Made by a program: the position numbers and the translations under genes
Part shown: piece by piece, positions 1 to 64,000 of the stretch
Numbering within the stretch: the stretch's first letter is position 1
Layout of the letters: every line of letters starts with the position of its first letter
Notes under the pieces: model-generated
Told to the model about the DNA's origin: nothing
Database searches by the model: none
Seen by the model: only the letters and a program-made list of their open reading frames with translations
Assembly (NCBI GenBank): GCA_937928405.1
Contig: CALFWZ010000181.1
Location: 1 to 64,000, forward strand
Origin: an uncultured Saprospiraceae bacterium
Lineage (GTDB): Bacteria; Bacteroidota; Bacteroidia; Chitinophagales; Saprospiraceae
Length of the DNA: 64,000 nucleotides
Direction of reading: 5' to 3'

Positions 1-8
1 TCTTAAAA

Positions 9-57
9 GGTGAGTGGGACCAGTTTAGTGGGGGGTAAAGTTGGTCCCATCGCTCAC
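9..57. repeat. Left-edge fold-back repeat, copy 1
   Basis: This 49-bp block begins GGTGAGTGGGACCA and ends TGGTCCC...CTCAC, so its ends can pair. It matches 211-258 at most positions, including the central TGGGGGGTAAA. Closely spaced terminal repeats with GTGGGACCA-like words occur at ends of some IS21-family elements, so this may be the edge of a mobile element lying left of the window. No transposase is visible and that reading is weak. Confidence 0.6.
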
Positions 58-210
58 TTTTTTAAATAAAAATTCTTAATAAAATATTGTAGAACAGATC
101 TTTTGTAGAACCTCCCCCGAGAATCCCCCCGAGTGCAATGTGATGATTAGTACTGGTAATGATATAGGGAAATTATACAAAGATCTTTAGTACCAGCAAT
201 GGTGCTAATG

Positions 211-258
211 GGTGAGTGGGACCACTTTATTGGGGGGTAAAATTGGTCCTAACTCACC
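211..258. repeat. Left-edge fold-back repeat, copy 2
   Basis: Second copy of the block at 9-57, in direct orientation about 200 bp away. It starts GGTGAGTGGGACCA and ends TTGGTCC...CTCACC, and both copies are followed by a T-rich tract and TAAATAAAA. The segment between the copies has no credible ORF. It holds short repeated words (GTAGAAC twice, AGATCTTT twice). Confidence 0.6.
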
Positions 259-276
259 TTAATTTTTTTTAAATAA

Positions 277-318
277 AAAAGCCTGTTTCGACATTATAGT
301 CGAAACAGGCTTTTTGCG
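277..318. terminator. Bidirectional intrinsic terminator
   Basis: A perfect 12-bp stem (GCCTGTTTCGAC at 281-292 and its complement at 299-310) closes a 6-nt loop. It is flanked by an A-run on the left and a T-run on the right, so it works on both strands. It lies about 120 bp beyond the stop of the M28 peptidase on the minus strand. Confidence 0.9.
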
Positions 319-351
319 TTTTAGGTGCATTATAAATCTACGAATCAAAAA

Positions 352-442
352 ATCCGCACATCAAAAAATCGAAAAATCCACTAATCCGCACATCCACACA
401 TCCGCACATCCAACATCCGCACATCCACACATCCACTAATCC
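352..442. repeat. 8-bp period tandem array (ATCCRCAC)n
   Basis: About eleven consecutive units of 8 bp (one of 7), variants of ATCCGCAC, ATCCACAC and ATCCACTA, with two A-rich degenerate units near the left. The array runs through the TAG stop codon of the minus-strand peptidase (436-438), so the last codons of that gene lie inside the repeat. Confidence 0.85.
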
Positions 443-2040
443 ACCTTAATGCGTTCCGCTCGATTAGCTAATTCCCACGCCGTATAAAATACCAGCCTTC
501 CAATTTTTTCCATTTTCTCGAAATTAATTTTTTCTACCGTATCACTTGGTCGATGATAATCATCGTGTGTACCATTAAAATAGAAGATAGCAGGAATTCC
601 TTTTTCGGCAAAATTATAATGATCAGAACGATAATAATATCGATTAGGATCATCTTCTGCGTTATAAGTATAATCTAGTTTTAGGTTGGTATATTTTTCG
701 TTCATTTCTTCATTGATCTCATGCAACTCGGAGCTAAGGCGATTAGAGCCAATCACATAAATATAATTTGGCGTTTCTTTATATCGATCATCTACGCGTC
801 CCACCATGTCTACATTGACGTCCGCAATGGTGTTTTCTAAAGGGAAAATAGGTCGTTCGGCGTAATATTTAGAGCCCAATAATCCCTTTTCTTCTCCAGT
901 CATCATGAGCACCAATACACTGCGTTTGGGGCCTTGTCCATTCCTTTTAGCAATCGCCATCGCTTCGGCAACTTCCAGGACCGTCGTGGTTCCTGAACCG
1001 TTATCATCCGCACCATTGTAGATGACAGAGCCTTGTTTGCCGAGATGATCATAGTGGGCAGAAACCACGACAATCTCTTTTTTTAATTGTGGATCACTAC
1101 CTTCAATATAACCCAAGACATTGCGACCAATCAACTTGCGTTCGTCTTTTCCTTGATGGAGTATTAACTTTGCGGGTAGCGCAATACTTTTTGCCTTCCC
1201 TCTTTTTTGAATTTTTTTCCGGGCCTTAATCACTTTTTTATAGCGATCACCCATGATCTCTTTGGCCATGTCTGTAGAGATAAAAGCACTATTGGCAAAA
1301 TTAGTTTTTGGATCATCCATTTGGCCTAATGTAATCTGCGAACCGATCAGAAATTTGAGCGATTCGGTCAACATTTTTTTTATTTCGTGATCAATAATTA
1401 AGACCGCTTTTGCACCTTTTTGATGAGCGGTGCGAAGTTTTTTAGACCAATCCGTAGACCATTCGGATAACTCTTTAGAACCGGTAATTCTAGATTTTCC
1501 ATTTTTTTTCAGTGGCTCATTATTATAAATCAACAAGACTTTTCCAGTCACATCAACACCTTTATAATCACTGTACCGTTCGTCATCTATTCCATATCCT
1601 AAAAATAAAATTTCGTCTGTAGTCAAATTTGGTAGATCACTGTTTCGAGTAGGAAAACTGATAAAGTCTTTCTTGTGTCGGTAGGCCTGACCATTTATAT
1701 TCATCTTTAAATTTCGCCAGGAATTCCACGTAAAGGTGACATTCTGAAAATATGAATTATCATCGCCAACTTTGGGTAAGCCCATTCCGATAAACTGATT
1801 GGCCAGATATTGTGCGGCTAGATCATTACCTGGTGTACCCGTTTCCCGACCCTCAAACTCATCAGAAGCGATAATCGTCAGATGGCGACGCATATCTTCT
1901 TTGGTAATCGTAGCTGCAAAAGCTTCTACGGTACTGAGATCCTCCTCCACTTTAGGTTTAAAACGGATAACCTGATCTTGTGCTAATGAGAAACTCCAAC
2001 TTGATAGTATTAATAGAATGGGAAGTAGTAAACGGATCAT
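436..2040 (-). CDS. Secreted M28 family zinc aminopeptidase
   Basis: Predicted di-zinc peptidase of family M28 that removes N-terminal residues from peptides outside the cytoplasm. The chosen start gives a clear signal peptide (MIRLLLPILLILSS...LAQ) and a 534-aa protein. An in-frame ATG 29 codons upstream would bury the signal peptide and read through a palindrome, so I rejected it. M28 metal ligands are present in order: His in SAHYDHLG, Asp in GADDNGSG, the Glu pair in GEEKGLLGS, Asp in VDMVGR and His in DDYHRPSDT. The region between about 120 and 290 resembles the protease-associated insert common in this family. The stop codon falls inside the octamer array at 352-442. Family assignment is firm; the substrate is unknown. 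Confidence 0.93.
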   Translation of the reverse strand: MIRLLLPILLILSSWSFSLAQDQVIRFKPKVEEDLSTVEAFAATITKEDMRRHLTIIASDEFEGRETGTPGNDLAAQYLANQFIGMGLPKVGDDNSYFQNVTFTWNSWRNLKMNINGQAYRHKKDFISFPTRNSDLPNLTTDEILFLGYGIDDERYSDYKGVDVTGKVLLIYNNEPLKKNGKSRITGSKELSEWSTDWSKKLRTAHQKGAKAVLIIDHEIKKMLTESLKFLIGSQITLGQMDDPKTNFANSAFISTDMAKEIMGDRYKKVIKARKKIQKRGKAKSIALPAKLILHQGKDERKLIGRNVLGYIEGSDPQLKKEIVVVSAHYDHLGKQGSVIYNGADDNGSGTTTVLEVAEAMAIAKRNGQGPKRSVLVLMMTGEEKGLLGSKYYAERPIFPLENTIADVNVDMVGRVDDRYKETPNYIYVIGSNRLSSELHEINEEMNEKYTNLKLDYTYNAEDDPNRYYYRSDHYNFAEKGIPAIFYFNGTHDDYHRPSDTVEKINFEKMEKIGRLVFYTAWELANRAERIKVD

Positions 2041-2080
2041 TATAAAGTGTTTTAGGATAAAGTCTAAAAAAATTAAACTT

Positions 2081-2102
2081 TGATTGTTTGTACGAACAAT
2101 CA
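2081..2102. promoter_or_regulatory. 22-bp near-perfect palindrome upstream of M28 gene
   Basis: Two half-sites, TGATTGTT and AACAATCA, flank a 6-bp centre TGTACG. The site sits 41 bp upstream of the chosen start codon of the peptidase gene, where an operator would be expected. No nearby gene is an obvious cognate regulator. Confidence 0.5.
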
Positions 2103-2154
2103 GTGGTCGCTGATTCATTCTAAACAAACTTATTATGTAAATATAATAAAAACG

Positions 2155-2189
2155 AAAATATTTCCCTGGTAGATTCCAGAGAAATATTT
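2155..2189 (-). terminator. Hairpin after rpiB
   Basis: AAATATTTCCCTGG pairs with CCAGAGAAATATTT around a 6-nt loop with one mismatch. On the minus strand it lies about 90 bp after the rpiB stop and is followed by TTTTCGTTTTTA, so it is a plausible terminator for the DUF2723-rpiB operon. Confidence 0.6.
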
Positions 2190-2276
2190 AGATAACCTTT
2201 AAGAGCAACTAATTAGTGGAAGTTTTTAAACAAGCTCTTTCTGTTATAATAATTGACGAGTGTGTGTAGAGATATA

Positions 2277-2714
2277 TTAAACCGGAATTTTGTCAACTCG
2301 GCGTGCGTGTCGACCTCCTTCAAATTCAGTTTCTAAAAAAATTTTTACCATTCGCAATGCTAATTGAGGCGTTACGAAACGAGCAGGAATCGAGAGTACA
2401 TTCGCATTATTGTGTTTTCTAGCGAGGGCGGCTAGTTCTTCCGTCCAGCAAAGTGCTGCTCGAATTCCCGTATGTTTATTAGCTGCAATGGCAATGCCGT
2501 TACCGCTGCCACAAAGGGTAATTCCTAGTGGTGATTTTCCTGCTTCGATCCAACGGGCGAGTGGATGTGCAAAATCCGGATAGTCTACAGAGTCGGCCGA
2601 ATGCGTTCCAACATCTTCTACGGTATAACCCATTTCTTCTAAAAACTGTATGATTCTACTTTTATAAGCAAATCCAGCATGATCTCCACCGATGACAATT
2701 GACTTTTCGTTCAT
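2277..2714 (-). CDS. rpiB: Ribose-5-phosphate isomerase B
   Basis: Interconverts ribose-5-phosphate and ribulose-5-phosphate in the pentose phosphate pathway, in the cytoplasm. The 145-aa length is normal for RpiB/LacAB. The N-terminal GGDHAGF loop, the catalytic-cysteine segment TLCGSGNG and the HNNANVLS and RFV...A segments are all intact, as is the C-terminal GGRHARRV phosphate-binding stretch. Its start codon overlaps the stop of the upstream DUF2723 gene (TAATG), so the two are very likely translationally coupled. Confidence 0.96.
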   Translation of the reverse strand: MNEKSIVIGGDHAGFAYKSRIIQFLEEMGYTVEDVGTHSADSVDYPDFAHPLARWIEAGKSPLGITLCGSGNGIAIAANKHTGIRAALCWTEELAALARKHNNANVLSIPARFVTPQLALRMVKIFLETEFEGGRHARRVDKIPV

Positions 2715-5700
2715 TAGTTAGGCACTTTATTACCAGCAAATTTACTAAACATTGTATTAAATTTGTCCATTAGTTCTTGATCCTTCTGGCTGGCAACGAT
2801 CCGTTTTAATTCTTCCATGATTCCTCGATAAGTACCATAGTCTTCGTTAAATCCTTTTCTAATCATATCTGGATCCATACTGAACATATAGTAATCTAGA
2901 CGTTCTACCGTTTCATTGGCCAAGGTCTCGATATAAGGTTTCGCTTGTTGATAGCCACCAGCTTGAATCATATTTTGTAATAAAAACATGGTATAGCGAT
3001 CAAAAGTGAAATTCATGTGTGGAAAGTTCTTAAAGTAAGTATCCACTAGTTGCACAGCTTGTTCTTTTTTACCTTCGTTGATCATCGCTTCGCTGGCGCG
3101 CATAACACCTACCTGCATCGTCTGCACACTTGGTCCGTAACTACGATCGACAAATAAATCCATCTTATCAAAATTTCCAAAACGGAAGTCTTCGGTAAAG
3201 TGTTTATAGAAAGCGTCTGTGTTGACTCGACCTTTCCCAACCATTCCATAGCGATTGTCTCCTTCAGATTTGATGGGTACAAGTCTTAGGGATAGCCCTT
3301 CTAACTGTAAATATTTATCTAACCCTAAAAGAGAAGATGGTCGACAAGTAACGGCAAAATATACGGGACGTTTAAACGCATTAGCGGCGATAATATCCAA
3401 TAGCGCTAACTCTCCTTTTTGAATATAATTATTACGGGGGAAAGTAAAATCTACTCGGTTGGCAATTTGACTTGCTAGTTCCGGCTTTACCGTTCCATTA
3501 GCAACCACTTGTTGTTTATCAACTGGAATAAAATATTTTCTAGTAGGAACAAAGCTTTCTAATGTTCGACCTTGCACGGCACGTGGATTATCTTTACCCA
3601 TAAAATCTATGGCTCTTTTGAGCGGCATTTCTGGATTCTCGGCAGAAAGGAAAAATAGCTGTTGCCGTTTTTTACCTCGATAGGCTTCCGCAGGAATGGT
3701 CATCTCAATTGCGGGTGAATCATTTACTTTACGACGCAACTGATTGATATACCAATCTACGGCAATCAAACTTAGATTGACTACCCGTACATCTGTCCGT
3801 ATCCCTTCTACCTCTTGTGCGTACCACAGTGGATAAGTATCGTTATCGCCGTAGGTGAAAATAATAGAATTCGGTTCACAAGAGTTAAGGAAATTACTTG
3901 CGTAATCTCTACTTGCGGTATGGTGCCGACGGGAATGATCGTCAAAGTTTTGGAACCCCATTAGTAATGGAGCAATGATTACTACTGCACTAGCAACGCC
4001 CGCTGCCATCGTCTGCGACATTTTATCTCGTAGTAGACTAAATAGTGCGAGCACGCCCATTCCAATCCATATAGCGTAAGTAAAGAAAGAACCAACAAGT
4101 ACATAATCCCGTTCACGCGGTTCGTTTGGAGGCTGGTTGGAATAGACGATGATACCGATTCCGGTAATGATAAAAAGGGTGAGTAGGGCCAGAAAATCCT
4201 TGTTCCGATTTTTGGCGTGGAAATACATACCCAGTAAGCCAAATAAAAATGGCAACATAAAATAGGCGTTACGACCTTCGTTGGAATCTCCCATTGAGTC
4301 AGGCAAATTATCTGCGGTGGGTAAACCTAGAATCCCGGTATCAATAAAATCAATGCCTGTAATCCAATTACCACTCTTTTTATCCCAATCATAGAAACCC
4401 TGTTCGCCATTTTGTCGGCCTGAAAAATTCCACATAAAATACCGCCAGTACATCCAGCGTATTTGATAACGGAAGAAGAAAGCAATATTATCTCCCATCG
4501 TTGGGTTGGATTTTTTACCATTCATCCAGCGCTTATATAATTCTTTTCTCGCTTCATCTTGATGTCCCATCCGTGGAAATAGCATTTCGTCGCGACTATC
4601 GTATTCGTAAGAGGCTTTTAGCTCTACATTTTCGTAACGACCATTGACGAGTCCAAGTCGATCTTCGGTGTTGACTTTAGAAATAGGAGCATTAAAGTGA
4701 GGACCTTTTAGTAAGGGTCTTTCTCCGTATTGTTCACGATTAAGGTAGGGTAGGAGTCGCATCGCATCACTTGGATCGTTCATGTTGATCGGCGTATTTG
4801 CATTGGCACGAATTACAACAATTCCGATGGTAGAAAAAGCCATGACGACAAGGGCAAAGGCAACAAATAGTTGTTGTAGTAAACCATTGTTCTTTTTATG
4901 GGCGTATTTCAAACCGCTAAATATGACACCGAATAAGATTAATAATAGTGGAATAAGTCCAGTGTGGACAGGCATCCCCAACCCATTGACCATCATATAA
5001 TCGAGCATACTCCATAGTTTTGGAATACCTGTAATGACGAAGGTTTGAATGACAGCAACGAATACCACTCCGATCGTAGCGGCGGCAGCCATTCCGAGGA
5101 GGTTATGGTTTTTATATTTTTTAAAATAATAGAATAAGGCTAAGGCTGGGAAAGTTAGCAAACTCAAAAGGTGAACTCCCATAGAGAGGCCTGCGGCATA
5201 AACCGAAAAAACGAGCCAACGATCGTGTTCTGCTTCGTTGGGTAGGCTGTACCATTTAATGGCCGCCCAAAGGGTAAGGGCTGTAAAAAAAGTAGACATG
5301 GCGTATACCTCTCCTTCTACAGCAGAAAACCAGATAGAAGTACAAAAAGCAGTGGTCAATCCTGCTACCGCACCTGCGCCCATCAATGCGATAGTTTCGC
5401 TATCGGTAGGATCATTTTCTCGACCCACTAGGGTTAGTTTACCTAAAATAGTCGTTACCCAGCAAACAAAAGTAGCGGCAAACGCACTACAAATACCAGA
5501 GAGCATGTTTACCGCAAAGGAAATATCTTCTGGATTACTAGAGAAAATTTCGGCGAGAAAGGTAAACATTCGGCCAATTAAGAGAAAAATAGGTGCTCCC
5601 GGTGGGTGAACTACCTGAAGTTTGTAGGCTCCGGTGATAAATTCACCACAATCCCAAAGGCTACCTACCCGTTCAGCGGAAAAATAATAAACGATAAGGG

Positions 5701-5752
5701 CTATTGCGAAAACTGCCCAGCCGGTGATATTATTAATTTTTTTGTAATTCAT
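2714..5752 (-). CDS. DUF2723 membrane glycosyltransferase (PMT-like)
   Basis: Large integral membrane protein of 1012 aa in the DUF2723 family, distantly related to protein O-mannosyltransferases and widespread in Bacteroidota. About a dozen hydrophobic helices fill the first 600 residues. The family hallmark near the N-terminus (DCGEFI...VVHPPGAP) is present, and its acidic residue is the likely catalytic position. A second conserved stretch, TYGDNDTYPLWY, begins the soluble C-terminal half, which ends in a helical region of TPR-like spacing. It is first in an operon with rpiB. A role in glycosylating exported proteins or lipids is inferred from the fold family; donor and acceptor are unknown. 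Confidence 0.88.
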   Translation of the reverse strand: MNYKKINNITGWAVFAIALIVYYFSAERVGSLWDCGEFITGAYKLQVVHPPGAPIFLLIGRMFTFLAEIFSSNPEDISFAVNMLSGICSAFAATFVCWVTTILGKLTLVGRENDPTDSETIALMGAGAVAGLTTAFCTSIWFSAVEGEVYAMSTFFTALTLWAAIKWYSLPNEAEHDRWLVFSVYAAGLSMGVHLLSLLTFPALALFYYFKKYKNHNLLGMAAAATIGVVFVAVIQTFVITGIPKLWSMLDYMMVNGLGMPVHTGLIPLLLILFGVIFSGLKYAHKKNNGLLQQLFVAFALVVMAFSTIGIVVIRANANTPINMNDPSDAMRLLPYLNREQYGERPLLKGPHFNAPISKVNTEDRLGLVNGRYENVELKASYEYDSRDEMLFPRMGHQDEARKELYKRWMNGKKSNPTMGDNIAFFFRYQIRWMYWRYFMWNFSGRQNGEQGFYDWDKKSGNWITGIDFIDTGILGLPTADNLPDSMGDSNEGRNAYFMLPFLFGLLGMYFHAKNRNKDFLALLTLFIITGIGIIVYSNQPPNEPRERDYVLVGSFFTYAIWIGMGVLALFSLLRDKMSQTMAAGVASAVVIIAPLLMGFQNFDDHSRRHHTASRDYASNFLNSCEPNSIIFTYGDNDTYPLWYAQEVEGIRTDVRVVNLSLIAVDWYINQLRRKVNDSPAIEMTIPAEAYRGKKRQQLFFLSAENPEMPLKRAIDFMGKDNPRAVQGRTLESFVPTRKYFIPVDKQQVVANGTVKPELASQIANRVDFTFPRNNYIQKGELALLDIIAANAFKRPVYFAVTCRPSSLLGLDKYLQLEGLSLRLVPIKSEGDNRYGMVGKGRVNTDAFYKHFTEDFRFGNFDKMDLFVDRSYGPSVQTMQVGVMRASEAMINEGKKEQAVQLVDTYFKNFPHMNFTFDRYTMFLLQNMIQAGGYQQAKPYIETLANETVERLDYYMFSMDPDMIRKGFNEDYGTYRGIMEELKRIVASQKDQELMDKFNTMFSKFAGNKVPN

Positions 5753-5799
5753 TGATTGTATATTAAATAGCTATAGACTCATAACTAAAATTAAGGCCA

Positions 5800-5807
5800 C
5801 AAAGGTA
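5800..5807 (-). promoter_or_regulatory. Bacteroidota -7 element for the DUF2723-rpiB operon
   Basis: On the minus strand the sequence reads TACCTTTG, matching the Bacteroidota TAnnTTTG element, 48 bp upstream of the DUF2723 start. No clear -33 TTG lies at the expected spacing. Confidence 0.55.
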
Positions 5808-5915
5808 AGAAAAATACCCAAATTGAATAGTATGTTCTACTCATATGAAAAGAACCTATCTTTCCTCTCTACACCAGAAATAACGGATGGTTCGCTTAAT
5901 TTAGCAACAAAAGTT

Positions 5916-5923
5916 TATTTTTG
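5916..5923 (+). promoter_or_regulatory. Bacteroidota -7 element
   Basis: TATTTTTG matches TAnnTTTG and lies 15 bp upstream of the start of the 48-aa membrane protein gene. The -33 region is not recognisable. Confidence 0.4.
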
Positions 5924-5938
5924 TTAAAAACCCACGTA

Positions 5939-6085
5939 ATGAAATTGATTTTTTGGTTGGTTATTGGATTTTTAGGATATCGTTTTTGGTATGTGCCTCG
6001 TCAATTAAAGGAAGCAAAGGAAGAAGAATTGCCGCAAGAACCAGACAGTGGCGAATTTACAGATTATGAAGAATTGGATGATTGA
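5939..6085 (+). CDS. Small single-pass membrane protein, 48 aa
   Basis: A 48-residue reading frame from ATG to TGA. It has one N-terminal hydrophobic helix (MKLIFWLVIGFLGYRFWYV), a basic turn (PRQLK) and a strongly acidic tail ending DYEELDD. This layout resembles small DUF4834-type membrane proteins of Bacteroidota, which have no known function. A TATTTTTG promoter element sits just upstream, and the pseudouridine synthase gene follows after 93 bp on the same strand. The hydrophobic-to-acidic organisation supports a real gene. Function is unknown. Confidence 0.6.
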   Translation: MKLIFWLVIGFLGYRFWYVPRQLKEAKEEELPQEPDSGEFTDYEELDD

Positions 6086-6178
6086 TAATAGGGATAATGA
6101 ATAATGCACGTTAGCGTGTACAACTAAACCAATGGCATTATTCATTTCTAATAACTTTAGAGAAAACCACAGCCAACT

Positions 6179-6841
6179 ATGCAAATTTCAGATCAGATTA
6201 TTTATAAAAATAATCAGCTTTTAGCTTTTAATAAACCAGGAGGTATTCCAGTACAACCGGACAAAACTGGCGATAAGTCGCTTACGGACTTGGCGAGTAT
6301 CTATGCTAAAATTCCCATTTTTGCCACCCATCGTATTGATCGTCCAGCAAGTGGGATTGTTTTATTTGCTAAAAATAAAAAGAGTCTGGCTACGCTTAAT
6401 GAACAGTTTAAAAATCGAACGATTGACAAGATTTATTTGGCAGTAGTTAAAAAATTACCTGCCCAATCGTCTGGCGAATTGATTCACCATATCTATGTGC
6501 AAAAAAACAATAAATCGGTAGCATTAGATAAACCAGGCAAAACAACCAAAGAAGCTCGCATGAATTATAAGCTGCTTGCTTCTAGTGAGCATTATCATCT
6601 TCTCGAAGTCGAACTCTTGACAGGCCGGCAACACCAGATCCGTGCACAGCTCGCTGCCATCGGCTCTCCCATCAAAGGCGATGTAAAATATGGTGCTCGC
6701 CGTGGCAATAAAGACCGCTCCATCCAACTGCATAGCTGGAAAATGGCCTTTGATCATCCCGTGACTGGGGAGCGCGTAACCTTGCAGGCGCCGATTCCCG
6801 AAGGTGGGGTGTGGGAGGCGTTTCGGGAAGTGACGAAATAA
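6179..6841 (+). CDS. RluA-family pseudouridine synthase
   Basis: Isomerises uridine to pseudouridine in rRNA or tRNA. The 220-aa protein has the RluA-family catalytic segment HRIDRPASG with the essential aspartate at residue 54, the N-terminal NKPGGIPVQ strand and the later TGRQHQIRAQLAAIG motif. It has no N-terminal S4 domain, so it is a short RluA-type enzyme, in the size range of TruC-like members. The exact target nucleotide cannot be read from sequence. Confidence 0.92.
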   Translation: MQISDQIIYKNNQLLAFNKPGGIPVQPDKTGDKSLTDLASIYAKIPIFATHRIDRPASGIVLFAKNKKSLATLNEQFKNRTIDKIYLAVVKKLPAQSSGELIHHIYVQKNNKSVALDKPGKTTKEARMNYKLLASSEHYHLLEVELLTGRQHQIRAQLAAIGSPIKGDVKYGARRGNKDRSIQLHSWKMAFDHPVTGERVTLQAPIPEGGVWEAFREVTK

Positions 6842-6903
6842 TTTATTGGAGGAAGTCTAGCGCTTATATTTTATTTTGAGATGAAATAATTTTATGTTTT
6901 TCC

Positions 6904-9144
6904 TCACCCCAACAACCGCCTCACCGTCCCCAACACCATCTCCGCTCGTCTTTTGTCCAAGACATCATCAGTGGTCTCTTTGTTCTCAATAGCCACGGAA
7001 CCACTACTCGCTAGTTCCATCATTTTACGTCGTTCAGGATCACTAAAGACGGCAAAGGTACGTCTTAATAATGGCAGCAGTTCCATAAAAATATCCATCG
7101 GAATTTCCCGAATCCAATTATCAATAATCTGCCATAATCGCGGGTTGTGAATCAGCAATAATCCACTTCCATAACAAAATCCTTCCAAGGCTGCGGCTGC
7201 GTTTTCACGAGATTGACCTGTTGACAACGTATAGTGTAGCCAATTGCCAACTGTTTCAATGTTTAAAATTTCTTTATCAAATAAAATGCGCGTGGTCGCT
7301 CCTTGTAGTAGTGGATTGGTCTGATCATTTTGCTGAATGGTTAGCAATGTTGTTAACCATAAATTGATCATGGCCGGATCATTAATGATAAAAAGATTGC
7401 GATTGGTAGCATTGATGCGTTTAAACATTTCTGCGGTTGCTGCCTCGTCCAAATTAATACATTCACCGGGCAAGGCAATCGTAATTCGAGGAATAAATTG
7501 ATCGATCAATTGACTCAGGTCATGAGTGTTTAGACCGCGAGTACTACCATATCGCAATGCATTTACTAGCGGCGTCAGCGCATCCATTAGCTGAGCTACA
7601 TCGTAGATGTTAACGGAAATGTCACTAATTTTTTCCAGCAGTTCAGCTACGACATCTGGGAGGTCAGCATTAAGCACAGATTCAATCAATTGCGTTAGAT
7701 CAGATAATACGGATAACGTTTTCATGTCGTGGCGAACCTTGTTGGCCGCGGCTGCCGATACGGTATTTCCCCACATTCCAGCTTCGATTATTTTAAGCAA
7801 AAACTCTGGTTGCCATTCCAATTCCCATGTTTCACTAAAGGCACCTGCATTGCTTCCTTTGGCAATTTTTATTAGTGCTCCCCAAGCAATATTGAGTATC
7901 AGCATTCGATGTAATAAATGACTGGCTTTTAATTGCGTTGGCTTCCGTAGATCTAACGTCTTTTCTTGACTCGAAGCCACCATCCAGATTTTGCCAAAGC
8001 GAACAGAACGAATTGATTTTTCTAAATCTATCTGTAAAGGTATTTTAGGAATACTAGCAGGAACACTCCCCATCGTTTCGCCTATAATCATTTTATTTTC
8101 TACCAGCTTTAATTGGGCTTCGTCACCATTACAAAAAATAGCAATGGCCGCTGCTCGCAATTCTGCAATCCCTGTTATCTGTTGGTCGCTGACTGCTGCT
8201 AAAGTTTCTGCTAAATTAACGGCCTCAATCGCATGGGCTGGAGAACCGTCCATATCTTCTTCTCGAAATAAACGACTTAGTTTACTCATCCATCGGAGGA
8301 CGGCTTCTTCCGGATTGTTGAATAAAAGTTGATACCACGCTGGTGCGGTAACTCCAGCACTATAACCTTGGTGAGTAGCCAGCCGACTATACGTCCAGGG
8401 AATCCAAGTAGCGCTAATTTTAATTTTTTTTAATCCTTTCAGGAGGCGATTATCATCCGCTGATTTATAGTGATCCAATTGGTGTAAAGCAGGTGCATGC
8501 CAAGCCCCACAAACGACGGCCATTCGCTCCGTTCCTTCTTTGATGACTCCGCGCATGGTCTTACGCATCCAAGCTTCGCGAAGTAGCGTATTAGAAGATA
8601 TATGGTCTTGACTAGCTTCCCGAAGGCTCGTCATTAATTCTAGTAAGGCTGGGAAAATTTTTGTATCCTCAAACTGCTCTTCGAAAGTAGCTTCCCACCA
8701 GCGTTCACTGTCGCTATATCCAGCTAGTTCTGCCAAGTATTTTAAGGGGTCAGTGACATATTGGGGCAGCGGTTGGTTTGGATTTTTTTTAGCATTTGGA
8801 ATACTGGTCTGGTTTTTTTCATTCCCTCTATTGACAAAAGAAATACCCTGTGGCAAGTCCATGAATTTTATTGGAATACCTTTGCCTAGTGCATATTTTA
8901 TGGCCTGCCATTCGGGAGAAAATTCTGCAAAAGGATAATAACTAGCCCTTGATAAGTCGCTCTTGTCATAAAGTAGCATCGCCACGGGTGGAATCAAATC
9001 TGGTAGAGACATACTATCTAGTAGAACCGCTGCATCAGCGGGAGCTTCCACGAGCAAAACATCAGGATCTAAAGCCTCCAATGCCTTGAGGAGACGTCTA
9101 GCAGAACCAGGACCATGATGACGAATACCGAAAACCTGAATCAT
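6904..9144 (-). CDS. DUF5682 family protein
   Basis: A 746-aa cytoplasmic protein beginning with the DUF5682 hallmark GIRHHGPGSARRL, followed by LLVEAPADA and a DLPQGI segment. The N-terminal 250 residues look like an alpha/beta domain (CGAWHAPAL near 212); the rest is mostly helical with Leu/Ala-rich repeats. In many bacteria DUF5682 genes cluster with a MoxR-type AAA ATPase, a VWA protein and a SWIM-domain protein. None of those is adjacent here, although an unrelated-looking SWIM/SNF2 helicase lies 25 kb away. It is a single-gene unit facing metF. Family call is good; molecular function is unknown. Confidence 0.82.
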   Translation of the reverse strand: MIQVFGIRHHGPGSARRLLKALEALDPDVLLVEAPADAAVLLDSMSLPDLIPPVAMLLYDKSDLSRASYYPFAEFSPEWQAIKYALGKGIPIKFMDLPQGISFVNRGNEKNQTSIPNAKKNPNQPLPQYVTDPLKYLAELAGYSDSERWWEATFEEQFEDTKIFPALLELMTSLREASQDHISSNTLLREAWMRKTMRGVIKEGTERMAVVCGAWHAPALHQLDHYKSADDNRLLKGLKKIKISATWIPWTYSRLATHQGYSAGVTAPAWYQLLFNNPEEAVLRWMSKLSRLFREEDMDGSPAHAIEAVNLAETLAAVSDQQITGIAELRAAAIAIFCNGDEAQLKLVENKMIIGETMGSVPASIPKIPLQIDLEKSIRSVRFGKIWMVASSQEKTLDLRKPTQLKASHLLHRMLILNIAWGALIKIAKGSNAGAFSETWELEWQPEFLLKIIEAGMWGNTVSAAAANKVRHDMKTLSVLSDLTQLIESVLNADLPDVVAELLEKISDISVNIYDVAQLMDALTPLVNALRYGSTRGLNTHDLSQLIDQFIPRITIALPGECINLDEAATAEMFKRINATNRNLFIINDPAMINLWLTTLLTIQQNDQTNPLLQGATTRILFDKEILNIETVGNWLHYTLSTGQSRENAAAALEGFCYGSGLLLIHNPRLWQIIDNWIREIPMDIFMELLPLLRRTFAVFSDPERRKMMELASSGSVAIENKETTDDVLDKRRAEMVLGTVRRLLG

Positions 9145-9163
9145 ATATTAATCAGTTGAAAAT

Positions 9164-9171
9164 CAAAGGTA
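9164..9171 (-). promoter_or_regulatory. Bacteroidota -7 element for the DUF5682 gene
   Basis: TACCTTTG on the minus strand, 20 bp before the start codon, within the 156-bp divergent region shared with metF. Confidence 0.5.
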
Positions 9172-9235
9172 AGTAACTTTGACTAAAACCTGACGGCATA
9201 AATAAGCTCCTGCTAAATCATTCCTTCGACTTTCG

Positions 9236-9243
9236 TATCTTTG
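9236..9243 (+). promoter_or_regulatory. Bacteroidota -7 element for metF
   Basis: TATCTTTG followed by TGC, a strong match to TAnnTTTG, 58 bp upstream of the metF ATG. I see no SAM riboswitch fold in the short leader. Confidence 0.6.
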
Positions 9244-9300
9244 TGCTTCCAAATAAAGCCACTACATTAACATACTTGTTTTTATCTCAACTTTTTAGAA

Positions 9301-10257
9301 ATGAAAGTCACAGAATACTTTGAAAAAGCGAACGGCAAAACATTGATCTCATTTGAAGTTCTTCCACCTTTGAAAGGTGGAGGCATGAAAGCAATATTTG
9401 ATGTATTGGATCCTTTGATGGAATTTAAACCTCCTTTCATTGACGTAACATATCACCGCGAGGAATTTATTTACAATAAAAGAGAAAGTGGATATTACGA
9501 AAAAATAGCTATTCGTAAACGACCTGGAACGGTAGGAATTTGTGCCTCTATCATGCATCGTTATGGAGTCGATGCAGTGCCCCATCTGATTTGTGGTGGG
9601 TTTACAAAAGAGGATACCGAAAATGCACTCATCGATCTAAACTTTCTAAATATTAATAACGTATTGGCCCTTCGAGGGGATGCCCGTAAGTTTGATGGGA
9701 AATTTATTCCAGAACCGGACGGACATCACTACGCGCTGGATTTGGTAAAACAAATTAATGTGATGAATCAGGGAGTTTATTTGGATTCAAATATTGAGAA
9801 CGGCGAAAAAATGGATTTCTGTATTGGTATTGCGGGTTACCCCGAAAAACATATTGAAGCACCAAGCATGAAAGCTGACTTGGCCCGAACGAAAGAAAAA
9901 ATTGATGCGGGGGCAGATTATATCGTTACTCAGATGTTTTTTGATAATCAAAAATATTTCGATTACGTAGATGCTTGTCGTGCTATAGGTATCAACGTTC
10001 CCATCGTTCCAGGACTGAAACCACTCACCAAGCGGTACCAGTTAAATTCTTTACCTCGGCTATTTTTTATAAATTTACCAGACGACCTTGTCAGTGCTGC
10101 GATGGATGCTAATAATACGGCTGCTATCAAAGAAATCGGAATCGAATGGTGTATCGCCCAGTCCAAAGAACTGAAAGCAAAAGGTGCTCCTTGCTTACAC
10201 TATTATACCATGGGTGATACCGAAACCATCCGTAGGATTGCTGAAGCGGTTTACTAG
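9301..10257 (+). CDS. metF: Methylenetetrahydrofolate reductase
   Basis: Reduces 5,10-methylene-THF to 5-methyl-THF for methionine synthesis, using FAD. The 318-aa length is standard for bacterial MetF. The N-terminal ISFEVLPP strand carrying the active-site glutamate, the ALRGD segment, the IAGYPEKH motif and the TQMFFDN and PIVPGLKPL stretches are all typical. It stands alone between the divergent DUF5682 gene and a following peptidase gene. Confidence 0.96.
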   Translation: MKVTEYFEKANGKTLISFEVLPPLKGGGMKAIFDVLDPLMEFKPPFIDVTYHREEFIYNKRESGYYEKIAIRKRPGTVGICASIMHRYGVDAVPHLICGGFTKEDTENALIDLNFLNINNVLALRGDARKFDGKFIPEPDGHHYALDLVKQINVMNQGVYLDSNIENGEKMDFCIGIAGYPEKHIEAPSMKADLARTKEKIDAGADYIVTQMFFDNQKYFDYVDACRAIGINVPIVPGLKPLTKRYQLNSLPRLFFINLPDDLVSAAMDANNTAAIKEIGIEWCIAQSKELKAKGAPCLHYYTMGDTETIRRIAEAVY

Positions 10258-10391
10258 AACAGACTAAAGGCCAGAACAGACACCAAATTACGAATGATGT
10301 TTTTGGTTGTTTACACAAACAAAATTACTGTGTACTATTTCTTTAGAGTAAAAAAACATTTGGAACGAATCTTCATGTCAAAATTTAGAAC

Positions 10392-12917
10392 ATGCTACTA
10401 AAAAAAATTGCTGGAATAGGAATACTATTTTTTTTGCTAACTAATTTTTTGCCTGCGCAAAATCGTCTATTATCTCCTGAAGAATTTCTTCCTTCATCCT
10501 ACGGAAAGCATTTTACACCACACCATTTATTGGTAGATTATTATGAACATGTAGCAGCCAATAGCGAACAAGTAAAAGTGCAAACTTATGGAAGAACTAA
10601 TCAGCGCCGCCCCTTACTCTACACCATTGTTACTAGCAAAGAAAATTTTGATCGGTTAGAAGAAATTAGACAAAATAATCTCCGTCGTACGGGACTTGAA
10701 GCAGGAGGTGTAACCAAAGATGATGTGGCCATCGTATGGCTCAGTTTTGGAGTTCATGGTAATGAAGCGGGTGCTTCTGAAAGTGCCCTAGCAACACTTT
10801 ACGATCTAGCCAGACCCAACAATACTACCGCTCAAAAATGGTTGGAAAATACGGTTATTATTATCGATCCTGCCATTAATCCTGATGGATTTTCCCGATA
10901 TACACACTGGAACTGGAATATTGGTAACCACTTACCCAATCCATTGACGGAAGCAGCGGAACATCACGAGCCTTGGCCTGGTGGTCGGGTCAACCATTAT
11001 CTTTTTGATCTGAATCGAGACTGGGCTTGGCAAACGCAGGTAGAATCACAGCAGCGACTAAAAATATATCACCAATGGATGCCACATATTCATGTTGACT
11101 TTCACGAACAATACCACAACGATCCTTATTATTTTGCTCCGGCGGCTCAACCTTATCACGCTTATATAACGCAGTGGCAAGGCGATTTCCAAACGACTAT
11201 TGGAAAGAACAACGCAAAATACTTCGATGAAAAAGGATGGTTGTATTATACGCGTGAGATTTTTGATCTCTTTTACCCTAGCTATGGTGATACTTATCCG
11301 ACCTTTAACGGTGCCATTGGTATGACCTATGAACAAGGGGGACACAGTATGGCAGGCCGGGCTATTTTATTAGAAAATGGAGATACCTTAGAATTAATAG
11401 ATCGGATCACACACCATAAAACAACGGCCCTCTCTACCATAGAAGTAGCTTCTCAGAATGCTCGACAATTGACGGATCAATTCGAAGATTATTTTAAAAC
11501 TAGCGAAGCCAATCCTAGTGGTGAATATGAAAGTTTTGTTATCAAAGCGAGTAATGGAAAAGATAAAATTAAATTCCTCTGTGATTTTCTGGATAGCCAC
11601 CACATTACCTATGGGCTCGCTGGAAGTAGTGAATCTATCGGATCGGCTTTTAATTATCGAACGGGAACGACAGGCAAACTTAATCTAGCTGCTGATGACT
11701 TGGTTATCAATGCGCACCAACCGATGTCTATTTTGACACAGGTGCTTTTTGAACCCGAACCCTTCTTGGTGGATTCGCTGACTTATGATATTACTGCTTG
11801 GGCATTACCGTATGCTTACGGACTAGATGCTTATGCTTTAAAGTCTGACTTAAAACCAACCAAAGCATATGTTGTGGAGGAATTTAAAAAGTACGATGTA
11901 AACGCCGCTGCTGCTTATGCTTATTTGGTCGCTTGGGATGGACTAGAAGATGCACAGTTTTTAAATGCATTGCAAGATAAGAAGGTATCTGTAAAAGTAG
12001 CTTCTGTTGATTTTGTTCTAGAAGATGAGTTTTTTCCAGCTGGTACGTTGATTATTAATCGAGGCGATAATCGTAAATTAGGAAAGTCTTTTGACCGTAT
12101 TATTTTGGGAACGGCTAACGAAATGGAGGCAACGCTTACGCCGGTCATGACTGGATTTTCTTCGAACGGTAAAGATCTTGGATCTGATAAAATGAGATTA
12201 TTGAAGCAGCCGCAAGTTATGATTGTGGGAGGAGCGGGAACAGATCCAAATTCATTTGGTTATCTCTGGCACTTTTTTGATCAAGAATTAAAAATTCAGG
12301 TAACCAATATTTATACCGATGATTTTGGTAGAACGAGTTTAGCAGATTATAATGTATTGGTCATGACGGATGGTAGTTATCCGAAAATGGATAGCACTGC
12401 TATGGCTAAAATTACGGATTGGGTCCGTGGTGGTGGAAAATTAATTGTGTTGGGATCAGCCGTAAGTAAGGTGAGTAGACATCCTGATTTTAAAATAAAA
12501 AGAAAGAAAAGTTCATCTAGTAATAATGGAAAAAAGCAGACGCCAAAAAGAACCCATTATGCAGGACAGGAGCGAAGGTCTATCACGCATGCCATGCCTG
12601 GGGCTATTTATAAAATAAAATTAGACAATACGCATCCACTTGCTTATGGTTTACCGGAATATTATCATACCTTAAAAACCAGCAGGGCTTCCTACAAATA
12701 TTTGGATAATGGCTGGAATGTAGGCTACGTTGGTAAAGCGCCCCAGATTACAGGTTTTGTAGGCTTTGAAGCAAAGAAGAGCATAGAAGAAACCTCCGTT
12801 TTTGGCGTGCAGAACCTTGGACGAGGAAAAGTCGTATATATGGTGGATAACCCGCTTTTTCGCGGATTCTGGCGACAAGGAAAATTTATTTTTGTCAATG
12901 CTGTTTTTCTATTGTAA
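10392..12917 (+). CDS. Secreted M14-family zinc carboxypeptidase-like protein
   Basis: An 841-aa exported protein with a signal peptide ending LPAQ. The M14 zinc site is visible: HGNE near residue 122 gives the His and Glu ligands, the next His lies near 234 in HVDFHEQYH, and the catalytic Glu is probably in MTYEQGG near 312. Residues after about 370 form a long C-terminal extension whose last 250 residues look like a glutamine-amidotransferase-like fold (VMTDGSYP, GGGKLIVLG). This domain order occurs in large M14 peptidases of Bacteroidota. Predicted to trim peptides at the cell surface or periplasm; the substrate is unknown. Confidence 0.88.
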   Translation: MLLKKIAGIGILFFLLTNFLPAQNRLLSPEEFLPSSYGKHFTPHHLLVDYYEHVAANSEQVKVQTYGRTNQRRPLLYTIVTSKENFDRLEEIRQNNLRRTGLEAGGVTKDDVAIVWLSFGVHGNEAGASESALATLYDLARPNNTTAQKWLENTVIIIDPAINPDGFSRYTHWNWNIGNHLPNPLTEAAEHHEPWPGGRVNHYLFDLNRDWAWQTQVESQQRLKIYHQWMPHIHVDFHEQYHNDPYYFAPAAQPYHAYITQWQGDFQTTIGKNNAKYFDEKGWLYYTREIFDLFYPSYGDTYPTFNGAIGMTYEQGGHSMAGRAILLENGDTLELIDRITHHKTTALSTIEVASQNARQLTDQFEDYFKTSEANPSGEYESFVIKASNGKDKIKFLCDFLDSHHITYGLAGSSESIGSAFNYRTGTTGKLNLAADDLVINAHQPMSILTQVLFEPEPFLVDSLTYDITAWALPYAYGLDAYALKSDLKPTKAYVVEEFKKYDVNAAAAYAYLVAWDGLEDAQFLNALQDKKVSVKVASVDFVLEDEFFPAGTLIINRGDNRKLGKSFDRIILGTANEMEATLTPVMTGFSSNGKDLGSDKMRLLKQPQVMIVGGAGTDPNSFGYLWHFFDQELKIQVTNIYTDDFGRTSLADYNVLVMTDGSYPKMDSTAMAKITDWVRGGGKLIVLGSAVSKVSRHPDFKIKRKKSSSSNNGKKQTPKRTHYAGQERRSITHAMPGAIYKIKLDNTHPLAYGLPEYYHTLKTSRASYKYLDNGWNVGYVGKAPQITGFVGFEAKKSIEETSVFGVQNLGRGKVVYMVDNPLFRGFWRQGKFIFVNAVFLL

Positions 12918-12981
12918 AAATTGGTTTCTATAATCTATAAATTATTATCAAACCTGGCTTCTGGCCACCGACTACTTAATA

Positions 12982-13530
12982 TTGGCATTTGATCGACTCA
13001 TTAAAGGATTACGCAGGGTACGCGTCTGGCATCGGTATCTAGGACTGGTACTAGCACTATTGTTGATTTGCAGTGCTTTGACAGGCATCTTGCTGGCACT
13101 AAAAAAAGACGTAGCGATGATTCAACCAGTTACGCAACGTGGAGCAGTCACGGATCTTACCCAATGGAAACAACTATCTGATTTATCTTTGCTCGGCAAA
13201 GAAGCACTCTACAAAAAACATCCCGAACAAGTTGGAAATGCCATTGACCGAATCGATGTACGACCCGATAAAGGAATGGTGAAAATTTTATTTGAAAAAA
13301 ATAACTGGGAAGTACAATTAGATGGTGCTTCAGGAGCAGTCCTTTCTATTGATGTCCGTTATTCTGATTGGATTGAATCGTTGCACGATGGGTCTATCTT
13401 CGGCGATATTTTTAAACTTACCGCCATGAATTTTCTGGGGTGGGGAGTCATCCTATTAGCCATCACTGGATTCTGGTTATGGTACGGGCCACGTCGCCTA
13501 CGAGGACTTCGGTGGAAAAGAAAGGAATAA
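12982..13530 (+). CDS. PepSY-associated transmembrane protein
   Basis: A 182-aa membrane protein with two hydrophobic helices (about 20-40 and 145-168) flanking a small periplasmic PepSY-like domain, WHRYLG...GDIFKL...GFWLWYG. This is the minimal form of the PepSY_TM family often linked to iron or reductase systems. The only plausible start is TTG at 12982; the first in-frame ATG would remove the first helix. It follows the M14 gene by 64 bp on the same strand. No partner reductase is nearby. Confidence 0.78.
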   Translation: MAFDRLIKGLRRVRVWHRYLGLVLALLLICSALTGILLALKKDVAMIQPVTQRGAVTDLTQWKQLSDLSLLGKEALYKKHPEQVGNAIDRIDVRPDKGMVKILFEKNNWEVQLDGASGAVLSIDVRYSDWIESLHDGSIFGDIFKLTAMNFLGWGVILLAITGFWLWYGPRRLRGLRWKRKE

Positions 13531-13646
13531 GTTGTTAATAAATCTATTTTGGCAACAGCCCTAAACTATCTATTCGCACATCTGTTTAAAATGCCAACTA
13601 GCCAACAATTATAGTGGAAAAATCAGCATCAATCTTACAATCTACT

Positions 13647-13654
13647 TACTTTTG
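13647..13654 (+). promoter_or_regulatory. Bacteroidota -7 element for the Omp28-like gene
   Basis: TACTTTTG matches TAnnTTTG and lies 71 bp upstream of the start. The -33 region is weak. Confidence 0.4.
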
Positions 13655-13724
13655 TAGCATAATAAAGTCATCGGTAACAATCTGTCGATCCATTCGTTAA
13701 GATACCAATAAAATTATAAATATC

Positions 13725-14780
13725 ATGATTCAAAAAATTACAATAAGTATTGCATTTTTATTACTATCCTTTTCAGGTTATAGTCAGGAGGCTCCTGAAA
13801 CACAGTCCATATTAGTCACCAAAATCAGTGCTACTTGGTGCCCTCCTTGTGGAGGCTGGGGCTGGGATTTATTTCACGATTTGATTGAGGACAACGAAGC
13901 AAAAGCCACCTTAATGGCTGTTCATCATAGTGGCAATTTGCTAACACCTACTTCGGGTGCCTTAGCGGATAACTTTATGATCTCTGGTCAGCCTCAATTT
14001 TACTTAGGCAATGAAAGGCAGTCCATTAGTAGCAGTACTGCTGCCACTAAAAGAGCTGAAATTCAAGAGGCGGTAAACGATATTGCGCAACAAGCACCTA
14101 TTGTTAATACTGGAATCAGCGCGCTCTATAATGATGGAAATAATGAACTTAGCGTTTTGACCAGAACAGAATTTTTTCAAGATGCAGATGCGAATTATTA
14201 TCTTGGTCTTTACATCGTCAATGATGGATATGTAGGTTTTCAACAAAGCCAAGGTAATAACGCAGAACACGAAAAAGTATTGGTGACCGCTTTTACACCA
14301 TCGCATTTTGGCGAGCAGCTAACAACGGGGCCCGTAACCGACGGTACGATCATGGATCGTTCTTATAGTATTTCGTTGGACGAGGGATGGAATCTAGAAA
14401 AACTTGAAATTGTTGCTATTATCTGGTCAGAAGACAATGGCGTATACACTTATGTAAATTCTAATATTTCTACAGAAATTGGTTTAACGGTTAACAGTAA
14501 GCGATTAAGTGAAGCAGTGAGCGATTTTACGATTGAGCCAACGGTGATGACCAACGGTGCGTCTATCATTAATTTTGATTTATTTGACGCCTCAGAATAT
14601 TATACCATTACGATAATGGATCAGACTGGAAGACTGGTGAAAACCGTTTTTAAAGGAGAATTAGCGACTGGAAATCATCGTTTCGAAGTAGCGCGCAACG
14701 ACTTGGGCGCAGCGGGTATTTACTACGTGAATATTGAAACCGCGGCGGGACAATCCACACGCGAATTGATTGTAAAATAA
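13725..14780 (+). CDS. Omp28-like T9SS-sorted surface protein with thioredoxin-type motif
   Basis: A 351-aa exported protein with a signal peptide ending GYSQ. Residues 35-55 contain ATWCPPCGGWGWDLF, a CxxC thioredoxin-like active-site motif as in Omp28-related proteins. The last 80 residues form a T9SS type A sorting domain (YTITIMDQTGRLVKTVF...GIYYVNIET...), so the protein is expected on the cell surface or released. A redox or scaffold role is inferred; no catalytic proof is visible. A bidirectional terminator follows. Confidence 0.85.
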   Translation: MIQKITISIAFLLLSFSGYSQEAPETQSILVTKISATWCPPCGGWGWDLFHDLIEDNEAKATLMAVHHSGNLLTPTSGALADNFMISGQPQFYLGNERQSISSSTAATKRAEIQEAVNDIAQQAPIVNTGISALYNDGNNELSVLTRTEFFQDADANYYLGLYIVNDGYVGFQQSQGNNAEHEKVLVTAFTPSHFGEQLTTGPVTDGTIMDRSYSISLDEGWNLEKLEIVAIIWSEDNGVYTYVNSNISTEIGLTVNSKRLSEAVSDFTIEPTVMTNGASIINFDLFDASEYYTITIMDQTGRLVKTVFKGELATGNHRFEVARNDLGAAGIYYVNIETAAGQSTRELIVK

Positions 14781-14806
14781 AAACTCAATAGTTTTTTTAA
14801 CGATTC

Positions 14807-14840
14807 AAGCCCTGCTTCTTTATCAAAAGAAGCAGGGCTT
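14807..14840. terminator. Bidirectional intrinsic terminator
   Basis: AAGCCCTGCTTCTT pairs perfectly with AAGAAGCAGGGCTT around a 6-nt spacer. It separates the convergent Omp28-like and histidine kinase genes and has T-rich flanks on both strands. Confidence 0.88.
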
Positions 14841-14846
14841 AACTTT

Positions 14847-17800
14847 TTAAATACGTAATAAAACTTTTGTTCCTGCTACTTTTCCATCCTTAGTAATATC
14901 TTCAATTTCTAGTCGCTTCAGACCTCCTGACTGCTCACCCAATAATTCCAGCCGTTCTTGCGTAACGGCGAGGGCCACAGATTTATGCTGTGCTTCGATT
15001 TGGCTTTTACGTTCTTTGGCGGCGGCTCTGCCAATGCCATTATCCAAAACCATAATTTCTAGAAAACCATTTCTTTGGGTAAAACTAACATCAATCTTAC
15101 CACCTTCAGGCACGTGGGCAACGCCGTGAATAATAGCATTTTCTACAAAAGGCTGAACCATCATGGGCGGAATTAAAGTGGCTGGGTCAGTAGTTCCAAC
15201 TAGCTCAATTGTATAATCAAAACTATTGTTGCGACTCATTTTTTCCATCGCCAAATAATTTTCCAGACTTTGAATTTCCTCTTCTAAAGGAATCGTCGAT
15301 ACCCGTGAATTTTCTAGCGTCGCACGCATCAATTTAGAAAATTTCGCTAGTTGATAACGAGCATCTCGGTGATCGGTCGCATTTATTTTACTCTGAATCG
15401 TATTTAAAACATTAAAAATAAAATGAGGATTCATTTGTAATTGTAACGCCTTTTGTTCCAACTCTAGCAGATGTTTTTCCATTTCTAAGCGCTCTGTTCT
15501 TTGCCGAGATTCCTGCCGTATCGTACGGATGCGAGCAAAGAAAAAACCACCCAGCAAGAAAAGAAACAACAATGCACTTCCTAGTTTAAACCACCAAGTT
15601 TTCCAGATAGGCGTACGGATGATAAACGTCACAGATTCTTCCGGGCTTTTAATGCCGGTGGCACTTACAGCCTGTACTCGAAAGGTATATTTACCAGAAG
15701 GGAGATAAGGGAAATCCGTTTTTTTATCTGTTTGTGGTAGGGACCATTCCTCTGTTAAACCATCCATCTTCCATTGATATTTCAAAGCAGATGATTGTCG
15801 CAAATGCAATCCATTGTATTCGAAACTTACGTTATTATCATTATGATGAAAGATGAGCGTAGAATCAACTTGTCCCCATTTGTTTAAGACATTTCCATAG
15901 ATGGTCTTTTGTAAAGAATCGTAGGATAGTCTTATATTGGTAATTTGAATGTTGGGCGCATTTCCATCTTTCACTAAGACTTTGGGCGTATATTTCATCA
16001 GACCACCAATGGTCCCAAACCATAAGATATCTTGATCTTTGAGTATCGCACTTTCACAGGTTTCTCCGCCCTTAAATCCCTCTTGGTTTCCATAAAATTT
16101 TATGAGATCAATTTCGTCGCGGCCACTACTCACCGCCACTAGATCCACACCTGATTGGTTGCCTACCCAAACTTGATCGTTGGAAGAAGAAATCAACGCA
16201 TAAATATTATTAGAACTTAGTCCTTCCTTTTCTCCAAAAACCGAAAACTGAGGTTGCTGCCCATAAAGGTGAATATTGAAAACGCCATTATCTGCGGTAC
16301 CTCCCCACAAATAGCCCAGCGAATCTTCGGTTAGGGTACGTACATGCATCGAAGGTAGTCCGTCGTTTTTAGAGAAGTTTAGGAGGGTACTGTCATTTTC
16401 TAAATAACCAATTCCACCACCTCTAGTCGCATACCAAAGCCGTTGCCAGCGATCAAGGTGCAAGTCGTAAATAGCGTTGACAGGTAAACCATTTTTTTCA
16501 GTAAATCTGTCAATGCGATAGGTCGTTCCACTACTGTCTCGATGGTCAACGGCCAGTCGAGCAATACCGGCATCCATCATTCCTACCCAAATATTCCCCA
16601 AACTATCTTCGACAATATCTTGGATCAACTTGCCTTCGATGCCATCCCAAGGTTGAAATTGACGATAACTATTTCCATCATATAACTTTAGGCCATCACC
16701 CTCTGTTCCAATCCAGATTCGATTTTTTTGATCGACTAAAATAGCACGGCATTTGATATCTGCAAAACTTCTGTCCTTACTGAAATTGCTAAAATTTTTA
16801 CCATCAAAAGTACTGACCCCACGACTGGTGGCCAGCCATAATGTCCCAGAACTATCCTTGCTAAGTGCGTAGACCTCTTTGTCTGCTAGTCCGTCTGCTT
16901 CGGTGTATTGGGTAAATTCTTGGGTGCTGGCAGCATATCGGGTAAGACCGCCGCCAGAAGTTCCTAACCAATAATTGCCCCATTGATCTGCTAAAGTGAC
17001 TTTTGTATTATCACTTTCCAATCCGGCGGTAGTACGTTCCCGTAACCAAAAACCAGTACTCGTTTTCGGATGGTAACAATAGGTACCTTCGTTGACCATG
17101 CCGACCCAAATTCGTCCAAGTTTATCTGTGGAAATGGTATTGATCCCGAGTCCTTCTTCTAGTTGATCAGATTCGGAAAAACGACTGATGGATGTTTTGT
17201 GGTAAATGTCAATTCCTCCCGTGACCGTTGCTAACCAAATTCGTCCGTCAGGGGTAGCGGTAATCGATCGTACATGATCACGACTCAATCCATCAATGGT
17301 ACTGATTTTATTAAAAAAATTATTTTCAAAATAATAGGCACCTTCGGTAGTAGCTATCCATAGTGTGCCAGTTTTGGTTAGAAAAAGGTCTTCTATATTC
17401 GCATTGTCTGGAAAACTAGGAACAGCAATTAACTTATCTTTTTTTAGAAAAAATAAACCACGATCGGTAGCGACCCATATTTTTTTATCTGGTGTCTGAA
17501 TTAGGTCTTTGATCTGTTGGACGTTGGGAGGTAGGGTAGGAAGTGATTTAAAATATTGTCCGTCAAAAATAGTGATGTTTCCGGCTCCGCCGATTATAAT
17601 GTTTTTTTTGTCATCCTCCAGTAGGGTGTTAATATATCTAGTTCCTGGCTGTTGTTGACCAGTAAATTTTTTAAAATTTTGACCATCATACATACTCAAT
17701 CCTCCTCCCCAAGTACCAATCCATAAATAGCCGCGACTATCTTCCAAGAGGCTGTAAACTTGTGAGTGACCTACCTCGAAAGAAGGGTAGTTTTCGGCAG

Positions 17801-17900
17801 TAAAATTTTGCGCAGAAAGTGATCCACTAAAAACTAATTTTATTAAAATTAATTTAAAAAATAGCGTTAAAAAGGTATATATTTTTAGCAGATGGTTCAC
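14847..17900 (-). CDS. Two-component propeller sensor histidine kinase (LytS-type core)
   Basis: A 1017-aa membrane sensor. Order: signal peptide (to about 30), two seven-bladed propellers of Reg_prop repeats (GxLWIGT-like blades, about 40-640), a Y_Y_Y domain (about 690-755), one transmembrane helix (about 770-790), a coiled coil and a His_kinase/LytS core with the phosphoacceptor histidine in NPHFIFN near 820, then a HATPase (VENAIIHG, DNGIG). Unlike hybrid propeller kinases it has no fused receiver or AraC domain, and no LytTR regulator is adjacent. The start is GTG, overlapping the stop of the upstream outer-membrane gene by 4 bp (GTGA). The propellers probably read an extracytoplasmic ligand. 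Confidence 0.92.
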   Translation of the reverse strand: MNHLLKIYTFLTLFFKLILIKLVFSGSLSAQNFTAENYPSFEVGHSQVYSLLEDSRGYLWIGTWGGGLSMYDGQNFKKFTGQQQPGTRYINTLLEDDKKNIIIGGAGNITIFDGQYFKSLPTLPPNVQQIKDLIQTPDKKIWVATDRGLFFLKKDKLIAVPSFPDNANIEDLFLTKTGTLWIATTEGAYYFENNFFNKISTIDGLSRDHVRSITATPDGRIWLATVTGGIDIYHKTSISRFSESDQLEEGLGINTISTDKLGRIWVGMVNEGTYCYHPKTSTGFWLRERTTAGLESDNTKVTLADQWGNYWLGTSGGGLTRYAASTQEFTQYTEADGLADKEVYALSKDSSGTLWLATSRGVSTFDGKNFSNFSKDRSFADIKCRAILVDQKNRIWIGTEGDGLKLYDGNSYRQFQPWDGIEGKLIQDIVEDSLGNIWVGMMDAGIARLAVDHRDSSGTTYRIDRFTEKNGLPVNAIYDLHLDRWQRLWYATRGGGIGYLENDSTLLNFSKNDGLPSMHVRTLTEDSLGYLWGGTADNGVFNIHLYGQQPQFSVFGEKEGLSSNNIYALISSSNDQVWVGNQSGVDLVAVSSGRDEIDLIKFYGNQEGFKGGETCESAILKDQDILWFGTIGGLMKYTPKVLVKDGNAPNIQITNIRLSYDSLQKTIYGNVLNKWGQVDSTLIFHHNDNNVSFEYNGLHLRQSSALKYQWKMDGLTEEWSLPQTDKKTDFPYLPSGKYTFRVQAVSATGIKSPEESVTFIIRTPIWKTWWFKLGSALLFLFLLGGFFFARIRTIRQESRQRTERLEMEKHLLELEQKALQLQMNPHFIFNVLNTIQSKINATDHRDARYQLAKFSKLMRATLENSRVSTIPLEEEIQSLENYLAMEKMSRNNSFDYTIELVGTTDPATLIPPMMVQPFVENAIIHGVAHVPEGGKIDVSFTQRNGFLEIMVLDNGIGRAAAKERKSQIEAQHKSVALAVTQERLELLGEQSGGLKRLEIEDITKDGKVAGTKVLLRI

Positions 17901-18604
17901 TCTTTTGGTGCGTTGTTTTTTTGAGGAAATAATCGATAGCCCAATCCGATCTGAAAGCTTCGTTCTCCTTGCGTATCAAAATCGAAGCCTCCCGTTTTTT
18001 GTTGCTGGTCAGTCCAAGCAGGATTGAAATTGCGTTGATAAGATATTCCAAAACTAACGTTGATATAGTTAATGTTTAAATCCAGAAAGAATCTTTCTCC
18101 CAGGGGAATTTCTAGGTGAGGAATAAAGGAAAATAAAATACCACCATCAATCGAAGTAACAGGAAAAGTGGAATTTTGTGCTGGCTCCGCATCTCCTTTA
18201 TAAAAATATAAATCAACCGCAGGGTTTAAACTAAAGGTCAGATAATTAAAAAGCTTTTTCTTTAATCGAACTCCTAACTCAAAACGTGCAGCCGTCTCGA
18301 AATCCTTAATAGCATAATCAATACTATCAAAAAAAACGTTTCGAGTTCTGATACGCATGCCCAGCTCAAGTTCCTTGCTATATTTCTTGTTGGGATTAAC
18401 CCATAAATAAGCAAGGGTTGCTCCTTTGAAATTATTGGTGTCGAAGCGACCTAGATATAGATTGGGTTCCCCGCGACCAATTTTTCCTAAATAAAAATCA
18501 CCGTAAACCTTCACCGCATCAAACGTTTCTTGTGCAGTGAGCGCGCCCCAAGAGAGGAATGCGCAGCACAAAAAACAATATAATTTCCATTTCCTTTTTT
18601 TCAT
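17897..18604 (-). CDS. Predicted outer-membrane beta-barrel protein
   Basis: A 235-aa exported protein with signal peptide MKKRKWKLYCFLCC...LTAQ, followed by alternating strands with aromatic girdle patterns and a C-terminal strand SFQIGLGYRLF. The frame stays open 45 codons upstream, but those codons run into the palindromic element at 18718, so I start at 18604. Its stop overlaps the GTG start of the propeller kinase, so the two are co-translated. It may be part of the same sensing unit. I do not recognise a named family. Confidence 0.75.
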   Translation of the reverse strand: MKKRKWKLYCFLCCAFLSWGALTAQETFDAVKVYGDFYLGKIGRGEPNLYLGRFDTNNFKGATLAYLWVNPNKKYSKELELGMRIRTRNVFFDSIDYAIKDFETAARFELGVRLKKKLFNYLTFSLNPAVDLYFYKGDAEPAQNSTFPVTSIDGGILFSFIPHLEIPLGERFFLDLNINYINVSFGISYQRNFNPAWTDQQQKTGGFDFDTQGERSFQIGLGYRLFPQKNNAPKE

Positions 18605-18717
18605 CACTAAATTTTTAGACATGATCACAAAAATAGTCCAAATCTTACGGAAGGGCCTTTTTGTGTAAAACATATTATGAAATTGGCTCAATTGTTGAGT
18701 CTTGTATTTCAGTTTAA

Positions 18718-18931
18718 CGAAGTAGCTTAATAATTCCAAAAGCAGCCGAGAACTAGAGAAAATTCAACAAATTCCCGCCTGACTGATTGTCGATCGGGCA
18801 GGGAACCTCTTTTCTGAAAGCATAGCCGCGCTATGGTTGAAGAAAAAGGTGCTTGTCCCGAACTTGATTCGGGGATAAGTTGGTGGATTTAATCAGTTCG
18901 TAGGCAATTTGGGAGTTTTTAAGCTACTTCG
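18718..18931. repeat. Palindromic intergenic element, copy A (214 bp)
   Basis: Bounded by a perfect 13-bp terminal inverted repeat (CGAAGTAGCTTAA / TTAAGCTACTTCG). Inside are imperfect complementary arms (GAGAACTAGAGAAAATT / AATCAGTTCGTAGGCAATTT) and a central hairpin CATAGC-CGC-GCTATG at 18821-18835. About 50 bp more than copy B (28392-28553) comes from two extra hairpin segments, one reading CCCGAACTTGATTCGGG. It codes for nothing. It occupies the divergent region between the outer-membrane gene and parA; the rest of that region holds only the parA promoter and leader. Confidence 0.82.
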
Positions 18932-18955
18932 ATGTTAAAAATTAATGTTCATAAG

Positions 18956-18986
18956 TTTCAGAAAAGGTCAGAATTTTTTATATTTG
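18956..18986 (+). promoter_or_regulatory. parA promoter (TTTC-N19-TATATTTG)
   Basis: A -33-like TTTC at 18956-18959 is spaced exactly 19 bp from TATATTTG at 18979-18986, which fits the Bacteroidota housekeeping promoter. It lies 94 bp upstream of the parA ATG. Confidence 0.6.
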
Positions 18987-18995
18987 TCCACAGGG

Positions 18996-19020
18996 GCTGG
19001 AAAATTTTTATATTTTCAGC
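18996..19020 (+). promoter_or_regulatory. Hairpin or operator in the parA leader
   Basis: GCTGGAAAAT and ATTTTCAGC form an imperfect inverted repeat just after the predicted -7 element, at the expected transcription start. It may be an autoregulatory operator for the ribbon-helix-helix partner or an mRNA hairpin. This is inference from position only. Confidence 0.4.
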
Positions 19021-19080
19021 ACTTACAGAAGGAACGTTTTAGCATTAGACATTATTTAGAAACACTATAATTAACCGTAC

Positions 19081-19845
19081 ATGGGAAAGATAATCTCTCT
19101 TTTGAACCACAAAGGTGGTGTAGGAAAAACGACGAGTGCCATTAATATTGGTGCTGGTTTAGTAGAATTAGGACAAAAAGTCCTTTTAATTGACCTTGAT
19201 CCTCAGGCCAACCTCACCCTTTCACTGGGTATTCCAAGACAAAAATTTACGATTTATGAATCTATTCGCGGCGAAAGCGAACTGGTTCCCTATAATGTCA
19301 AAGAAGGAATGGACGTGATTACCTCTAGTCTAGATCTATCTGGTGCAGAGATGGAATTGATTAACGAAGCCGGGCGGGAATACATTCTACAAGAATTATT
19401 TCAGCCAGTTTTGGAAGAGTACGATTATATTATTATCGATTGTCCACCATCGCTTGGACTATTGACCTTAAATGCTCTAACGACTAGTCATTATGTCTAC
19501 ATTCCATTACAGACAGAATTTTTAGCATTACAAGGATTGACCAAAATCAAGCAAGTTATTGATAAAGTACGATTCCGTCTGAACAAACAATTACAGATCG
19601 GAGGTGTAATTGCAACCATGTATGATGCACGGAAAGTATTAAATCGCGACGTAGTAGCTACTATCCAAAAGTATTTTGGTGATAAAGTATTTAATACGTT
19701 GATTCGTGATAACGTGACCCTCGCCGAAGCACCTGCTCAGCGTATGGATATATTTTCTTATGCAAAGAGTAGCAACGGCGCTAAAGATTATTTAAATCTT
19801 TGTAAGGAAATACTAGAACGTACTGCTGTCAAAGAAGAAGCCTAA
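19081..19845 (+). CDS. ParA-family partition ATPase
   Basis: A 254-aa ParA/MinD-fold ATPase. The deviant Walker A KGGVGKTT carries the signature lysine (K11) and the P-loop lysine (K16). Walker A' (LIDLDPQANLT) and Walker B (YIIIDCPPSLG) are intact, and there is no N-terminal helix-turn-helix extension. Such ATPases bind nucleoid DNA as ATP dimers and position chromosomes, plasmids or protein cargo. No parB, origin or replication gene is nearby, and the next gene is an RHH protein. That points to an orphan or cargo-type ParA system rather than the main chromosomal parAB. Confidence 0.93.
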   Translation: MGKIISLLNHKGGVGKTTSAINIGAGLVELGQKVLLIDLDPQANLTLSLGIPRQKFTIYESIRGESELVPYNVKEGMDVITSSLDLSGAEMELINEAGREYILQELFQPVLEEYDYIIIDCPPSLGLLTLNALTTSHYVYIPLQTEFLALQGLTKIKQVIDKVRFRLNKQLQIGGVIATMYDARKVLNRDVVATIQKYFGDKVFNTLIRDNVTLAEAPAQRMDIFSYAKSSNGAKDYLNLCKEILERTAVKEEA

Positions 19846-19890
19846 AACCCGCAATCGAACCTTTATTATGAACCACTAAATCCCACGATT

Positions 19891-20457
19891 GTGAGTAAGA
19901 AAACATTAAAAGACGGTTTGGAAAGTCTCTTTGGAATGCCTCCGGCTTCGGTCGAAGAAGAAACGGCATTTATGGGAGACAATGTCTTGCCGGGAGGAAA
20001 AAAAGTAAAAAAATCTCCACAGAGAAAAGCTTCGGACACTCGAAAGCGTTCTGGAAGTAGTAAAAGTTTTACTGCTGATCTGGAATCGTTATTTCAAACA
20101 GTTGTTAAGGAATCTGTTGCAGAAGAAAAGAAAAAAGCTGTTCGTAAAGAACAGCGTACACTTGGTAGACCTCAATCAGATACTTCTGCCTCTGAAAACC
20201 CCCGTCGACCGATGAGTGGACTGGATGCTTTGATCAGACAAACAGTAGCACCTAACAAAGAGGAAATAAAACGAGCTGCTGTTCCTAAAGAGAAAAAGCG
20301 AGTAACTTTTGTTTTTGATAAAAAGAAACTCTTGAAATTAAAAACAATTGCTAAACTCGAAAAGGCGTATCTGAAAGATATTATCGGTGGCCTTATTTCA
20401 GAATATTTGGACGAATACGATATTGATGAAAACAGTGCTTCAGAATCTTCTAAATAA
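19891..20457 (+). CDS. ParA-partner candidate: triple short motif plus ribbon-helix-helix domain
   Basis: A 188-aa, highly charged, mostly disordered protein with a GTG start 45 bp after parA. Three copies of one short motif are visible: GLESLF (9-14), DLESLF (63-68) and GLDALI (110-115), with QTVV/RQTVA after the second and third. They resemble the N-terminal GLxALI segment by which chromosomal ParB proteins contact ParA. Basic linkers (KKVKK, RKRSG) separate them. Residues 136-176 fit a ribbon-helix-helix fold: strand RVTFVFD, then helices KKLLKLKTIAKLEKAYL and KDIIGGLISEYLDEY. I infer a DNA-binding ParA activator comparable in principle to ParG/omega. No ParB domain is present. Not a family I can name. 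Confidence 0.75.
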   Translation: MSKKTLKDGLESLFGMPPASVEEETAFMGDNVLPGGKKVKKSPQRKASDTRKRSGSSKSFTADLESLFQTVVKESVAEEKKKAVRKEQRTLGRPQSDTSASENPRRPMSGLDALIRQTVAPNKEEIKRAAVPKEKKRVTFVFDKKKLLKLKTIAKLEKAYLKDIIGGLISEYLDEYDIDENSASESSK

Positions 20458-20488
20458 ACTGATTGAACAAGTCTAATATCTAAAAAAT

Positions 20489-20520
20489 GGCTGATTCCGA
20501 CTTGGAACCAGCCGTTTTTT
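20489..20520 (+). terminator. Intrinsic terminator of the parA operon
   Basis: GGCTGATTCC pairs with GGAACCAGCC (one G-T pair) around a 5-nt loop and is followed by GTTTTTT. It starts 32 bp after the stop codon. Confidence 0.88.
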
Positions 20521-20626
20521 ATAGAAGTTGTTTAAATAATGAATCGGTAATGTTTGAAGTAAGATGAGGGAATGACAAGTAAGGAAAAAATATACTGCGA
20601 ACGGGATAAAATTGTGAAAGTGAACT

Positions 20627-20707
20627 AATTGTTTATTTGTTGAACTGTTTATTCGTTTACAAGCTATACTTGGATAAACAGTTAAACAGTTAAACGAATA
20701 AACAGTA
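20627..20707. repeat. 8-bp period fold-back array (AAACAGTT type)
   Basis: Left arm: AATTGTTT, ATTTGTTG, AACTGTTT, ATTCGTTT in register. Right arm: AAACAGTT twice, AAACGAAT, AAACAGTA in register. A 16-bp stretch (20644-20659) is perfectly complementary to 20691-20706. Non-coding, between the parA terminator and the DUF3137 gene. Confidence 0.8.
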
Positions 20708-20747
20708 TTGAAAAATCACTTTTTTGCCCCGTTCCGAGTATAAATTT

Positions 20748-20852
20748 TGCTAGTTAGAGTTAGCCTCTTGGCCAGTTCGCTTCCTTCATTCGTAAAGTTC
20801 GTTAGAAGGAAGCGAACTGGCTAACCAGCGAACTAGCCAACCAGCAAGAAAT
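20748..20852. repeat. 8-bp period fold-back array (GCNAACNR type)
   Basis: The right arm reads in exact register GCGAACTG, GCTAACCA, GCGAACTA, GCCAACCA, GCAAGAAA (20812-20851). The left arm is the complementary series. A 17-bp perfect inverted repeat (20771-20787 with 20805-20821) forms the tip of the stem. The same octamer word builds the arrays at 37990-38066 and 40640-40734. Confidence 0.82.
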
Positions 20853-20948
20853 TTGTCTAAAACTCAGATAATTAATTATCAACTTTTTTTTCTATAAAAA
20901 ATTACCGTCTTATTATTAAAAAGAAAACAAGTCTATTAACCTTTCCAC

Positions 20949-21908
20949 ATGGATCGACTCGCCGAATTTCGCATTTTTTACAACCATACCATTCATCCCG
21001 AGTTGGTCAGAATGGAAAACAAGCGAAAAAGACTACTCTGGTTATTTTTAATAAGTGTATTACTTTTCTTAGCTATTGGCTTTCTGTCCATGTATCTAAA
21101 TATTCCGACGGTTACTTTTTTTTTGATGATTCCACTTGGACTTTATCTGGGATATCTCAGTTATCGGATGAATCAATTTGTTAAAACTTTCAAACCGAAT
21201 GTAGTCAATCTTGTATTAGATTTTATAGACGATGATCTAAACTTCGACACGCTTCGTTACGACGGAGAACGATTTATTGGAAAGCATCAATTTAAGAAAA
21301 GTAAAATTTTTACTTCCAACGCTTCGTTCTACAAAGGAGAAGATTATATCAGTGGAAAAATTGGGGAGGTTCCATTTGAAATGTGTGAGTTGAAAGTGCG
21401 AGAATTATCCAAGGTACGAGATCGGTATAATTATGTTTTTCGCGGGGTATTTATGCGAGCGACGATGAAACGTCCGGTAAGAGGAGCTATCCTGATTTTG
21501 CCGGCTGCATTTAAACAATATCTTACCCGTACGATTAAATCTTTTGATCGTGCCGGAGGAGAGCAACTGGATGAATCATATATGAATCCTGCCTTTGCAG
21601 AATTATTTGACGTTTATGTTTCGCCTGATGCGCAGCCAAGGTATGTGCTAGATGAAAATATACAAGTCAAAATTGCTCGTTATCGGGAAAAGATAGGTAA
21701 GGAAATTTACCTTAGTTTTGTAAATAATGATATATACGTGGCTGTGACTGAACCAAAAGACATTTTGGAGCCTTATATATTCCGTTCCAACGTCAGTTTC
21801 ACCTTGGTACTGGAATTTTTCAAAGACATCCAACTTTTATTAGGCATTGTTCAGGATTTTGACGGTAGGAGCGCGGACGATACAGATATTCAAAAATTAT
21901 TATCATGA
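20949..21908 (+). CDS. DUF3137 family membrane protein
   Basis: A 319-aa protein with two adjacent transmembrane helices (about 29-50 and 53-71) and a cytoplasmic domain with the DUF3137 pattern (GKIGEVPFEMCELKV, FRGVF, near the C-terminus LSFVNNDIYVAV). The function of the family is unknown. Its stop overlaps the start of the TraB/GumN lipoprotein (ATGA), so the two are translationally coupled. Confidence 0.85.
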   Translation: MDRLAEFRIFYNHTIHPELVRMENKRKRLLWLFLISVLLFLAIGFLSMYLNIPTVTFFLMIPLGLYLGYLSYRMNQFVKTFKPNVVNLVLDFIDDDLNFDTLRYDGERFIGKHQFKKSKIFTSNASFYKGEDYISGKIGEVPFEMCELKVRELSKVRDRYNYVFRGVFMRATMKRPVRGAILILPAAFKQYLTRTIKSFDRAGGEQLDESYMNPAFAELFDVYVSPDAQPRYVLDENIQVKIARYREKIGKEIYLSFVNNDIYVAVTEPKDILEPYIFRSNVSFTLVLEFFKDIQLLLGIVQDFDGRSADDTDIQKLLS

Positions 21909-22897
21909 AAAAAATATTTATTCCATACTTTTTCCTTTTAGTGCTGATTGTTTCAGCTTGTAGTCCTAAGACTAGCCAAAAAGCGATGACTGAACCAGTC
22001 TCTTTGGTGCCTACGGAAAAATCATTATTGTGGAAAATCGAAGGAAAGGATTTGACGCAGTCCTCCTATCTTTACGGAACGATCCATATGATCAACAAAG
22101 ATGATTTCTTTTTAACGGATTCTACGGTAGCTGTTTTTGACCGAATGCAGCAAATAGTTTTTGAAATTAATATGGACGATATGTCCGACATGAGTGCTAT
22201 GATGGGAATGATTGGTAAAATAATGATGGAGGATGGCACCACCTTAAAAGATCTTTTAAGCAAAGAAGATTACAAAATGGTAAGTGATCATTTTTCTGAA
22301 TTAGGATTACCCATGATGATGCTAGAAAGAATCAAGCCGATGTTTTTGTCGGCAATGTCGGGAGGAGATTTTGATTTTACCAGCCCTTCACCAGGAGGTG
22401 GCATGGGGGAAGATATAAAATCGTATGAAATGGAATTTATGGAAATGGCAAAAGCTGACGAAAAAAATATGGGTGGGCTAGAAACCATCGAATATCAGAT
22501 GAGCGTATTTGATAGTATTCCCTATACAGATCAAGCGGCCATGCTAGTCACTTCTATTCGTGGAGGAGATGAAGAGGGCGAAGATGAGTTGAGTAAGATG
22601 ATAGAAATTTATAAGCAACAGGATATCGCTGGGATGCAGCAAATGTTCAAATCAGATGTTGATGGAATAGGAAAATATGAAGATATCTTTCTAAAAAATA
22701 GAAATCAAAATTGGATTCCTGTCATTGGTAAAATGGCAAAAGAACAACCTACTTTTTTTGCGGTTGGTGCCGGACACCTAGGCGGTGAATTTGGTGTCAT
22801 TACCTTGTTACGAAAAGCAGGATACAAAGTGTCTCCTATCATGTCAACTCCACTGAAAGTATTGCCAAAGAAAAAAAGAAAGGCGACGCGGATGTAG
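21905..22897 (+). CDS. TraB/GumN family lipoprotein
   Basis: A 330-aa lipoprotein with lipobox VSAC near residue 19. The TraB/GumN fold is marked by LYGTIHM near residue 58, whose GxxH is a predicted metal-binding motif, and by the C-terminal FAVGAGHLGGEFGVITLL second motif. Members are proposed metal-dependent peptidases, but activity is shown for few. A Met-rich middle section (MSDMSAMMGMIGK) is unusual in composition. It starts inside the DUF3137 stop codon. Confidence 0.85.
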   Translation: MKKIFIPYFFLLVLIVSACSPKTSQKAMTEPVSLVPTEKSLLWKIEGKDLTQSSYLYGTIHMINKDDFFLTDSTVAVFDRMQQIVFEINMDDMSDMSAMMGMIGKIMMEDGTTLKDLLSKEDYKMVSDHFSELGLPMMMLERIKPMFLSAMSGGDFDFTSPSPGGGMGEDIKSYEMEFMEMAKADEKNMGGLETIEYQMSVFDSIPYTDQAAMLVTSIRGGDEEGEDELSKMIEIYKQQDIAGMQQMFKSDVDGIGKYEDIFLKNRNQNWIPVIGKMAKEQPTFFAVGAGHLGGEFGVITLLRKAGYKVSPIMSTPLKVLPKKKRKATRM

Positions 22898-22904
22898 GGT
22901 TTTG

Positions 22905-22952
22905 TTGAAATGTTGAGTTGTTGAAATGTTGAATTTTAACTCAACCATTCAA
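22905..22952. repeat. 8-bp period array (TTGAAATG type) between convergent genes
   Basis: Six 8-bp units in register: TTGAAATG, TTGAGTTG, TTGAAATG, TTGAATTT, TAACTCAA, CCATTCAA. The last two can pair with the earlier ones. It fills the short gap between two convergent genes, where a terminator would be expected, and may act as one. Confidence 0.7.
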
Positions 22953-22956
22953 TAGT

Positions 22957-25900
22957 CTAATCTCGCTCCACCACCAAACGAGTATGTAACGCTTTTCGTT
23001 TTTCAGTCTGGAATCTTACCAGATAAATTCCATTAGGATAATTGCTCACGTCAAGGATGATCCGCTGATCAGCAGTTGGATCGTATTGCTCTTGGTGGAT
23101 AATTTGCCCCAAACTATTAGTCAGCATCAGATTGACAGAATGATCAACTAATAATTCACTCATCAGCGTAACCTCCGAACTGGCTGGATTTGGAAAAACA
23201 TTTAATCTTCCTACAATTTCTCCTAGCTCAACGGCTTGTATATTGGTAAATACGGTGGTTCCATCATGTTTATTGGCAACCACTCGATATTCGTAACGAC
23301 CATTGGTTAGCGAGTAATCTGGATATTGATAAAAATGCGTTTGTTCCGTATTATCATAAGATGCAACTTGGTCAATTACACTAAATACACCATCCCTTCC
23401 TTTTCTTTCAATGGTATAAGTCTCCGTTTCTGCATCTAAGTTAGTCACCCAATTCAGTCTAACGGTTCGGGCTTCGACGTAGGCTGAAAGATTAAACGCA
23501 ACACTACTATTTATAATTGAACTGACAGGAGCGGGTTGAATATTAATGGTATAATCTTCCACCTCTCCATTAGTAAAAGCGTCACACGGACCTACCGCAG
23601 CATTACGACTCATGGTTACGCGCATTCGAGTGGCACCGTTGGGAGCGTTGGTTGGAATCGTAATATCTTCGATGATCGGAGCAGCCGTGGTTCCGTTTAC
23701 ACCATTTTCATAAATGGTAGAAATGACTAACTCGCCAGGATCATTAAAGTTTTCATTTCCATTAAAATCAATCCATACCTGAAAATATTCGGTAAAATGT
23801 GTGTAACTAAAAACCGGTTGGATGGATAGCGTATAATCTGTTCCTTTTATTACGTTTGCCGTTCGTGTTGTAAAATCACCGTATCCATTTTTACCACTGG
23901 TATTGTCTAGGTCACTTAAACTTACATTGCCAATCCATTCTTCCCAAGGAGCAGTTGCAGCAGAGGCACAGTATCCATTACCAATTGGCCCTCCATCGCT
24001 TACGTTGATCGTAAAAGAACAGGTTTCAATATTTCCACAGTCGTCTGTGGCTTCGTACGTAATCGTAGTCGTTCCAATTGGAAAATCACTTCCTGAGGGT
24101 AACCCCGCAATTTGATCGATGGTAATATTTCCACCAGGACAAGTTGTAAGAGGGGTAGGCGTATTCCAGTTAGCGATGGCCGTGGTAGATCCCGCAGCCG
24201 TTGTTATATTTTGATTAGCAGGACAGTTAATGGAGAGAGAAGCCTGGTCACTGCTTAGTGTGACGGTAAAAGAGCAGGTTTCCAAATTTCCACAATTGTC
24301 GGTTGCTTCGTAGGCAATGGTATAAATTCCAAGCGGTTGAGTACTACCATTAGCTGGGCCACTGGTCTGTGTTAGGGTTGGTGTACCAGTTGGACATGTA
24401 CTACTAAAAGTAGGCGTTTGCCAGTTAACGACTCCATTGGTGGCACCAACACCAGCACTGATGTTAAGATCTGTAGAACAACCAAGCGTTAGAATTGGTC
24501 CGTTATTGATAATATTGACCGTATAATCTTCCACTTCTCCAAATTCGAAAAGCTCGCAAGGTCCTGCCGGTTCAGTACGGTTCATAGAAACGCGCATTCG
24601 TGTATTTCCTGTAGCGGCTCCCGAAGGAATACTAATGTTTTGAATGACTGGATTTGCTGTAGTTCCATTAATCCCATTCGTATAAACAGCATCAACTACT
24701 AATTCACCCGGATCAGCAAAACTTTCATTTTGATTGAAGTCGATCCAAACTTGGATGTATTCCGTAAAATGAGTGTAACTGAAAATGGGCTGAACCGCAA
24801 CCTGATAATTACCTCCTATATCTACATTAGCCACTAAATTGGTAAAGTCACTGTATCCAGATTTATTACTAGGATTATTTAGATCATTCAAACTAACATT
24901 ACCAATCCAATCTATCCAAGGAGCAGAAGCTGCTGATTCGCAGTAACCATTACCTATTGGTCCTCCATCGTTAACGGTAAGGATAAAAGAACAAGTTTCT
25001 AGATTTCCACAATCATCCGTTGCTTCGTAGGTAATTGTATTCGTACCGATTGGGAATGCATTTCCGGAAGGAAGACCTACCGTTTGTAAAATGGTGGTAG
25101 TTCCTGTTGGGCAATTGGTTGTTGGAACAGGCGTAGTCCAAGTAGCAATACTTGTGCTTTCTCCAGGCAGTGTAGTTAAAGTTTGATTAGCGGGACAATC
25201 TAAGGTCAAAGTAGGAATACCTCCATCGTTAACAGTAATCGTAAAAGAGCAGGTTTCTAAATTCCCACAGCCATCCGATGCTTCGTAAGTAATGGTATTT
25301 ATTCCGATGGGAAAATTATTTCCGGGGGGGAGGCCCGCAGTTTGATTGAGGAGGGTCGTTCCTGTTGGGCAATCCGAAATCGGACTTGGAATCGTCCAAG
25401 TAGTGACAGCAGTGGCAGCACCAGGAATCGTGGAAATTACTTGATCCGATGGACAACTTAAGCTAAGAGATGCTGGCGAACTTTCGAGCGTAATATCAAA
25501 GGAACAGTTTTCAATATTTCCACAATTATCGGTAGCTTCATAAGAGATGGTATAGGTACCGGTGGATTGAACCGTACCATTGATGGGGCCATTCGTCTGC
25601 AAGAGATTGACAATTTCATCGGGACAAGAAGTGGTAGCGATGGGATCATTCCAGCTAATGATTCCAGTAGTGGCTCCAATTCCTAAATCGATGGTAAGGT
25701 TATCGGAGCAATCTAAACTTAAGATAGGACCACTGCTGATCAGGTTGATGGTATAATCTTCTACTTCTCCAAAAACGAAAACTTCACATGGGCCACTGGC
25801 TTGATCTCTTTGCATGGATACACGCATACGGGTATTTCCGGTCATCGCTCCTGCTGGAATAGAAATGTTTTCAGTAACCGGAGTTGCGGTAGTTCCATCA

Positions 25901-28158
25901 ATTCCATTCTCATAAATAGTGGAGACGACTAATTCGCCTGGATCATCAAAACTTTCATTCTGATTATAATCAATCCAAACCTGAATATACTCGATGTTGT
26001 GAAAATAACTAAAAGTAGGTAGCAAGGAAAATTGATAATCTGTCCCCAAATTTACATTGGCCACCAGATTGGTGAAGTCACTATATTGGGATTTTGTACT
26101 AGTATTATCTAAATCATTGAGGCTAACATTTTCGATCCACTCTACCCAAGGTTCTGTAGCTAACGACGCGCAATAACCCGCTAATGGAGTTCCAAGACAA
26201 GTACAACCATCCTCTTGAATCATGTCATTCATAGTATTTGGGTTTCCATCACTACAAAAGGTGCCCGGTGTTGTTGGAAGCGATGGATTGGTATCATCAC
26301 AATCTGTGTTATCAATTATGTAACCTGGCAATGGTGGACAATCAAAAGACGGAGTGGCATCCGCATCACCAAGCAAGTCACCATCTAGATCTGGATAATG
26401 CGCAACAGGTTGGGCACCTTCGTCTATCATATTATCACAATTATTATCAATGCCATCACAAATTTCTAAAGCTCCGGGAAAGATGGTATCATCGGCATCA
26501 TCACAATCTCCTTCACAAGTTTTAAATCCATCTCCATCTAGATCAAATCCTTCGTCTATTATACCATCACAATTATTATCAATACCATCACAAATTTCAG
26601 TAGCATTATCATTAACCATCGCATCCATATCATCGCAATCACAGACCGCTCCAAAATTATCCTGATCCATGTCTAGCTGATTGTTGTTTGGAATAGTAGG
26701 GCAATTGTCGTTAGCATCTGTAATCCCATCCCCATCTGTATCTAGATCAGGGGAGAAGGTTTCTGTTGCTCCCAAATCTGCTAAAGCATTTTGTATTCGG
26801 GCGTTTTGATTTAAGTCAAGTGTCAAACCTATTGAATTAAGGATGAAATTATTTCCAGCATTGATGGCTGGTGAGCCGATGGGAATACCAAAGGTAGGAG
26901 TTAAATCAGGATTTATATTGAATTGCATTCCAGGACCGCAGGTGACGTTTGATGCGGTTCCGCTATTTAGGTCATTGCAACTTGCTTCGTCAACGATAGA
27001 AAAAGAAATATTTGGAGTGCCATAATTTGCTCGAAAGACAGAGCCGCCGGCAGAGACAGGGTTATTCCAAAAAATACAGTTTATGATATCAGGACTGGCC
27101 GTTCCATTTGCTGATCCTGCGTTATTATACATAGCTCCTCCGACGACGGACGAGTTTAAAGTAAAGGTACAGTTAACAATGGTCGGACTAGCGGAGCCAT
27201 GGCCATTACCAAGATTATAGATTCCACCTCCACCAAACTGTCCGATATTACCTATGATCAGACAATTACTGAACTGAGGATCGGCGATGCCATCTTTACC
27301 GAAGGAATAGATTCCACCACCCGCATAACCCGCATAGTTATTGAGAATTTGACAACGATCAATAATTGGACTACAGATACCATCTTGACCATGATTATAG
27401 ATCGCTCCTCCTCCGTTTTCAGCCGTATTATTGTCAAAAACACAATCGATGATTTGTGGCTGACAATGGCCGTTTACTTTACCACTATTAAAAATTCCAC
27501 CACCATCATTATCACAAAAATTATTTTCAAAAATACAATTACTGACAAGGCTGTTACAAGTAGCATCATAGTCTGCAATATTGGCCAAACCACCTCCAAA
27601 ACCAAAAGCATAATTATTTTTAAAGATACAATTATTGATGGTTGGACTGGATTCATTTCCACTGGTTGCTAGATTATGCCAGCCACCTCCGGCTCGATTT
27701 GGGTTCTCAAATCCTCCATTATCTGCATTTGCAGTACCTTCTTCAATGATGAAACCATCAACCACCGTATTAGCATTAACGTTGGTGGTCCGGATCACTG
27801 AATAACTGTTATCATCATTCGTAGTTGCACCGATAGCGCCGCTCAAAATGGTAAAGTTTATCAAGGGATCTCTTTCTGTTCGACTAGTTTCCATACCAGT
27901 GAACCCACCATAGACTGCCACACCGGAAGGAATGACAAATGATGCTTCTCGATCAATTGGGTCGGGAAAATAAACGCCAGCCACTACCCAAATTTCATCT
28001 CCTGGTGAGGTCATTTCTAAGAGACTATGGAGATCACTAGTGGCATTATTCCATGAGGTGCCATCTCCAGTACCATTGGGAGCAACGTAAAAAATTTGTG
28101 CTGAACTGCTGAAATGAAAGAGTAAGCAAGTAATTATTACAATAATAAAAATTCTCAT
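22957..28158 (-). CDS. Giant modular T9SS surface protein: beta-helix, MopE-like, GEVED and HYR domains
   Basis: A 1733-aa protein with a signal peptide. Domains in order, with rough positions: right-handed beta-helix repeats (25-430, 'NCIFxNN' rungs); Ca-binding DxDGDG segment (460-500); two MopE-type metal-binding units with EICDGIDNNCD (500-600); then three GEVED domains, each ending GEVEDYTIN (about 655-815, 1090-1245, 1425-1580), interspersed with five HYR-like modules (about 820-1085 and 1250-1420, 'YEATDNCGNxETCSF'). A fibronectin-like segment (about 1590-1660) and a T9SS type A sorting domain (last 70 residues) close it. Probable role: adhesion or matrix contact at the cell surface. 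The repeated modules also make the DNA internally repetitive. A long antisense ORF at 27199-27672 is a by-product of this. Confidence 0.9.
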   Translation of the reverse strand: MRIFIIVIITCLLFHFSSSAQIFYVAPNGTGDGTSWNNATSDLHSLLEMTSPGDEIWVVAGVYFPDPIDREASFVIPSGVAVYGGFTGMETSRTERDPLINFTILSGAIGATTNDDNSYSVIRTTNVNANTVVDGFIIEEGTANADNGGFENPNRAGGGWHNLATSGNESSPTINNCIFKNNYAFGFGGGLANIADYDATCNSLVSNCIFENNFCDNDGGGIFNSGKVNGHCQPQIIDCVFDNNTAENGGGAIYNHGQDGICSPIIDRCQILNNYAGYAGGGIYSFGKDGIADPQFSNCLIIGNIGQFGGGGIYNLGNGHGSASPTIVNCTFTLNSSVVGGAMYNNAGSANGTASPDIINCIFWNNPVSAGGSVFRANYGTPNISFSIVDEASCNDLNSGTASNVTCGPGMQFNINPDLTPTFGIPIGSPAINAGNNFILNSIGLTLDLNQNARIQNALADLGATETFSPDLDTDGDGITDANDNCPTIPNNNQLDMDQDNFGAVCDCDDMDAMVNDNATEICDGIDNNCDGIIDEGFDLDGDGFKTCEGDCDDADDTIFPGALEICDGIDNNCDNMIDEGAQPVAHYPDLDGDLLGDADATPSFDCPPLPGYIIDNTDCDDTNPSLPTTPGTFCSDGNPNTMNDMIQEDGCTCLGTPLAGYCASLATEPWVEWIENVSLNDLDNTSTKSQYSDFTNLVANVNLGTDYQFSLLPTFSYFHNIEYIQVWIDYNQNESFDDPGELVVSTIYENGIDGTTATPVTENISIPAGAMTGNTRMRVSMQRDQASGPCEVFVFGEVEDYTINLISSGPILSLDCSDNLTIDLGIGATTGIISWNDPIATTSCPDEIVNLLQTNGPINGTVQSTGTYTISYEATDNCGNIENCSFDITLESSPASLSLSCPSDQVISTIPGAATAVTTWTIPSPISDCPTGTTLLNQTAGLPPGNNFPIGINTITYEASDGCGNLETCSFTITVNDGGIPTLTLDCPANQTLTTLPGESTSIATWTTPVPTTNCPTGTTTILQTVGLPSGNAFPIGTNTITYEATDDCGNLETCSFILTVNDGGPIGNGYCESAASAPWIDWIGNVSLNDLNNPSNKSGYSDFTNLVANVDIGGNYQVAVQPIFSYTHFTEYIQVWIDFNQNESFADPGELVVDAVYTNGINGTTANPVIQNISIPSGAATGNTRMRVSMNRTEPAGPCELFEFGEVEDYTVNIINNGPILTLGCSTDLNISAGVGATNGVVNWQTPTFSSTCPTGTPTLTQTSGPANGSTQPLGIYTIAYEATDNCGNLETCSFTVTLSSDQASLSINCPANQNITTAAGSTTAIANWNTPTPLTTCPGGNITIDQIAGLPSGSDFPIGTTTITYEATDDCGNIETCSFTINVSDGGPIGNGYCASAATAPWEEWIGNVSLSDLDNTSGKNGYGDFTTRTANVIKGTDYTLSIQPVFSYTHFTEYFQVWIDFNGNENFNDPGELVISTIYENGVNGTTAAPIIEDITIPTNAPNGATRMRVTMSRNAAVGPCDAFTNGEVEDYTINIQPAPVSSIINSSVAFNLSAYVEARTVRLNWVTNLDAETETYTIERKGRDGVFSVIDQVASYDNTEQTHFYQYPDYSLTNGRYEYRVVANKHDGTTVFTNIQAVELGEIVGRLNVFPNPASSEVTLMSELLVDHSVNLMLTNSLGQIIHQEQYDPTADQRIILDVSNYPNGIYLVRFQTEKRKALHTRLVVERD

Positions 28159-28391
28159 ATCGGAGGATTTAAAAATGCGGTGTTTAACCTTTTAATAAGT
28201 AATTGAGTGTACTGAATGCCTTATAAAAGAAACAGAACAATCGATGCGATTGTATAATGTACGCTTATGTTATACATTGCAGTCGAATCTTAATTCAGGT
28301 TTCATTGCCATCTTGAATGACTATTACTTTTCAGTAAGAACTTTTTAATTAAAATATATTATTCTCTTTTATTGAAATGGAGTTTTCAATA

Positions 28392-28553
28392 AGAAGTTGT
28401 TTAAGAATTCGAAAAGCAGGCGAGAACTAGAGAAAATTATTCAAATCGATTCTCTTTTCTAAGTGCGTAGCCGCGCTACGGACGAGGAAAAAGGCGAAGA
28501 GTTGGAGAATTTTATCAGTTCGTAGCCAATTTTGGAGTTTTTAAACAACTTCT
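28392..28553. repeat. Palindromic intergenic element, copy B (162 bp)
   Basis: Second copy of the element at 18718-18931, again in a divergent intergenic region. Its 13-bp ends are AGAAGTTGTTTAA and TTAAACAACTTCT. They differ from copy A at three positions, each matched by the complementary change at the other end. The central hairpin CGTAGC-CGC-GCTACG (28466-28480) also differs from copy A by one compensated base pair. The inner arms GCAGGCGAGAACTAGAGAAAA and the AATTTTATCAGTTCGTAGCC side are conserved. The remainder of 28159-28786 has no gene that I can support. Confidence 0.82.
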
Positions 28554-28751
28554 AAGTCTGATTATAAGCATTCGTTTAGTTTTGGGACGAATTCTATAAG
28601 GTGGCCGGAAATGAATATGCAATAAAAGGGGTACTGGACTGTATGCCTGAAAGGGGCTTATTTTTGGTAAAAGTTAAACCAAAGGTACTTAATTTAGACT
28701 GAAAGAAGAAATTTTATAGGTGGTAGACTAGTTTTTGTCATGTTTTATCGT

Positions 28752-28765
28752 TATATTGCGATATA
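28752..28765 (+). promoter_or_regulatory. Probable ArsR operator
   Basis: TATAT-TGCG-ATATA, a short dyad of the kind bound by winged-helix ArsR repressors, 21 bp upstream of the arsR-like start. Position and symmetry suggest autoregulation. Confidence 0.5.
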
Positions 28766-28786
28766 GTAATTTACAAATCAAATAGT

Positions 28787-29116
28787 ATGGGCCTTACAAA
28801 AACGAATTTATATACAGATCAGCAAAACGAACTTGCTTTATTGGCAAAGGTTTTAGGACATCCTGCTAGAATCGCCATTTTGGAGCAGCTAACGGAAACG
28901 AATAGTTGTATTTGTGGTGATCTAGTAACAGAAATAGGATTGGCACAGCCGACCATCTCTCAGCATCTGAAAGCATTAAAACAGGCTGGACTGATTAAGG
29001 GTACAGTGGAAGGAACAAAGATGTGTTACTGCTTAGATGTTGATAAATGGAAAGAAATAAAGGAACAGTTTTTTTCTTTTTTTAAGAAAATTAGTTCCGC
29101 TAATAATTGTTGTTAA
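28787..29116 (+). CDS. ArsR-family metalloregulator
   Basis: A 109-aa winged-helix repressor. The ArsR core is clear: LGHPARIAILEQL, then SCICGDLV (a cysteine pair in the helix where As(III)-sensing ArsR proteins have CVC), the recognition helix QPTISQHLKALKQAGL, and the wing VEGTKMCYCL. The protein ends in NNCC. It precedes a DUF6428 gene by 49 bp, and a TATAT/ATATA dyad lies upstream. Likely senses arsenite or a similar thiophilic metalloid. No arsenite pump or reductase gene is present here. Confidence 0.9.
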   Translation: MGLTKTNLYTDQQNELALLAKVLGHPARIAILEQLTETNSCICGDLVTEIGLAQPTISQHLKALKQAGLIKGTVEGTKMCYCLDVDKWKEIKEQFFSFFKKISSANNCC

Positions 29117-29165
29117 ATTTTTTCAACTATGAAGTTGTATAAAAACTTCCATAAAATAAATTATA

Positions 29166-29621
29166 ATGAAAATATCTGATTTAAAAAAAGAACTGACTGC
29201 GGTCGATCAATTACATTTTTATCTGCCCGATGGCAAAGCAATTCCTGCTCATTTTCATATTACCGAGATTGGGATGGTAACGAAAAATTTTATTGATTGT
29301 GGCGGAAAAATTCGCGAAGAAAAAGTTGCCAGTTTACAACTCTGGGAAGCAAACGATTTTGATCACCGTCTGAGTACCGAAAAATTAGCTGGGATCATCA
29401 CGTTAGCTGAATCCAAATTAGGAATGGAAGATCTAGAAATAGAAGTTGAATATCAAGCTGGGACCATCGGAAAATTTGGATTGGAATTTAAAGATGGAAA
29501 CTTTTTATTAACCAATAAACAAACCGCTTGCTTAGCATTGGAAGATTGTGGATTGCCGACTGTGGTAACAAATTTGGTGCAAGCCAATAATGGCTGCACA
29601 CCTGGAGGAGGTTGTTGTTAG
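29166..29621 (+). CDS. DUF6428 family protein
   Basis: A 151-aa cytoplasmic protein of the DUF6428 family, usually seen with ArsR and arsenic genes in Bacteroidota. Conserved features are AHFHITEIG near 27 and FIDCGG near 43. A cysteine-rich tail GCTPGGGCC echoes the CC tail of the neighbouring regulator. Function is unknown; binding of arsenite or another thiophilic metal is inferred from the cysteines and the partner. The operon ends in a strong terminator. Confidence 0.82.
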   Translation: MKISDLKKELTAVDQLHFYLPDGKAIPAHFHITEIGMVTKNFIDCGGKIREEKVASLQLWEANDFDHRLSTEKLAGIITLAESKLGMEDLEIEVEYQAGTIGKFGLEFKDGNFLLTNKQTACLALEDCGLPTVVTNLVQANNGCTPGGGCC

Positions 29622-29642
29622 AAAATACTAAATATTAATTAA

Positions 29643-29684
29643 AAAGACTGACTACGAAAATAAAACGTAGTCAGTCTTTTTTTT
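29643..29684 (+). terminator. Intrinsic terminator after DUF6428
   Basis: AAAGACTGACTACG pairs perfectly with CGTAGTCAGTCTTT around a 9-nt loop, followed by a run of T. Confidence 0.92.
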
Positions 29685-29687
29685 ATA

Positions 29688-30066
29688 ATTACCTGATAAG
29701 CATTTTACCAGACTATACTTTATTTTCTAATTGTCATCTTATTTGATTAAGGGCTTAAAAATGTTTTGGTTGTATTTTAATCAAGGTGAGCGCAAATATT
29801 AGGTTTAGTTTCAAGCCTAGCGAGAAATTCCTTGGAGGATTTTTTTGTTAAATCTATTGAAATGTAAAATATTTTATGTTTTTGTGTAATTTTATTGTTG
29901 TATTTAGACGTTTTATATACAAATGTATAATGCTTACTTTTTTTGAATTAAAATTTTAGTAGTTTGTGTTTATATAAAGTCAATATACCATTAGTGTGAA
30001 TATAAACGACCTAGTCACAAGCTGACAAAAAATAGTATAATTTTTTCAACCTTTAAATTACTGAAT
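29688..30066. other. AT-rich gene-free leader region
   Basis: About 380 bp of very AT-rich DNA ahead of the three-gene exported operon. I see no ORF, strong hairpin or full-match TAnnTTTG element. The promoter of the operon must lie here but cannot be placed. Confidence 0.5.
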
Positions 30067-30987
30067 ATGAAAATGTTTGGATTGAGTAAAATCCTGTTGA
30101 TGGTTTTATTAATAGCACATATGCTCGTTAGTTGTTCTGATGAAAGTGGTTTAAATTCAAGTATAGATGAATTAAGCTCAAGCATTGACGAAGCAACTTT
30201 ACGTAGTGAAAAAAGTAAGAAGGGAGTAGAGTTGCTTACGATCTCTTATGAAATGGATGCCACTACTATTACCCAATTTGATTGTGATCCTACAAGGTTT
30301 GATATTGCTGCGGGAGCACCAATAGCAGACAAGCAAAAAGTAGAAATGACCATAAAAGACAATGGGTCTGTTAAGTTAATCACAGAAAGTTTACCTTCTA
30401 AAAATAATTTTGACGGTCCTCATCAGTCATTACCCAATGACCAGCCTAAAGTATCAAAGACTATTTTGGATAATGGTGAGATGCAACTTTATGATGCTGG
30501 GGGAAGATTGATAAAATCTGTACCAGGGCAATCAATTGATATGCCATCTGTTGCTAATCAGATGAGTGATATATTATCGAATATGGATATCCGAGAACTT
30601 GATATAAGCAACCTGATAGCTTGTAGTACATCAAACATGTCTTTTGACGGCTTGCGAAGACTAATAGCAACTGCACCATACAATGAAAATGTGAAAAAAA
30701 TGAGCGATGATATTTATACGATAAGAATGTTGGAAGTTCCTTATGGAAGTACAGCTACTGAAGTGGGGCATGTGGTTAATATTGTCGACATCAATAGAAA
30801 AGTATTAATGGCATCAAGGTTATACGATGAAAATGATGAGGTCATACAAACTATGATGTATCAATATGATGACTGTACGCTAAAAGGATTTAGACAGGAA
30901 GTTCATCAAGAATTACCCGACTGTAAAAAGGCAACTCTTTTGACCTTTGCAGAGATTTCTAACCTTGATTTTAAATATCTTAAATAA
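30067..30987 (+). CDS. Hypothetical lipoprotein, operon gene 1
   Basis: A 306-aa protein with a lipoprotein signal ending LVSC near residue 23, so it is expected to be lipid-anchored. The following Ser/Glu-rich stretch repeats SSIDE twice. The mature part is mixed alpha/beta with four well-separated cysteines (FDCDPTRF, IACSTS, DDCTL, PDCKKA) that could form disulfides. I recognise no family. The lipase-like gene starts 5 bp downstream, so the two are surely co-transcribed. Confidence 0.7.
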   Translation: MKMFGLSKILLMVLLIAHMLVSCSDESGLNSSIDELSSSIDEATLRSEKSKKGVELLTISYEMDATTITQFDCDPTRFDIAAGAPIADKQKVEMTIKDNGSVKLITESLPSKNNFDGPHQSLPNDQPKVSKTILDNGEMQLYDAGGRLIKSVPGQSIDMPSVANQMSDILSNMDIRELDISNLIACSTSNMSFDGLRRLIATAPYNENVKKMSDDIYTIRMLEVPYGSTATEVGHVVNIVDINRKVLMASRLYDENDEVIQTMMYQYDDCTLKGFRQEVHQELPDCKKATLLTFAEISNLDFKYLK

Positions 30988-30992
30988 TTATA

Positions 30993-32276
30993 ATGATGAA
31001 ATTACTTAATAATAATTTATTCAGGCTATCATTGGTTTTATTAGTAATAACTAGTGCTGGCAGCACGCTTACAGCTCAAACAAGAAATGTGTCCTGGTTA
31101 CATGGACTTGGTCAAAATGGTACAGCATGGGATGAAATGGAAGTTATTTTCCGAGATGAAAAACTGATGATTACAGATGCAAGTGACATAAGTATCGGTT
31201 ATGAATCAGAAGAAGGTGTTCAGGTTGCCCAAGACGATGCGGTTATAATTAGTGATCCAAACGGTATTGTAATAGGACATAGTATGGGTGGAGTAGTTGC
31301 TAGAGCAATTGATGACGATCCAACCGATCAAAGAGATTTTGGAGGTATCATTACGGTAGGTACACCAAATAATGGGGCGGCGATAGCAAATTCGCTATTA
31401 AATGGTGATGTAGCCAATGCAACAAACTTTGCATGCAATAGTATGTTAGCTGGCCCCACGAGTGAGATTCCAATTGTGCCTATAAACCTTCAGGGTTTCA
31501 CGGTTGGTATGATTTGTAATGGAGTGAATAATTTTATTGTGCCGCTAATTGAGGGGCAAACTAACCAATCTGCTCAAGATTTAGCAGTAGGTAGTGACGT
31601 TATAACAAATTTGTCAGGACAAATATCTGGAATCCCACAGGTGGCGATTTGGGGTAATGAAAGAAGTCCCGTACATTGGAGATTGTTGAGTTCATTAGCT
31701 AGTGAAAATGAAAACGATACAGAATGGATGGATAGGGCACGAAATTTTAGAACATTATATAATGTATATTCTATTGCGCACACAAGCGTCGCAGTAGTAA
31801 CTGGTATTATTGGCTTTTTTAATGCTGCTGCATGGAAAACAACTATAGTTGAGACTTATAAGGCGGTACAATGGAGGAAAGGGGTAAAATGGCTTGATAA
31901 TTCGGAAGGATACTGGAATGAATTGATTGATTGTGCTTCTACTAGAACGGAAACGGTAACCTTTTATCAATCAGGAGAAGTAAATTGTCTTGACTTTGGC
32001 TTTACTGGTTCACCACAATGGATTGCTTGTGTTCAACAATATTGTGATCCGTATCCTTATTGCACGCAAGAACCAATCAACTATTCTGTAGAAATAGTAC
32101 TCAATGGTGCTTCGGATGGTTTTATTTGTAAGGACTCTCAAATAGGTACAGTTGCTACTGAAGATATTTATGAGGCAGACCAGGCTAATCATAGTGAGGA
32201 AGTAATACATATAAACGTAGAGCGAGAAATACGAAGAATACTAGATGATCCGAGTTCTTTCTTTTACACTCAATAA
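30993..32276 (+). CDS. Exported alpha/beta-hydrolase (lipase-like), operon gene 2
   Basis: A 427-aa secreted protein with a signal peptide ending TAQ near residue 29. WLHGLGQNG (35-43) is the oxyanion-hole strand, and VIGHSMGG gives the nucleophile Ser97 in a GxSxG elbow, followed by ITVGTPNNG as in triacylglycerol-lipase or PGAP1-like enzymes. The Asp/His partners are not certain, though VHWRLL and AHTSVAV are candidates for histidine. The C-terminal 110 residues are cysteine-rich (WIACVQQYCDPYPYC) and unlike lipases I know. A second ATG follows the first directly. Confidence 0.82.
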   Translation: MMKLLNNNLFRLSLVLLVITSAGSTLTAQTRNVSWLHGLGQNGTAWDEMEVIFRDEKLMITDASDISIGYESEEGVQVAQDDAVIISDPNGIVIGHSMGGVVARAIDDDPTDQRDFGGIITVGTPNNGAAIANSLLNGDVANATNFACNSMLAGPTSEIPIVPINLQGFTVGMICNGVNNFIVPLIEGQTNQSAQDLAVGSDVITNLSGQISGIPQVAIWGNERSPVHWRLLSSLASENENDTEWMDRARNFRTLYNVYSIAHTSVAVVTGIIGFFNAAAWKTTIVETYKAVQWRKGVKWLDNSEGYWNELIDCASTRTETVTFYQSGEVNCLDFGFTGSPQWIACVQQYCDPYPYCTQEPINYSVEIVLNGASDGFICKDSQIGTVATEDIYEADQANHSEEVIHINVEREIRRILDDPSSFFYTQ

Positions 32277-32285
32277 TTCAGAGTT

Positions 32286-33563
32286 ATGAAATACCGTTAT
32301 TTTATTTTGTTAGGACTCTTCCTTTTTTCTATCAGTTGTGAAAAAGCGAATGAAGGTGATGCCAAAAATTCAAGTGGACAGATCGAATATCTTCCTCCCC
32401 TTTGGGAAAAGACGCACACAGAGAGTGGTCGTTGGTTGGACTATTCTACCAGTACTGGCGGAAATTGGATATTCGGAAATATTGCCGTCGTACCATTTAG
32501 TAATTTGCAAGGCAAAATGACTTTGCAAGGTTTTGATATTTCTTCTGGAGAATTAGTTTGGGAATGGGGAGATTTTTTTAATCCTGAACAGGAGGCAATT
32601 AATGGAAGATATGTCTTTGAAGAGGATGGTGTCCTTCACTGGAGAACTGGAAACAAAGCCTATTGGGTAGATGTAAGAAATGGAACAACCGTCCAAAAGC
32701 ATCAAACTGACGCCTATTTCACCATTTACAGAAATGACCTCAATGGCACTATCTACTGGAATGCTACCGAGACAGATTCTTTCCCCGAATTGCTGGTTGT
32801 TGGTGTTTTTACTGGAGATTTTTATGACGCATTCCCTTCCCTTGCACTTTTCCCTGATGTAGATACAACCATGATATTTGGCGGCACAAGAGCGACGCAA
32901 ATTTCAACTTCTTTACCTACAATTATAGAGGGGCAAAGGCATCTCGTGGTTACCTGGCAACAAGTATTCCCTCCAGAATGGATAGTGCAATCCTATTTAG
33001 GTTTATATAATTTAGACGAAAACCTATGGGTCTATAATGATGTGGTACTTGCGGAACCAGCTACTTGGGGTAATATCGAAAACCCTTTAGTGAAGCATGG
33101 TAATACTATAATATCAAATATTAGTACTAAATTATTTTGCTATAATTACTTGACTGGTGAAGAGGTATGGTCTAAAGATTTTGATCATAATTTTAAATTT
33201 TCTGGTTATGAGATTAGCGACGGAATACTGGTGGCAAACTGTGAAAATAAAGTATTGTATGGAATTAACCCTGAGACAGGTCAAACAATCTGGACTGGAG
33301 AGGGGGCTGGAACGAGTAGTAGTCTTCATGATAGAATTCTTAACGGTGTCGTATATTTTGCAGGTGGTAGTTCAGGATATTTTCATGCCGTAGATATAAA
33401 AACAGGTGAGACCTTATGGAAACTCGACCCTGAACGATACGAAAAATCGAATGCTTATTGGAATGGTGGTACGGTGTATTGTGCCGACCTTGGAGATGAT
33501 AAAAAGGGATATGTCATCATACAGAATGCACTCAATACGTATTGTTTTGAAGCAGCAAAATAA
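32286..33563 (+). CDS. PQQ-like beta-propeller lipoprotein, operon gene 3
   Basis: A 425-aa lipoprotein (lipobox SISC near residue 18). The body is a WD40/PQQ-like beta-propeller with repeated blades of the form NPETGQTIWTG, DIKTGETLWKL and NYLTGEEVWSK. It resembles BamB-type scaffolds in fold but carries no bam context. It starts 9 bp after the hydrolase stop, and the operon ends in a bidirectional terminator. Likely a surface or periplasmic binding scaffold for its two neighbours. Confidence 0.82.
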   Translation: MKYRYFILLGLFLFSISCEKANEGDAKNSSGQIEYLPPLWEKTHTESGRWLDYSTSTGGNWIFGNIAVVPFSNLQGKMTLQGFDISSGELVWEWGDFFNPEQEAINGRYVFEEDGVLHWRTGNKAYWVDVRNGTTVQKHQTDAYFTIYRNDLNGTIYWNATETDSFPELLVVGVFTGDFYDAFPSLALFPDVDTTMIFGGTRATQISTSLPTIIEGQRHLVVTWQQVFPPEWIVQSYLGLYNLDENLWVYNDVVLAEPATWGNIENPLVKHGNTIISNISTKLFCYNYLTGEEVWSKDFDHNFKFSGYEISDGILVANCENKVLYGINPETGQTIWTGEGAGTSSSLHDRILNGVVYFAGGSSGYFHAVDIKTGETLWKLDPERYEKSNAYWNGGTVYCADLGDDKKGYVIIQNALNTYCFEAAK

Positions 33564-33683
33564 AAGAATGATAAAATTAGCTATTGATCTGTTTAAAAAT
33601 ATTTTCTTTACAAATCTTTAGAAAAGAAAATCTTGATCCTTAAAAGGTCATTTTGATTTCCTACGACTGGATGAGTACTAAAT

Positions 33684-33725
33684 AAAAAGACGGTCTCCGT
33701 TTTAATTGATGGAGACCGTCTTTTT
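33684..33725. terminator. Bidirectional intrinsic terminator
   Basis: AAAAAGACGGTCTCC pairs perfectly with GGAGACCGTCTTTTT around a 12-nt loop. It lies between the convergent propeller and helicase genes and overlaps the helicase stop region. Confidence 0.93.
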
Positions 33726-36228
33726 AACTTTTCTCTATTTTGTTAAAAAATTGTCCTACCACCTTTAGTGCATTCTGTAAAAAATGCTCGTCAGCAACTG
33801 GTATTTTAATAAAAGTCTGTCCTGACTTCTCGTCTTTTTCAGTAATATTTTTCACAAAATCAGCAGTCTTTTCTGGGCTTTGTAAAACCTTTGCCATTCC
33901 TTGAAAAAAGGCCATTCCTTGTTGTAGAATTTCCTGTGGATCGTTGGGGATTCTAGGTTGACCGGGTATCTCAATAGCATTTGCTTCTTCTGGATTGGGC
34001 GTATTAGAAAAGGCCGGATCATTGGATGAGTCTTCCTGGTTAGGGGATTCCTGTTCCGCAATTTCTTTTTTAATTTCTTCCATTGAAGCATCAGCAGGCG
34101 CAGGGTGTAATGATTTCTGCTGCTCACTTTCTGTCAAATCTTCAATCTTACCCATAAAGCTGGAAAACTTGGATTGGGACAAAAATATGGCATCTTCTCC
34201 ATCGTCCAGCACTCCTTTAAACATGGCATTTTTAAACTTTAGTACGCCCAGCATCCTATGTTCAATGGTATGAGCGGCTACGAGATTAATAACTTGTACG
34301 GGACGTTTTTGCCCCATCCGATAAACCCGTGCAATACGCTGTTCCAGAATAGCTGGATTCCAGGGGATGTCCAGGTTTACCACTAGAGAAGCAGATTGTA
34401 AATTGAGACCCACCCCTCCAGCATCGGTGGATAAAAATACCCTACAATTGGGGTCATCTCTAAAATTATCCAACAGTGCCTGCCGCTTTTTACTGGGGAC
34501 ACCTCCATGTAAATATTGGTAGGACATATCCCGCTCTTCGAGTTCTTGCGCAACTATATTATTCATTCGAGCCCATTGACTGAAAATGACCACTTTTGCT
34601 TCTGGATCGCAGAAAAACTCTTCCAGGATACAAATTAACTCAGTAATTTTAGTATCAAAACGGGTCTCCTGGTCAATGACGTAAGTGCTATCACAAACCA
34701 TTCGCATTTTACTAAGTGCGCTCATCAAACGCTTACGATCTGGTTCACTCAGAAATTTATATCTTCTCCATTTTGCCACCAGCCGTGCTACTTGATCTTT
34801 TTGGTCATCGTGTACTTCTCGTTGTTCTTCCGTCATCGGTACCAGTAGCACTTTATCCTGTCGTTTGGGGATTTGTCGAAGGACTTGTTTCTTTGTTCTA
34901 CGAATGAGCGTGTCGGATAATACCTGAGCAATTTCTTTTAAATGGGTATAGCCCATTATTTTTCCAGATTCGGGGTCACTGATTTGATGATGATCCAGAA
35001 AACGGTAAAGTGGTCCGAGCTTAAACTGATTAATAAATTGCATGATGGAATACAATTCTTCGAGACGATTTTCAATCGGTGTACCTGTCAGTACAATAGC
35101 ATAAGGAGATTTTATTTTTTTAATGGCAATACTAGTTTTTGCTTTCCAGTTTTTGATACGTTGTGCTTCGTCCAGAATAACGAGGTCGGGTTCCATTTGA
35201 TTGAGGTATTTTAGGTCGTTGGCTGCCATTCGATATCCCAATATTTGATAAAAATCTTCGTTCTCTTGATATTGCTTTTTACGTTTTAAAATGCCACCTT
35301 CTACTACATGCGCCGTAGAGTTAGTAAATTTTTCAATCTCGCTTTTCCACTGATACTTCAAAGAAGTTGGGCAAACTATGATTACTCTACCAATTTTATA
35401 ATATTTTTTGTAGAACTCGGCTGCGGCAATGGCTTGTACAGTTTTTCCTAATCCCATATCGTCAGCTAATAAACTTCGACCTGCATTGGCAAGGAATTGT
35501 ACCCCTAATTTTTGATAATCGTATAATTTAATTTTTAGTAAAGATTTAAATAGAGGAGCGTCCTTCCCTTTTTTAAACAGTCTCTTGTTTTTAATTAGCC
35601 GATTAATAGTCCTTCTTTTTTCTAAGATAAACTCCAGGGCATCGTCGTAACAGCGGAAGTCATCACTGGTGGAACGGGCACTTTCGAGTAGTTTTTCAAA
35701 TTTTAAATATCCATTTTTACTGAGAATTCCATCTTTTGTAAAAAAAATATCTTTAAGTCTTTGAAAGTCGGCAGTGTTTTTTGTTCCAATGCTCATGCGA
35801 ATGACCCGCTCTTTTCGATAGTCTAGATAAATAGAAGAATGCGGTTGTTGATAGCCAGCGTTAAATATTTTTCGATAGCCTCTTTTTCGAGGTAGTTTGT
35901 TGAGTGCGTAACCTAAATGTTTACAGGTACCTAGTTGATTGGTTTTAAAATCAAGGCAAGCGCAAAAATTAGCACTATCATCTTTACTGCGAATGGCTAT
36001 TTTATACTGACTGCCTGTCTCAGGATTGAGGATCATAAAATCCGAAAAAATAGGATGATCTCCGAGATTGGTTAATTTAAATTTTGTCTGCTTTCCAAAT
36101 TGCTTACGCAATGCTGCTTGCCATTGATCTAGGGTGAGGTCATCCGGTTTGCGTGTATAGGAAATTTTCTTTTCTTTTTTTCTTTTACGCCTTTTTTTTG
36201 GCTTACGGGTCGTTGTCTGTTTGCTCAT
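33724..36228 (-). CDS. SNF2-family helicase with N-terminal SWIM zinc finger
   Basis: An 834-aa superfamily 2 ATPase of the SNF2/RapA type, expected to translocate on DNA or remodel protein-DNA complexes. A basic N-tail (KPKKRRKRKKEKK) precedes a SWIM finger, CACLDF...GTCKHLGYAL (CxC...CxH, about residue 90-112). Then come Walker A LADDMGLGKT, DEAQ box, TGTPIENR, and the C-terminal lobe with SQWARM, STDAGGVGLNLQSA and QRIARVYRMGQ. The acidic, Pro/Ser-rich region after about 690 is probably disordered. It stands alone; its target is unknown. Confidence 0.93.
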   Translation of the reverse strand: MSKQTTTRKPKKRRKRKKEKKISYTRKPDDLTLDQWQAALRKQFGKQTKFKLTNLGDHPIFSDFMILNPETGSQYKIAIRSKDDSANFCACLDFKTNQLGTCKHLGYALNKLPRKRGYRKIFNAGYQQPHSSIYLDYRKERVIRMSIGTKNTADFQRLKDIFFTKDGILSKNGYLKFEKLLESARSTSDDFRCYDDALEFILEKRRTINRLIKNKRLFKKGKDAPLFKSLLKIKLYDYQKLGVQFLANAGRSLLADDMGLGKTVQAIAAAEFYKKYYKIGRVIIVCPTSLKYQWKSEIEKFTNSTAHVVEGGILKRKKQYQENEDFYQILGYRMAANDLKYLNQMEPDLVILDEAQRIKNWKAKTSIAIKKIKSPYAIVLTGTPIENRLEELYSIMQFINQFKLGPLYRFLDHHQISDPESGKIMGYTHLKEIAQVLSDTLIRRTKKQVLRQIPKRQDKVLLVPMTEEQREVHDDQKDQVARLVAKWRRYKFLSEPDRKRLMSALSKMRMVCDSTYVIDQETRFDTKITELICILEEFFCDPEAKVVIFSQWARMNNIVAQELEERDMSYQYLHGGVPSKKRQALLDNFRDDPNCRVFLSTDAGGVGLNLQSASLVVNLDIPWNPAILEQRIARVYRMGQKRPVQVINLVAAHTIEHRMLGVLKFKNAMFKGVLDDGEDAIFLSQSKFSSFMGKIEDLTESEQQKSLHPAPADASMEEIKKEIAEQESPNQEDSSNDPAFSNTPNPEEANAIEIPGQPRIPNDPQEILQQGMAFFQGMAKVLQSPEKTADFVKNITEKDEKSGQTFIKIPVADEHFLQNALKVVGQFFNKIEKS

Positions 36229-36320
36229 AGAACTATTATTTGGTTGAATAAGCCAAGTTACAAAACAAACTAGAGAAATAGCATCTACAATTAGAATTTT
36301 AATAAAAACAAAATAAATTC

Positions 36321-36360
36321 AAAAAAGGCTGTATCCTTAATCAATAGAAGACAGCCTCTT
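36321..36360 (-). terminator. Intrinsic terminator of rtcB
   Basis: AGGCTGT pairs with ACAGCCT, extended by a partly paired inner segment, and on the minus strand is followed by TTTTTT. It lies about 70 bp after the rtcB stop. Confidence 0.75.
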
Positions 36361-36428
36361 ATATATTACAACGCTGAAATTTTTTTTACCCAGAAAAAGT
36401 GTACTCACGGAAGTCCTTTTCAAAAAAA

Positions 36429-37949
<1,521 letters not shown>

Positions 37950-37989
37950 TCATTTTGCGCAGTAAAAATTATTTTTTAATTTTGTGGAT

Positions 37990-38066
37990 AATTGTTAGTT
38001 AGCTAGTTGGTCTTTCTATCATGCATCTTCGCGATTGCAGGAAGCCAACAGGCTAATAGCTAGGGT
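37990..38066. repeat. 8-bp period fold-back array (GCNAACNR type)
   Basis: The right arm reads GCCAACAG, GCTAATA, GCTAGGG; the left arm is the complement of units such as CCAACTA and GCTAACTA. Same octamer word as at 20748-20852 and 40640-40734, but shorter and more decayed. In the divergent region between rtcB and the WYL regulator. Confidence 0.65.
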
Positions 38067-38245
38067 GTTCAATCTACCCTAAACTTATTGAAAATTTATC
38101 AATGTATTTTTAAAACAAATAAATGTTCACGTTCTGATTAAACAAAGTAAGATTAAGTAAATTTAGACACAAAAAATAGTTTTACTAGTCTGATAATCAA
38201 CCTTTTATAAGGTGATTTGCTTAGTGGTGGACAGATTCGTAAATC

Positions 38246-38280
38246 AATATTGAATACTGAATATTCGATATTCAATATTC
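38246..38280. repeat. 7-bp period palindromic array
   Basis: On the minus strand it reads GAATATT, GAATATC, GAATATT, CAGTATT, CAATATT, five heptamers in register. The array is largely self-complementary. It lies about 80 bp upstream of the WYL regulator start. Confidence 0.65.
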
Positions 38281-38360
38281 ATTTTTTGCAGGTTTTCTTT
38301 CACAAGTTGAACATCCTAGTTAATAGCCAATAGCTTTTTTAAATTTAAAAAAAATTGTGC

Positions 38361-39371
38361 ATGGCCCAGAATAAAAACGCATTAATTCGCTATAAAACGA
38401 TTGATCAATGTCTACAGAATAATCATCGGCAATGGACATTAGAAAATTTGATTACCGCATGTTCGGATGCTTTATATGAATATGAAAACAAAGATACCAA
38501 CGTCTCTAAACGTACGGTACAGCTCGATATTCAGTTGATGCGCAGTGATAAGTTGGGGTATAATGCACCGATAGAAGTATACGATCGAAAATATTATCGC
38601 TACGCGGATCCCAATTATTCAATTACCGATATTCCCTTAACAGAAAATGATATGGGGATTCTTTCTGAAACGGTGGAGATGTTGAAGCAGTTTAAAGACT
38701 TTTCTTTGTTTTCAGAATTGGGTGGGATTATTCAACGTTTAGAAGATAAAGTTTACACAGAAAAGACCAATCAGTCTGCCATTATCCATTTAGATAAAAA
38801 TGAAAATTTAAAAGGGCTAGAATATTTGGATCAATTGTATCAAGCGATCTTAAAAAAGATTTGTTTAAAAATTAATTATCAATCCTTTAAAGCACGGACA
38901 CCTACGGAATTTATTTTTCATCCTTTTATTTTAAAAAAATTTAATAATCGTTGGTTTCTAGTCGGTAAAAAACATCAACAGGATCAAGTCTTGACCTTAG
39001 CCTTGGATCGAATTACATCTATTGACTTGGATTTGAAAACCCGTTATCGGAATGGTAATTTTGATGGAGATAAATATTATAAAAACACCATCGGCGTGAC
39101 GGTTTTAAACGACGATAGTGTGGAAACGGTAATTTTAAAAATTGATCGTCGGAATGCTCCTTACGTATTGACCAAACCGTTTCATCATTCCCAAAAAGTG
39201 CTAGAAAGGTTTTCGAATGGTAGTGTGACAATCAGTCTAGCGGTACATCATAATTTTGAATTAGAACGACTCATTTTAGGATTCGGTGCCTCTATCGAAG
39301 TGCTCAAGCCTCGTCGGTTGCGTAATCGTATTAAACAGAATCTGAAAAATAATCTTGCACAGTATGAGTAA
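38361..39371 (+). CDS. WYL-domain transcriptional regulator
   Basis: A 336-aa regulator. Residues 8-80 form a winged helix (TIDQCLQNNHRQWTLENL; VSKRTVQLDIQLMRSD). Residues about 150-230 form the WYL domain (KICLKINYQSF...HPFILKKFNNRWFLVGK), and the C-terminus has the WCX pattern. WYL domains bind nucleic-acid-like ligands. It is divergent from rtcB across a 470-bp region with two fold-back arrays, so control of rtcB is a reasonable guess. The frame opens 6 bp earlier at TTG, but ATG at 38361 gives a normal N-terminus. Confidence 0.88.
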   Translation: MAQNKNALIRYKTIDQCLQNNHRQWTLENLITACSDALYEYENKDTNVSKRTVQLDIQLMRSDKLGYNAPIEVYDRKYYRYADPNYSITDIPLTENDMGILSETVEMLKQFKDFSLFSELGGIIQRLEDKVYTEKTNQSAIIHLDKNENLKGLEYLDQLYQAILKKICLKINYQSFKARTPTEFIFHPFILKKFNNRWFLVGKKHQQDQVLTLALDRITSIDLDLKTRYRNGNFDGDKYYKNTIGVTVLNDDSVETVILKIDRRNAPYVLTKPFHHSQKVLERFSNGSVTISLAVHHNFELERLILGFGASIEVLKPRRLRNRIKQNLKNNLAQYE

Positions 39372-39406
39372 AGACAACTCATAAATTGCCTTTATGTGAA
39401 TTGTCT

Positions 39407-40009
39407 CTACACCGCTCCCAGATAAATATCAAACGTAACCGCCAGATTCCCTTGCGTATCTTCTAACGCAATCGGCAAAATTCTACGCACTGCTTTTTCC
39501 TGTGAAGCCCAGCGATCTTTTTCGATGTGTGGATCTCCCTGAAAGTATAATTGAGAAATCAATTCACGGCTATTTTTTTCTGTCACACGAAAATGAATAT
39601 GTGCGGGACGGTAAAGTTGCCCATTGAGGTATTTGCCAGGTAGAATCGTTTTAAAAGCATATTTACCATTTTGATCAGAACGCCATTTACCGCGTTGACG
39701 AAAAGCACTGGAATCATTATCATATTCGCCTTCGGTGTCGCAGTGCCAGATTTCGACGAGGGCGTTGGGTAGGGGCGTGACGCAGTCGGCTCCGTAAACC
39801 GTACCCTGTAATGTAATCACCGAACCTACCAATCCGGGATACGTCAAATCCTGTCGCAAGGGCGCTTCTGCTCGATAGAAAGGTCCCAAAATATCATTGG
39901 TGGTATCGCAGTCTCCCACAAATTGATCGTCCTCTTTTTTGACCATTCCGAAAGCAGAGATACTGCAAATAGCAAGGGTCGTCTTTTTTAGAAAATCTTT
40001 TCGGCGCAT
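39407..40009 (-). CDS. Intradiol ring-cleavage dioxygenase-like protein
   Basis: A 200-aa protein of the protocatechuate 3,4-dioxygenase fold. Non-haem Fe(III) ligands are visible as Tyr in DTEGEYDN, Tyr in QLYRPAHIHF and the two His of the same HIH segment, followed by the QLYFQGDP motif. The N-terminus MRRKDFLKKT followed by a hydrophobic stretch resembles a twin-arginine or lipoprotein-free export signal. Bacteroidota members of this exported group often have no known substrate. It is isolated from aromatic-degradation genes. Confidence 0.86.
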   Translation of the reverse strand: MRRKDFLKKTTLAICSISAFGMVKKEDDQFVGDCDTTNDILGPFYRAEAPLRQDLTYPGLVGSVITLQGTVYGADCVTPLPNALVEIWHCDTEGEYDNDSSAFRQRGKWRSDQNGKYAFKTILPGKYLNGQLYRPAHIHFRVTEKNSRELISQLYFQGDPHIEKDRWASQEKAVRRILPIALEDTQGNLAVTFDIYLGAV

Positions 40010-40177
40010 AATCTTGGATGTTAAAATGGAAGGGGCTGCTCTTTAAACGTAGAAAAAATGTCTTTGTTGTCTTGGGAATAATGCGATGATATTAACGTTA
40101 AAGTATGGGAGTGGTTATAACATTTTAGTTCGATTTCAGTATAACTAAGGCATTAGTTTTTTACCAAAAAAATCATT

Positions 40178-40576
40178 ATGAAAGAGAATACGTTCAACAT
40201 ACAATTTTATCTTTTACTGCTGACTGTTTCTCTGGTAGCCTATTCTGGTTGTCAAGATGAAGAAGAGATAACCAGAGCAGACTTTATTGGAAGTTACCAA
40301 ATCTCTGAGGTCTGTAATGGAGTTACAGATGACTATGTTCTGACGATCGCTGCCGCAACGGATAGCAATGATGGAATTGTAATTACAAATCTATGGAATT
40401 GGGAAGAGCAAATGGCAGGGACGGTAAGTGGCGAGGTGATCACGATACCATCACAAATTGCAGAGGATGTATCTTTTATTGGTAACGGCAATCTTTCGGG
40501 CAATACCTTGACGATCACCTATAGCGCGGTAGATGGAGCTATTAACGAAACATGTGTAGCTTCTGGTAATAAGTAA
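40178..40576 (+). CDS. Small hypothetical lipoprotein
   Basis: A 132-aa exported protein with a lipobox-like YSGC near residue 25, followed by acidic QDEEE as is common in Bacteroidota lipoproteins bound for the outer membrane. The rest is a small beta-rich domain of lipocalin-like length (ADFIGSYQISEVCNG...GNLSGNTLTITYSA). It resembles small lipoproteins of unknown function. It stands alone between the dioxygenase and the YdjM-like gene. Confidence 0.7.
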   Translation: MKENTFNIQFYLLLLTVSLVAYSGCQDEEEITRADFIGSYQISEVCNGVTDDYVLTIAAATDSNDGIVITNLWNWEEQMAGTVSGEVITIPSQIAEDVSFIGNGNLSGNTLTITYSAVDGAINETCVASGNK

Positions 40577-40639
40577 CAAGATTATTTATCTATTAAAAAT
40601 AACATGAGTCATTCCGAATTTTTTCTCTAGAAAAATATT

Positions 40640-40734
40640 GCCAGTTGGCCTGTTAGCTTGTTGGCCAGTTTGCCCTCTTTTTACATAAAAAGAGGGCAAA
40701 CTAGCTAATAGCCAACAAGCTAACTAGCAAAAAA
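40640..40734. repeat. 8-bp period fold-back array (GCNAACNR type)
   Basis: The right arm in register: GCAAACTA, GCTAATA, GCCAACAA, GCTAACTA, GCAAAAAA (40696-40734). The complement of the left arm reads GCAAACTG, GCCAACAA, GCTAACAG, GCCAACTG. The tip is a perfect 15-bp inverted repeat (40669-40683 with 40686-40700). The rest of the 317-bp gap between the lipoprotein and the YdjM-like gene has only a possible -7 element TATGTTTG at 40793-40800. Confidence 0.82.
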
Positions 40735-40893
40735 CAATATTTTCAAGGGAAAACTAGAAGGTAAAATAATAATAATGAAATTCGGGATGATTTATGTTTG
40801 TGGAACTGAACAGGAATCGTAATAGTGATTTGATATTTCGTTAATTTTACGCTCTTTAGGCAAACATTCTACGAGGAAAAGCATTAGTAATAC

Positions 40894-42114
40894 ATGGATT
40901 CATTTACACAAATAGCGCTGGGAGCAGCAGTTGGAGAGACCGTTTTGGGAAAAAAAGTAGGCAACCGAGCGATGGTTTGGGGGGCGGTCGGAGGTACGAT
41001 TCCTGATTTAGATATCTTGGCTAATTTTGTCACGGACGAAATGACAGCGCTGGCCTTTCATCGAGGTATCAGTCATTCATTTTTATTTGCCGCTACTTTT
41101 CCGATTGCCTTAGGTTGGTTGGTGCATCGCTTGTATACTAGTGGTGCCTATAAAACCAAAGCCTATAAATCTGTCGTTATTTTTGGAGCGATGTTATTTT
41201 TTACGGCGGTGGCTACGGTGATCTGTGCTATACCAATTTTGACGGGTGGCGATCCATATTATCCGACGATTATTGGATTTACAATTTTGGGAATTGCTTT
41301 AGCACACTGGTTGAAAGTGAGCTATTATCGAGCAACGCTGACGGAGGTCAATGCGACATGGAAAGACTGGTCTTGGTTATTATTTTGGGCCGTGTTTACC
41401 CATCCGTTGTTGGATTGTTGTACGGCCTATGGAACCCAAGTATTCCAACCTTTTTCCGATTATCGAGTTGGCTTAAATAATATTTCGGTCGTCGATCCGA
41501 TTTATACTTTACCACTGCTGGTTGGTTTGTTTTTAGCTGCTCGCCTTTTTAGAAATGCTCGACTCCGAGCATTGTTTAATTATTTTGGACTAGGATTAAG
41601 CACGGCTTACCTGGTTTTTACTTTTTGGAATAAGACCAGGATTAATACGGTTTTTGAAAATACCATGGTCCGAGACGAAATAGTTTGGGAACGTTACACC
41701 ACCTCTCCCACTATTTTTAATAATGTACTTTGGAATTGTCTGGCGGAAACAGAAGATGCATTTTATTATGGAAAATATTCCTTACTAGACAAAGAAGCTG
41801 CTGTCAATGATCTGGTCAAAATTCCTAAAGGTCACGAAAAAATAGCTGCCTATCAGGACGACGAAAGCATCAAAATCCTTCAGTGGTTTTCTAATGATTA
41901 TTATAATGTGGTGACCAATAGTAAAGGAGAATTACAATTGAACGATTTGCGTTTTGGTACAGGAAGTGAAGGTGCGCACTCAGACGAAGATTATATTTTT
42001 AAATTTATTTTAGAAGAAGAAAACGGAAAGATAAACGCACACCAAACCCGAGAACGCAACGAGACCATTAGCGAAACCTTTGTAACTTTGTGGAAGCGAA
42101 TTAAGGGGAAGTAG
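40894..42114 (+). CDS. YdjM-like membrane-bound metal-dependent hydrolase
   Basis: A 406-aa protein of the LexA-binding, inner-membrane-associated hydrolase family. Hallmarks: MDSFTQIALGAAVGE, GTIPDLDIL, the HRGISHSFLF metal motif, and FTHPLLDCCTAYGTQ. About five transmembrane helices fill residues 1-260, followed by a soluble C-terminal domain that is longer than in the E. coli homologue. Substrate unknown. A GT39 gene follows after 42 bp. Confidence 0.86.
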   Translation: MDSFTQIALGAAVGETVLGKKVGNRAMVWGAVGGTIPDLDILANFVTDEMTALAFHRGISHSFLFAATFPIALGWLVHRLYTSGAYKTKAYKSVVIFGAMLFFTAVATVICAIPILTGGDPYYPTIIGFTILGIALAHWLKVSYYRATLTEVNATWKDWSWLLFWAVFTHPLLDCCTAYGTQVFQPFSDYRVGLNNISVVDPIYTLPLLVGLFLAARLFRNARLRALFNYFGLGLSTAYLVFTFWNKTRINTVFENTMVRDEIVWERYTTSPTIFNNVLWNCLAETEDAFYYGKYSLLDKEAAVNDLVKIPKGHEKIAAYQDDESIKILQWFSNDYYNVVTNSKGELQLNDLRFGTGSEGAHSDEDYIFKFILEEENGKINAHQTRERNETISETFVTLWKRIKGK

Positions 42115-42156
42115 TATTTATAGTTTATTTTGTCCAGGTACTTAACAAATTAAAGC

Positions 42157-43647
42157 ATGACTAATTTAGTATTTGGAATAATTACAATTGTGATTTGTGC
42201 TCTATTGGTACTTACTGCGGGAAACTTATTTTTTAAAAGGGAAAAGTACACCACTGCTGTTTTGTTGTTAGTATTAGTGGGTCTCATTTTGAGGGTATAT
42301 GTTGGCACAGATTTCTATTTACACGAATGGGATGAAAGATATCATGCTTTAGTGGCTAAGAACTTGATGCAACATCCATTGACTCCTACGCTATATGATC
42401 ATCCCATCCTATCCTATGATTATCGAAATTGGACCGCTAATCATATTTGGGTGCATAAGCAGCCGGTGCCATTATGGTCTATGGCATTGAGTATGTTCTT
42501 TTTTGGTGTGAATGAGATAGCTTTAAGGATCCCTTCTATTATATTATCTACGATCGCCATTTTTTTTACGTATAAGATTGGTGCGTTGATCTTTGGACGT
42601 GAAGTAGGATTTATTGCTGCTTTTTTACATAGTATTCATGGATTATCGATTGAGTTGACAGGTGGAAGAATTTCTACAGATCATATAGATATTTTCTTTG
42701 CCTTTTTTACTGAACTAGCCGTGCTCTTCGCCTTATTTTATAAAACTAGAAACGGAGATAGAAAGTATTTATGCTTAATGGGTATTTCGATAGGAATCGC
42801 CATTTTATGTAAATGGTTACCGGCACTTATTGTACTTCCTGTCTGGTTATTATTGGTATTGGATAAGGATAGTCAATTGTCCTATCGCAAAATTGCGGTA
42901 GATCTAGTCATGGTTATTCTTATCGTTTTTACAGTTTTTATTCCTTGGCAATTATACATTCATACGGCCTTTCCATTAGAAGCGGCATTTGAAAGTGAAT
43001 ATAATATAAGACATCTTTTTGAAGGCCTTGAAGGACATGGAAAACCATTCTATTACCATATTAATAAAATCAGGATCCAATATGGAGAGCTAATCTATAT
43101 TCCGTTGTTGTGGTGGATTTGGAAAAGTATGGTAAAAGGATTAAGAAAAAAAGAAACTATCTGGTTGGCTTTTTCTTGTTGGTTATTTATTCCGTTGACC
43201 TTTTTTTCCTTTGCTCAAACGAAGATGCAAGCATATACCTTCATTGCTGCTCCGGTCCTGTTTATTATAACTGCTGTTTTTTGGAGATACTTGCGGATTA
43301 GAAAACCTGCTCATAAATGGGGTCAATGGATTTCTACTGTGTTTGTCTTTTTATTGTTATTGTTGCCTGTACGGTATTCAATTGAAAGAATAAAACCTTT
43401 TTCATTACAAGATCGTACTCCGGATTGGGTGGAAAATATCAAGCAACTCGAATCCATCGTTAAGGATCAAGAAAAAACGATTCTCTTTGGAACAGACAGA
43501 CCCATTGAGACGATGTTCTATTGTGATAATATAATTGCTTATGCTCGTCTGCCGGAAATGACTACGATAGACTCACTTATAAAAGAGGGATTTAAGGTTT
43601 ATGTTTTGGATGAAAGCGGAATGGTAAAGCCGTATCAAAAAAGATAA
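42157..43647 (+). CDS. GT39-family glycosyltransferase
   Basis: A 496-aa membrane protein of the ArnT/PMT clan with about ten transmembrane helices. The first periplasmic loop contains HEWDERYHALVAKNLM; the acidic pair matches the catalytic Asp-Glu motif of this clan. It presumably transfers a sugar from a polyprenyl-phosphate donor to lipid A, glycan or protein on the periplasmic side. It follows the YdjM-like gene closely on the same strand and converges with the sulfatase-like gene. Confidence 0.88.
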   Translation: MTNLVFGIITIVICALLVLTAGNLFFKREKYTTAVLLLVLVGLILRVYVGTDFYLHEWDERYHALVAKNLMQHPLTPTLYDHPILSYDYRNWTANHIWVHKQPVPLWSMALSMFFFGVNEIALRIPSIILSTIAIFFTYKIGALIFGREVGFIAAFLHSIHGLSIELTGGRISTDHIDIFFAFFTELAVLFALFYKTRNGDRKYLCLMGISIGIAILCKWLPALIVLPVWLLLVLDKDSQLSYRKIAVDLVMVILIVFTVFIPWQLYIHTAFPLEAAFESEYNIRHLFEGLEGHGKPFYYHINKIRIQYGELIYIPLLWWIWKSMVKGLRKKETIWLAFSCWLFIPLTFFSFAQTKMQAYTFIAAPVLFIITAVFWRYLRIRKPAHKWGQWISTVFVFLLLLLPVRYSIERIKPFSLQDRTPDWVENIKQLESIVKDQEKTILFGTDRPIETMFYCDNIIAYARLPEMTTIDSLIKEGFKVYVLDESGMVKPYQKR

Positions 43648-43707
43648 GGATACTCGGATTCTGTTTGTTCTTTTTTATCGGTGAGTATAAAATTTTGAAT
43701 TAGAATT

Positions 43708-44637
43708 TCAGTTTGAATGCTTCCCAATCCACTCCTGAAATTTTTCAAATTTTCCTGGATGATAGGCCGAAACATTATCTGTCTCTTCTGGGTCCGTAAT
43801 CATATCAAATAATTGCCATGCTGCGTTGGGGTTTTTCCGATACATTTTCCATTGATTATACCGTAAAATTTTAGGACCATTTTTGTTGGAAGATGTCCAG
43901 TATAAAATCCGGTCATTGAGTAGGGTAGTAGGTTGTTTAATATTTTTATAAAAAGACTGACCGTCGAGGGTATTGGCGGAGTAGGGGGCATTTAAAAAAT
44001 CTGCAATGGTTGGAAATAAATCTGCGGTGTAAATTGCTTGGTTACTAACTCCTTTTTTTACTTTATCGTCCGCGGTATAAAAGACCAACGGTACTCGCAA
44101 ACTGCTCTCGCTATACGCAGCTCCAGCCCCCGATAGTGCGGTAAGTACGATCAACGTATTTTGTGAAATCTGAGATAGTAGATTGGCGATTTTGTCATCC
44201 AATTGTGCAAGACTATTCGAATTTAATTTAGTAAGATAGACGGTAGGTGCTATTTTGTCAAGACTGGACCAGTGCGCTAGCGTCGACTGATCTATCATTT
44301 TATATTTTTTGGATAACAACGTATTTTTAAAATTATTCAAATTTTTATTATCAAAATTATCCGATAGCAAATGCCCCGTATGCATCCCGGATGCTAATGC
44401 CTGCTCGGCCAATTCAATTTCTGGACTTGCGGTAAATGCTTTTGTAAAAACAACGCCGTTTTCAGCTAACTGTTTTAAGGCTGCGTGTGATTGCCAATCC
44501 TCTATTCCGTTTTCCGTCCATGCAGTGGGCCATTTTTCTATTAATAATAAAACAACATTCGGATCACTAGAAGCCTGATCTGAACAAGATTGAAAAAATG
44601 AGATGGAAATAAAAAAGAAAAAGATAAGCCAGCGCAT
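43708..44637 (-). CDS. Sulfatase-fold lipoprotein without the catalytic motif
   Basis: A 309-aa lipoprotein (signal MRWLIFFFFIS, lipobox FQSC) with an alkaline-phosphatase/sulfatase fold. C-terminal hallmarks are clear: LRVPLVFYTA, IYTADLFPTIADF, DGQSF, and WQLFDMITDPEETDN. Active-site parts are gone. The formylglycine motif CxPxR is replaced by ASPEIELAE, the first metal-ligand strand NxLLxxxDD reads NVVLLLIEKW, and the usual SDHG is LTALSGAGA. It is about 150 residues shorter than active sulfatases. I infer a catalytically dead, surface-anchored scaffold or carbohydrate binder. The frame opens 13 codons upstream, but ATG at 44637 starts the signal peptide. Confidence 0.78.
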   Translation of the reverse strand: MRWLIFFFFISISFFQSCSDQASSDPNVVLLLIEKWPTAWTENGIEDWQSHAALKQLAENGVVFTKAFTASPEIELAEQALASGMHTGHLLSDNFDNKNLNNFKNTLLSKKYKMIDQSTLAHWSSLDKIAPTVYLTKLNSNSLAQLDDKIANLLSQISQNTLIVLTALSGAGAAYSESSLRVPLVFYTADDKVKKGVSNQAIYTADLFPTIADFLNAPYSANTLDGQSFYKNIKQPTTLLNDRILYWTSSNKNGPKILRYNQWKMYRKNPNAAWQLFDMITDPEETDNVSAYHPGKFEKFQEWIGKHSN

Positions 44638-44708
44638 AAAGGAGATGTTTAGTGATTGGATGGTTGGATCTAGCACTCAATTTACGAATTAAAATATTGG
44701 GCACAAAA

Positions 44709-44740
44709 AAAACACTCCGAAGATAACTCCGGAGTGTTTT
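44709..44740. terminator. Intrinsic terminator of the glycine-rich gene
   Basis: AAAACACTCCG pairs perfectly with CGGAGTGTTTT around a 10-nt loop. It lies 24 bp after the stop of the minus-strand gene at 44764 and has an A-run upstream on the plus strand. Confidence 0.88.
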
Positions 44741-44763
44741 ATAGTCGTATTCTTATGATTAGA

Positions 44764-45330
44764 TTACTTACCAAACATACCGCCCAGCTTGTCTCCTAAA
44801 CCTTTAGCTACATCGCCCAATCCGCCAGCTGCATCGCCAGTCAAACCTTTAGCTGCGTTACCTAGTCCGCCGGCCATATCACCAAGACCGCCTAGCTTAT
44901 CGCCTAAAGCGCCTTTAGCCATGTCAGCGATTCCGCCACCAAGGCCTAGCTTACTCATCAAACCATCTTCTGTTACCTCACCGCCATCACCTAGTTGACT
45001 TGCTAATCCACTAACCATGCTGGTCATTCCAGTACCTGCAACCATACCGGCCACACTCTCAGGTAATCCTAGCTTAGTCATAACACCTGCCATCATTTTT
45101 GCTTTGATACCAGCAAAAATTGAGTTACTAGCTAAACCACTAGCACCGCCGTTGAACATTCCTAAGATGCCACTGATATTTCCTCCAGTTACTTGTTCCA
45201 TTAAGCCGGATTGTAAGCTCTCTTGTGCTACTGGAAGGACTGCCTTCGCTTGTTCTGCATTGATTCCTGTTTTTTCAGTAAGCTCGTTAATTACATTTCC
45301 GCCTACGGCGCTCATTAATTGATCTAACAT
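44764..45330 (-). CDS. Glycine-rich DUF937-like protein
   Basis: A 188-aa protein with no signal peptide. The N-terminal half (INELTEKTGINAEQAKAVLPVA, then ISGILGMFNGG) resembles the DUF937/YidB-type helical domain. The C-terminal 65 residues are a run of Gly-Leu-rich repeats (GDKLGGLGDMAGGLG and variants, period about 11). Function unknown. It is monocistronic, with its own terminator. Confidence 0.7.
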   Translation of the reverse strand: MLDQLMSAVGGNVINELTEKTGINAEQAKAVLPVAQESLQSGLMEQVTGGNISGILGMFNGGASGLASNSIFAGIKAKMMAGVMTKLGLPESVAGMVAGTGMTSMVSGLASQLGDGGEVTEDGLMSKLGLGGGIADMAKGALGDKLGGLGDMAGGLGNAAKGLTGDAAGGLGDVAKGLGDKLGGMFGK

Positions 45331-45730
45331 ATTTATTTATGTTTTTATGGTGAAAAATAAAGTTGGGAGTTAAGATAAATTAACATCCCGTTAATACCAC
45401 TATTTATACGAAAAAAAAAGGGACTAAGTCACAAGAAACATATGGTTTTTACAATAATCTGTCATTTTAAGGGCTATTTTATCTAATTGATGAGGGGATT
45501 TTGAATAATGAAGTGCCGGAGGAAGAAAGGATACATTGAAGACTGAAGGAACAGTCATTTTAATATTAAGTCTATGTAAATTATTCTTTACTATTCTATT
45601 AACGATCTTCCCTCACTTCCCGTATTTTTTACAATAACTTAAAATAATTTACTTCCTATTAAGGTAAATCGCCTATAGCTTTGTAGCGTAAATACTTAAC
45701 CTCTTTTTGAAAAAAAATTACTAACTAATT
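45331..45730. promoter_or_regulatory. Gene-free region with a promoter for the surface-protein/receptor pair
   Basis: About 400 bp with no supportable ORF. A TAGCTTTG -7 element at 45676-45683 lies 47 bp before the surface-protein start. No -33 is obvious. The rest is AT-rich and unstructured by eye. Confidence 0.5.
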
Positions 45731-47326
45731 ATGAATTCAAAGCTCTACACATTTATTTTCTTGTTTACCTTTCTAGCTAGCAACGCCTTTGCTCAACAAA
45801 CCATTAAAGATGGTGATTTGGTAGGAGGACAAACTTATACTTGGACAAATGATACGGAATATCTGTTGGACGGCTATGTATATCTAGAAGATGGAGGTGT
45901 TCTAAATATTGAGCCAGGAACGGTAGTACGTGCCAAGACTAGCGGATCAAATGGAGATGCTACTTCTGCCTTGATTATCACTCGCGGTGCACAACTCAAT
46001 GCAGTAGGAACAGTAGACAATCCGATTATCTTTACTGGAGAATTTGATAATTTAGACTTTACGATAGACTTTACGGCAACCGATAATAAAACTTGGGGCG
46101 GTATCATCATACTTGGGAATGCACCGATTGGAGAAGATGGTGGCGAAGAATCTGTGGAAGGGATTACTTCTGAAAACGAGCCTAGAGTGCTTTATGGAGG
46201 TAATGATCCTACGGATAACTCTGGTACGATCAAATATGTATCGCTTCGCCATGGTGGTAATGAAATTGCTGCTGATAATGAAATTAATGGATTAACGTTG
46301 GGTGGTGTTGGAAACGGTACCACGATTGACTATATCGAAGTTTTCGCTAATTCCGATGATGGGATTGAAATATTTGGTGGAACCGTAAATATCACGCATG
46401 CAGTGGTTGCTTTTCAAGGCGATGATGCCTTTGATGTAGATGAGGCTTGGGATGGATATATCCAATATGCCTTTTCTATTCAGCAGGATATCTCTGATCA
46501 GATTGGTGACAATGCAGTCGAATATGATGGTTCTGAAAGAGTAGATCTTGGTCCTAAAACAGTAGGACGTATCTATAATGGTACTTTTATCGGTTCTGGA
46601 GAGAATGGAAATAGTAATGGACTACGCTTGAAATCTGACGGTGCAGTTCAGTTTTGGAACTCGGTGTGGACGCAAATTCAAGGTGGTGTATTTCGTGTAC
46701 AAGATACTTCTGTTGATCGTCTAAATTCTGGAGAAACCGTGTTTGCTAATAATATTGTTTTTGATTATGGAAGTTTAGAAATCGATCCTTCTAATGAATT
46801 CGAGGTTACTGGGTTTGAGGAAGTTGACCCAGAAATAGCGAGTATCTCTCGTCTACCAAATAATCAATTAGATCCACGACCAGCAACTAGCGCTTCTCCA
46901 TTATTTACAAACATAGCAACTCCCACAGAAGCAGGTGTTGAAGTAACTACTTTTCGAGGTGCTTTTGGCGGTAATCTTTGGTTAGAAGGGTGGACGGCAC
47001 TAGATGCTTATGATTACTTAGGTAATTTTTCTACTTCTACTATTGATTTTGGAGAGAACAAAGTAGGAGTAGCATTATCTACCGCAATTCCTAATCCAGC
47101 TACAGACCTGACTCGCTTCAACTTTTCCTTACCAACCGCTTCTATGGTAAGTGTACAAATTACAGATTTGAATGGACGAATCGTCGCTACCAGAAACTTA
47201 GGGCAAATTGGTGCAGGAGATAGTTCTTTCAACCTAAGTGTTAGTGATATTGCTAACGGACTTTACATTATCTCTCTAAAAACAAAAGAGGGGATCGTGA
47301 CACAGAAATTTATCGTACAGAAATAA
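45731..47326 (+). CDS. T9SS-sorted surface protein with beta-helix-like repeats
   Basis: A 531-aa exported protein (signal ending FAQQ). Residues 25-420 form a beta-helix-like fold (VLNIEPGTVVRA, GAQLNAVGT, WGGIIILGNAPIG, YIEVFANSDDGIEIFGGTV, FQGDDAFDVDEAWDGYIQ), a pattern seen in Bacteroidota proteins paired with TonB-dependent receptors. The last 75 residues are a T9SS type A sorting domain (IPNPATDLTRF...NGLYIISLKT). The receptor gene follows after 119 bp on the same strand, so I infer a ligand-capturing partner at the cell surface. Ligand unknown. Confidence 0.85.
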   Translation: MNSKLYTFIFLFTFLASNAFAQQTIKDGDLVGGQTYTWTNDTEYLLDGYVYLEDGGVLNIEPGTVVRAKTSGSNGDATSALIITRGAQLNAVGTVDNPIIFTGEFDNLDFTIDFTATDNKTWGGIIILGNAPIGEDGGEESVEGITSENEPRVLYGGNDPTDNSGTIKYVSLRHGGNEIAADNEINGLTLGGVGNGTTIDYIEVFANSDDGIEIFGGTVNITHAVVAFQGDDAFDVDEAWDGYIQYAFSIQQDISDQIGDNAVEYDGSERVDLGPKTVGRIYNGTFIGSGENGNSNGLRLKSDGAVQFWNSVWTQIQGGVFRVQDTSVDRLNSGETVFANNIVFDYGSLEIDPSNEFEVTGFEEVDPEIASISRLPNNQLDPRPATSASPLFTNIATPTEAGVEVTTFRGAFGGNLWLEGWTALDAYDYLGNFSTSTIDFGENKVGVALSTAIPNPATDLTRFNFSLPTASMVSVQITDLNGRIVATRNLGQIGAGDSSFNLSVSDIANGLYIISLKTKEGIVTQKFIVQK

Positions 47327-47445
47327 TAAACATTTGAAGGAAAGAATCAAATGTGATGCTTTCCACTTTTTATAAAAAATACTTTAATACTGTTAACCTG
47401 AGCATCATTAAAAAACCTATTCGTGATGTTCACAAATTTTCTCTA

Positions 47446-50289
47446 ATGAAAAAGTTTATACTTTTTAGCATCTTGGGGATGCTGTTTACTCTTAATCTTT
47501 TTTCCCAAGGAACTATCAGCGGTTCTATCATCGATGCTGAATTCGGGGATGGCTTGATTGGAGCCAACGTAGTTATAGAAGGTACTACTACCGGTGTCTC
47601 TACTGACTTTGAAGGTAAATATCAACTAAAGACGGCCGCTGGTACTTATACAATAGTTGTTTCTTACCTTGGTTATAGTGATAAAAAGATTGAAGGCGTT
47701 GAAGTAAAAGAGGGCGAAATTACCTATCTCGATGTCACCATGTCTGAAGGTGGCGTAGAACTAGATTTAGATATTGTTGTTGTTGAAAAAATGATCGAAA
47801 GATCTGAAAATGCCGTTCTATTATTACAGAAAAAATCAGATAAAATCCAAGATGGTATTTCCTCTCAAGAAATGGCCAAATTGGCGGTTAGCGATGCGGC
47901 TGGAGCCATGAAAAAAGTAACAGGTGCCACTGTCAGCGGCGGAAAGTATATTTATATCCGTGGATTGGGAGATCGTTATTCACTTACTCAATTAAATGGT
48001 CTCGTAATCCCTAGTTCTGATCCTTACCGTAATGGTGCCCAGTTAGATTTAATTCCTTCTAATTTATTAGATAATATTATTACCTCTAAAATATTCACTC
48101 CCGATCAGCCTGGTACTTTTACAGGAGGAGCGGTGAATATCAAAACGAAAAGCTTTCCAGAACAATTTAGCTTGACCTTTTCTACCAGCGCAGGTTATAA
48201 CAAGCAGAATAATTTCAACGATGGATTCTTAACTCATGAGGGAGGGCGTACCGATTATTGGGGATATGATGATGGTACACGCGCAAGATCTGAAGTACTA
48301 GATCGTCCTGATGTATTACGTAGTTTTGAAGTAGAAAGTAATTTACCAGTTCTTACTAGGGTTAATTGGCAAGACGAAGGAGCAGCACTTGCCCAGGCAG
48401 CGGATGCAGCGATTAACGCGGTGAGTACTCAGTTTACGCCAACCGAAACAACTTCCTCATTTGATCACGGCTACGGTGTTACTTTTGGAAATCAGTATGC
48501 TTTTGGAAAAAATGCCTTAGGCGTAATTGCTTCTGCTTCTTTCAAAAAAAGGTTCCAACACCTTGCTGATTATACCCGAAGAAACTGGAACCTACGTGAC
48601 ATCAATAGTGGAGATTTATTCAACGAAGGTGATTTTCAAGAAACGCTAAGTAATGAATCTTCTACCTTGAATGGAATGGTTGGATTATCGTATAAGATTA
48701 ATAATCTACATAGTATTTCATTAAGTACAATTTATAATCATAGCACTGATAAGACTTCTAGATTTATCAGTGGGGAACGTCCAGACAATATTGTATTACC
48801 AGACATCGTAGAAGGTCGTGAGTTATTTTTCCGCGAGAGAGAAATGAAAAATATTCAAGTAGGTGGTAGCCACGCCATCCCCGCTGCTAATAATTTATTG
48901 GTAGAATGGAAGTGGAGTCGTGCTTTATCATCTATGATTGATCCTGATCGTCGTTTCTTCGAAAATGAATTTAATACAGAATCTAATATCTATCGAATTC
49001 CGGCTTCTAATGTACAACGTCCTTTCCACTTTTACCGTGATCTAGCTGACGAACAAACAGATTATAAAATAGATGTTACCCTACCATTAAAAAATAATTT
49101 CAAGCTTAAGGTTGGTGGCTTATACACAGATAAAAGTAGAGACTTTACAGAATTTAGGTATCAAGTAGAAGAGAATACAAGAGACGCAGCCCCTTACGCA
49201 GGAAATACGGATGATTATTTGAGCGATGGGAACGTTGGAATTATTGACGAATTTGAGCCGCTAGGCGGATTTATTTTAGGTAATTATTTATTAGATCGTA
49301 CAGAAGATAAAAACCAATATACTGGAACCGATCAAGTGATGGCTGGTTATTTAATGGCTACGTTGCCAATCACTAAGGACTTGAAATTTGTTGGAGGAGC
49401 TAGAGTAGAAAAAACGGACATCTTTGTAGAGAGTGCAGATACGAGCGAAATAGCAGGAACAATTGATCAAATAGATGTATTGCCATCTGCTAATTTTATC
49501 TACTCATTAAATGACAACATGAACTTACGTGCTTCTTATAGTACGACGATTGCTCGTCCTAATATGAGAGAGATTGCACCATTTGAATCTTTTGATCCTT
49601 TGACCAAAACGATCTACATCGGAAATCCTACCTTGAACAGAACGAAAGTTCAGAATTTTGATCTACGTTGGGAATGGTTTTTAAAGCCTGGAGAATTAAT
49701 TGCGGTCAGTGGATACTATAAAGACTTTACAGATGCGATCACTTTGTTTCGATTACGTGAGCCGGGTAACGTTTTTCAATACAAAAATGTAGAAAATGCT
49801 AATCTGTACGGAGTAGAAATTGAGTTAAGAAAGAGTCTAGAATCTTTAGCACCTGCCTTGAAAAACTTTAAGTTTAGCACCAATCTATCCTTGATCAAAT
49901 CTAATTCTGATGTTCCAGATGAAGATAATCTAGGACTTGATCCATTGAGTCGCCCTTTTGAAGGTCAGGCTAATTATATCCTTAATACTTCGCTTCTTTA
50001 CACCAATGTTGATATGGGATTAGATGCTTCTTTATCCTTAAATACTACGGGTGATAAGTTGGCAATTATTTCTAATGAAGGAAATCCGGATATCTACGAC
50101 CGAGGTCGTTCGCAATTAGATTTCTCGGTCTCTAAGCGATTTAATAATCTTAGTTTAAGACTTTCTGCTAAAAACTTATTAGATAGTCCATACCGACAAT
50201 CTTCTGAATATCAGGGGGACGAATATATCTACTACGAATTCAAAAGAGGTATCACCTATAGCTTAGGTGTTTCTTATACTATTCGATAA
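47446..50289 (+). CDS. TonB-dependent outer-membrane receptor with N-terminal carboxypeptidase-like domain
   Basis: A 947-aa receptor. The signal peptide ends LFSQ. Residues 25-110 form a CarboxypepD_reg-like domain (GTISGSIIDAEFGDGLIGANV...), then comes the plug (KKVTGATVSGGKYIYIRGLGDRYS, NGLVIPSSDP), and then a beta-barrel to the C-terminal strand ITYSLGVSYTIR. Members with the GGKYIYIRGLGDRYS plug form a distinct clade without SusD partners. An in-frame ATG 31 codons upstream would hide the signal peptide, so I start at 47446. Preceded by its likely surface partner and followed by a strong terminator. Confidence 0.93.
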   Translation: MKKFILFSILGMLFTLNLFSQGTISGSIIDAEFGDGLIGANVVIEGTTTGVSTDFEGKYQLKTAAGTYTIVVSYLGYSDKKIEGVEVKEGEITYLDVTMSEGGVELDLDIVVVEKMIERSENAVLLLQKKSDKIQDGISSQEMAKLAVSDAAGAMKKVTGATVSGGKYIYIRGLGDRYSLTQLNGLVIPSSDPYRNGAQLDLIPSNLLDNIITSKIFTPDQPGTFTGGAVNIKTKSFPEQFSLTFSTSAGYNKQNNFNDGFLTHEGGRTDYWGYDDGTRARSEVLDRPDVLRSFEVESNLPVLTRVNWQDEGAALAQAADAAINAVSTQFTPTETTSSFDHGYGVTFGNQYAFGKNALGVIASASFKKRFQHLADYTRRNWNLRDINSGDLFNEGDFQETLSNESSTLNGMVGLSYKINNLHSISLSTIYNHSTDKTSRFISGERPDNIVLPDIVEGRELFFREREMKNIQVGGSHAIPAANNLLVEWKWSRALSSMIDPDRRFFENEFNTESNIYRIPASNVQRPFHFYRDLADEQTDYKIDVTLPLKNNFKLKVGGLYTDKSRDFTEFRYQVEENTRDAAPYAGNTDDYLSDGNVGIIDEFEPLGGFILGNYLLDRTEDKNQYTGTDQVMAGYLMATLPITKDLKFVGGARVEKTDIFVESADTSEIAGTIDQIDVLPSANFIYSLNDNMNLRASYSTTIARPNMREIAPFESFDPLTKTIYIGNPTLNRTKVQNFDLRWEWFLKPGELIAVSGYYKDFTDAITLFRLREPGNVFQYKNVENANLYGVEIELRKSLESLAPALKNFKFSTNLSLIKSNSDVPDEDNLGLDPLSRPFEGQANYILNTSLLYTNVDMGLDASLSLNTTGDKLAIISNEGNPDIYDRGRSQLDFSVSKRFNNLSLRLSAKNLLDSPYRQSSEYQGDEYIYYEFKRGITYSLGVSYTIR

Positions 50290-50323
50290 AAGAACTTTTA
50301 AGACTAACAGTATTATGTAGTTC

Positions 50324-50357
50324 AGCCCGGAGTAACGTTGGTTACTTCGGGCTTTAT
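50324..50357 (+). terminator. Intrinsic terminator after the receptor
   Basis: AGCCCGGAGTAAC pairs with GTTACTTCGGGCT around GTTG, followed by TTATTGTTTT. It lies 35 bp after the receptor stop. Confidence 0.88.
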
Positions 50358-50475
50358 TGTTTTAAACAACTTTCTTTAAGCCTAAACGACTGGATGCGGT
50401 CATTAGACTTAGTTTGGAACAATTAGTTAGAACAGAATTGAAATTTAAGCGTTTACTATAAATATCTAGTACATA

Positions 50476-50577
50476 GGGTTTTCTCATAAAACTCCCTTTA
50501 GGGTAAGGGGCAAATTTTAGTAATTTTTGCCTTTTCAGGGTGTGATTAGGTCCGCTTTAATTTTTATGAGAAAATCC
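50476..50577. repeat. About 100-bp palindromic element upstream of msrA
   Basis: GGGTTTTCTCATAAAA (50476-50491) is complementary over 15 positions to TTTTATGAGAAAATCC (50562-50577). Inside, GGCAAA (509-514) pairs with TTTGCC (526-531). It ends 36 bp before the msrA ATG, so it may be a leader structure or a mobile palindromic repeat. The rest of 50358-50613 has nothing I can support. Confidence 0.6.
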
Positions 50578-50613
50578 TTTATTTAGTTTATAAAAACTCT
50601 AAAATAGTTAAAT

Positions 50614-51273
50614 ATGAAAATCAATATTCTTTTTTCTCTCTCCCTCCTTCTATTTTTGGTAGCCTGTGGGCAAAGTAATCGAAAAGTGACAGATAACACT
50701 AAACCAACTTCGGATTATGCTAAACAGGTAAATCTAAGTGATGACCTAGCGGTTGCTACTTTTGCGGGTGGTTGTTTTTGGTGCACAGAAGCATCTTTCG
50801 ATCAATTAAAAGGGGTGAAGGAAGTAGTCAGCGGATATTCAGGCGGCAAAGAAGACAATCCCACTTACAAACAAGTTTCCTATGGAAAGACGACGCACGC
50901 CGAAGCGATTAATATTTATTATGATGCAGCAATAATTTCTTACCAAAATTTATTGGACGTCTTTTTTGTGGCACATGACCCAACCCAAATAGACCGCCAA
51001 GGGAATGACGTTGGGCCGCAATATCGTTCGGCTATTTATTATCGAACACCAGCAGAAAAAACAATGGTGGAGGCAACGATTAAAAAACTCAATGATAGTG
51101 GTAAATTTTCTAAGCCAATCGCAACGGAGGTAGCGGAGTTTACCAAGTTTTGGGATGCCGAAGATTATCACCAGGACTACTATAAGAAAAATCCAAATGA
51201 TCGTTATATGTTAGGTGTGGGAGTTCCTAAAATAAAAAAAGTTCAAAAGTATTTTCCAGAATGGATTCGGTAG
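50614..51273 (+). CDS. msrA: Peptide methionine-(S)-S-oxide reductase A, lipoprotein form
   Basis: Repairs oxidised methionine (S-epimer) in proteins. A lipobox LVAC with Cys18 anchors it outside the cytoplasm. The catalytic motif GGCFWCTEA has nucleophile Cys54, and GYSGG, YRSAIYY and AEDYHQDYYKKNP are all present. Length 219 aa is normal for an exported MsrA. The following nucleotidyltransferase gene starts 13 bp before its stop. Confidence 0.96.
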   Translation: MKINILFSLSLLLFLVACGQSNRKVTDNTKPTSDYAKQVNLSDDLAVATFAGGCFWCTEASFDQLKGVKEVVSGYSGGKEDNPTYKQVSYGKTTHAEAINIYYDAAIISYQNLLDVFFVAHDPTQIDRQGNDVGPQYRSAIYYRTPAEKTMVEATIKKLNDSGKFSKPIATEVAEFTKFWDAEDYHQDYYKKNPNDRYMLGVGVPKIKKVQKYFPEWIR

Positions 51274-51863
51274 CCGCGATACTATTGGCTGCTGGGAGTT
51301 CCCGTAGAATGGGTAAAAAAAATAAACTGTTGCTTCCTTATCAAGGTCGCTCTATGATCGAGCACCAAGTGGAGGAAATTCAGCAGAGTAGCCTGACGAA
51401 TTTCAGGGTGGTACTTGGTCATGATGCGGAAAAAATTGGTGCTATTTTACCGTCGCAAATAAACACGGTATTTAACGCAAATCACCTCACTGGAATGACC
51501 AGCAGCATTCAATCTGGGATTGAAGCGGTGCAAGAAAATGTAAAAGGGTATATGATTTGTCTGTCTGATATGCCTTGGGTAACGGCAAAAGATTACGACG
51601 AGATTTTGCATTTCTTTTTAAAAAATATTGATAAATATCCTCGGCTAATTGTTCAGCCAGTTTACCAACAGCGGCGGGGACATCCTGTTATTTTTTCTAG
51701 TTATTACAAAAAGGAATTATTGGACCATACAGCCCCAGAAGGATGTCGCGAAGTTATTCGTATGAATAAAAAAGAAGTTCGTCATTTGGATATGAAAGCA
51801 CCAAATGTTTTAAAAGATATTGATACGCCTGGAGATTACCAAGCAACGTCCATAAACGACTAA
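51261..51863 (+). CDS. MobA/MocA-like nucleotidyltransferase
   Basis: A 200-aa NTP transferase of the MobA-like family. AAILLAAGSSRRMGKKNKLLLP is the nucleotide-binding loop, and CLSDMPWVT carries the metal-binding Asp; RRGHPVIF follows. MocA-type members make cytidylylated molybdopterin; others are sugar or unknown transferases. No molybdenum genes are nearby, so the substrate is open. The ATG lies inside the end of msrA, and its stop overlaps the convergent kinase stop by 4 bp. Confidence 0.87.
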   Translation: MDSVAAILLAAGSSRRMGKKNKLLLPYQGRSMIEHQVEEIQQSSLTNFRVVLGHDAEKIGAILPSQINTVFNANHLTGMTSSIQSGIEAVQENVKGYMICLSDMPWVTAKDYDEILHFFLKNIDKYPRLIVQPVYQQRRGHPVIFSSYYKKELLDHTAPEGCREVIRMNKKEVRHLDMKAPNVLKDIDTPGDYQATSIND

Positions 51864-54034
51864 TCAACAACGGCTGTTTCGGCTTCGATTTTAGGAGGGG
51901 TTGTTTTACTAGCGCCAATAAAAATTTCTAATGGCAAACTAATATGGAAAGTCGTTCCTTCGGTGAGTACCGAATCAAACCAAATTTTACCATTGTATTT
52001 ATCTACGATATTTTTACAAATCGTTAGACCTATACCGGTGCCTTCATAACCCGCTCTTTTGTCAAGTTGATGAAACAGGTTAAAAACTTTATGTGCGTAA
52101 TCCTGATTGATTCCTATACCATTGTCCGCTACGCTGATAATAAAAGCATCTGAAGTGAGTTCAGTTTTTACCTTAATAATGGGCCGACGTCCTTCTGGAA
52201 TAAACTTCAAACCATTACCGATCAAATTTTGCATCAATTGTAGCAAGTGAACTCTACTAATTTGCAAGTCTATTTTTTCGGTAGGTAATTCTAATACGGC
52301 CTCGTTAGAGACTATTTTTTCTCTAAGATTTCCACAGACATCTTCTAAAATATCACCGAGTGTAGTCCGTTCATTTTCTGCTACAGAAGAAGTAATACGA
52401 GAATAGGCCAGTAGGTCTCCCAGTAAATTATTCATTCTAGTGACGCCAGAAGTAACAAATCCCATATACTCGTTTGCCTCTTCGTTAAAATCTTTACCCC
52501 ATTTTTTTTGTATCAAACTAACAAAGCTTCCTACGTTTCTAAGTGGCTCTTTAAGATCGTGTGCTGCTACATAAACAAACTGAGAAAGTACTTCGTTATT
52601 TTCGGCAAGTCGAATATTTTGTGATTCAATCTCTTCCGATTTTTTTCGCAGGCTCATGTTATTTTTTTCCTTGAGCTTGACCATATATCCCAGACCAAGA
52701 ATAAAAACAATCAAGGTAATAGAAATAATAGCAAACATCATCTTATTTTGACGAAGCATCAACGCTTGATATTCCTTGTCATTTTTTTCAACATCAAACT
52801 TAAATTGCAATTCTGTAATACGATCTGTACGTTGCTGATTTTGCATATAATCACTCAACATCGTATAGGTCTCCAGATAAGTTAAAGCCAGGCTATCATT
52901 GCCTTTGTTTTGATTAATTTTATACAAATCGTGATTGTTCTGTTGAGTAAGTTCACGATAGTCTCCAGTTTCTGAGAAGACGAGACTTTTTTTGAAAGCA
53001 ATCTCCGCGGTATCTATTTTATTTTGTTTTAGATATAGTTTGCCTAAGCGATTATGCAATCGTGCATTTTCTAAAGTGCTAAGATATTTTTCGTAGTCAA
53101 AGCATTCCATAAAATAAGATTCTGCTTCGTCGTATAGTTCTAAGTGGGTATAGATTTCGGCAATATTAACCAATCCACGAGAAATGGATATTCCATCTTC
53201 GCTTTGACGATAAACTAGCAGCGATGCTTTTTGTTTGGTTAATGCTTCTTGATATTTTCCAAAAGAAGTAAGAATATTTCCGAAGTCATAGAGCGTACTG
53301 GCGATCAATTTTTTATTGTCCAGTGTTACGGCCATATTATAAGCTCGCTCAATGGTTTTAAAAGACTCTTTTTCGTGTTTGAGATGTCGATAGGTGTTGG
53401 CGATACTTTGTAGGGTAATGACCATCCCTTCGGTTGATTTACGGGATTCGGCTATATTGAGTGATTTTAGATAATAATCAATCGCCTTTTCATATTCGCC
53501 TACCGTTTCGTAGAGAGAGCCTAAACCATGATAACCATTTTCCACCGTTTCAATATCATCTTCTCTTTCGGCCAAATCAATTGCTTTGAGGTGATAATTT
53601 TTGGCAATAGCATATTTGCTCATTTTTTCATAAACAATAGCCAAGTCCGTATAGATGGTTAATTTTAATTGGTTATCACTCATGTTTTGGGCGATATCCA
53701 TACAGGTATTATAACTATTAAGTGCGTTTTGTAGATGATTGTTTTCTTCGAAAACAAATCCCAACTCCCGATTGATATTAAATAAGTCTTTATTATTTTT
53801 AGCTTTGGCCGCTTGATCGCGGGCAATATAAATATAGGCGAGTGCCATATTAAAGTCTTTGTGTGAGGTTCGCGCAGCCATTCGAATAAGGTTCGCGGTA
53901 GTTTTATCCTCGGTTGCATGCATAACTTCTACCTTCAGACTATCCATATTAAAGGAATGTTTAGCGCTGAGGAAAGATAACGGTGCTATGAAGCATATAC
54001 CAATGAGAAGAATTTTAATAATAAAGTCTTTCAT
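51860..54034 (-). CDS. TPR-repeat sensor histidine kinase
   Basis: A 724-aa membrane kinase. A signal-like N-terminus is followed by about eight TPR repeats (residues 55-400; NGYHGLGSLYETVGEYEKAIDYY), a transmembrane helix (about 423-445), a coiled coil, a HisKA domain with phosphoacceptor His in AAHDLKEPLRN near 492, and a HATPase (LMQNLIGNGLKF, ADNGIGI, GTGIGLTICK). No fused receiver and no adjacent regulator. On the same strand, a double-glycine peptide gene lies 136 bp upstream but behind its own terminator. Signal unknown. Confidence 0.93.
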   Translation of the reverse strand: MKDFIIKILLIGICFIAPLSFLSAKHSFNMDSLKVEVMHATEDKTTANLIRMAARTSHKDFNMALAYIYIARDQAAKAKNNKDLFNINRELGFVFEENNHLQNALNSYNTCMDIAQNMSDNQLKLTIYTDLAIVYEKMSKYAIAKNYHLKAIDLAEREDDIETVENGYHGLGSLYETVGEYEKAIDYYLKSLNIAESRKSTEGMVITLQSIANTYRHLKHEKESFKTIERAYNMAVTLDNKKLIASTLYDFGNILTSFGKYQEALTKQKASLLVYRQSEDGISISRGLVNIAEIYTHLELYDEAESYFMECFDYEKYLSTLENARLHNRLGKLYLKQNKIDTAEIAFKKSLVFSETGDYRELTQQNNHDLYKINQNKGNDSLALTYLETYTMLSDYMQNQQRTDRITELQFKFDVEKNDKEYQALMLRQNKMMFAIISITLIVFILGLGYMVKLKEKNNMSLRKKSEEIESQNIRLAENNEVLSQFVYVAAHDLKEPLRNVGSFVSLIQKKWGKDFNEEANEYMGFVTSGVTRMNNLLGDLLAYSRITSSVAENERTTLGDILEDVCGNLREKIVSNEAVLELPTEKIDLQISRVHLLQLMQNLIGNGLKFIPEGRRPIIKVKTELTSDAFIISVADNGIGINQDYAHKVFNLFHQLDKRAGYEGTGIGLTICKNIVDKYNGKIWFDSVLTEGTTFHISLPLEIFIGASKTTPPKIEAETAVVD

Positions 54035-54094
54035 TTAGTAATTATTATTGGTTTAGGACTTTGATTGGTATAATACTAAAGCAAGGAGTGTGCT

Positions 54095-54140
54095 AAAAAA
54101 AACGAATTAGCACAAAATCGTACTAATTCGTTAGTTTTTT
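54095..54140. terminator. Intrinsic terminator of the 59-aa peptide gene
   Basis: AACGAATTAG (54101-54110) pairs perfectly with CTAATTCGTT (54123-54132). Eight A residues precede it on the plus strand, giving a U-run for minus-strand transcripts, and TTTTTT follows on the other side. It separates the peptide gene from the histidine kinase. Confidence 0.88.
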
Positions 54141-54169
54141 GAAGATTCACATCTTCACCGTAGCTAATT

Positions 54170-54349
54170 TTAGCCGCCAAAAGAGTAGCTAGTTTCGTAG
54201 CTAACCGATTTTAAGGATTTAGAAGAGATTTCAGTAGAAGGACGATCCTTTCTTTTGCCATCTCCGCCTCCTTTAAGGCTGATCGACTGATGTCGATTTA
54301 ATACGGATGAAGTTGGAAGCTCACATTGGAGTTTTTCTAGTCTTTTCAT
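54170..54349 (-). CDS. 59-aa double-glycine leader peptide (RiPP-precursor-like)
   Basis: A small gene with ATG and TAA. The N-terminal half MKRLEKLQCELPTSSVL followed by SISLKGGG has the spaced-leucine pattern and terminal GG of Bacteroidota leader peptides, such as those of GG-leader lanthipeptide and radical-SAM RiPP precursors. After GG (27-28) the presumed core is about 30 residues, basic and Ser/Thr-rich (KRKDRPSTEISSKSLKS), with an aromatic tail SYETSYSFGG. A promoter (54381-54409) and a terminator (54095-54140) frame it, so it looks like a complete one-gene unit. No modification enzyme, PCAT transporter or radical-SAM gene is adjacent. Cleavage and modification are inferred. Confidence 0.65.
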   Translation of the reverse strand: MKRLEKLQCELPTSSVLNRHQSISLKGGGDGKRKDRPSTEISSKSLKSVSYETSYSFGG

Positions 54350-54380
54350 GTCATGGATTTAGAAATTTAAAAAAATTAAA

Positions 54381-54409
54381 GAAATATAGTGATAAAATAA
54401 CAACTTCAA
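54381..54409 (-). promoter_or_regulatory. Promoter of the 59-aa peptide gene (TTG-N18-TATATTTC)
   Basis: On the minus strand TTG at 54409-54407 is 18 bp from TATATTTC at 54388-54381, one base from TAnnTTTG, and 31 bp upstream of the ATG. The rest of 54350-54569 has no other gene. Confidence 0.5.
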
Positions 54410-54569
54410 TTATAAGGGGGAATTCGTTGCGGGAAGAGAATTCAGCAGGTAGCCGTTTGCAACAACATTTACTAAACAAATAGGATGCCAGAAGCCGATT
54501 TTATCGTTATTTTGTCATAAAAATCTGTCTATTAAATAATTTTTTATAATTTAAGGTAAAATATTCTGA

Positions 54570-55364
54570 ATGAGTTTTAAAGATAAAGTTGTGTGGATTA
54601 CGGGGGCCTCTTCAGGCATCGGAGAAGCACTAGCAGAAGAATTTGCTCAACTTGGTGCCCGACTGATTTTATCATCTCGGCGAAAAGCTGAATTAGAACG
54701 AGTAAAGGTAAAATTAAAGATGTCGGATGATGATTGTTTGGTATTACCCCTTGATTTGGAGCAGTATCAAGCAATGGAAGATAAAGTAGATATAGCGTTG
54801 AATCATTTTGATCGCATCGATTATTTGGTGAATAATGGGGGAATATCACAACGTTCTCTTATCATAGATACTAAAATGGATGTTTATAAGCGTTTAATGG
54901 ATATCGATTTCTTAGGAACAGTGGCCTTGAGTAAGGCCGTGCTTCCAATATTCATCAAACAAAAATCAGGACATTATACGGTAGTTACGAGTTTGATGGG
55001 TAAATTTGCTTCACCGCTGCGATCGGGTTATTGTGGTGCCAAGCATGCGCTACATGGCTTTTTTGATGCCTTGCGGCTTGAACACGAAGATGATAATATT
55101 GGCGTTACGTTAGTGTGTCCTGGATTTATTCGTACCAATATATCACATAATGCACTAACGGGAACAGGTGCGGCACAACAGACAATGGATAATGCTCAGG
55201 AAAATGGAATGTCTCCCAATGAATGTGCGCAAAGAATTATAAGTGCCATCAATCGAGGGAACTATGAAGCATATATAGGCGGAAAAGAGAGAATGGCGGT
55301 TTACCTAAAACGGTGGTTTCCGAGATTACTACATAGGGTGGTACGCAAATCTGCCGTCACTTAA
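54570..55364 (+). CDS. Short-chain dehydrogenase/reductase
   Basis: A 264-aa NAD(P)-dependent oxidoreductase with the SDR cofactor motif TGASSGIG at residues 11-18, NNGG (about 89-92), the catalytic Ser in VVTSLMG and the YCGAKH (YxxxK) active site. The C-terminal LKRWFPRLLHRVV is amphipathic, as in membrane-associated SDR enzymes of the DltE/YqjQ type. Substrate unknown. It is followed by a predicted outer-membrane gene 73 bp later. Confidence 0.93.
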   Translation: MSFKDKVVWITGASSGIGEALAEEFAQLGARLILSSRRKAELERVKVKLKMSDDDCLVLPLDLEQYQAMEDKVDIALNHFDRIDYLVNNGGISQRSLIIDTKMDVYKRLMDIDFLGTVALSKAVLPIFIKQKSGHYTVVTSLMGKFASPLRSGYCGAKHALHGFFDALRLEHEDDNIGVTLVCPGFIRTNISHNALTGTGAAQQTMDNAQENGMSPNECAQRIISAINRGNYEAYIGGKERMAVYLKRWFPRLLHRVVRKSAVT

Positions 55365-55437
55365 GTAGTTTTCGAATAATGTCTACTGAATTTACAAAAA
55401 AATGAAATTTACTTAACCTTTATATAAATCTTCAGCT

Positions 55438-56313
55438 ATGAATTTAAAAAAGAATTTTCTAGTAATCTTTATTACTTGCCTGTGTTGCCTATTGGGTTCG
55501 GGCAGCCTCTTTGCACAAGATGTTATTACCAAAAAAGATGGTAAAAAAATCAAAGTCATCATCAAGGAAGTCTCTGATACAGAAATAAAATATGTGGACT
55601 ACCGAGATGTGGAAGGGGTTGTTTTTGTTATGGATCGTTCGTTGATCCGAGAAATAAAATTTGCTTACGGAGAAAAAATTAAAGAAGAAGGTCCTAATCA
55701 GGATGTAGCTTATTTTGTAGATGACAGAAATCAAAATATCAAACTTAATTTTACGGCAATTAACGCTGGCTTTACGATTCTGACTTATGAAAGAGTGCTT
55801 GATCCTGCTTCCAGTCTAGAGTTTAGTTTAAAAATTCCAGGATTAGGAATAAAAAGAGATAATAGAGATTTATCAGGAATTGGCTTTACCTTTGGATACA
55901 AGTTGAAGATTGGTTCTGTTTTTAAAGGAGATGGTTATCGTCCTAAGCATATTTCGGCAGGTGGTTATTTCAGATTGTTAGCAGGATATGTTTACACGGT
56001 AGAAGAACGGAATCGATTTCAGGGCCGTGACAAGTGGACTCGTTCGTCAGCACATATAGGTATTGAACTTGGTAAGCAATGGATTTTATCTAATCGGGCT
56101 GCCTTCGATATCTACATTGGGTACCATTATTTTGGTGGAGATGAAAAATATGAAAGCAACGGTACCACTTTTGATAATTTCAATGATGATGAATTAAAAG
56201 GAGGAGACATTCTTGGCTATGATAATAATGCTTTTTCAATTGGTTTGAGAATTGGCGGATTATTTGGAAATTATGGAAAAGCTCAAAAAAATAAGAAGAA
56301 GAGAAAAAGATAA
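55438..56313 (+). CDS. Predicted outer-membrane protein with N-terminal KKDG-type domain
   Basis: A 291-aa exported protein (signal ending LFAQ). Residues 28-80 contain VITKKDGKKIKVIIKEVSDTEIKY and RSLIREIKFAYG, a short beta domain common at the start of Bacteroidota exported proteins. The remainder is a predicted beta-barrel with alternating aromatic strands (ISAGGYFRLLAGYVYTV...) and ends SIGLRIGGLF followed by a basic tail KNKKKRKR. No known function. A bidirectional terminator follows. Confidence 0.72.
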   Translation: MNLKKNFLVIFITCLCCLLGSGSLFAQDVITKKDGKKIKVIIKEVSDTEIKYVDYRDVEGVVFVMDRSLIREIKFAYGEKIKEEGPNQDVAYFVDDRNQNIKLNFTAINAGFTILTYERVLDPASSLEFSLKIPGLGIKRDNRDLSGIGFTFGYKLKIGSVFKGDGYRPKHISAGGYFRLLAGYVYTVEERNRFQGRDKWTRSSAHIGIELGKQWILSNRAAFDIYIGYHYFGGDEKYESNGTTFDNFNDDELKGGDILGYDNNAFSIGLRIGGLFGNYGKAQKNKKKRKR

Positions 56314-56326
56314 ATAAAAATAAAAA

Positions 56327-56364
56327 TAAAAAAGCTCGAAGTGAAAATCACTTCGAGCTTTTTT
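56327..56364. terminator. Bidirectional intrinsic terminator
   Basis: AAAAAGCTCGAAGTG pairs with CACTTCGAGCTTTTT around AAAAT. It sits between the outer-membrane gene and the end of the isc operon and serves both strands. Confidence 0.93.
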
Positions 56365-56384
56365 ATTTTCTTAGAACGCTTTTT

Positions 56385-56714
56385 TTACACTGCGAAACTC
56401 TCACCACATCCGCACTCTCGTGCCGCATTTGGATTATTAAAATAAAAACCCTTGCCTTCCAATCCTCCTGAAAATTCTAGCGTTGTATTACACAAGTATA
56501 AAAAACTCTTTAGATCGGTGACAATTTTTACGCCGTTGTCTTCAAAGACTTGATCATTTGGCTGAGATTCATTATCAAAATCCATCTTGTAAGAAAGACC
56601 AGAACAACCACCACTAACCACGCTTACGCGTACGAAGTATTCTTCCTCGTTCAGCTTTTGCTCTGTGAGAATGCTTCCAATCCGTTCTTTTGCACTATCT
56701 GCTACAAATACCAT
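56385..56714 (-). CDS. iscA: A-type Fe-S carrier (IscA/ErpA)
   Basis: Receives and transfers Fe-S clusters. A 109-aa protein of the HesB family with the three conserved cysteines: one in VSGGCSGLSY and two in the C-terminal ECGCGESF. Normal length. Third gene of the operon, 31 bp after iscU. Whether it is orthologous to IscA, SufA or ErpA cannot be told from this sequence. Confidence 0.93.
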   Translation of the reverse strand: MVFVADSAKERIGSILTEQKLNEEEYFVRVSVVSGGCSGLSYKMDFDNESQPNDQVFEDNGVKIVTDLKSFLYLCNTTLEFSGGLEGKGFYFNNPNAARECGCGESFAV

Positions 56715-56745
56715 AATCTAAAATTTAAGATAGCATTAGTTTGGA

Positions 56746-57162
56746 CTAGTGTCCAGACTTTTCAGTTTCTTTAACTTCGATTCCGTTTTTTTGTTGATAA
56801 TCTGCGATAGCACTTTTAATCGCATCTTCTGCTAAAACAGAACAGTGAATCTTTACAGGTGGTAAAGCTAGTTCTTCCACAATCTTCATATTATCAATCG
56901 CTAAAGCATCATCAACGGATAATCCTTTTAACCACTCCGTAGCAAGAGAAGAAGAAGCGATGGCGGAACCACAACCAAAAGTTTTAAACTTTGCGTCCTT
57001 AATTTTTCCAGATGCTTCGTCGACTTCAATCTGCAGACGCATAACGTCTCCACACTCAGGTGCGCCTACTAATCCAGTACCAACATTTTTCTGGCTCTTA
57101 TCCATTGTTCCCACGTTACGTGGATTTTTAAAATGATCGAGCAATTTTTCTGAATATGCCAT
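56746..57162 (-). CDS. iscU: Fe-S cluster scaffold IscU
   Basis: Scaffold on which IscS builds [2Fe-2S] and [4Fe-4S] clusters. A 138-aa protein with the three ligand cysteines: GAPECGDVMRL, FGCGSAIASSS and KIHCSVLAEDAI. The Asp next to the first Cys (CGD) is conserved. Starts 74 bp after iscS. Confidence 0.96.
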   Translation of the reverse strand: MAYSEKLLDHFKNPRNVGTMDKSQKNVGTGLVGAPECGDVMRLQIEVDEASGKIKDAKFKTFGCGSAIASSSLATEWLKGLSVDDALAIDNMKIVEELALPPVKIHCSVLAEDAIKSAIADYQQKNGIEVKETEKSGH

Positions 57163-57236
57163 TTTATAAAATTTTAATTTTTTTAATTATCTGTTTCTGT
57201 TAAATTAGTTCTAGAACTAAAAACAGAAATTATACT

Positions 57237-58460
57237 TTAATGTTCTGACCATTCGATACTATCAATATCTACCCCTTCTTTATACATTTCCCAAATCGGG
57301 CTGAGGTCACGCATATGATTAACACCTTGCGTAATGGCTTTGATCGTAAAATCAATATCTTCTTCCGTTGTGAATCTACCTAGACTAAATCGTAGAGAAG
57401 AATGTGCTAAATCATCTCCTAAGCCTAATGCTACTAAAACGTAAGATGGCTCTAATGAAGCAGAAGTACAAGCAGAACCAGAAGAAAGTGCAATGTCTTG
57501 ATTGAATGTCATCATCAATCCTTCTCCTTCTACATGCTTAAAAGAGAGATTTGAAACGTGTGGCATTCGGTGCTCTTTGCTACCATTGATATACACTTCC
57601 TCCATGCTAGCCATCAAGGCGTTTTCTAACTTATCTCGTAATTTAGATAATCGTTCTGCGTCTGCTGCCATTTCTTTAGAAGCAATTTCAGCTGCCTTCC
57701 CAAATCCAACAATCCCAGGGACATTCAAGGTTCCAGAACGCATGCCTCTTTCATGTCCGCCACCGTCCATTTGAGCAGTAACTTTTACTCGTGGATTTTT
57801 TCGAGAAACATATAAAGCTCCTACGCCTTTAGGGCCGTACATTTTATGAGCCGTAAATGCCATTAGATGGACACCCGTAGCTTTTGGATCAATCGGTAAT
57901 TTACCGACTACCTGTGTTGCGTCACTCATGAAAAGTACACCGTGTTTTTCACAGATTTCACCGATTTTTTTCATTGGCTGAATAAGACCGGTTTCGTTAT
58001 TAGCCCACATGATAGAGACCAAAATGGTTTTGTCTGTAATGGCTGCTTCTAGTGCTTCTAAGTCAACTAAGCCTTCGCTGTCTACGTCCAGATAAGTAAC
58101 CTGTCCGCCCATCTTCTCAATTTTCTTACAGGCATCCAAAACTGCTTTGTGTTCTGTCTTTAGGGTAATGATATGATTACCTTTGCGGTGATACATTTCA
58201 AATACTCCTTTGAGGGCCAAATTATCCGCCTCGGTAGCACCAGAAGTGAAGATAATTTCTTTTGAATCAACGTTGATCAGGTTAGCGATCTGCTCACGAG
58301 CATAATCCACGGCCTCTTCAGCTACCCAGCCAAAAGGATGATTACGACTGGCCGCATTTCCGTGCTTTTCGTAAAAATATGGGATCATTTCATCCACTAC
58401 ACGAGGATCACAAGGAGTCGTCGCGTTATTATCCAAATATATTTGTCTTTTATTATTCAT
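57237..58460 (-). CDS. iscS: Cysteine desulfurase IscS
   Basis: PLP-dependent enzyme that takes sulfur from cysteine for Fe-S assembly. A 407-aa protein: [13 protein letters not shown] at the N-terminus, [11 protein letters not shown], the PLP lysine in [10 protein letters not shown], and the catalytic Cys loop [14 protein letters not shown]. The loop matches the long-loop IscS class rather than SufS. First gene of iscS-iscU-iscA; no iscR, hscA or fdx follows. Confidence 0.97.
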
Positions 58461-58505
58461 CGAATGAATTTATTTAGAATGAGTCTAAAGAATTATTCCA
58501 GCTTA

Positions 58506-58513
58506 CAAAGATA
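58506..58513 (-). promoter_or_regulatory. Bacteroidota -7 element for the isc operon
   Basis: TATCTTTG on the minus strand, 46 bp upstream of the iscS ATG, a full match to TAnnTTTG. The -33 is unclear. No IscR-like site is recognised. Confidence 0.6.
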
Positions 58514-58661
58514 ACATTAATATATGAAAAAGGTTGTAAAAACGAACTTGATTTAAGCGGGATAAATTACTTAATTTAGCACCTAAAGACGGCATTAGGA
58601 CAAAGAAGTGTATGTATTTTGAAATTGCTGGTTATAAAATAGGTTTTATAAAGAAAATTTA

Positions 58662-59747
58662 ATGAATCATCAAGATAATTTATTCAAGGAATTTGAGTCA
58701 GTTTCGGCGGAAGCTTGGTTGGCTAAAATAACCGTAGATTTGAAAGGAAAAGACCCCAATGCGCTTAATCACGAGGTTGGTGAACACCTTATTTTGTCTC
58801 CTTTTCATCATGCTGACACGATGGCCAAAGCTGTTGGTCCGATCGTTAGAGCATCGGAGGGAAACGAATGGTTAATTGGTGAATCATTTACGCTTAAGGA
58901 AAATTTAAAGTCAACTAATCAGTCCATCCTACACGCTTTGGAAAATGGCGTACAGGCCATAAAAATTACGATTGATCGGGCATTAAACGCCAGGGATCTG
59001 GCAGCATTATTTAATCGAATCGAACCTGCCTACATTCATATCCATTTTAAAATTTCTGAGTCGATTGATCCCATTCCCGTTCTATCTGAATTTGTTGAAG
59101 TTTTATCAACCAAAAAAGGAGATAAAAACAAATTTTTCGGTTCGATTGATGTGGTGGAAACGCATTATCAAAAACTAGAAAAATGGACTACTGCACACTT
59201 ACCAAATTTCAAAACTTGGTGCATTAACGGATCGCTAGGAGACCCGATTGATCAGCTAACGGGTATGATTAGGGAAGGGGTAGAAGGACTGACAAAATCG
59301 GAGGATATTGCCATTGCCGACCAAATGGTTTTTAATGTGAAAATTGGGACGGACTTTTTTCTTGAAATAGCAAGACTACGAGCACTGCGAATTGTTTGGG
59401 CAAATGTCTTGAAATCTTACGGATTAAAACCAACTATTTTTCCAACCATAACCGTTGAGTTCGATCCTGGTAGTCAGACCGATGACCCCAACCAAAATAT
59501 GATTAAGGCAACTACTATGGCCATGTCTGCGGCGATCGGTGGAGCGGATTTATTAGTCGTCTTACCCGCAGATCCCAAAGAGGAGGATGCAACGGGGTTT
59601 TATCGCCGCATTGCTCGTAACGTCCAGCATATTCTCAAGATGGAATCCTTTCTAGATCGAGTGAGTGATATAGCTGGTGGAAGTTATTATATAGAGACCT
59701 TGACTACGAAAATTGGAGAAGCAGTCTGGAAAAATCTTAGCGTTTAG
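58662..59747 (+). CDS. Methylmalonyl-CoA mutase small-subunit-like protein, short form
   Basis: A 361-aa protein that aligns with the alpha/beta-barrel part of the MutA subunit: LFKEFESVSAEAWLAKITVDLKG, EGNEWLIGESF, RLRALRIVWANVLKS, GGADLLVVLPAD, FYRRIARNVQHILKMES and DIAGGSYYIETLT. The frame stops right after the SYYIE...AVW segment, about 80-100 residues before usual Bacteroidota MutA ends, and no MutB or cobalamin domain follows. MutA subunits do not bind B12, so a role as a non-catalytic partner of a MutB elsewhere is possible. The ATG is preceded by a 16-codon mini-ORF ending TAATG. Confidence 0.8.
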   Translation: MNHQDNLFKEFESVSAEAWLAKITVDLKGKDPNALNHEVGEHLILSPFHHADTMAKAVGPIVRASEGNEWLIGESFTLKENLKSTNQSILHALENGVQAIKITIDRALNARDLAALFNRIEPAYIHIHFKISESIDPIPVLSEFVEVLSTKKGDKNKFFGSIDVVETHYQKLEKWTTAHLPNFKTWCINGSLGDPIDQLTGMIREGVEGLTKSEDIAIADQMVFNVKIGTDFFLEIARLRALRIVWANVLKSYGLKPTIFPTITVEFDPGSQTDDPNQNMIKATTMAMSAAIGGADLLVVLPADPKEEDATGFYRRIARNVQHILKMESFLDRVSDIAGGSYYIETLTTKIGEAVWKNLSV

Positions 59748-59755
59748 AAGATTTA

Positions 59756-60481
59756 TTAGAATGCCAATCGTTTTCGTTTAATAATTTGCGATAAGCTGAC
59801 AACCGTTAGAATAATAATTGCTGCCATGCTCGCATATTTAATAGTCAAATAATTTCCATTCTCAGCCATAATTCCAATTGCCGCCCAGATAAAAACCAAT
59901 GGTACCACGACTGCTTTCTGAAAAGCCATAAACGTCCCAATCACGACTAAAGCACCAATCACTACGGCAGTGACCGTGACTTGTTGTTCTAATGGTAAAG
60001 AAACACCTGCTTCTGCTAGCATGAGGGCAGTAGCTATTGCCGAAGCAGCACAAATCCAGCCTAGATACATTTGTGTAGGTAGATAATACCAGTGCGTTTT
60101 GGGATGATTTTCTAATTGAATTTGTTTGCGCAAAGCAATAAATAAAACAACCAACGCAATCAAGTGCCAAAGAATATTGACAAATACCAACCATTGCATA
60201 TTGGTATGACTGATGGGCACAAAAGCAATGGAAGCTAGTGCCGCAAAAATCCCAGCGATAGTGGCTGTCCGCAAATGTGGACTATCTACTCGCTCAGCTT
60301 TCATTTGAAACCAGCTATAGATAATCATACCCAAAAAGATAGGACCCCAAATGGAAAAGGCGTAACCAGCGGGCTGGATAAGGACCTTGGTGTCATCATT
60401 AAATTGTGAGTCAAAGAGGATAGCACTACCGAAGTTTACGAGCGGTACTATTAGAAATAGAATGAATTGTAGTTTTTTCAT
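59756..60481 (-). CDS. TspO/MBR-like multi-pass membrane protein
   Basis: A 241-aa protein with about seven hydrophobic helices. The helix containing AFSIWGPIFLGMIIYSWFQ and the PTQMYLGWICAASAIATAL segment match the extended TspO-related family of Bacteroidota. Shorter tryptophan-rich TspO proteins have five helices. Ligand unknown; related proteins bind tetrapyrroles or lipids. A TAACTTTG promoter element lies in the upstream hairpin region. Confidence 0.72.
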   Translation of the reverse strand: MKKLQFILFLIVPLVNFGSAILFDSQFNDDTKVLIQPAGYAFSIWGPIFLGMIIYSWFQMKAERVDSPHLRTATIAGIFAALASIAFVPISHTNMQWLVFVNILWHLIALVVLFIALRKQIQLENHPKTHWYYLPTQMYLGWICAASAIATALMLAEAGVSLPLEQQVTVTAVVIGALVVIGTFMAFQKAVVVPLVFIWAAIGIMAENGNYLTIKYASMAAIIILTVVSLSQIIKRKRLAF

Positions 60482-60797
60482 GCTTTCTTAACAGAAGAAA
60501 GGAGAAAAGGTTAAAAAAAACTGTCGCAATTCGCAACTCTTGGGGAGCACAAAGTTACGACAGCCACCTAAAGGGTGTTCACATGATCTTACTTTAATAA
60601 AATAGTAGAGATCATGTTTATCTTTAAAAAATAACAGTGAATTATCAGTAGATAGGTAGTACTGTTTTTGCCTGTTAATTTGTCTAGGACCATAAATGTA
60701 CAGCTTTTTTATGAGCACACAAAAATGTGACAGGGTTTATTATTCTTTTTGTGAAATTTTTTTCAATTGTTCAGTGCGTTCTACCTCCGCCATACCA
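60482..60797 (-). promoter_or_regulatory. Structured region upstream of the TspO-like gene
   Basis: Gene-free by my reading. CTGTCG (60521-60526) pairs with CGACAG (60558-60563), and on the minus strand is followed by eight T residues at 60520-60513, so it looks like a terminator only 32 bp before the start. Inside it, the minus strand reads TAACTTTG (60557-60550), a full Bacteroidota -7 match. A second inverted repeat ACATGATCT / AGATCATGT lies at 60581-60617. Either the promoter lies inside an old terminator, or the leader is attenuated. Confidence 0.5.
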
Positions 60798-62744
60798 TTA
60801 TTTACGTTTATTTTGACGACGACTTCCCCGGTTGCTTCGCCTGTTTGGACTAGCATTATTTTTTCTACGTTTTTTAATGAAATCCCGTTTGAATTGCTTT
60901 TTTCTTTCGCCAATTAGTTTGTCAATCAAATCTTCTCGGCCCATTGATTTTAGCTTGTCGCGAATAGTTTGGTGGTTTTCATTTTTATGCCAGAAGAAAA
61001 AGAGGTGTTGATTTTGTTTTTCTTTTTTAGAAGTAGCTGCATAAACGGGTCGTAAAGTATATGGATGTAAACCAGAATAATAAATAACGGTGCCCACGGT
61101 CATCGGAGTAGGAGTAAAATCTTGCACCTGTTCTAATTTAAAACCCATGCTTTTTGTTTCGGCAGCAAGATTCGCCATTTCTTCTTCCGTAGAACCAGGA
61201 TGACTAGAAATAAAATAAGGGATTAACGGTTGAGCCAATCCATGTTTTTTATTGATCGCATCGTATTTGCTTTTAAAGGCATGAAAGTGTTTAAAGGAAG
61301 GCTTCCGCATTACTTTCAGGGTTTCGTCCGAGGTATGTTCGGGCGCTACTTTTAATCGACCACAAACGTGTCTGGTAACGAGTTGCTCCATGTATTCGTC
61401 GAGGCTGCCATCATTCTTTTTATTGTAGTCGTCGACCAAAAGATCATAGCGAATACCACTTCCGACAAATGCTTTTTTTACGTCAGGATGTTCGTCTACC
61501 TTACGATAAATATCCGTCAGTGGTTTGTGGCTAGTGTCAAGGTTGCTACAGACCACCGGATGAATGCAAGAAGGAGCCACACAACGATCACAAATAGATT
61601 GGTCAATGCCTTTCATTTTGTACATATTGGCAGAAGGGCCACCGAGATCACTGATATATCCTTTGAAATCGGGCATTTTAGTAATCTGATCGACTTCTTT
61701 CAGGATGGATTTTTCGGAACGACTTGCGACAAATTTTCCTTGATGGGCAGAGATGGTACAAAAGCTACAGCCACCAAAACATCCTCGGTGCATATTGACT
61801 GAAAATCGAATCATCTCATAAGCGGGAATGGCTCCTCGCTTCGAATATTTCGGATGCGGCATTCGGGTGTAATCGAGATCAAAGGAAGCATCAATTTCAG
61901 CTTCGGTCATCGGAGGGTAGGGAGGATTAATCATGAGATTATGATCGCCTACGGCCTGCGTTAATCGCCGAGCATTTACTTTATTGGATTCCTGTTCGAT
62001 GTGTTTAAAATTAGCGGCATACGCTTTTTTATCTCGTAGACATTTTTCGTGGGAATGGAGTTTGAGGTCTTCCCAGATTTTTATTTTGGGTAATGGATCG
62101 TTTCGTAGGACTTGGATTGCGGTTTGAGGAATCGTTTTGAGGGATGCAAAGGGAACGCCTTTTTGTAAGAGGCGTACGATTTCCCGTAAGGGCATTTCAC
62201 CCATGCCATAAACCAACATATCCGCACCACTCAGTTCGAGAATATTTGGGAATAATTTATCGGCCCAATAGTCGTAATGCGTTACGCGTCGTAAAGATGC
62301 TTCGATGCCACCGAGCAAAACAGGTACGTCTGGATATAATTTTTTTAGAATTTTAGTATACGTCTCTACCGCATAATCTGGTCGAAAGCCCGCATTTCCT
62401 CCTGGGGTGTACGCATCGGTAGATCGACGGCGTTTAGAAGCCGTATAGTGGTTGATCATGGTATCCATACAACCAGAAGAAACACCAAAGAAAAGTCGTG
62501 GCTTTCCAAATTTTTTAAAATCACGGAGATCGTCTTTCCAGTTGGGTTGAGGAACAATGGCGACTCGGAGTCCTTCACTTTCTAATATTCTACCTACGAC
62601 CGCATTTCCGAAGGCCGGATGATCGACATAAGCATCTCCAGAAATAATGATGACATCAAGTTCATCCCACCCACGGAGCTCTACTTCCTTTTTGGTGATA
62701 GGAAGCCAATCAGTAACGGGGCGAGGATTTGTTTTTTCAGACAT
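60798..62744 (-). CDS. YgiQ family radical SAM protein
   Basis: A 648-aa radical-SAM enzyme of the YgiQ/UPF0313 family. The N-terminal cobalamin-binding-like domain is visible (VIIISGDAYVDHPAFGNAVVGR). The [4Fe-4S] motif CFGGCSFCT (CxxxCxxC) lies near residue 317, followed by the family's own cysteines ICDRCVAPSCIHPVVC. A basic tail (RKKQFKRDFIKKRRKNN) ends the protein. Family function is uncertain; it may modify RNA or a protein. Monocistronic, or upstream of the TspO-like gene. Confidence 0.93.
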   Translation of the reverse strand: MSEKTNPRPVTDWLPITKKEVELRGWDELDVIIISGDAYVDHPAFGNAVVGRILESEGLRVAIVPQPNWKDDLRDFKKFGKPRLFFGVSSGCMDTMINHYTASKRRRSTDAYTPGGNAGFRPDYAVETYTKILKKLYPDVPVLLGGIEASLRRVTHYDYWADKLFPNILELSGADMLVYGMGEMPLREIVRLLQKGVPFASLKTIPQTAIQVLRNDPLPKIKIWEDLKLHSHEKCLRDKKAYAANFKHIEQESNKVNARRLTQAVGDHNLMINPPYPPMTEAEIDASFDLDYTRMPHPKYSKRGAIPAYEMIRFSVNMHRGCFGGCSFCTISAHQGKFVASRSEKSILKEVDQITKMPDFKGYISDLGGPSANMYKMKGIDQSICDRCVAPSCIHPVVCSNLDTSHKPLTDIYRKVDEHPDVKKAFVGSGIRYDLLVDDYNKKNDGSLDEYMEQLVTRHVCGRLKVAPEHTSDETLKVMRKPSFKHFHAFKSKYDAINKKHGLAQPLIPYFISSHPGSTEEEMANLAAETKSMGFKLEQVQDFTPTPMTVGTVIYYSGLHPYTLRPVYAATSKKEKQNQHLFFFWHKNENHQTIRDKLKSMGREDLIDKLIGERKKQFKRDFIKKRRKNNASPNRRSNRGSRRQNKRK

Positions 62745-62896
62745 AGAATATTTGTATTACTGACGTAAAGATACGCATAATCTAAAGGTGAAAGTAGGAG
62801 ATTAGGCTCGTACTTACCATAAATACCCTATTCAAAACCTAAAGCAATTTAATACATCGTGTGCTAAGAATTCAAACAAAAGATAGCAATATCCCT

Positions 62897-62904
62897 TATC
62901 TTTG
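62897..62904 (+). promoter_or_regulatory. Bacteroidota -7 element for the right-edge surface gene
   Basis: TATCTTTG, full match to TAnnTTTG, 39 bp upstream of the ATG at 62944. The -33 is not obvious. Confidence 0.55.
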
Positions 62905-62943
62905 TCTATTATATCTCCCGTAATTTATTTGTCTTACAAGACG

Positions 62944-64000
62944 ATGACTAAGACTCGTATCCTTTTATTGACTATTTTAGTTTTTTCAGTAAGCGTTTTG
63001 TTTGCACAGGAGCCCTTTGTCTGTGATGGAAATTATTATTTATCCTTAAGAAAGGGCGTTCCTGATCAAAGTAAATTATTTAGAATAGAAAGTAATGAAG
63101 ATTTTAGTGAAGTTGTTTTTACAGATGTTGGACCTGATAGTGTGGGCGTTTATTTAAATTCAATTGGCTATCGAAGAACAGATAATTTTATTTATGGTAT
63201 TGATCCAGATAATTTGGATTTATTTAAGTTGGATCGAGAAGGGAAAGGATTTTTTTTGGACCATATTCATGAACTAGATTCGCTCAATAGTTATATTGCT
63301 GGTGATGTAAGCCTTGACGGAAAATATTTGATTTTAGTTGAACAGCGTAGAGTCAATAATTCTAGTAGAGATGTCGCATTAATTTTTATTGACTTAACAA
63401 GTCCTGAATTTCTGGCAACTCGACTTGTATTGGTGGGTGAAAATGGAGCGGAGGTTATAAGTATAACGGCAGATGTGGCGATTCATCCTTTTAATGGATT
63501 AATGTATGGTTATGATGTTATTAATAGAAAATTGATAACCTATGATTTAGAAACAGGGATTACTAGTTCTACAAGTTTTAGTACAAATACAAATCAGCCA
63601 ATTGTACTTGGAGCGCTTTTCTTTGATGAATTTAGTCAATTATTAGGCTATGGGCGTCATCAAGATAGTATCTTCCAAAATACCTTGTATGAGATGGATC
63701 TTAATACTGGTTTAGGAGAGGCCTTAAGGACGGGGCCGAATGCCAGTGGTAACGATGGTTGTAGATGCATTAATATTGTTGGAATTGAAAAAACGGTGAG
63801 GCCAGCAGAAACGATCCCTTGTACGGAAGTATCTTATATGATTAACGTCTCCAATTCCACTGGAGAAATTATTGAAAACCTATCTTTAACAGATGTCTTA
63901 GACTCTAACTTAGTGTTCTTATCTATCGACTATAATCCGTTTTTAGGAAATTTTTCTTACGATAGTTTAAGTAATACACTTCAGTTTTCTGACCTCACCT
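62944..64000 (+). CDS. Exported surface protein, N-terminal part (runs off the window)
   Basis: Open from ATG to the window edge with no stop, at least 352 residues. Signal peptide MTKTRILLLTILVFSVSVLFAQ. Residues 25-270 look like the DUF6923-type propeller domain (YGIDPDNLDLFKLD, IHPFNGLMYGYD, LYEMDLNTG), usual in large T9SS surface proteins. After a CRCINIVGIEKT segment a DUF11-like repeat begins (VSYMINVSNSTGEIIENLSLTDVL). A C-terminal sorting domain is expected beyond the edge but is not seen. Confidence 0.82.
   Translation, partial: MTKTRILLLTILVFSVSVLFAQEPFVCDGNYYLSLRKGVPDQSKLFRIESNEDFSEVVFTDVGPDSVGVYLNSIGYRRTDNFIYGIDPDNLDLFKLDREGKGFFLDHIHELDSLNSYIAGDVSLDGKYLILVEQRRVNNSSRDVALIFIDLTSPEFLATRLVLVGENGAEVISITADVAIHPFNGLMYGYDVINRKLITYDLETGITSSTSFSTNTNQPIVLGALFFDEFSQLLGYGRHQDSIFQNTLYEMDLNTGLGEALRTGPNASGNDGCRCINIVGIEKTVRPAETIPCTEVSYMINVSNSTGEIIENLSLTDVLDSNLVFLSIDYNPFLGNFSYDSLSNTLQFSDLT

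Follow-up and report, generated by a model that had tools for sequence, protein, structure and literature searches.

A conserved double-glycine peptide gene paired with TPR histidine kinase genes in Saprospiraceae and a second family of the same order

A small gene for a peptide with a double-glycine (GG) leader lies directly upstream of a TPR histidine kinase gene in the genome of an uncultured Saprospiraceae bacterium, and GG peptides recur at the same place, on the same strand, before related kinases in related genera and in a second family. The pairing is well supported; it is bound to a clade of kinases and extends over two families of one order. Its simplest reading would be one of ligand and receptor, and we give somewhat better than an even chance to the proposal that the gene makes a precursor from which a C39-peptidase transporter releases and exports a small signalling peptide, recognized as a ligand by the TPR sensor of the neighbouring kinase. 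The sequence analysed, here called the window, is a stretch of 64,000 nucleotides (contig CALFWZ010000181.1, positions 1 to 64,000), and its source is called the window genome. The features discussed below are collected in Table 1.

Table 1. Positions of the peptide gene, the kinase gene, their regulatory surroundings and possible export or maturation genes. Coordinates refer to the window unless a locus is named.
Feature	Position	Strand	Basis or remark
59-aa double-glycine peptide gene	54170..54349	-	Stop codon included; syntenic genus homologues; dN/dS
Leader, residues 1-28, ending KGG	54266..54349	-	M1, L17, G27 and G28 invariant over 21 peptides from several genera
Conserved basic motif DGKRKDRPS, start of core	54236..54262	-	dN/dS 0.077
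Hypervariable tail, Ser/Thr-rich, without Cys	54173..54235	-	dN/dS 0.62 over the first 8 codons, where the alignment is uncertain
Promoter-like region (TTG, 18 nt, TATATTTC)	54376..54409	-	Near-invariant block in 6 aligned genus members; putative function
Intrinsic terminator between peptide and kinase	54101..54132	-	Perfect 14-bp stem, 4-nt loop, T-run; kept in genus
Alternative hairpin TGTGCTAA/TTAGCACA overlapping terminator	54089..54114	-	Fold -8.8 kcal/mol, weaker in G001 (-4.9)
TPR histidine kinase, 724 aa, proposed receptor	51860..54034	-	Pfam TPR_12, HisKA, HATPase_c; pairing statistics
TPR superhelix, about residues 40-400	52835..53917	-	Pfam, model, structure matches
LanB, LanC and C39 transporter cluster of window genome	L134 6075-13311		No precursor found there by our pattern
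Grasp-with-spasm pair of window genome	L170 4778-7521		With its own 53-aa GG precursor
Cassette of C39 transporter, HlyD-type protein, LanB-like protein (PF04738 only) and Omp85-type protein	L133 2031-9712; L212, L213, L214, L177		Genus-shared

The peptide gene is real and conserved. It runs from an ATG through 59 codons to a stop codon, and its product contains ...SLKGGGDGKRKDRPS..., a leader end SLKGGG and the basic motif. A homologue search of 148 genomes, the window genome included, found five homologues, all of them from the genus of the window genome (E 5e-15 to 2e-20, 61–74% identity), and in five of the six other genomes of the genus the gene stands at the same place, between the orthologue of the kinase gene and that of an SDR gene. 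Neither peptide nor kinase was found in the sixth (G002, 74% complete); the genus thus holds both in six genomes and neither in one. Over the leader and the DKRKDRPS motif the six genus sequences yield a dN/dS of 0.116, which indicates purifying selection, and their differences number 28, 19 and 86 at the three codon positions (summed over 15 pairs). The leader combines spaced hydrophobic residues with a terminal GG, as in double-glycine, C39-processed precursors, and the core lacks cysteine in all six genus members. The peptide has no match in Pfam and a single one in NCBIfam, TIGR04194, which at 14.6 bits falls below the cut-off of 33.

These results confirm the observation, and in part the interpretation, of the original prediction, which had proposed from the DNA letters a complete 59-aa gene with a double-glycine leader, a promoter-like TTG-N18-TATATTTC and a perfect intrinsic terminator, and had called for a search for homologues with conserved GG, leader and frame and for an analysis of codon substitutions; both came out in favour of the gene. 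The Tyr-rich tail that it had also described is present in the window peptide but is not a conserved feature: it is different in each relative, and since the tail varies strongly across the genus, the Tyr-rich version is peculiar to the window genome.

The flanks of the gene are conserved as well. TATATTTC is located at 54388–54381, with the TTG 18 nt before it at 54409–54407, and the block GAAGTTGTTATTTTATCACTATATTTCTTTAA does not vary among the six aligned genus members, the TTG itself being TCG in one. The outer 10 pairs of the terminator and its T-run are likewise invariant in the six, and the kinase ATG (54034) lies 135 bp past the peptide stop codon. Terminator-like sites were found between the nearest peptide and the kinase at 18 of 31 loci, compared with 0.35 expected from shuffles (one of the 32 loci, with a gap of 30 bp, was left out, and the score limit was our own). 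Such sites suggest that more peptide than kinase is made. The 3′ arm of the alternative hairpin, which overlaps the terminator (window 54089–54132), is also kept in the genus; the hairpin could possibly serve as an anti-terminator, and because of the overlap a controlled read-through is possible. A known RNA element at the peptide locus was considered and rejected, as the only Rfam match over 53800–54700 was below the cut-off (E 0.83).

Relatives of the kinase were gathered from 199 genomes of the family and 298 genomes of the order, and their surroundings were scanned for small ORFs with a GG leader. A kinase was counted as paired if a GG peptide on the same strand ended within 900 bp upstream of it. 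We used 80 of 91 kinase rows, 11 having been dropped because the start was cut off or less than 400 bp of upstream sequence was available; the 80 include three rows aligned over the kinase part alone and one fragment (L045). The GG pattern was our own and matches four ORFs in the whole window on both strands, the peptide gene among them. A GG peptide was found upstream of 32 of the 80 kinases, compared with 2/80 on the opposite strand, 1/80 downstream and 1/90 upstream of other ORFs of at least 250 aa, the counts not being independent because the kinases share ancestry and are related to one another. The single match among the 90 control ORFs resembles, by eye, a kinase fragment. The original prediction had remarked that a TPR kinase nearby makes a signalling peptide conceivable, and this proved to be its important remark.

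Paired kinases are preceded by one to three GG peptides, in tandem where there is more than one (5 of the 32 loci), and the median gap between peptide and kinase is 140 bp. When the kinases are ordered by similarity to the window kinase, closest first, the pairing rates are 12/13, 5/12, 14/29 and 1/22. Individual reading of the loci missed by the pattern added three peptides, of which L069 and L104 have GG and L074 has GKG, and another peptide was seen at L043 beside a kinase with stop codons. Between 45 and 48 of the 80 kinases have no such peptide upstream, among them the two other TPR kinases found in the window genome. In G071, which belongs to another genus, a 41-aa peptide, ...KIKGGEGDKRKPRPSNGG, stands directly before the orthologous TPR kinase and is still beside it though the other flank differs, the SDR gene being about 6 kb off. 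A scan of public genome records retrieved five genus orthologues and two distant kinases. A TPR-only query in other orders of the class gave 29 TPR proteins without an excess of upstream peptides (1/29 upstream, a doubtful case, and 1/29 on the opposite strand); as just 2 of the 29 matched a simple pattern for kinases, the comparison bears on TPR proteins generally rather than on kinases. No response regulator or transporter is next to the peptide or kinase gene, whose neighbours encode an NTP transferase and an SDR protein.

The type of peptide core largely follows the kinase tree, which was built by a quick method from 78 TPR kinases, with motif labels assigned by our own patterns and L069, L074 and L104 added by hand. 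The window kinase belongs to a clade of 14 members (SH-aLRT 100), and a peptide precedes each of the 13 for which the upstream sequence is long enough: 10 are of the KRxRP type and three, from a clade of their own, end in C-[ILF]-[DE]-W. Motif and no-peptide labels require 17 changes on the tree compared with 35.5 in shuffled data, and none of 200 shuffles gave a value as low. The DPPPW, PPP and “other” classes follow the tree less cleanly (4, 4 and 6 changes). Whole kinase clades, including those of the two other TPR kinases of the window genome, have no peptide. Many cores of other clades are very short and either acidic or rich in proline. The C-[ILF]-[DE]-W class was seen beside TPR kinases at L044, L060 and L069 and without a kinase at L172. 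At L046, L049 and L073 the GG precursors upstream of TPR kinases have a core of four or five GNPPDWD units in a row, resembling multi-copy pheromone precursors, and the three kinases form one clade.

A reverse search, from peptide to kinase, used a profile of 21 peptides against the 199 family genomes. The 10 genomes with strong matches (E under 1e-9) all belong to the 12 that have a close kinase, an overlap that is partly circular because the profile was built mostly from such loci and for which Fisher’s p is not to be taken at face value; its informative part is that no strong match was found in the remaining genomes of the 199. One strong match, L168, lies 12 kb from the kinase. About 40 weaker matches to the leader alone were listed, and the surroundings of a few were inspected: one in G185 precedes a TPR histidine kinase by 309 bp, and in G230 a TPR hybrid kinase that also has an AraC domain is followed, after about 470 bp, by two tandem peptides. 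GG peptides away from kinases are present at L168 and at L169, L171, L172 and L175, the last four being leader-only matches with no kinase recognized adjacent. At L174 (2424–5941), a TPR hybrid two-component regulator is followed by two near-identical tandem GG peptides with a repeated SDPPPFG.

The TPR superhelix of the kinase is probably periplasmic, judging from hydrophobic stretches at residues 1–24 and about 434–453. Confidence in the structure model is confined to the TPR part (about residues 60–390), and among solved structures the model best matches LGN, a peptide-binding TPR protein (Z 31), followed by RapI and NprR (Z 24), the Rap/NprR receptors giving Z 20–24. Such matches of a predicted fold are in keeping with peptide binding without proving it; TPR is a common fold. 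A correspondence in charge between core and TPR domain was tried and rejected: no relation appeared over 28 pairs (rho 0.01), five kinases having been dropped because the H-box pattern failed, along with the fragment L045.

C39 peptidase domains are encoded in all seven genus genomes, with five in the window genome. The original prediction had regarded the peptide as an orphan RiPP precursor, possibly of a lanthipeptide or a radical-SAM product, with no maturation gene within about 10 kb, and had suggested a look for PCAT, LanB or radical-SAM neighbours. No transporter or RiPP-specific enzyme adjoins the gene; the kinase adjoins it instead. RiPP-specific enzymes are indeed absent among the window genes scanned, but about 6.5 kb from the peptide gene, at 60801–62744, lies a gene for a different type of radical-SAM protein (PF08497 and PF04055, without a SPASM match). 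A lanthipeptide in the strict sense was rejected, since lanthionine rings are excluded by a core that has no cysteine in any of the six genus members; full-length LanB was found in the window genome only, out of seven. A grasp-with-spasm peptide was rejected on the low TIGR04194 score and on the distribution of the SPASM maturase (TIGR04193), which was found in one of the seven genus genomes, that of the window, where its own GG precursor adjoins it, and in none of five peptide-bearing genus genomes.

The wider idea of a modified precursor is weakened by these results but keeps some ground in the genus-shared cassette with a LanB-like protein (757 aa, shorter than full LanB), which could act in trans. 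PF04738 matches occurred in four of the seven genus genomes, full-length in only one; G005 gave none, its contig breaking off at the syntenic place. The cassette is present, whole or in large part, in the window genome and in G003, G004 and G006 (LanB-like protein 63–68% identical in these three), and in G005 as far as the contig reaches, which is right after the transporter (95%). The LanB-like gene was not found in G001, G002 and G005, with incomplete genomes or contig ends, and no precursor like the window peptide was recognized beside the cassette. The cassette is a fair candidate for the exporter of the window peptide and perhaps its modifier. The peptide is no orphan in the usual sense, as it keeps company with a kinase, but enzymes acting in trans are conceivable through this cassette.

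If the peptide is a signal, the sequence of events might be as follows. The peptide gene would be transcribed, with transcription mostly stopping at its own terminator, so that peptide could be made in excess over kinase. A C39-peptidase ABC transporter encoded elsewhere would cut behind LKGG and export the core, either unmodified or modified in trans. The core would bind the TPR superhelix through the conserved KRK-x-RP motif, and binding would change the activity of the kinase and hence of a response regulator. Other kinase clades would read other cores, with C-[ILF]-[DE]-W ends, GNPPDWD repeats, DPPPW or CPPP.

Other explanations have to be weighed against this one. In one of them the peptide is a RiPP precursor on which enzymes would act in trans, a candidate being the LanB-like protein shared in the genus; the transporter encoded next to that protein would export the peptide, and the product could be a signal or something else. 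The GG leader, the Ser/Thr-rich tail, the weak TIGR04194 match and a cassette (C39 transporter, HlyD-type and LanB-like proteins) without a recognized local precursor all agree with this explanation, which is unlikely in our judgement: a core without cysteine allows no lanthionine, the tail is not conserved, the LanB-like gene was not found in three genus genomes (incomplete or with contig ends), and the tie to the kinase would be left unexplained. We find it more improbable still that the peptide is a secreted bacteriocin-like antagonist, controlled or sensed by the kinase. Competition could account for the changing tail, and both the leader with the C39 transporters and the tandem copies at some loci would fit, but conservation within the core is highest in a short basic motif, cores of other clades are often very short and either acidic or Pro-rich, and no immunity gene was recognized beside the peptide gene.

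The order of small ORF, terminator and kinase on one strand, with a hairpin overlapping the terminator, also recalls the leader ORF of a transcription attenuator, in which translation of the small ORF would set the read-through into the kinase. Against this, selection on amino acids acts far from the terminator while the terminator-proximal part varies, GG leaders are kept across clades, and solo copies of the peptide occur without a kinase; of all the explanations considered it seems to us the least probable, with hardly any weight. Self-sensing in the periplasm, where the peptide would act within the producing cell alone and report on the transporter or the envelope, shares its entire anatomy with the signalling proposal, and a periplasmic sensor would meet the peptide before its loss. 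Nothing specific speaks against self-sensing and sequence cannot separate the two; we assign it a small probability, a little below that of the antagonist.

The proposed signalling peptide and its receptor can be compared with known systems. Knowledge of peptide pheromones comes mainly from Gram-positive bacteria. In ComC/ComD and BlpC/BlpH of streptococci, a pheromone with a GG leader acts on a histidine kinase and is exported by a C39-peptidase ABC transporter, and the sensor of ComD and BlpH is a multi-pass membrane domain. The window locus likewise has a small GG-leader precursor beside a histidine kinase, the two genes being lastingly linked as in ComC/ComD, and C39 export, known there, is proposed here. 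Unlike the streptococcal systems, the host is Gram-negative, a terminator separates peptide and kinase, the sensor is a TPR superhelix, and no response regulator is adjacent. The RRNPPA receptors of Firmicutes (Rap, NprR and others) act in the cytoplasm, as regulators to which peptides bind after re-import (PMC9765709). They resemble the window kinase in a TPR superhelix of similar fold and in the linkage of a small pheromone gene to its receptor; they differ from it in that the TPR domain here is part of a membrane histidine kinase (HisKA, HATPase_c) and the precursor has a GG leader. The histidine kinases VbrK/VxrA, linked to beta-lactams, contain TPR-like and PAS-like domains with a periplasmic TPR-like sensor (PMC8534201), a place that the window TPR domain would share; the available part of that paper describes no peptide partner such as the one found here. 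GG-motif precursors are also known from Bacteroidales RiPP clusters, one with a histidine kinase and a response regulator and two with TPR genes (PMC10352776), and from grasp-with-spasm graspetides of Bacteroidota (PMC8939145). Modifying enzymes are present in such clusters, unlike the peptide and TPR kinase described here, which have none adjacent. The parts are thus known elsewhere, and no published description of their combination, GG peptides paired with TPR kinases, was recognized in searches of open-access papers other than preprints.

Because the pairing recurs in relatives, Gram-negative bacteria of this group may signal with small peptides. More broadly, and with a probability that we put somewhat under one half, the loci could represent a diversified pheromone system of Gram-negative Bacteroidota, an extracytoplasmic counterpart of RRNPPA, in which exported GG peptides would be read by the periplasmic TPR domains of dedicated histidine kinases, with the classes KRxRP, C-x-[DE]-W, repeated GNPPDWD, DPPPW and CPPP tied to kinase clades. 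Should the ligand–receptor pairing be true, peptides and their receptors would be listed for a large environmental group, ready for tests with synthetic peptides; there would also be a natural series for the joint change of TPR receptor and peptide, and a role for double-glycine peptides otherwise taken as orphan RiPP precursors.

Some TPR kinases without a GG peptide have surroundings of their own. At L102, L122, L126, L130 and L131, lipoprotein-like or secreted-looking genes lie directly upstream of the kinase, and these may be another kind of partner. At L111 (G047), three TPR kinases stand in a row, none with a GG peptide by our pattern.
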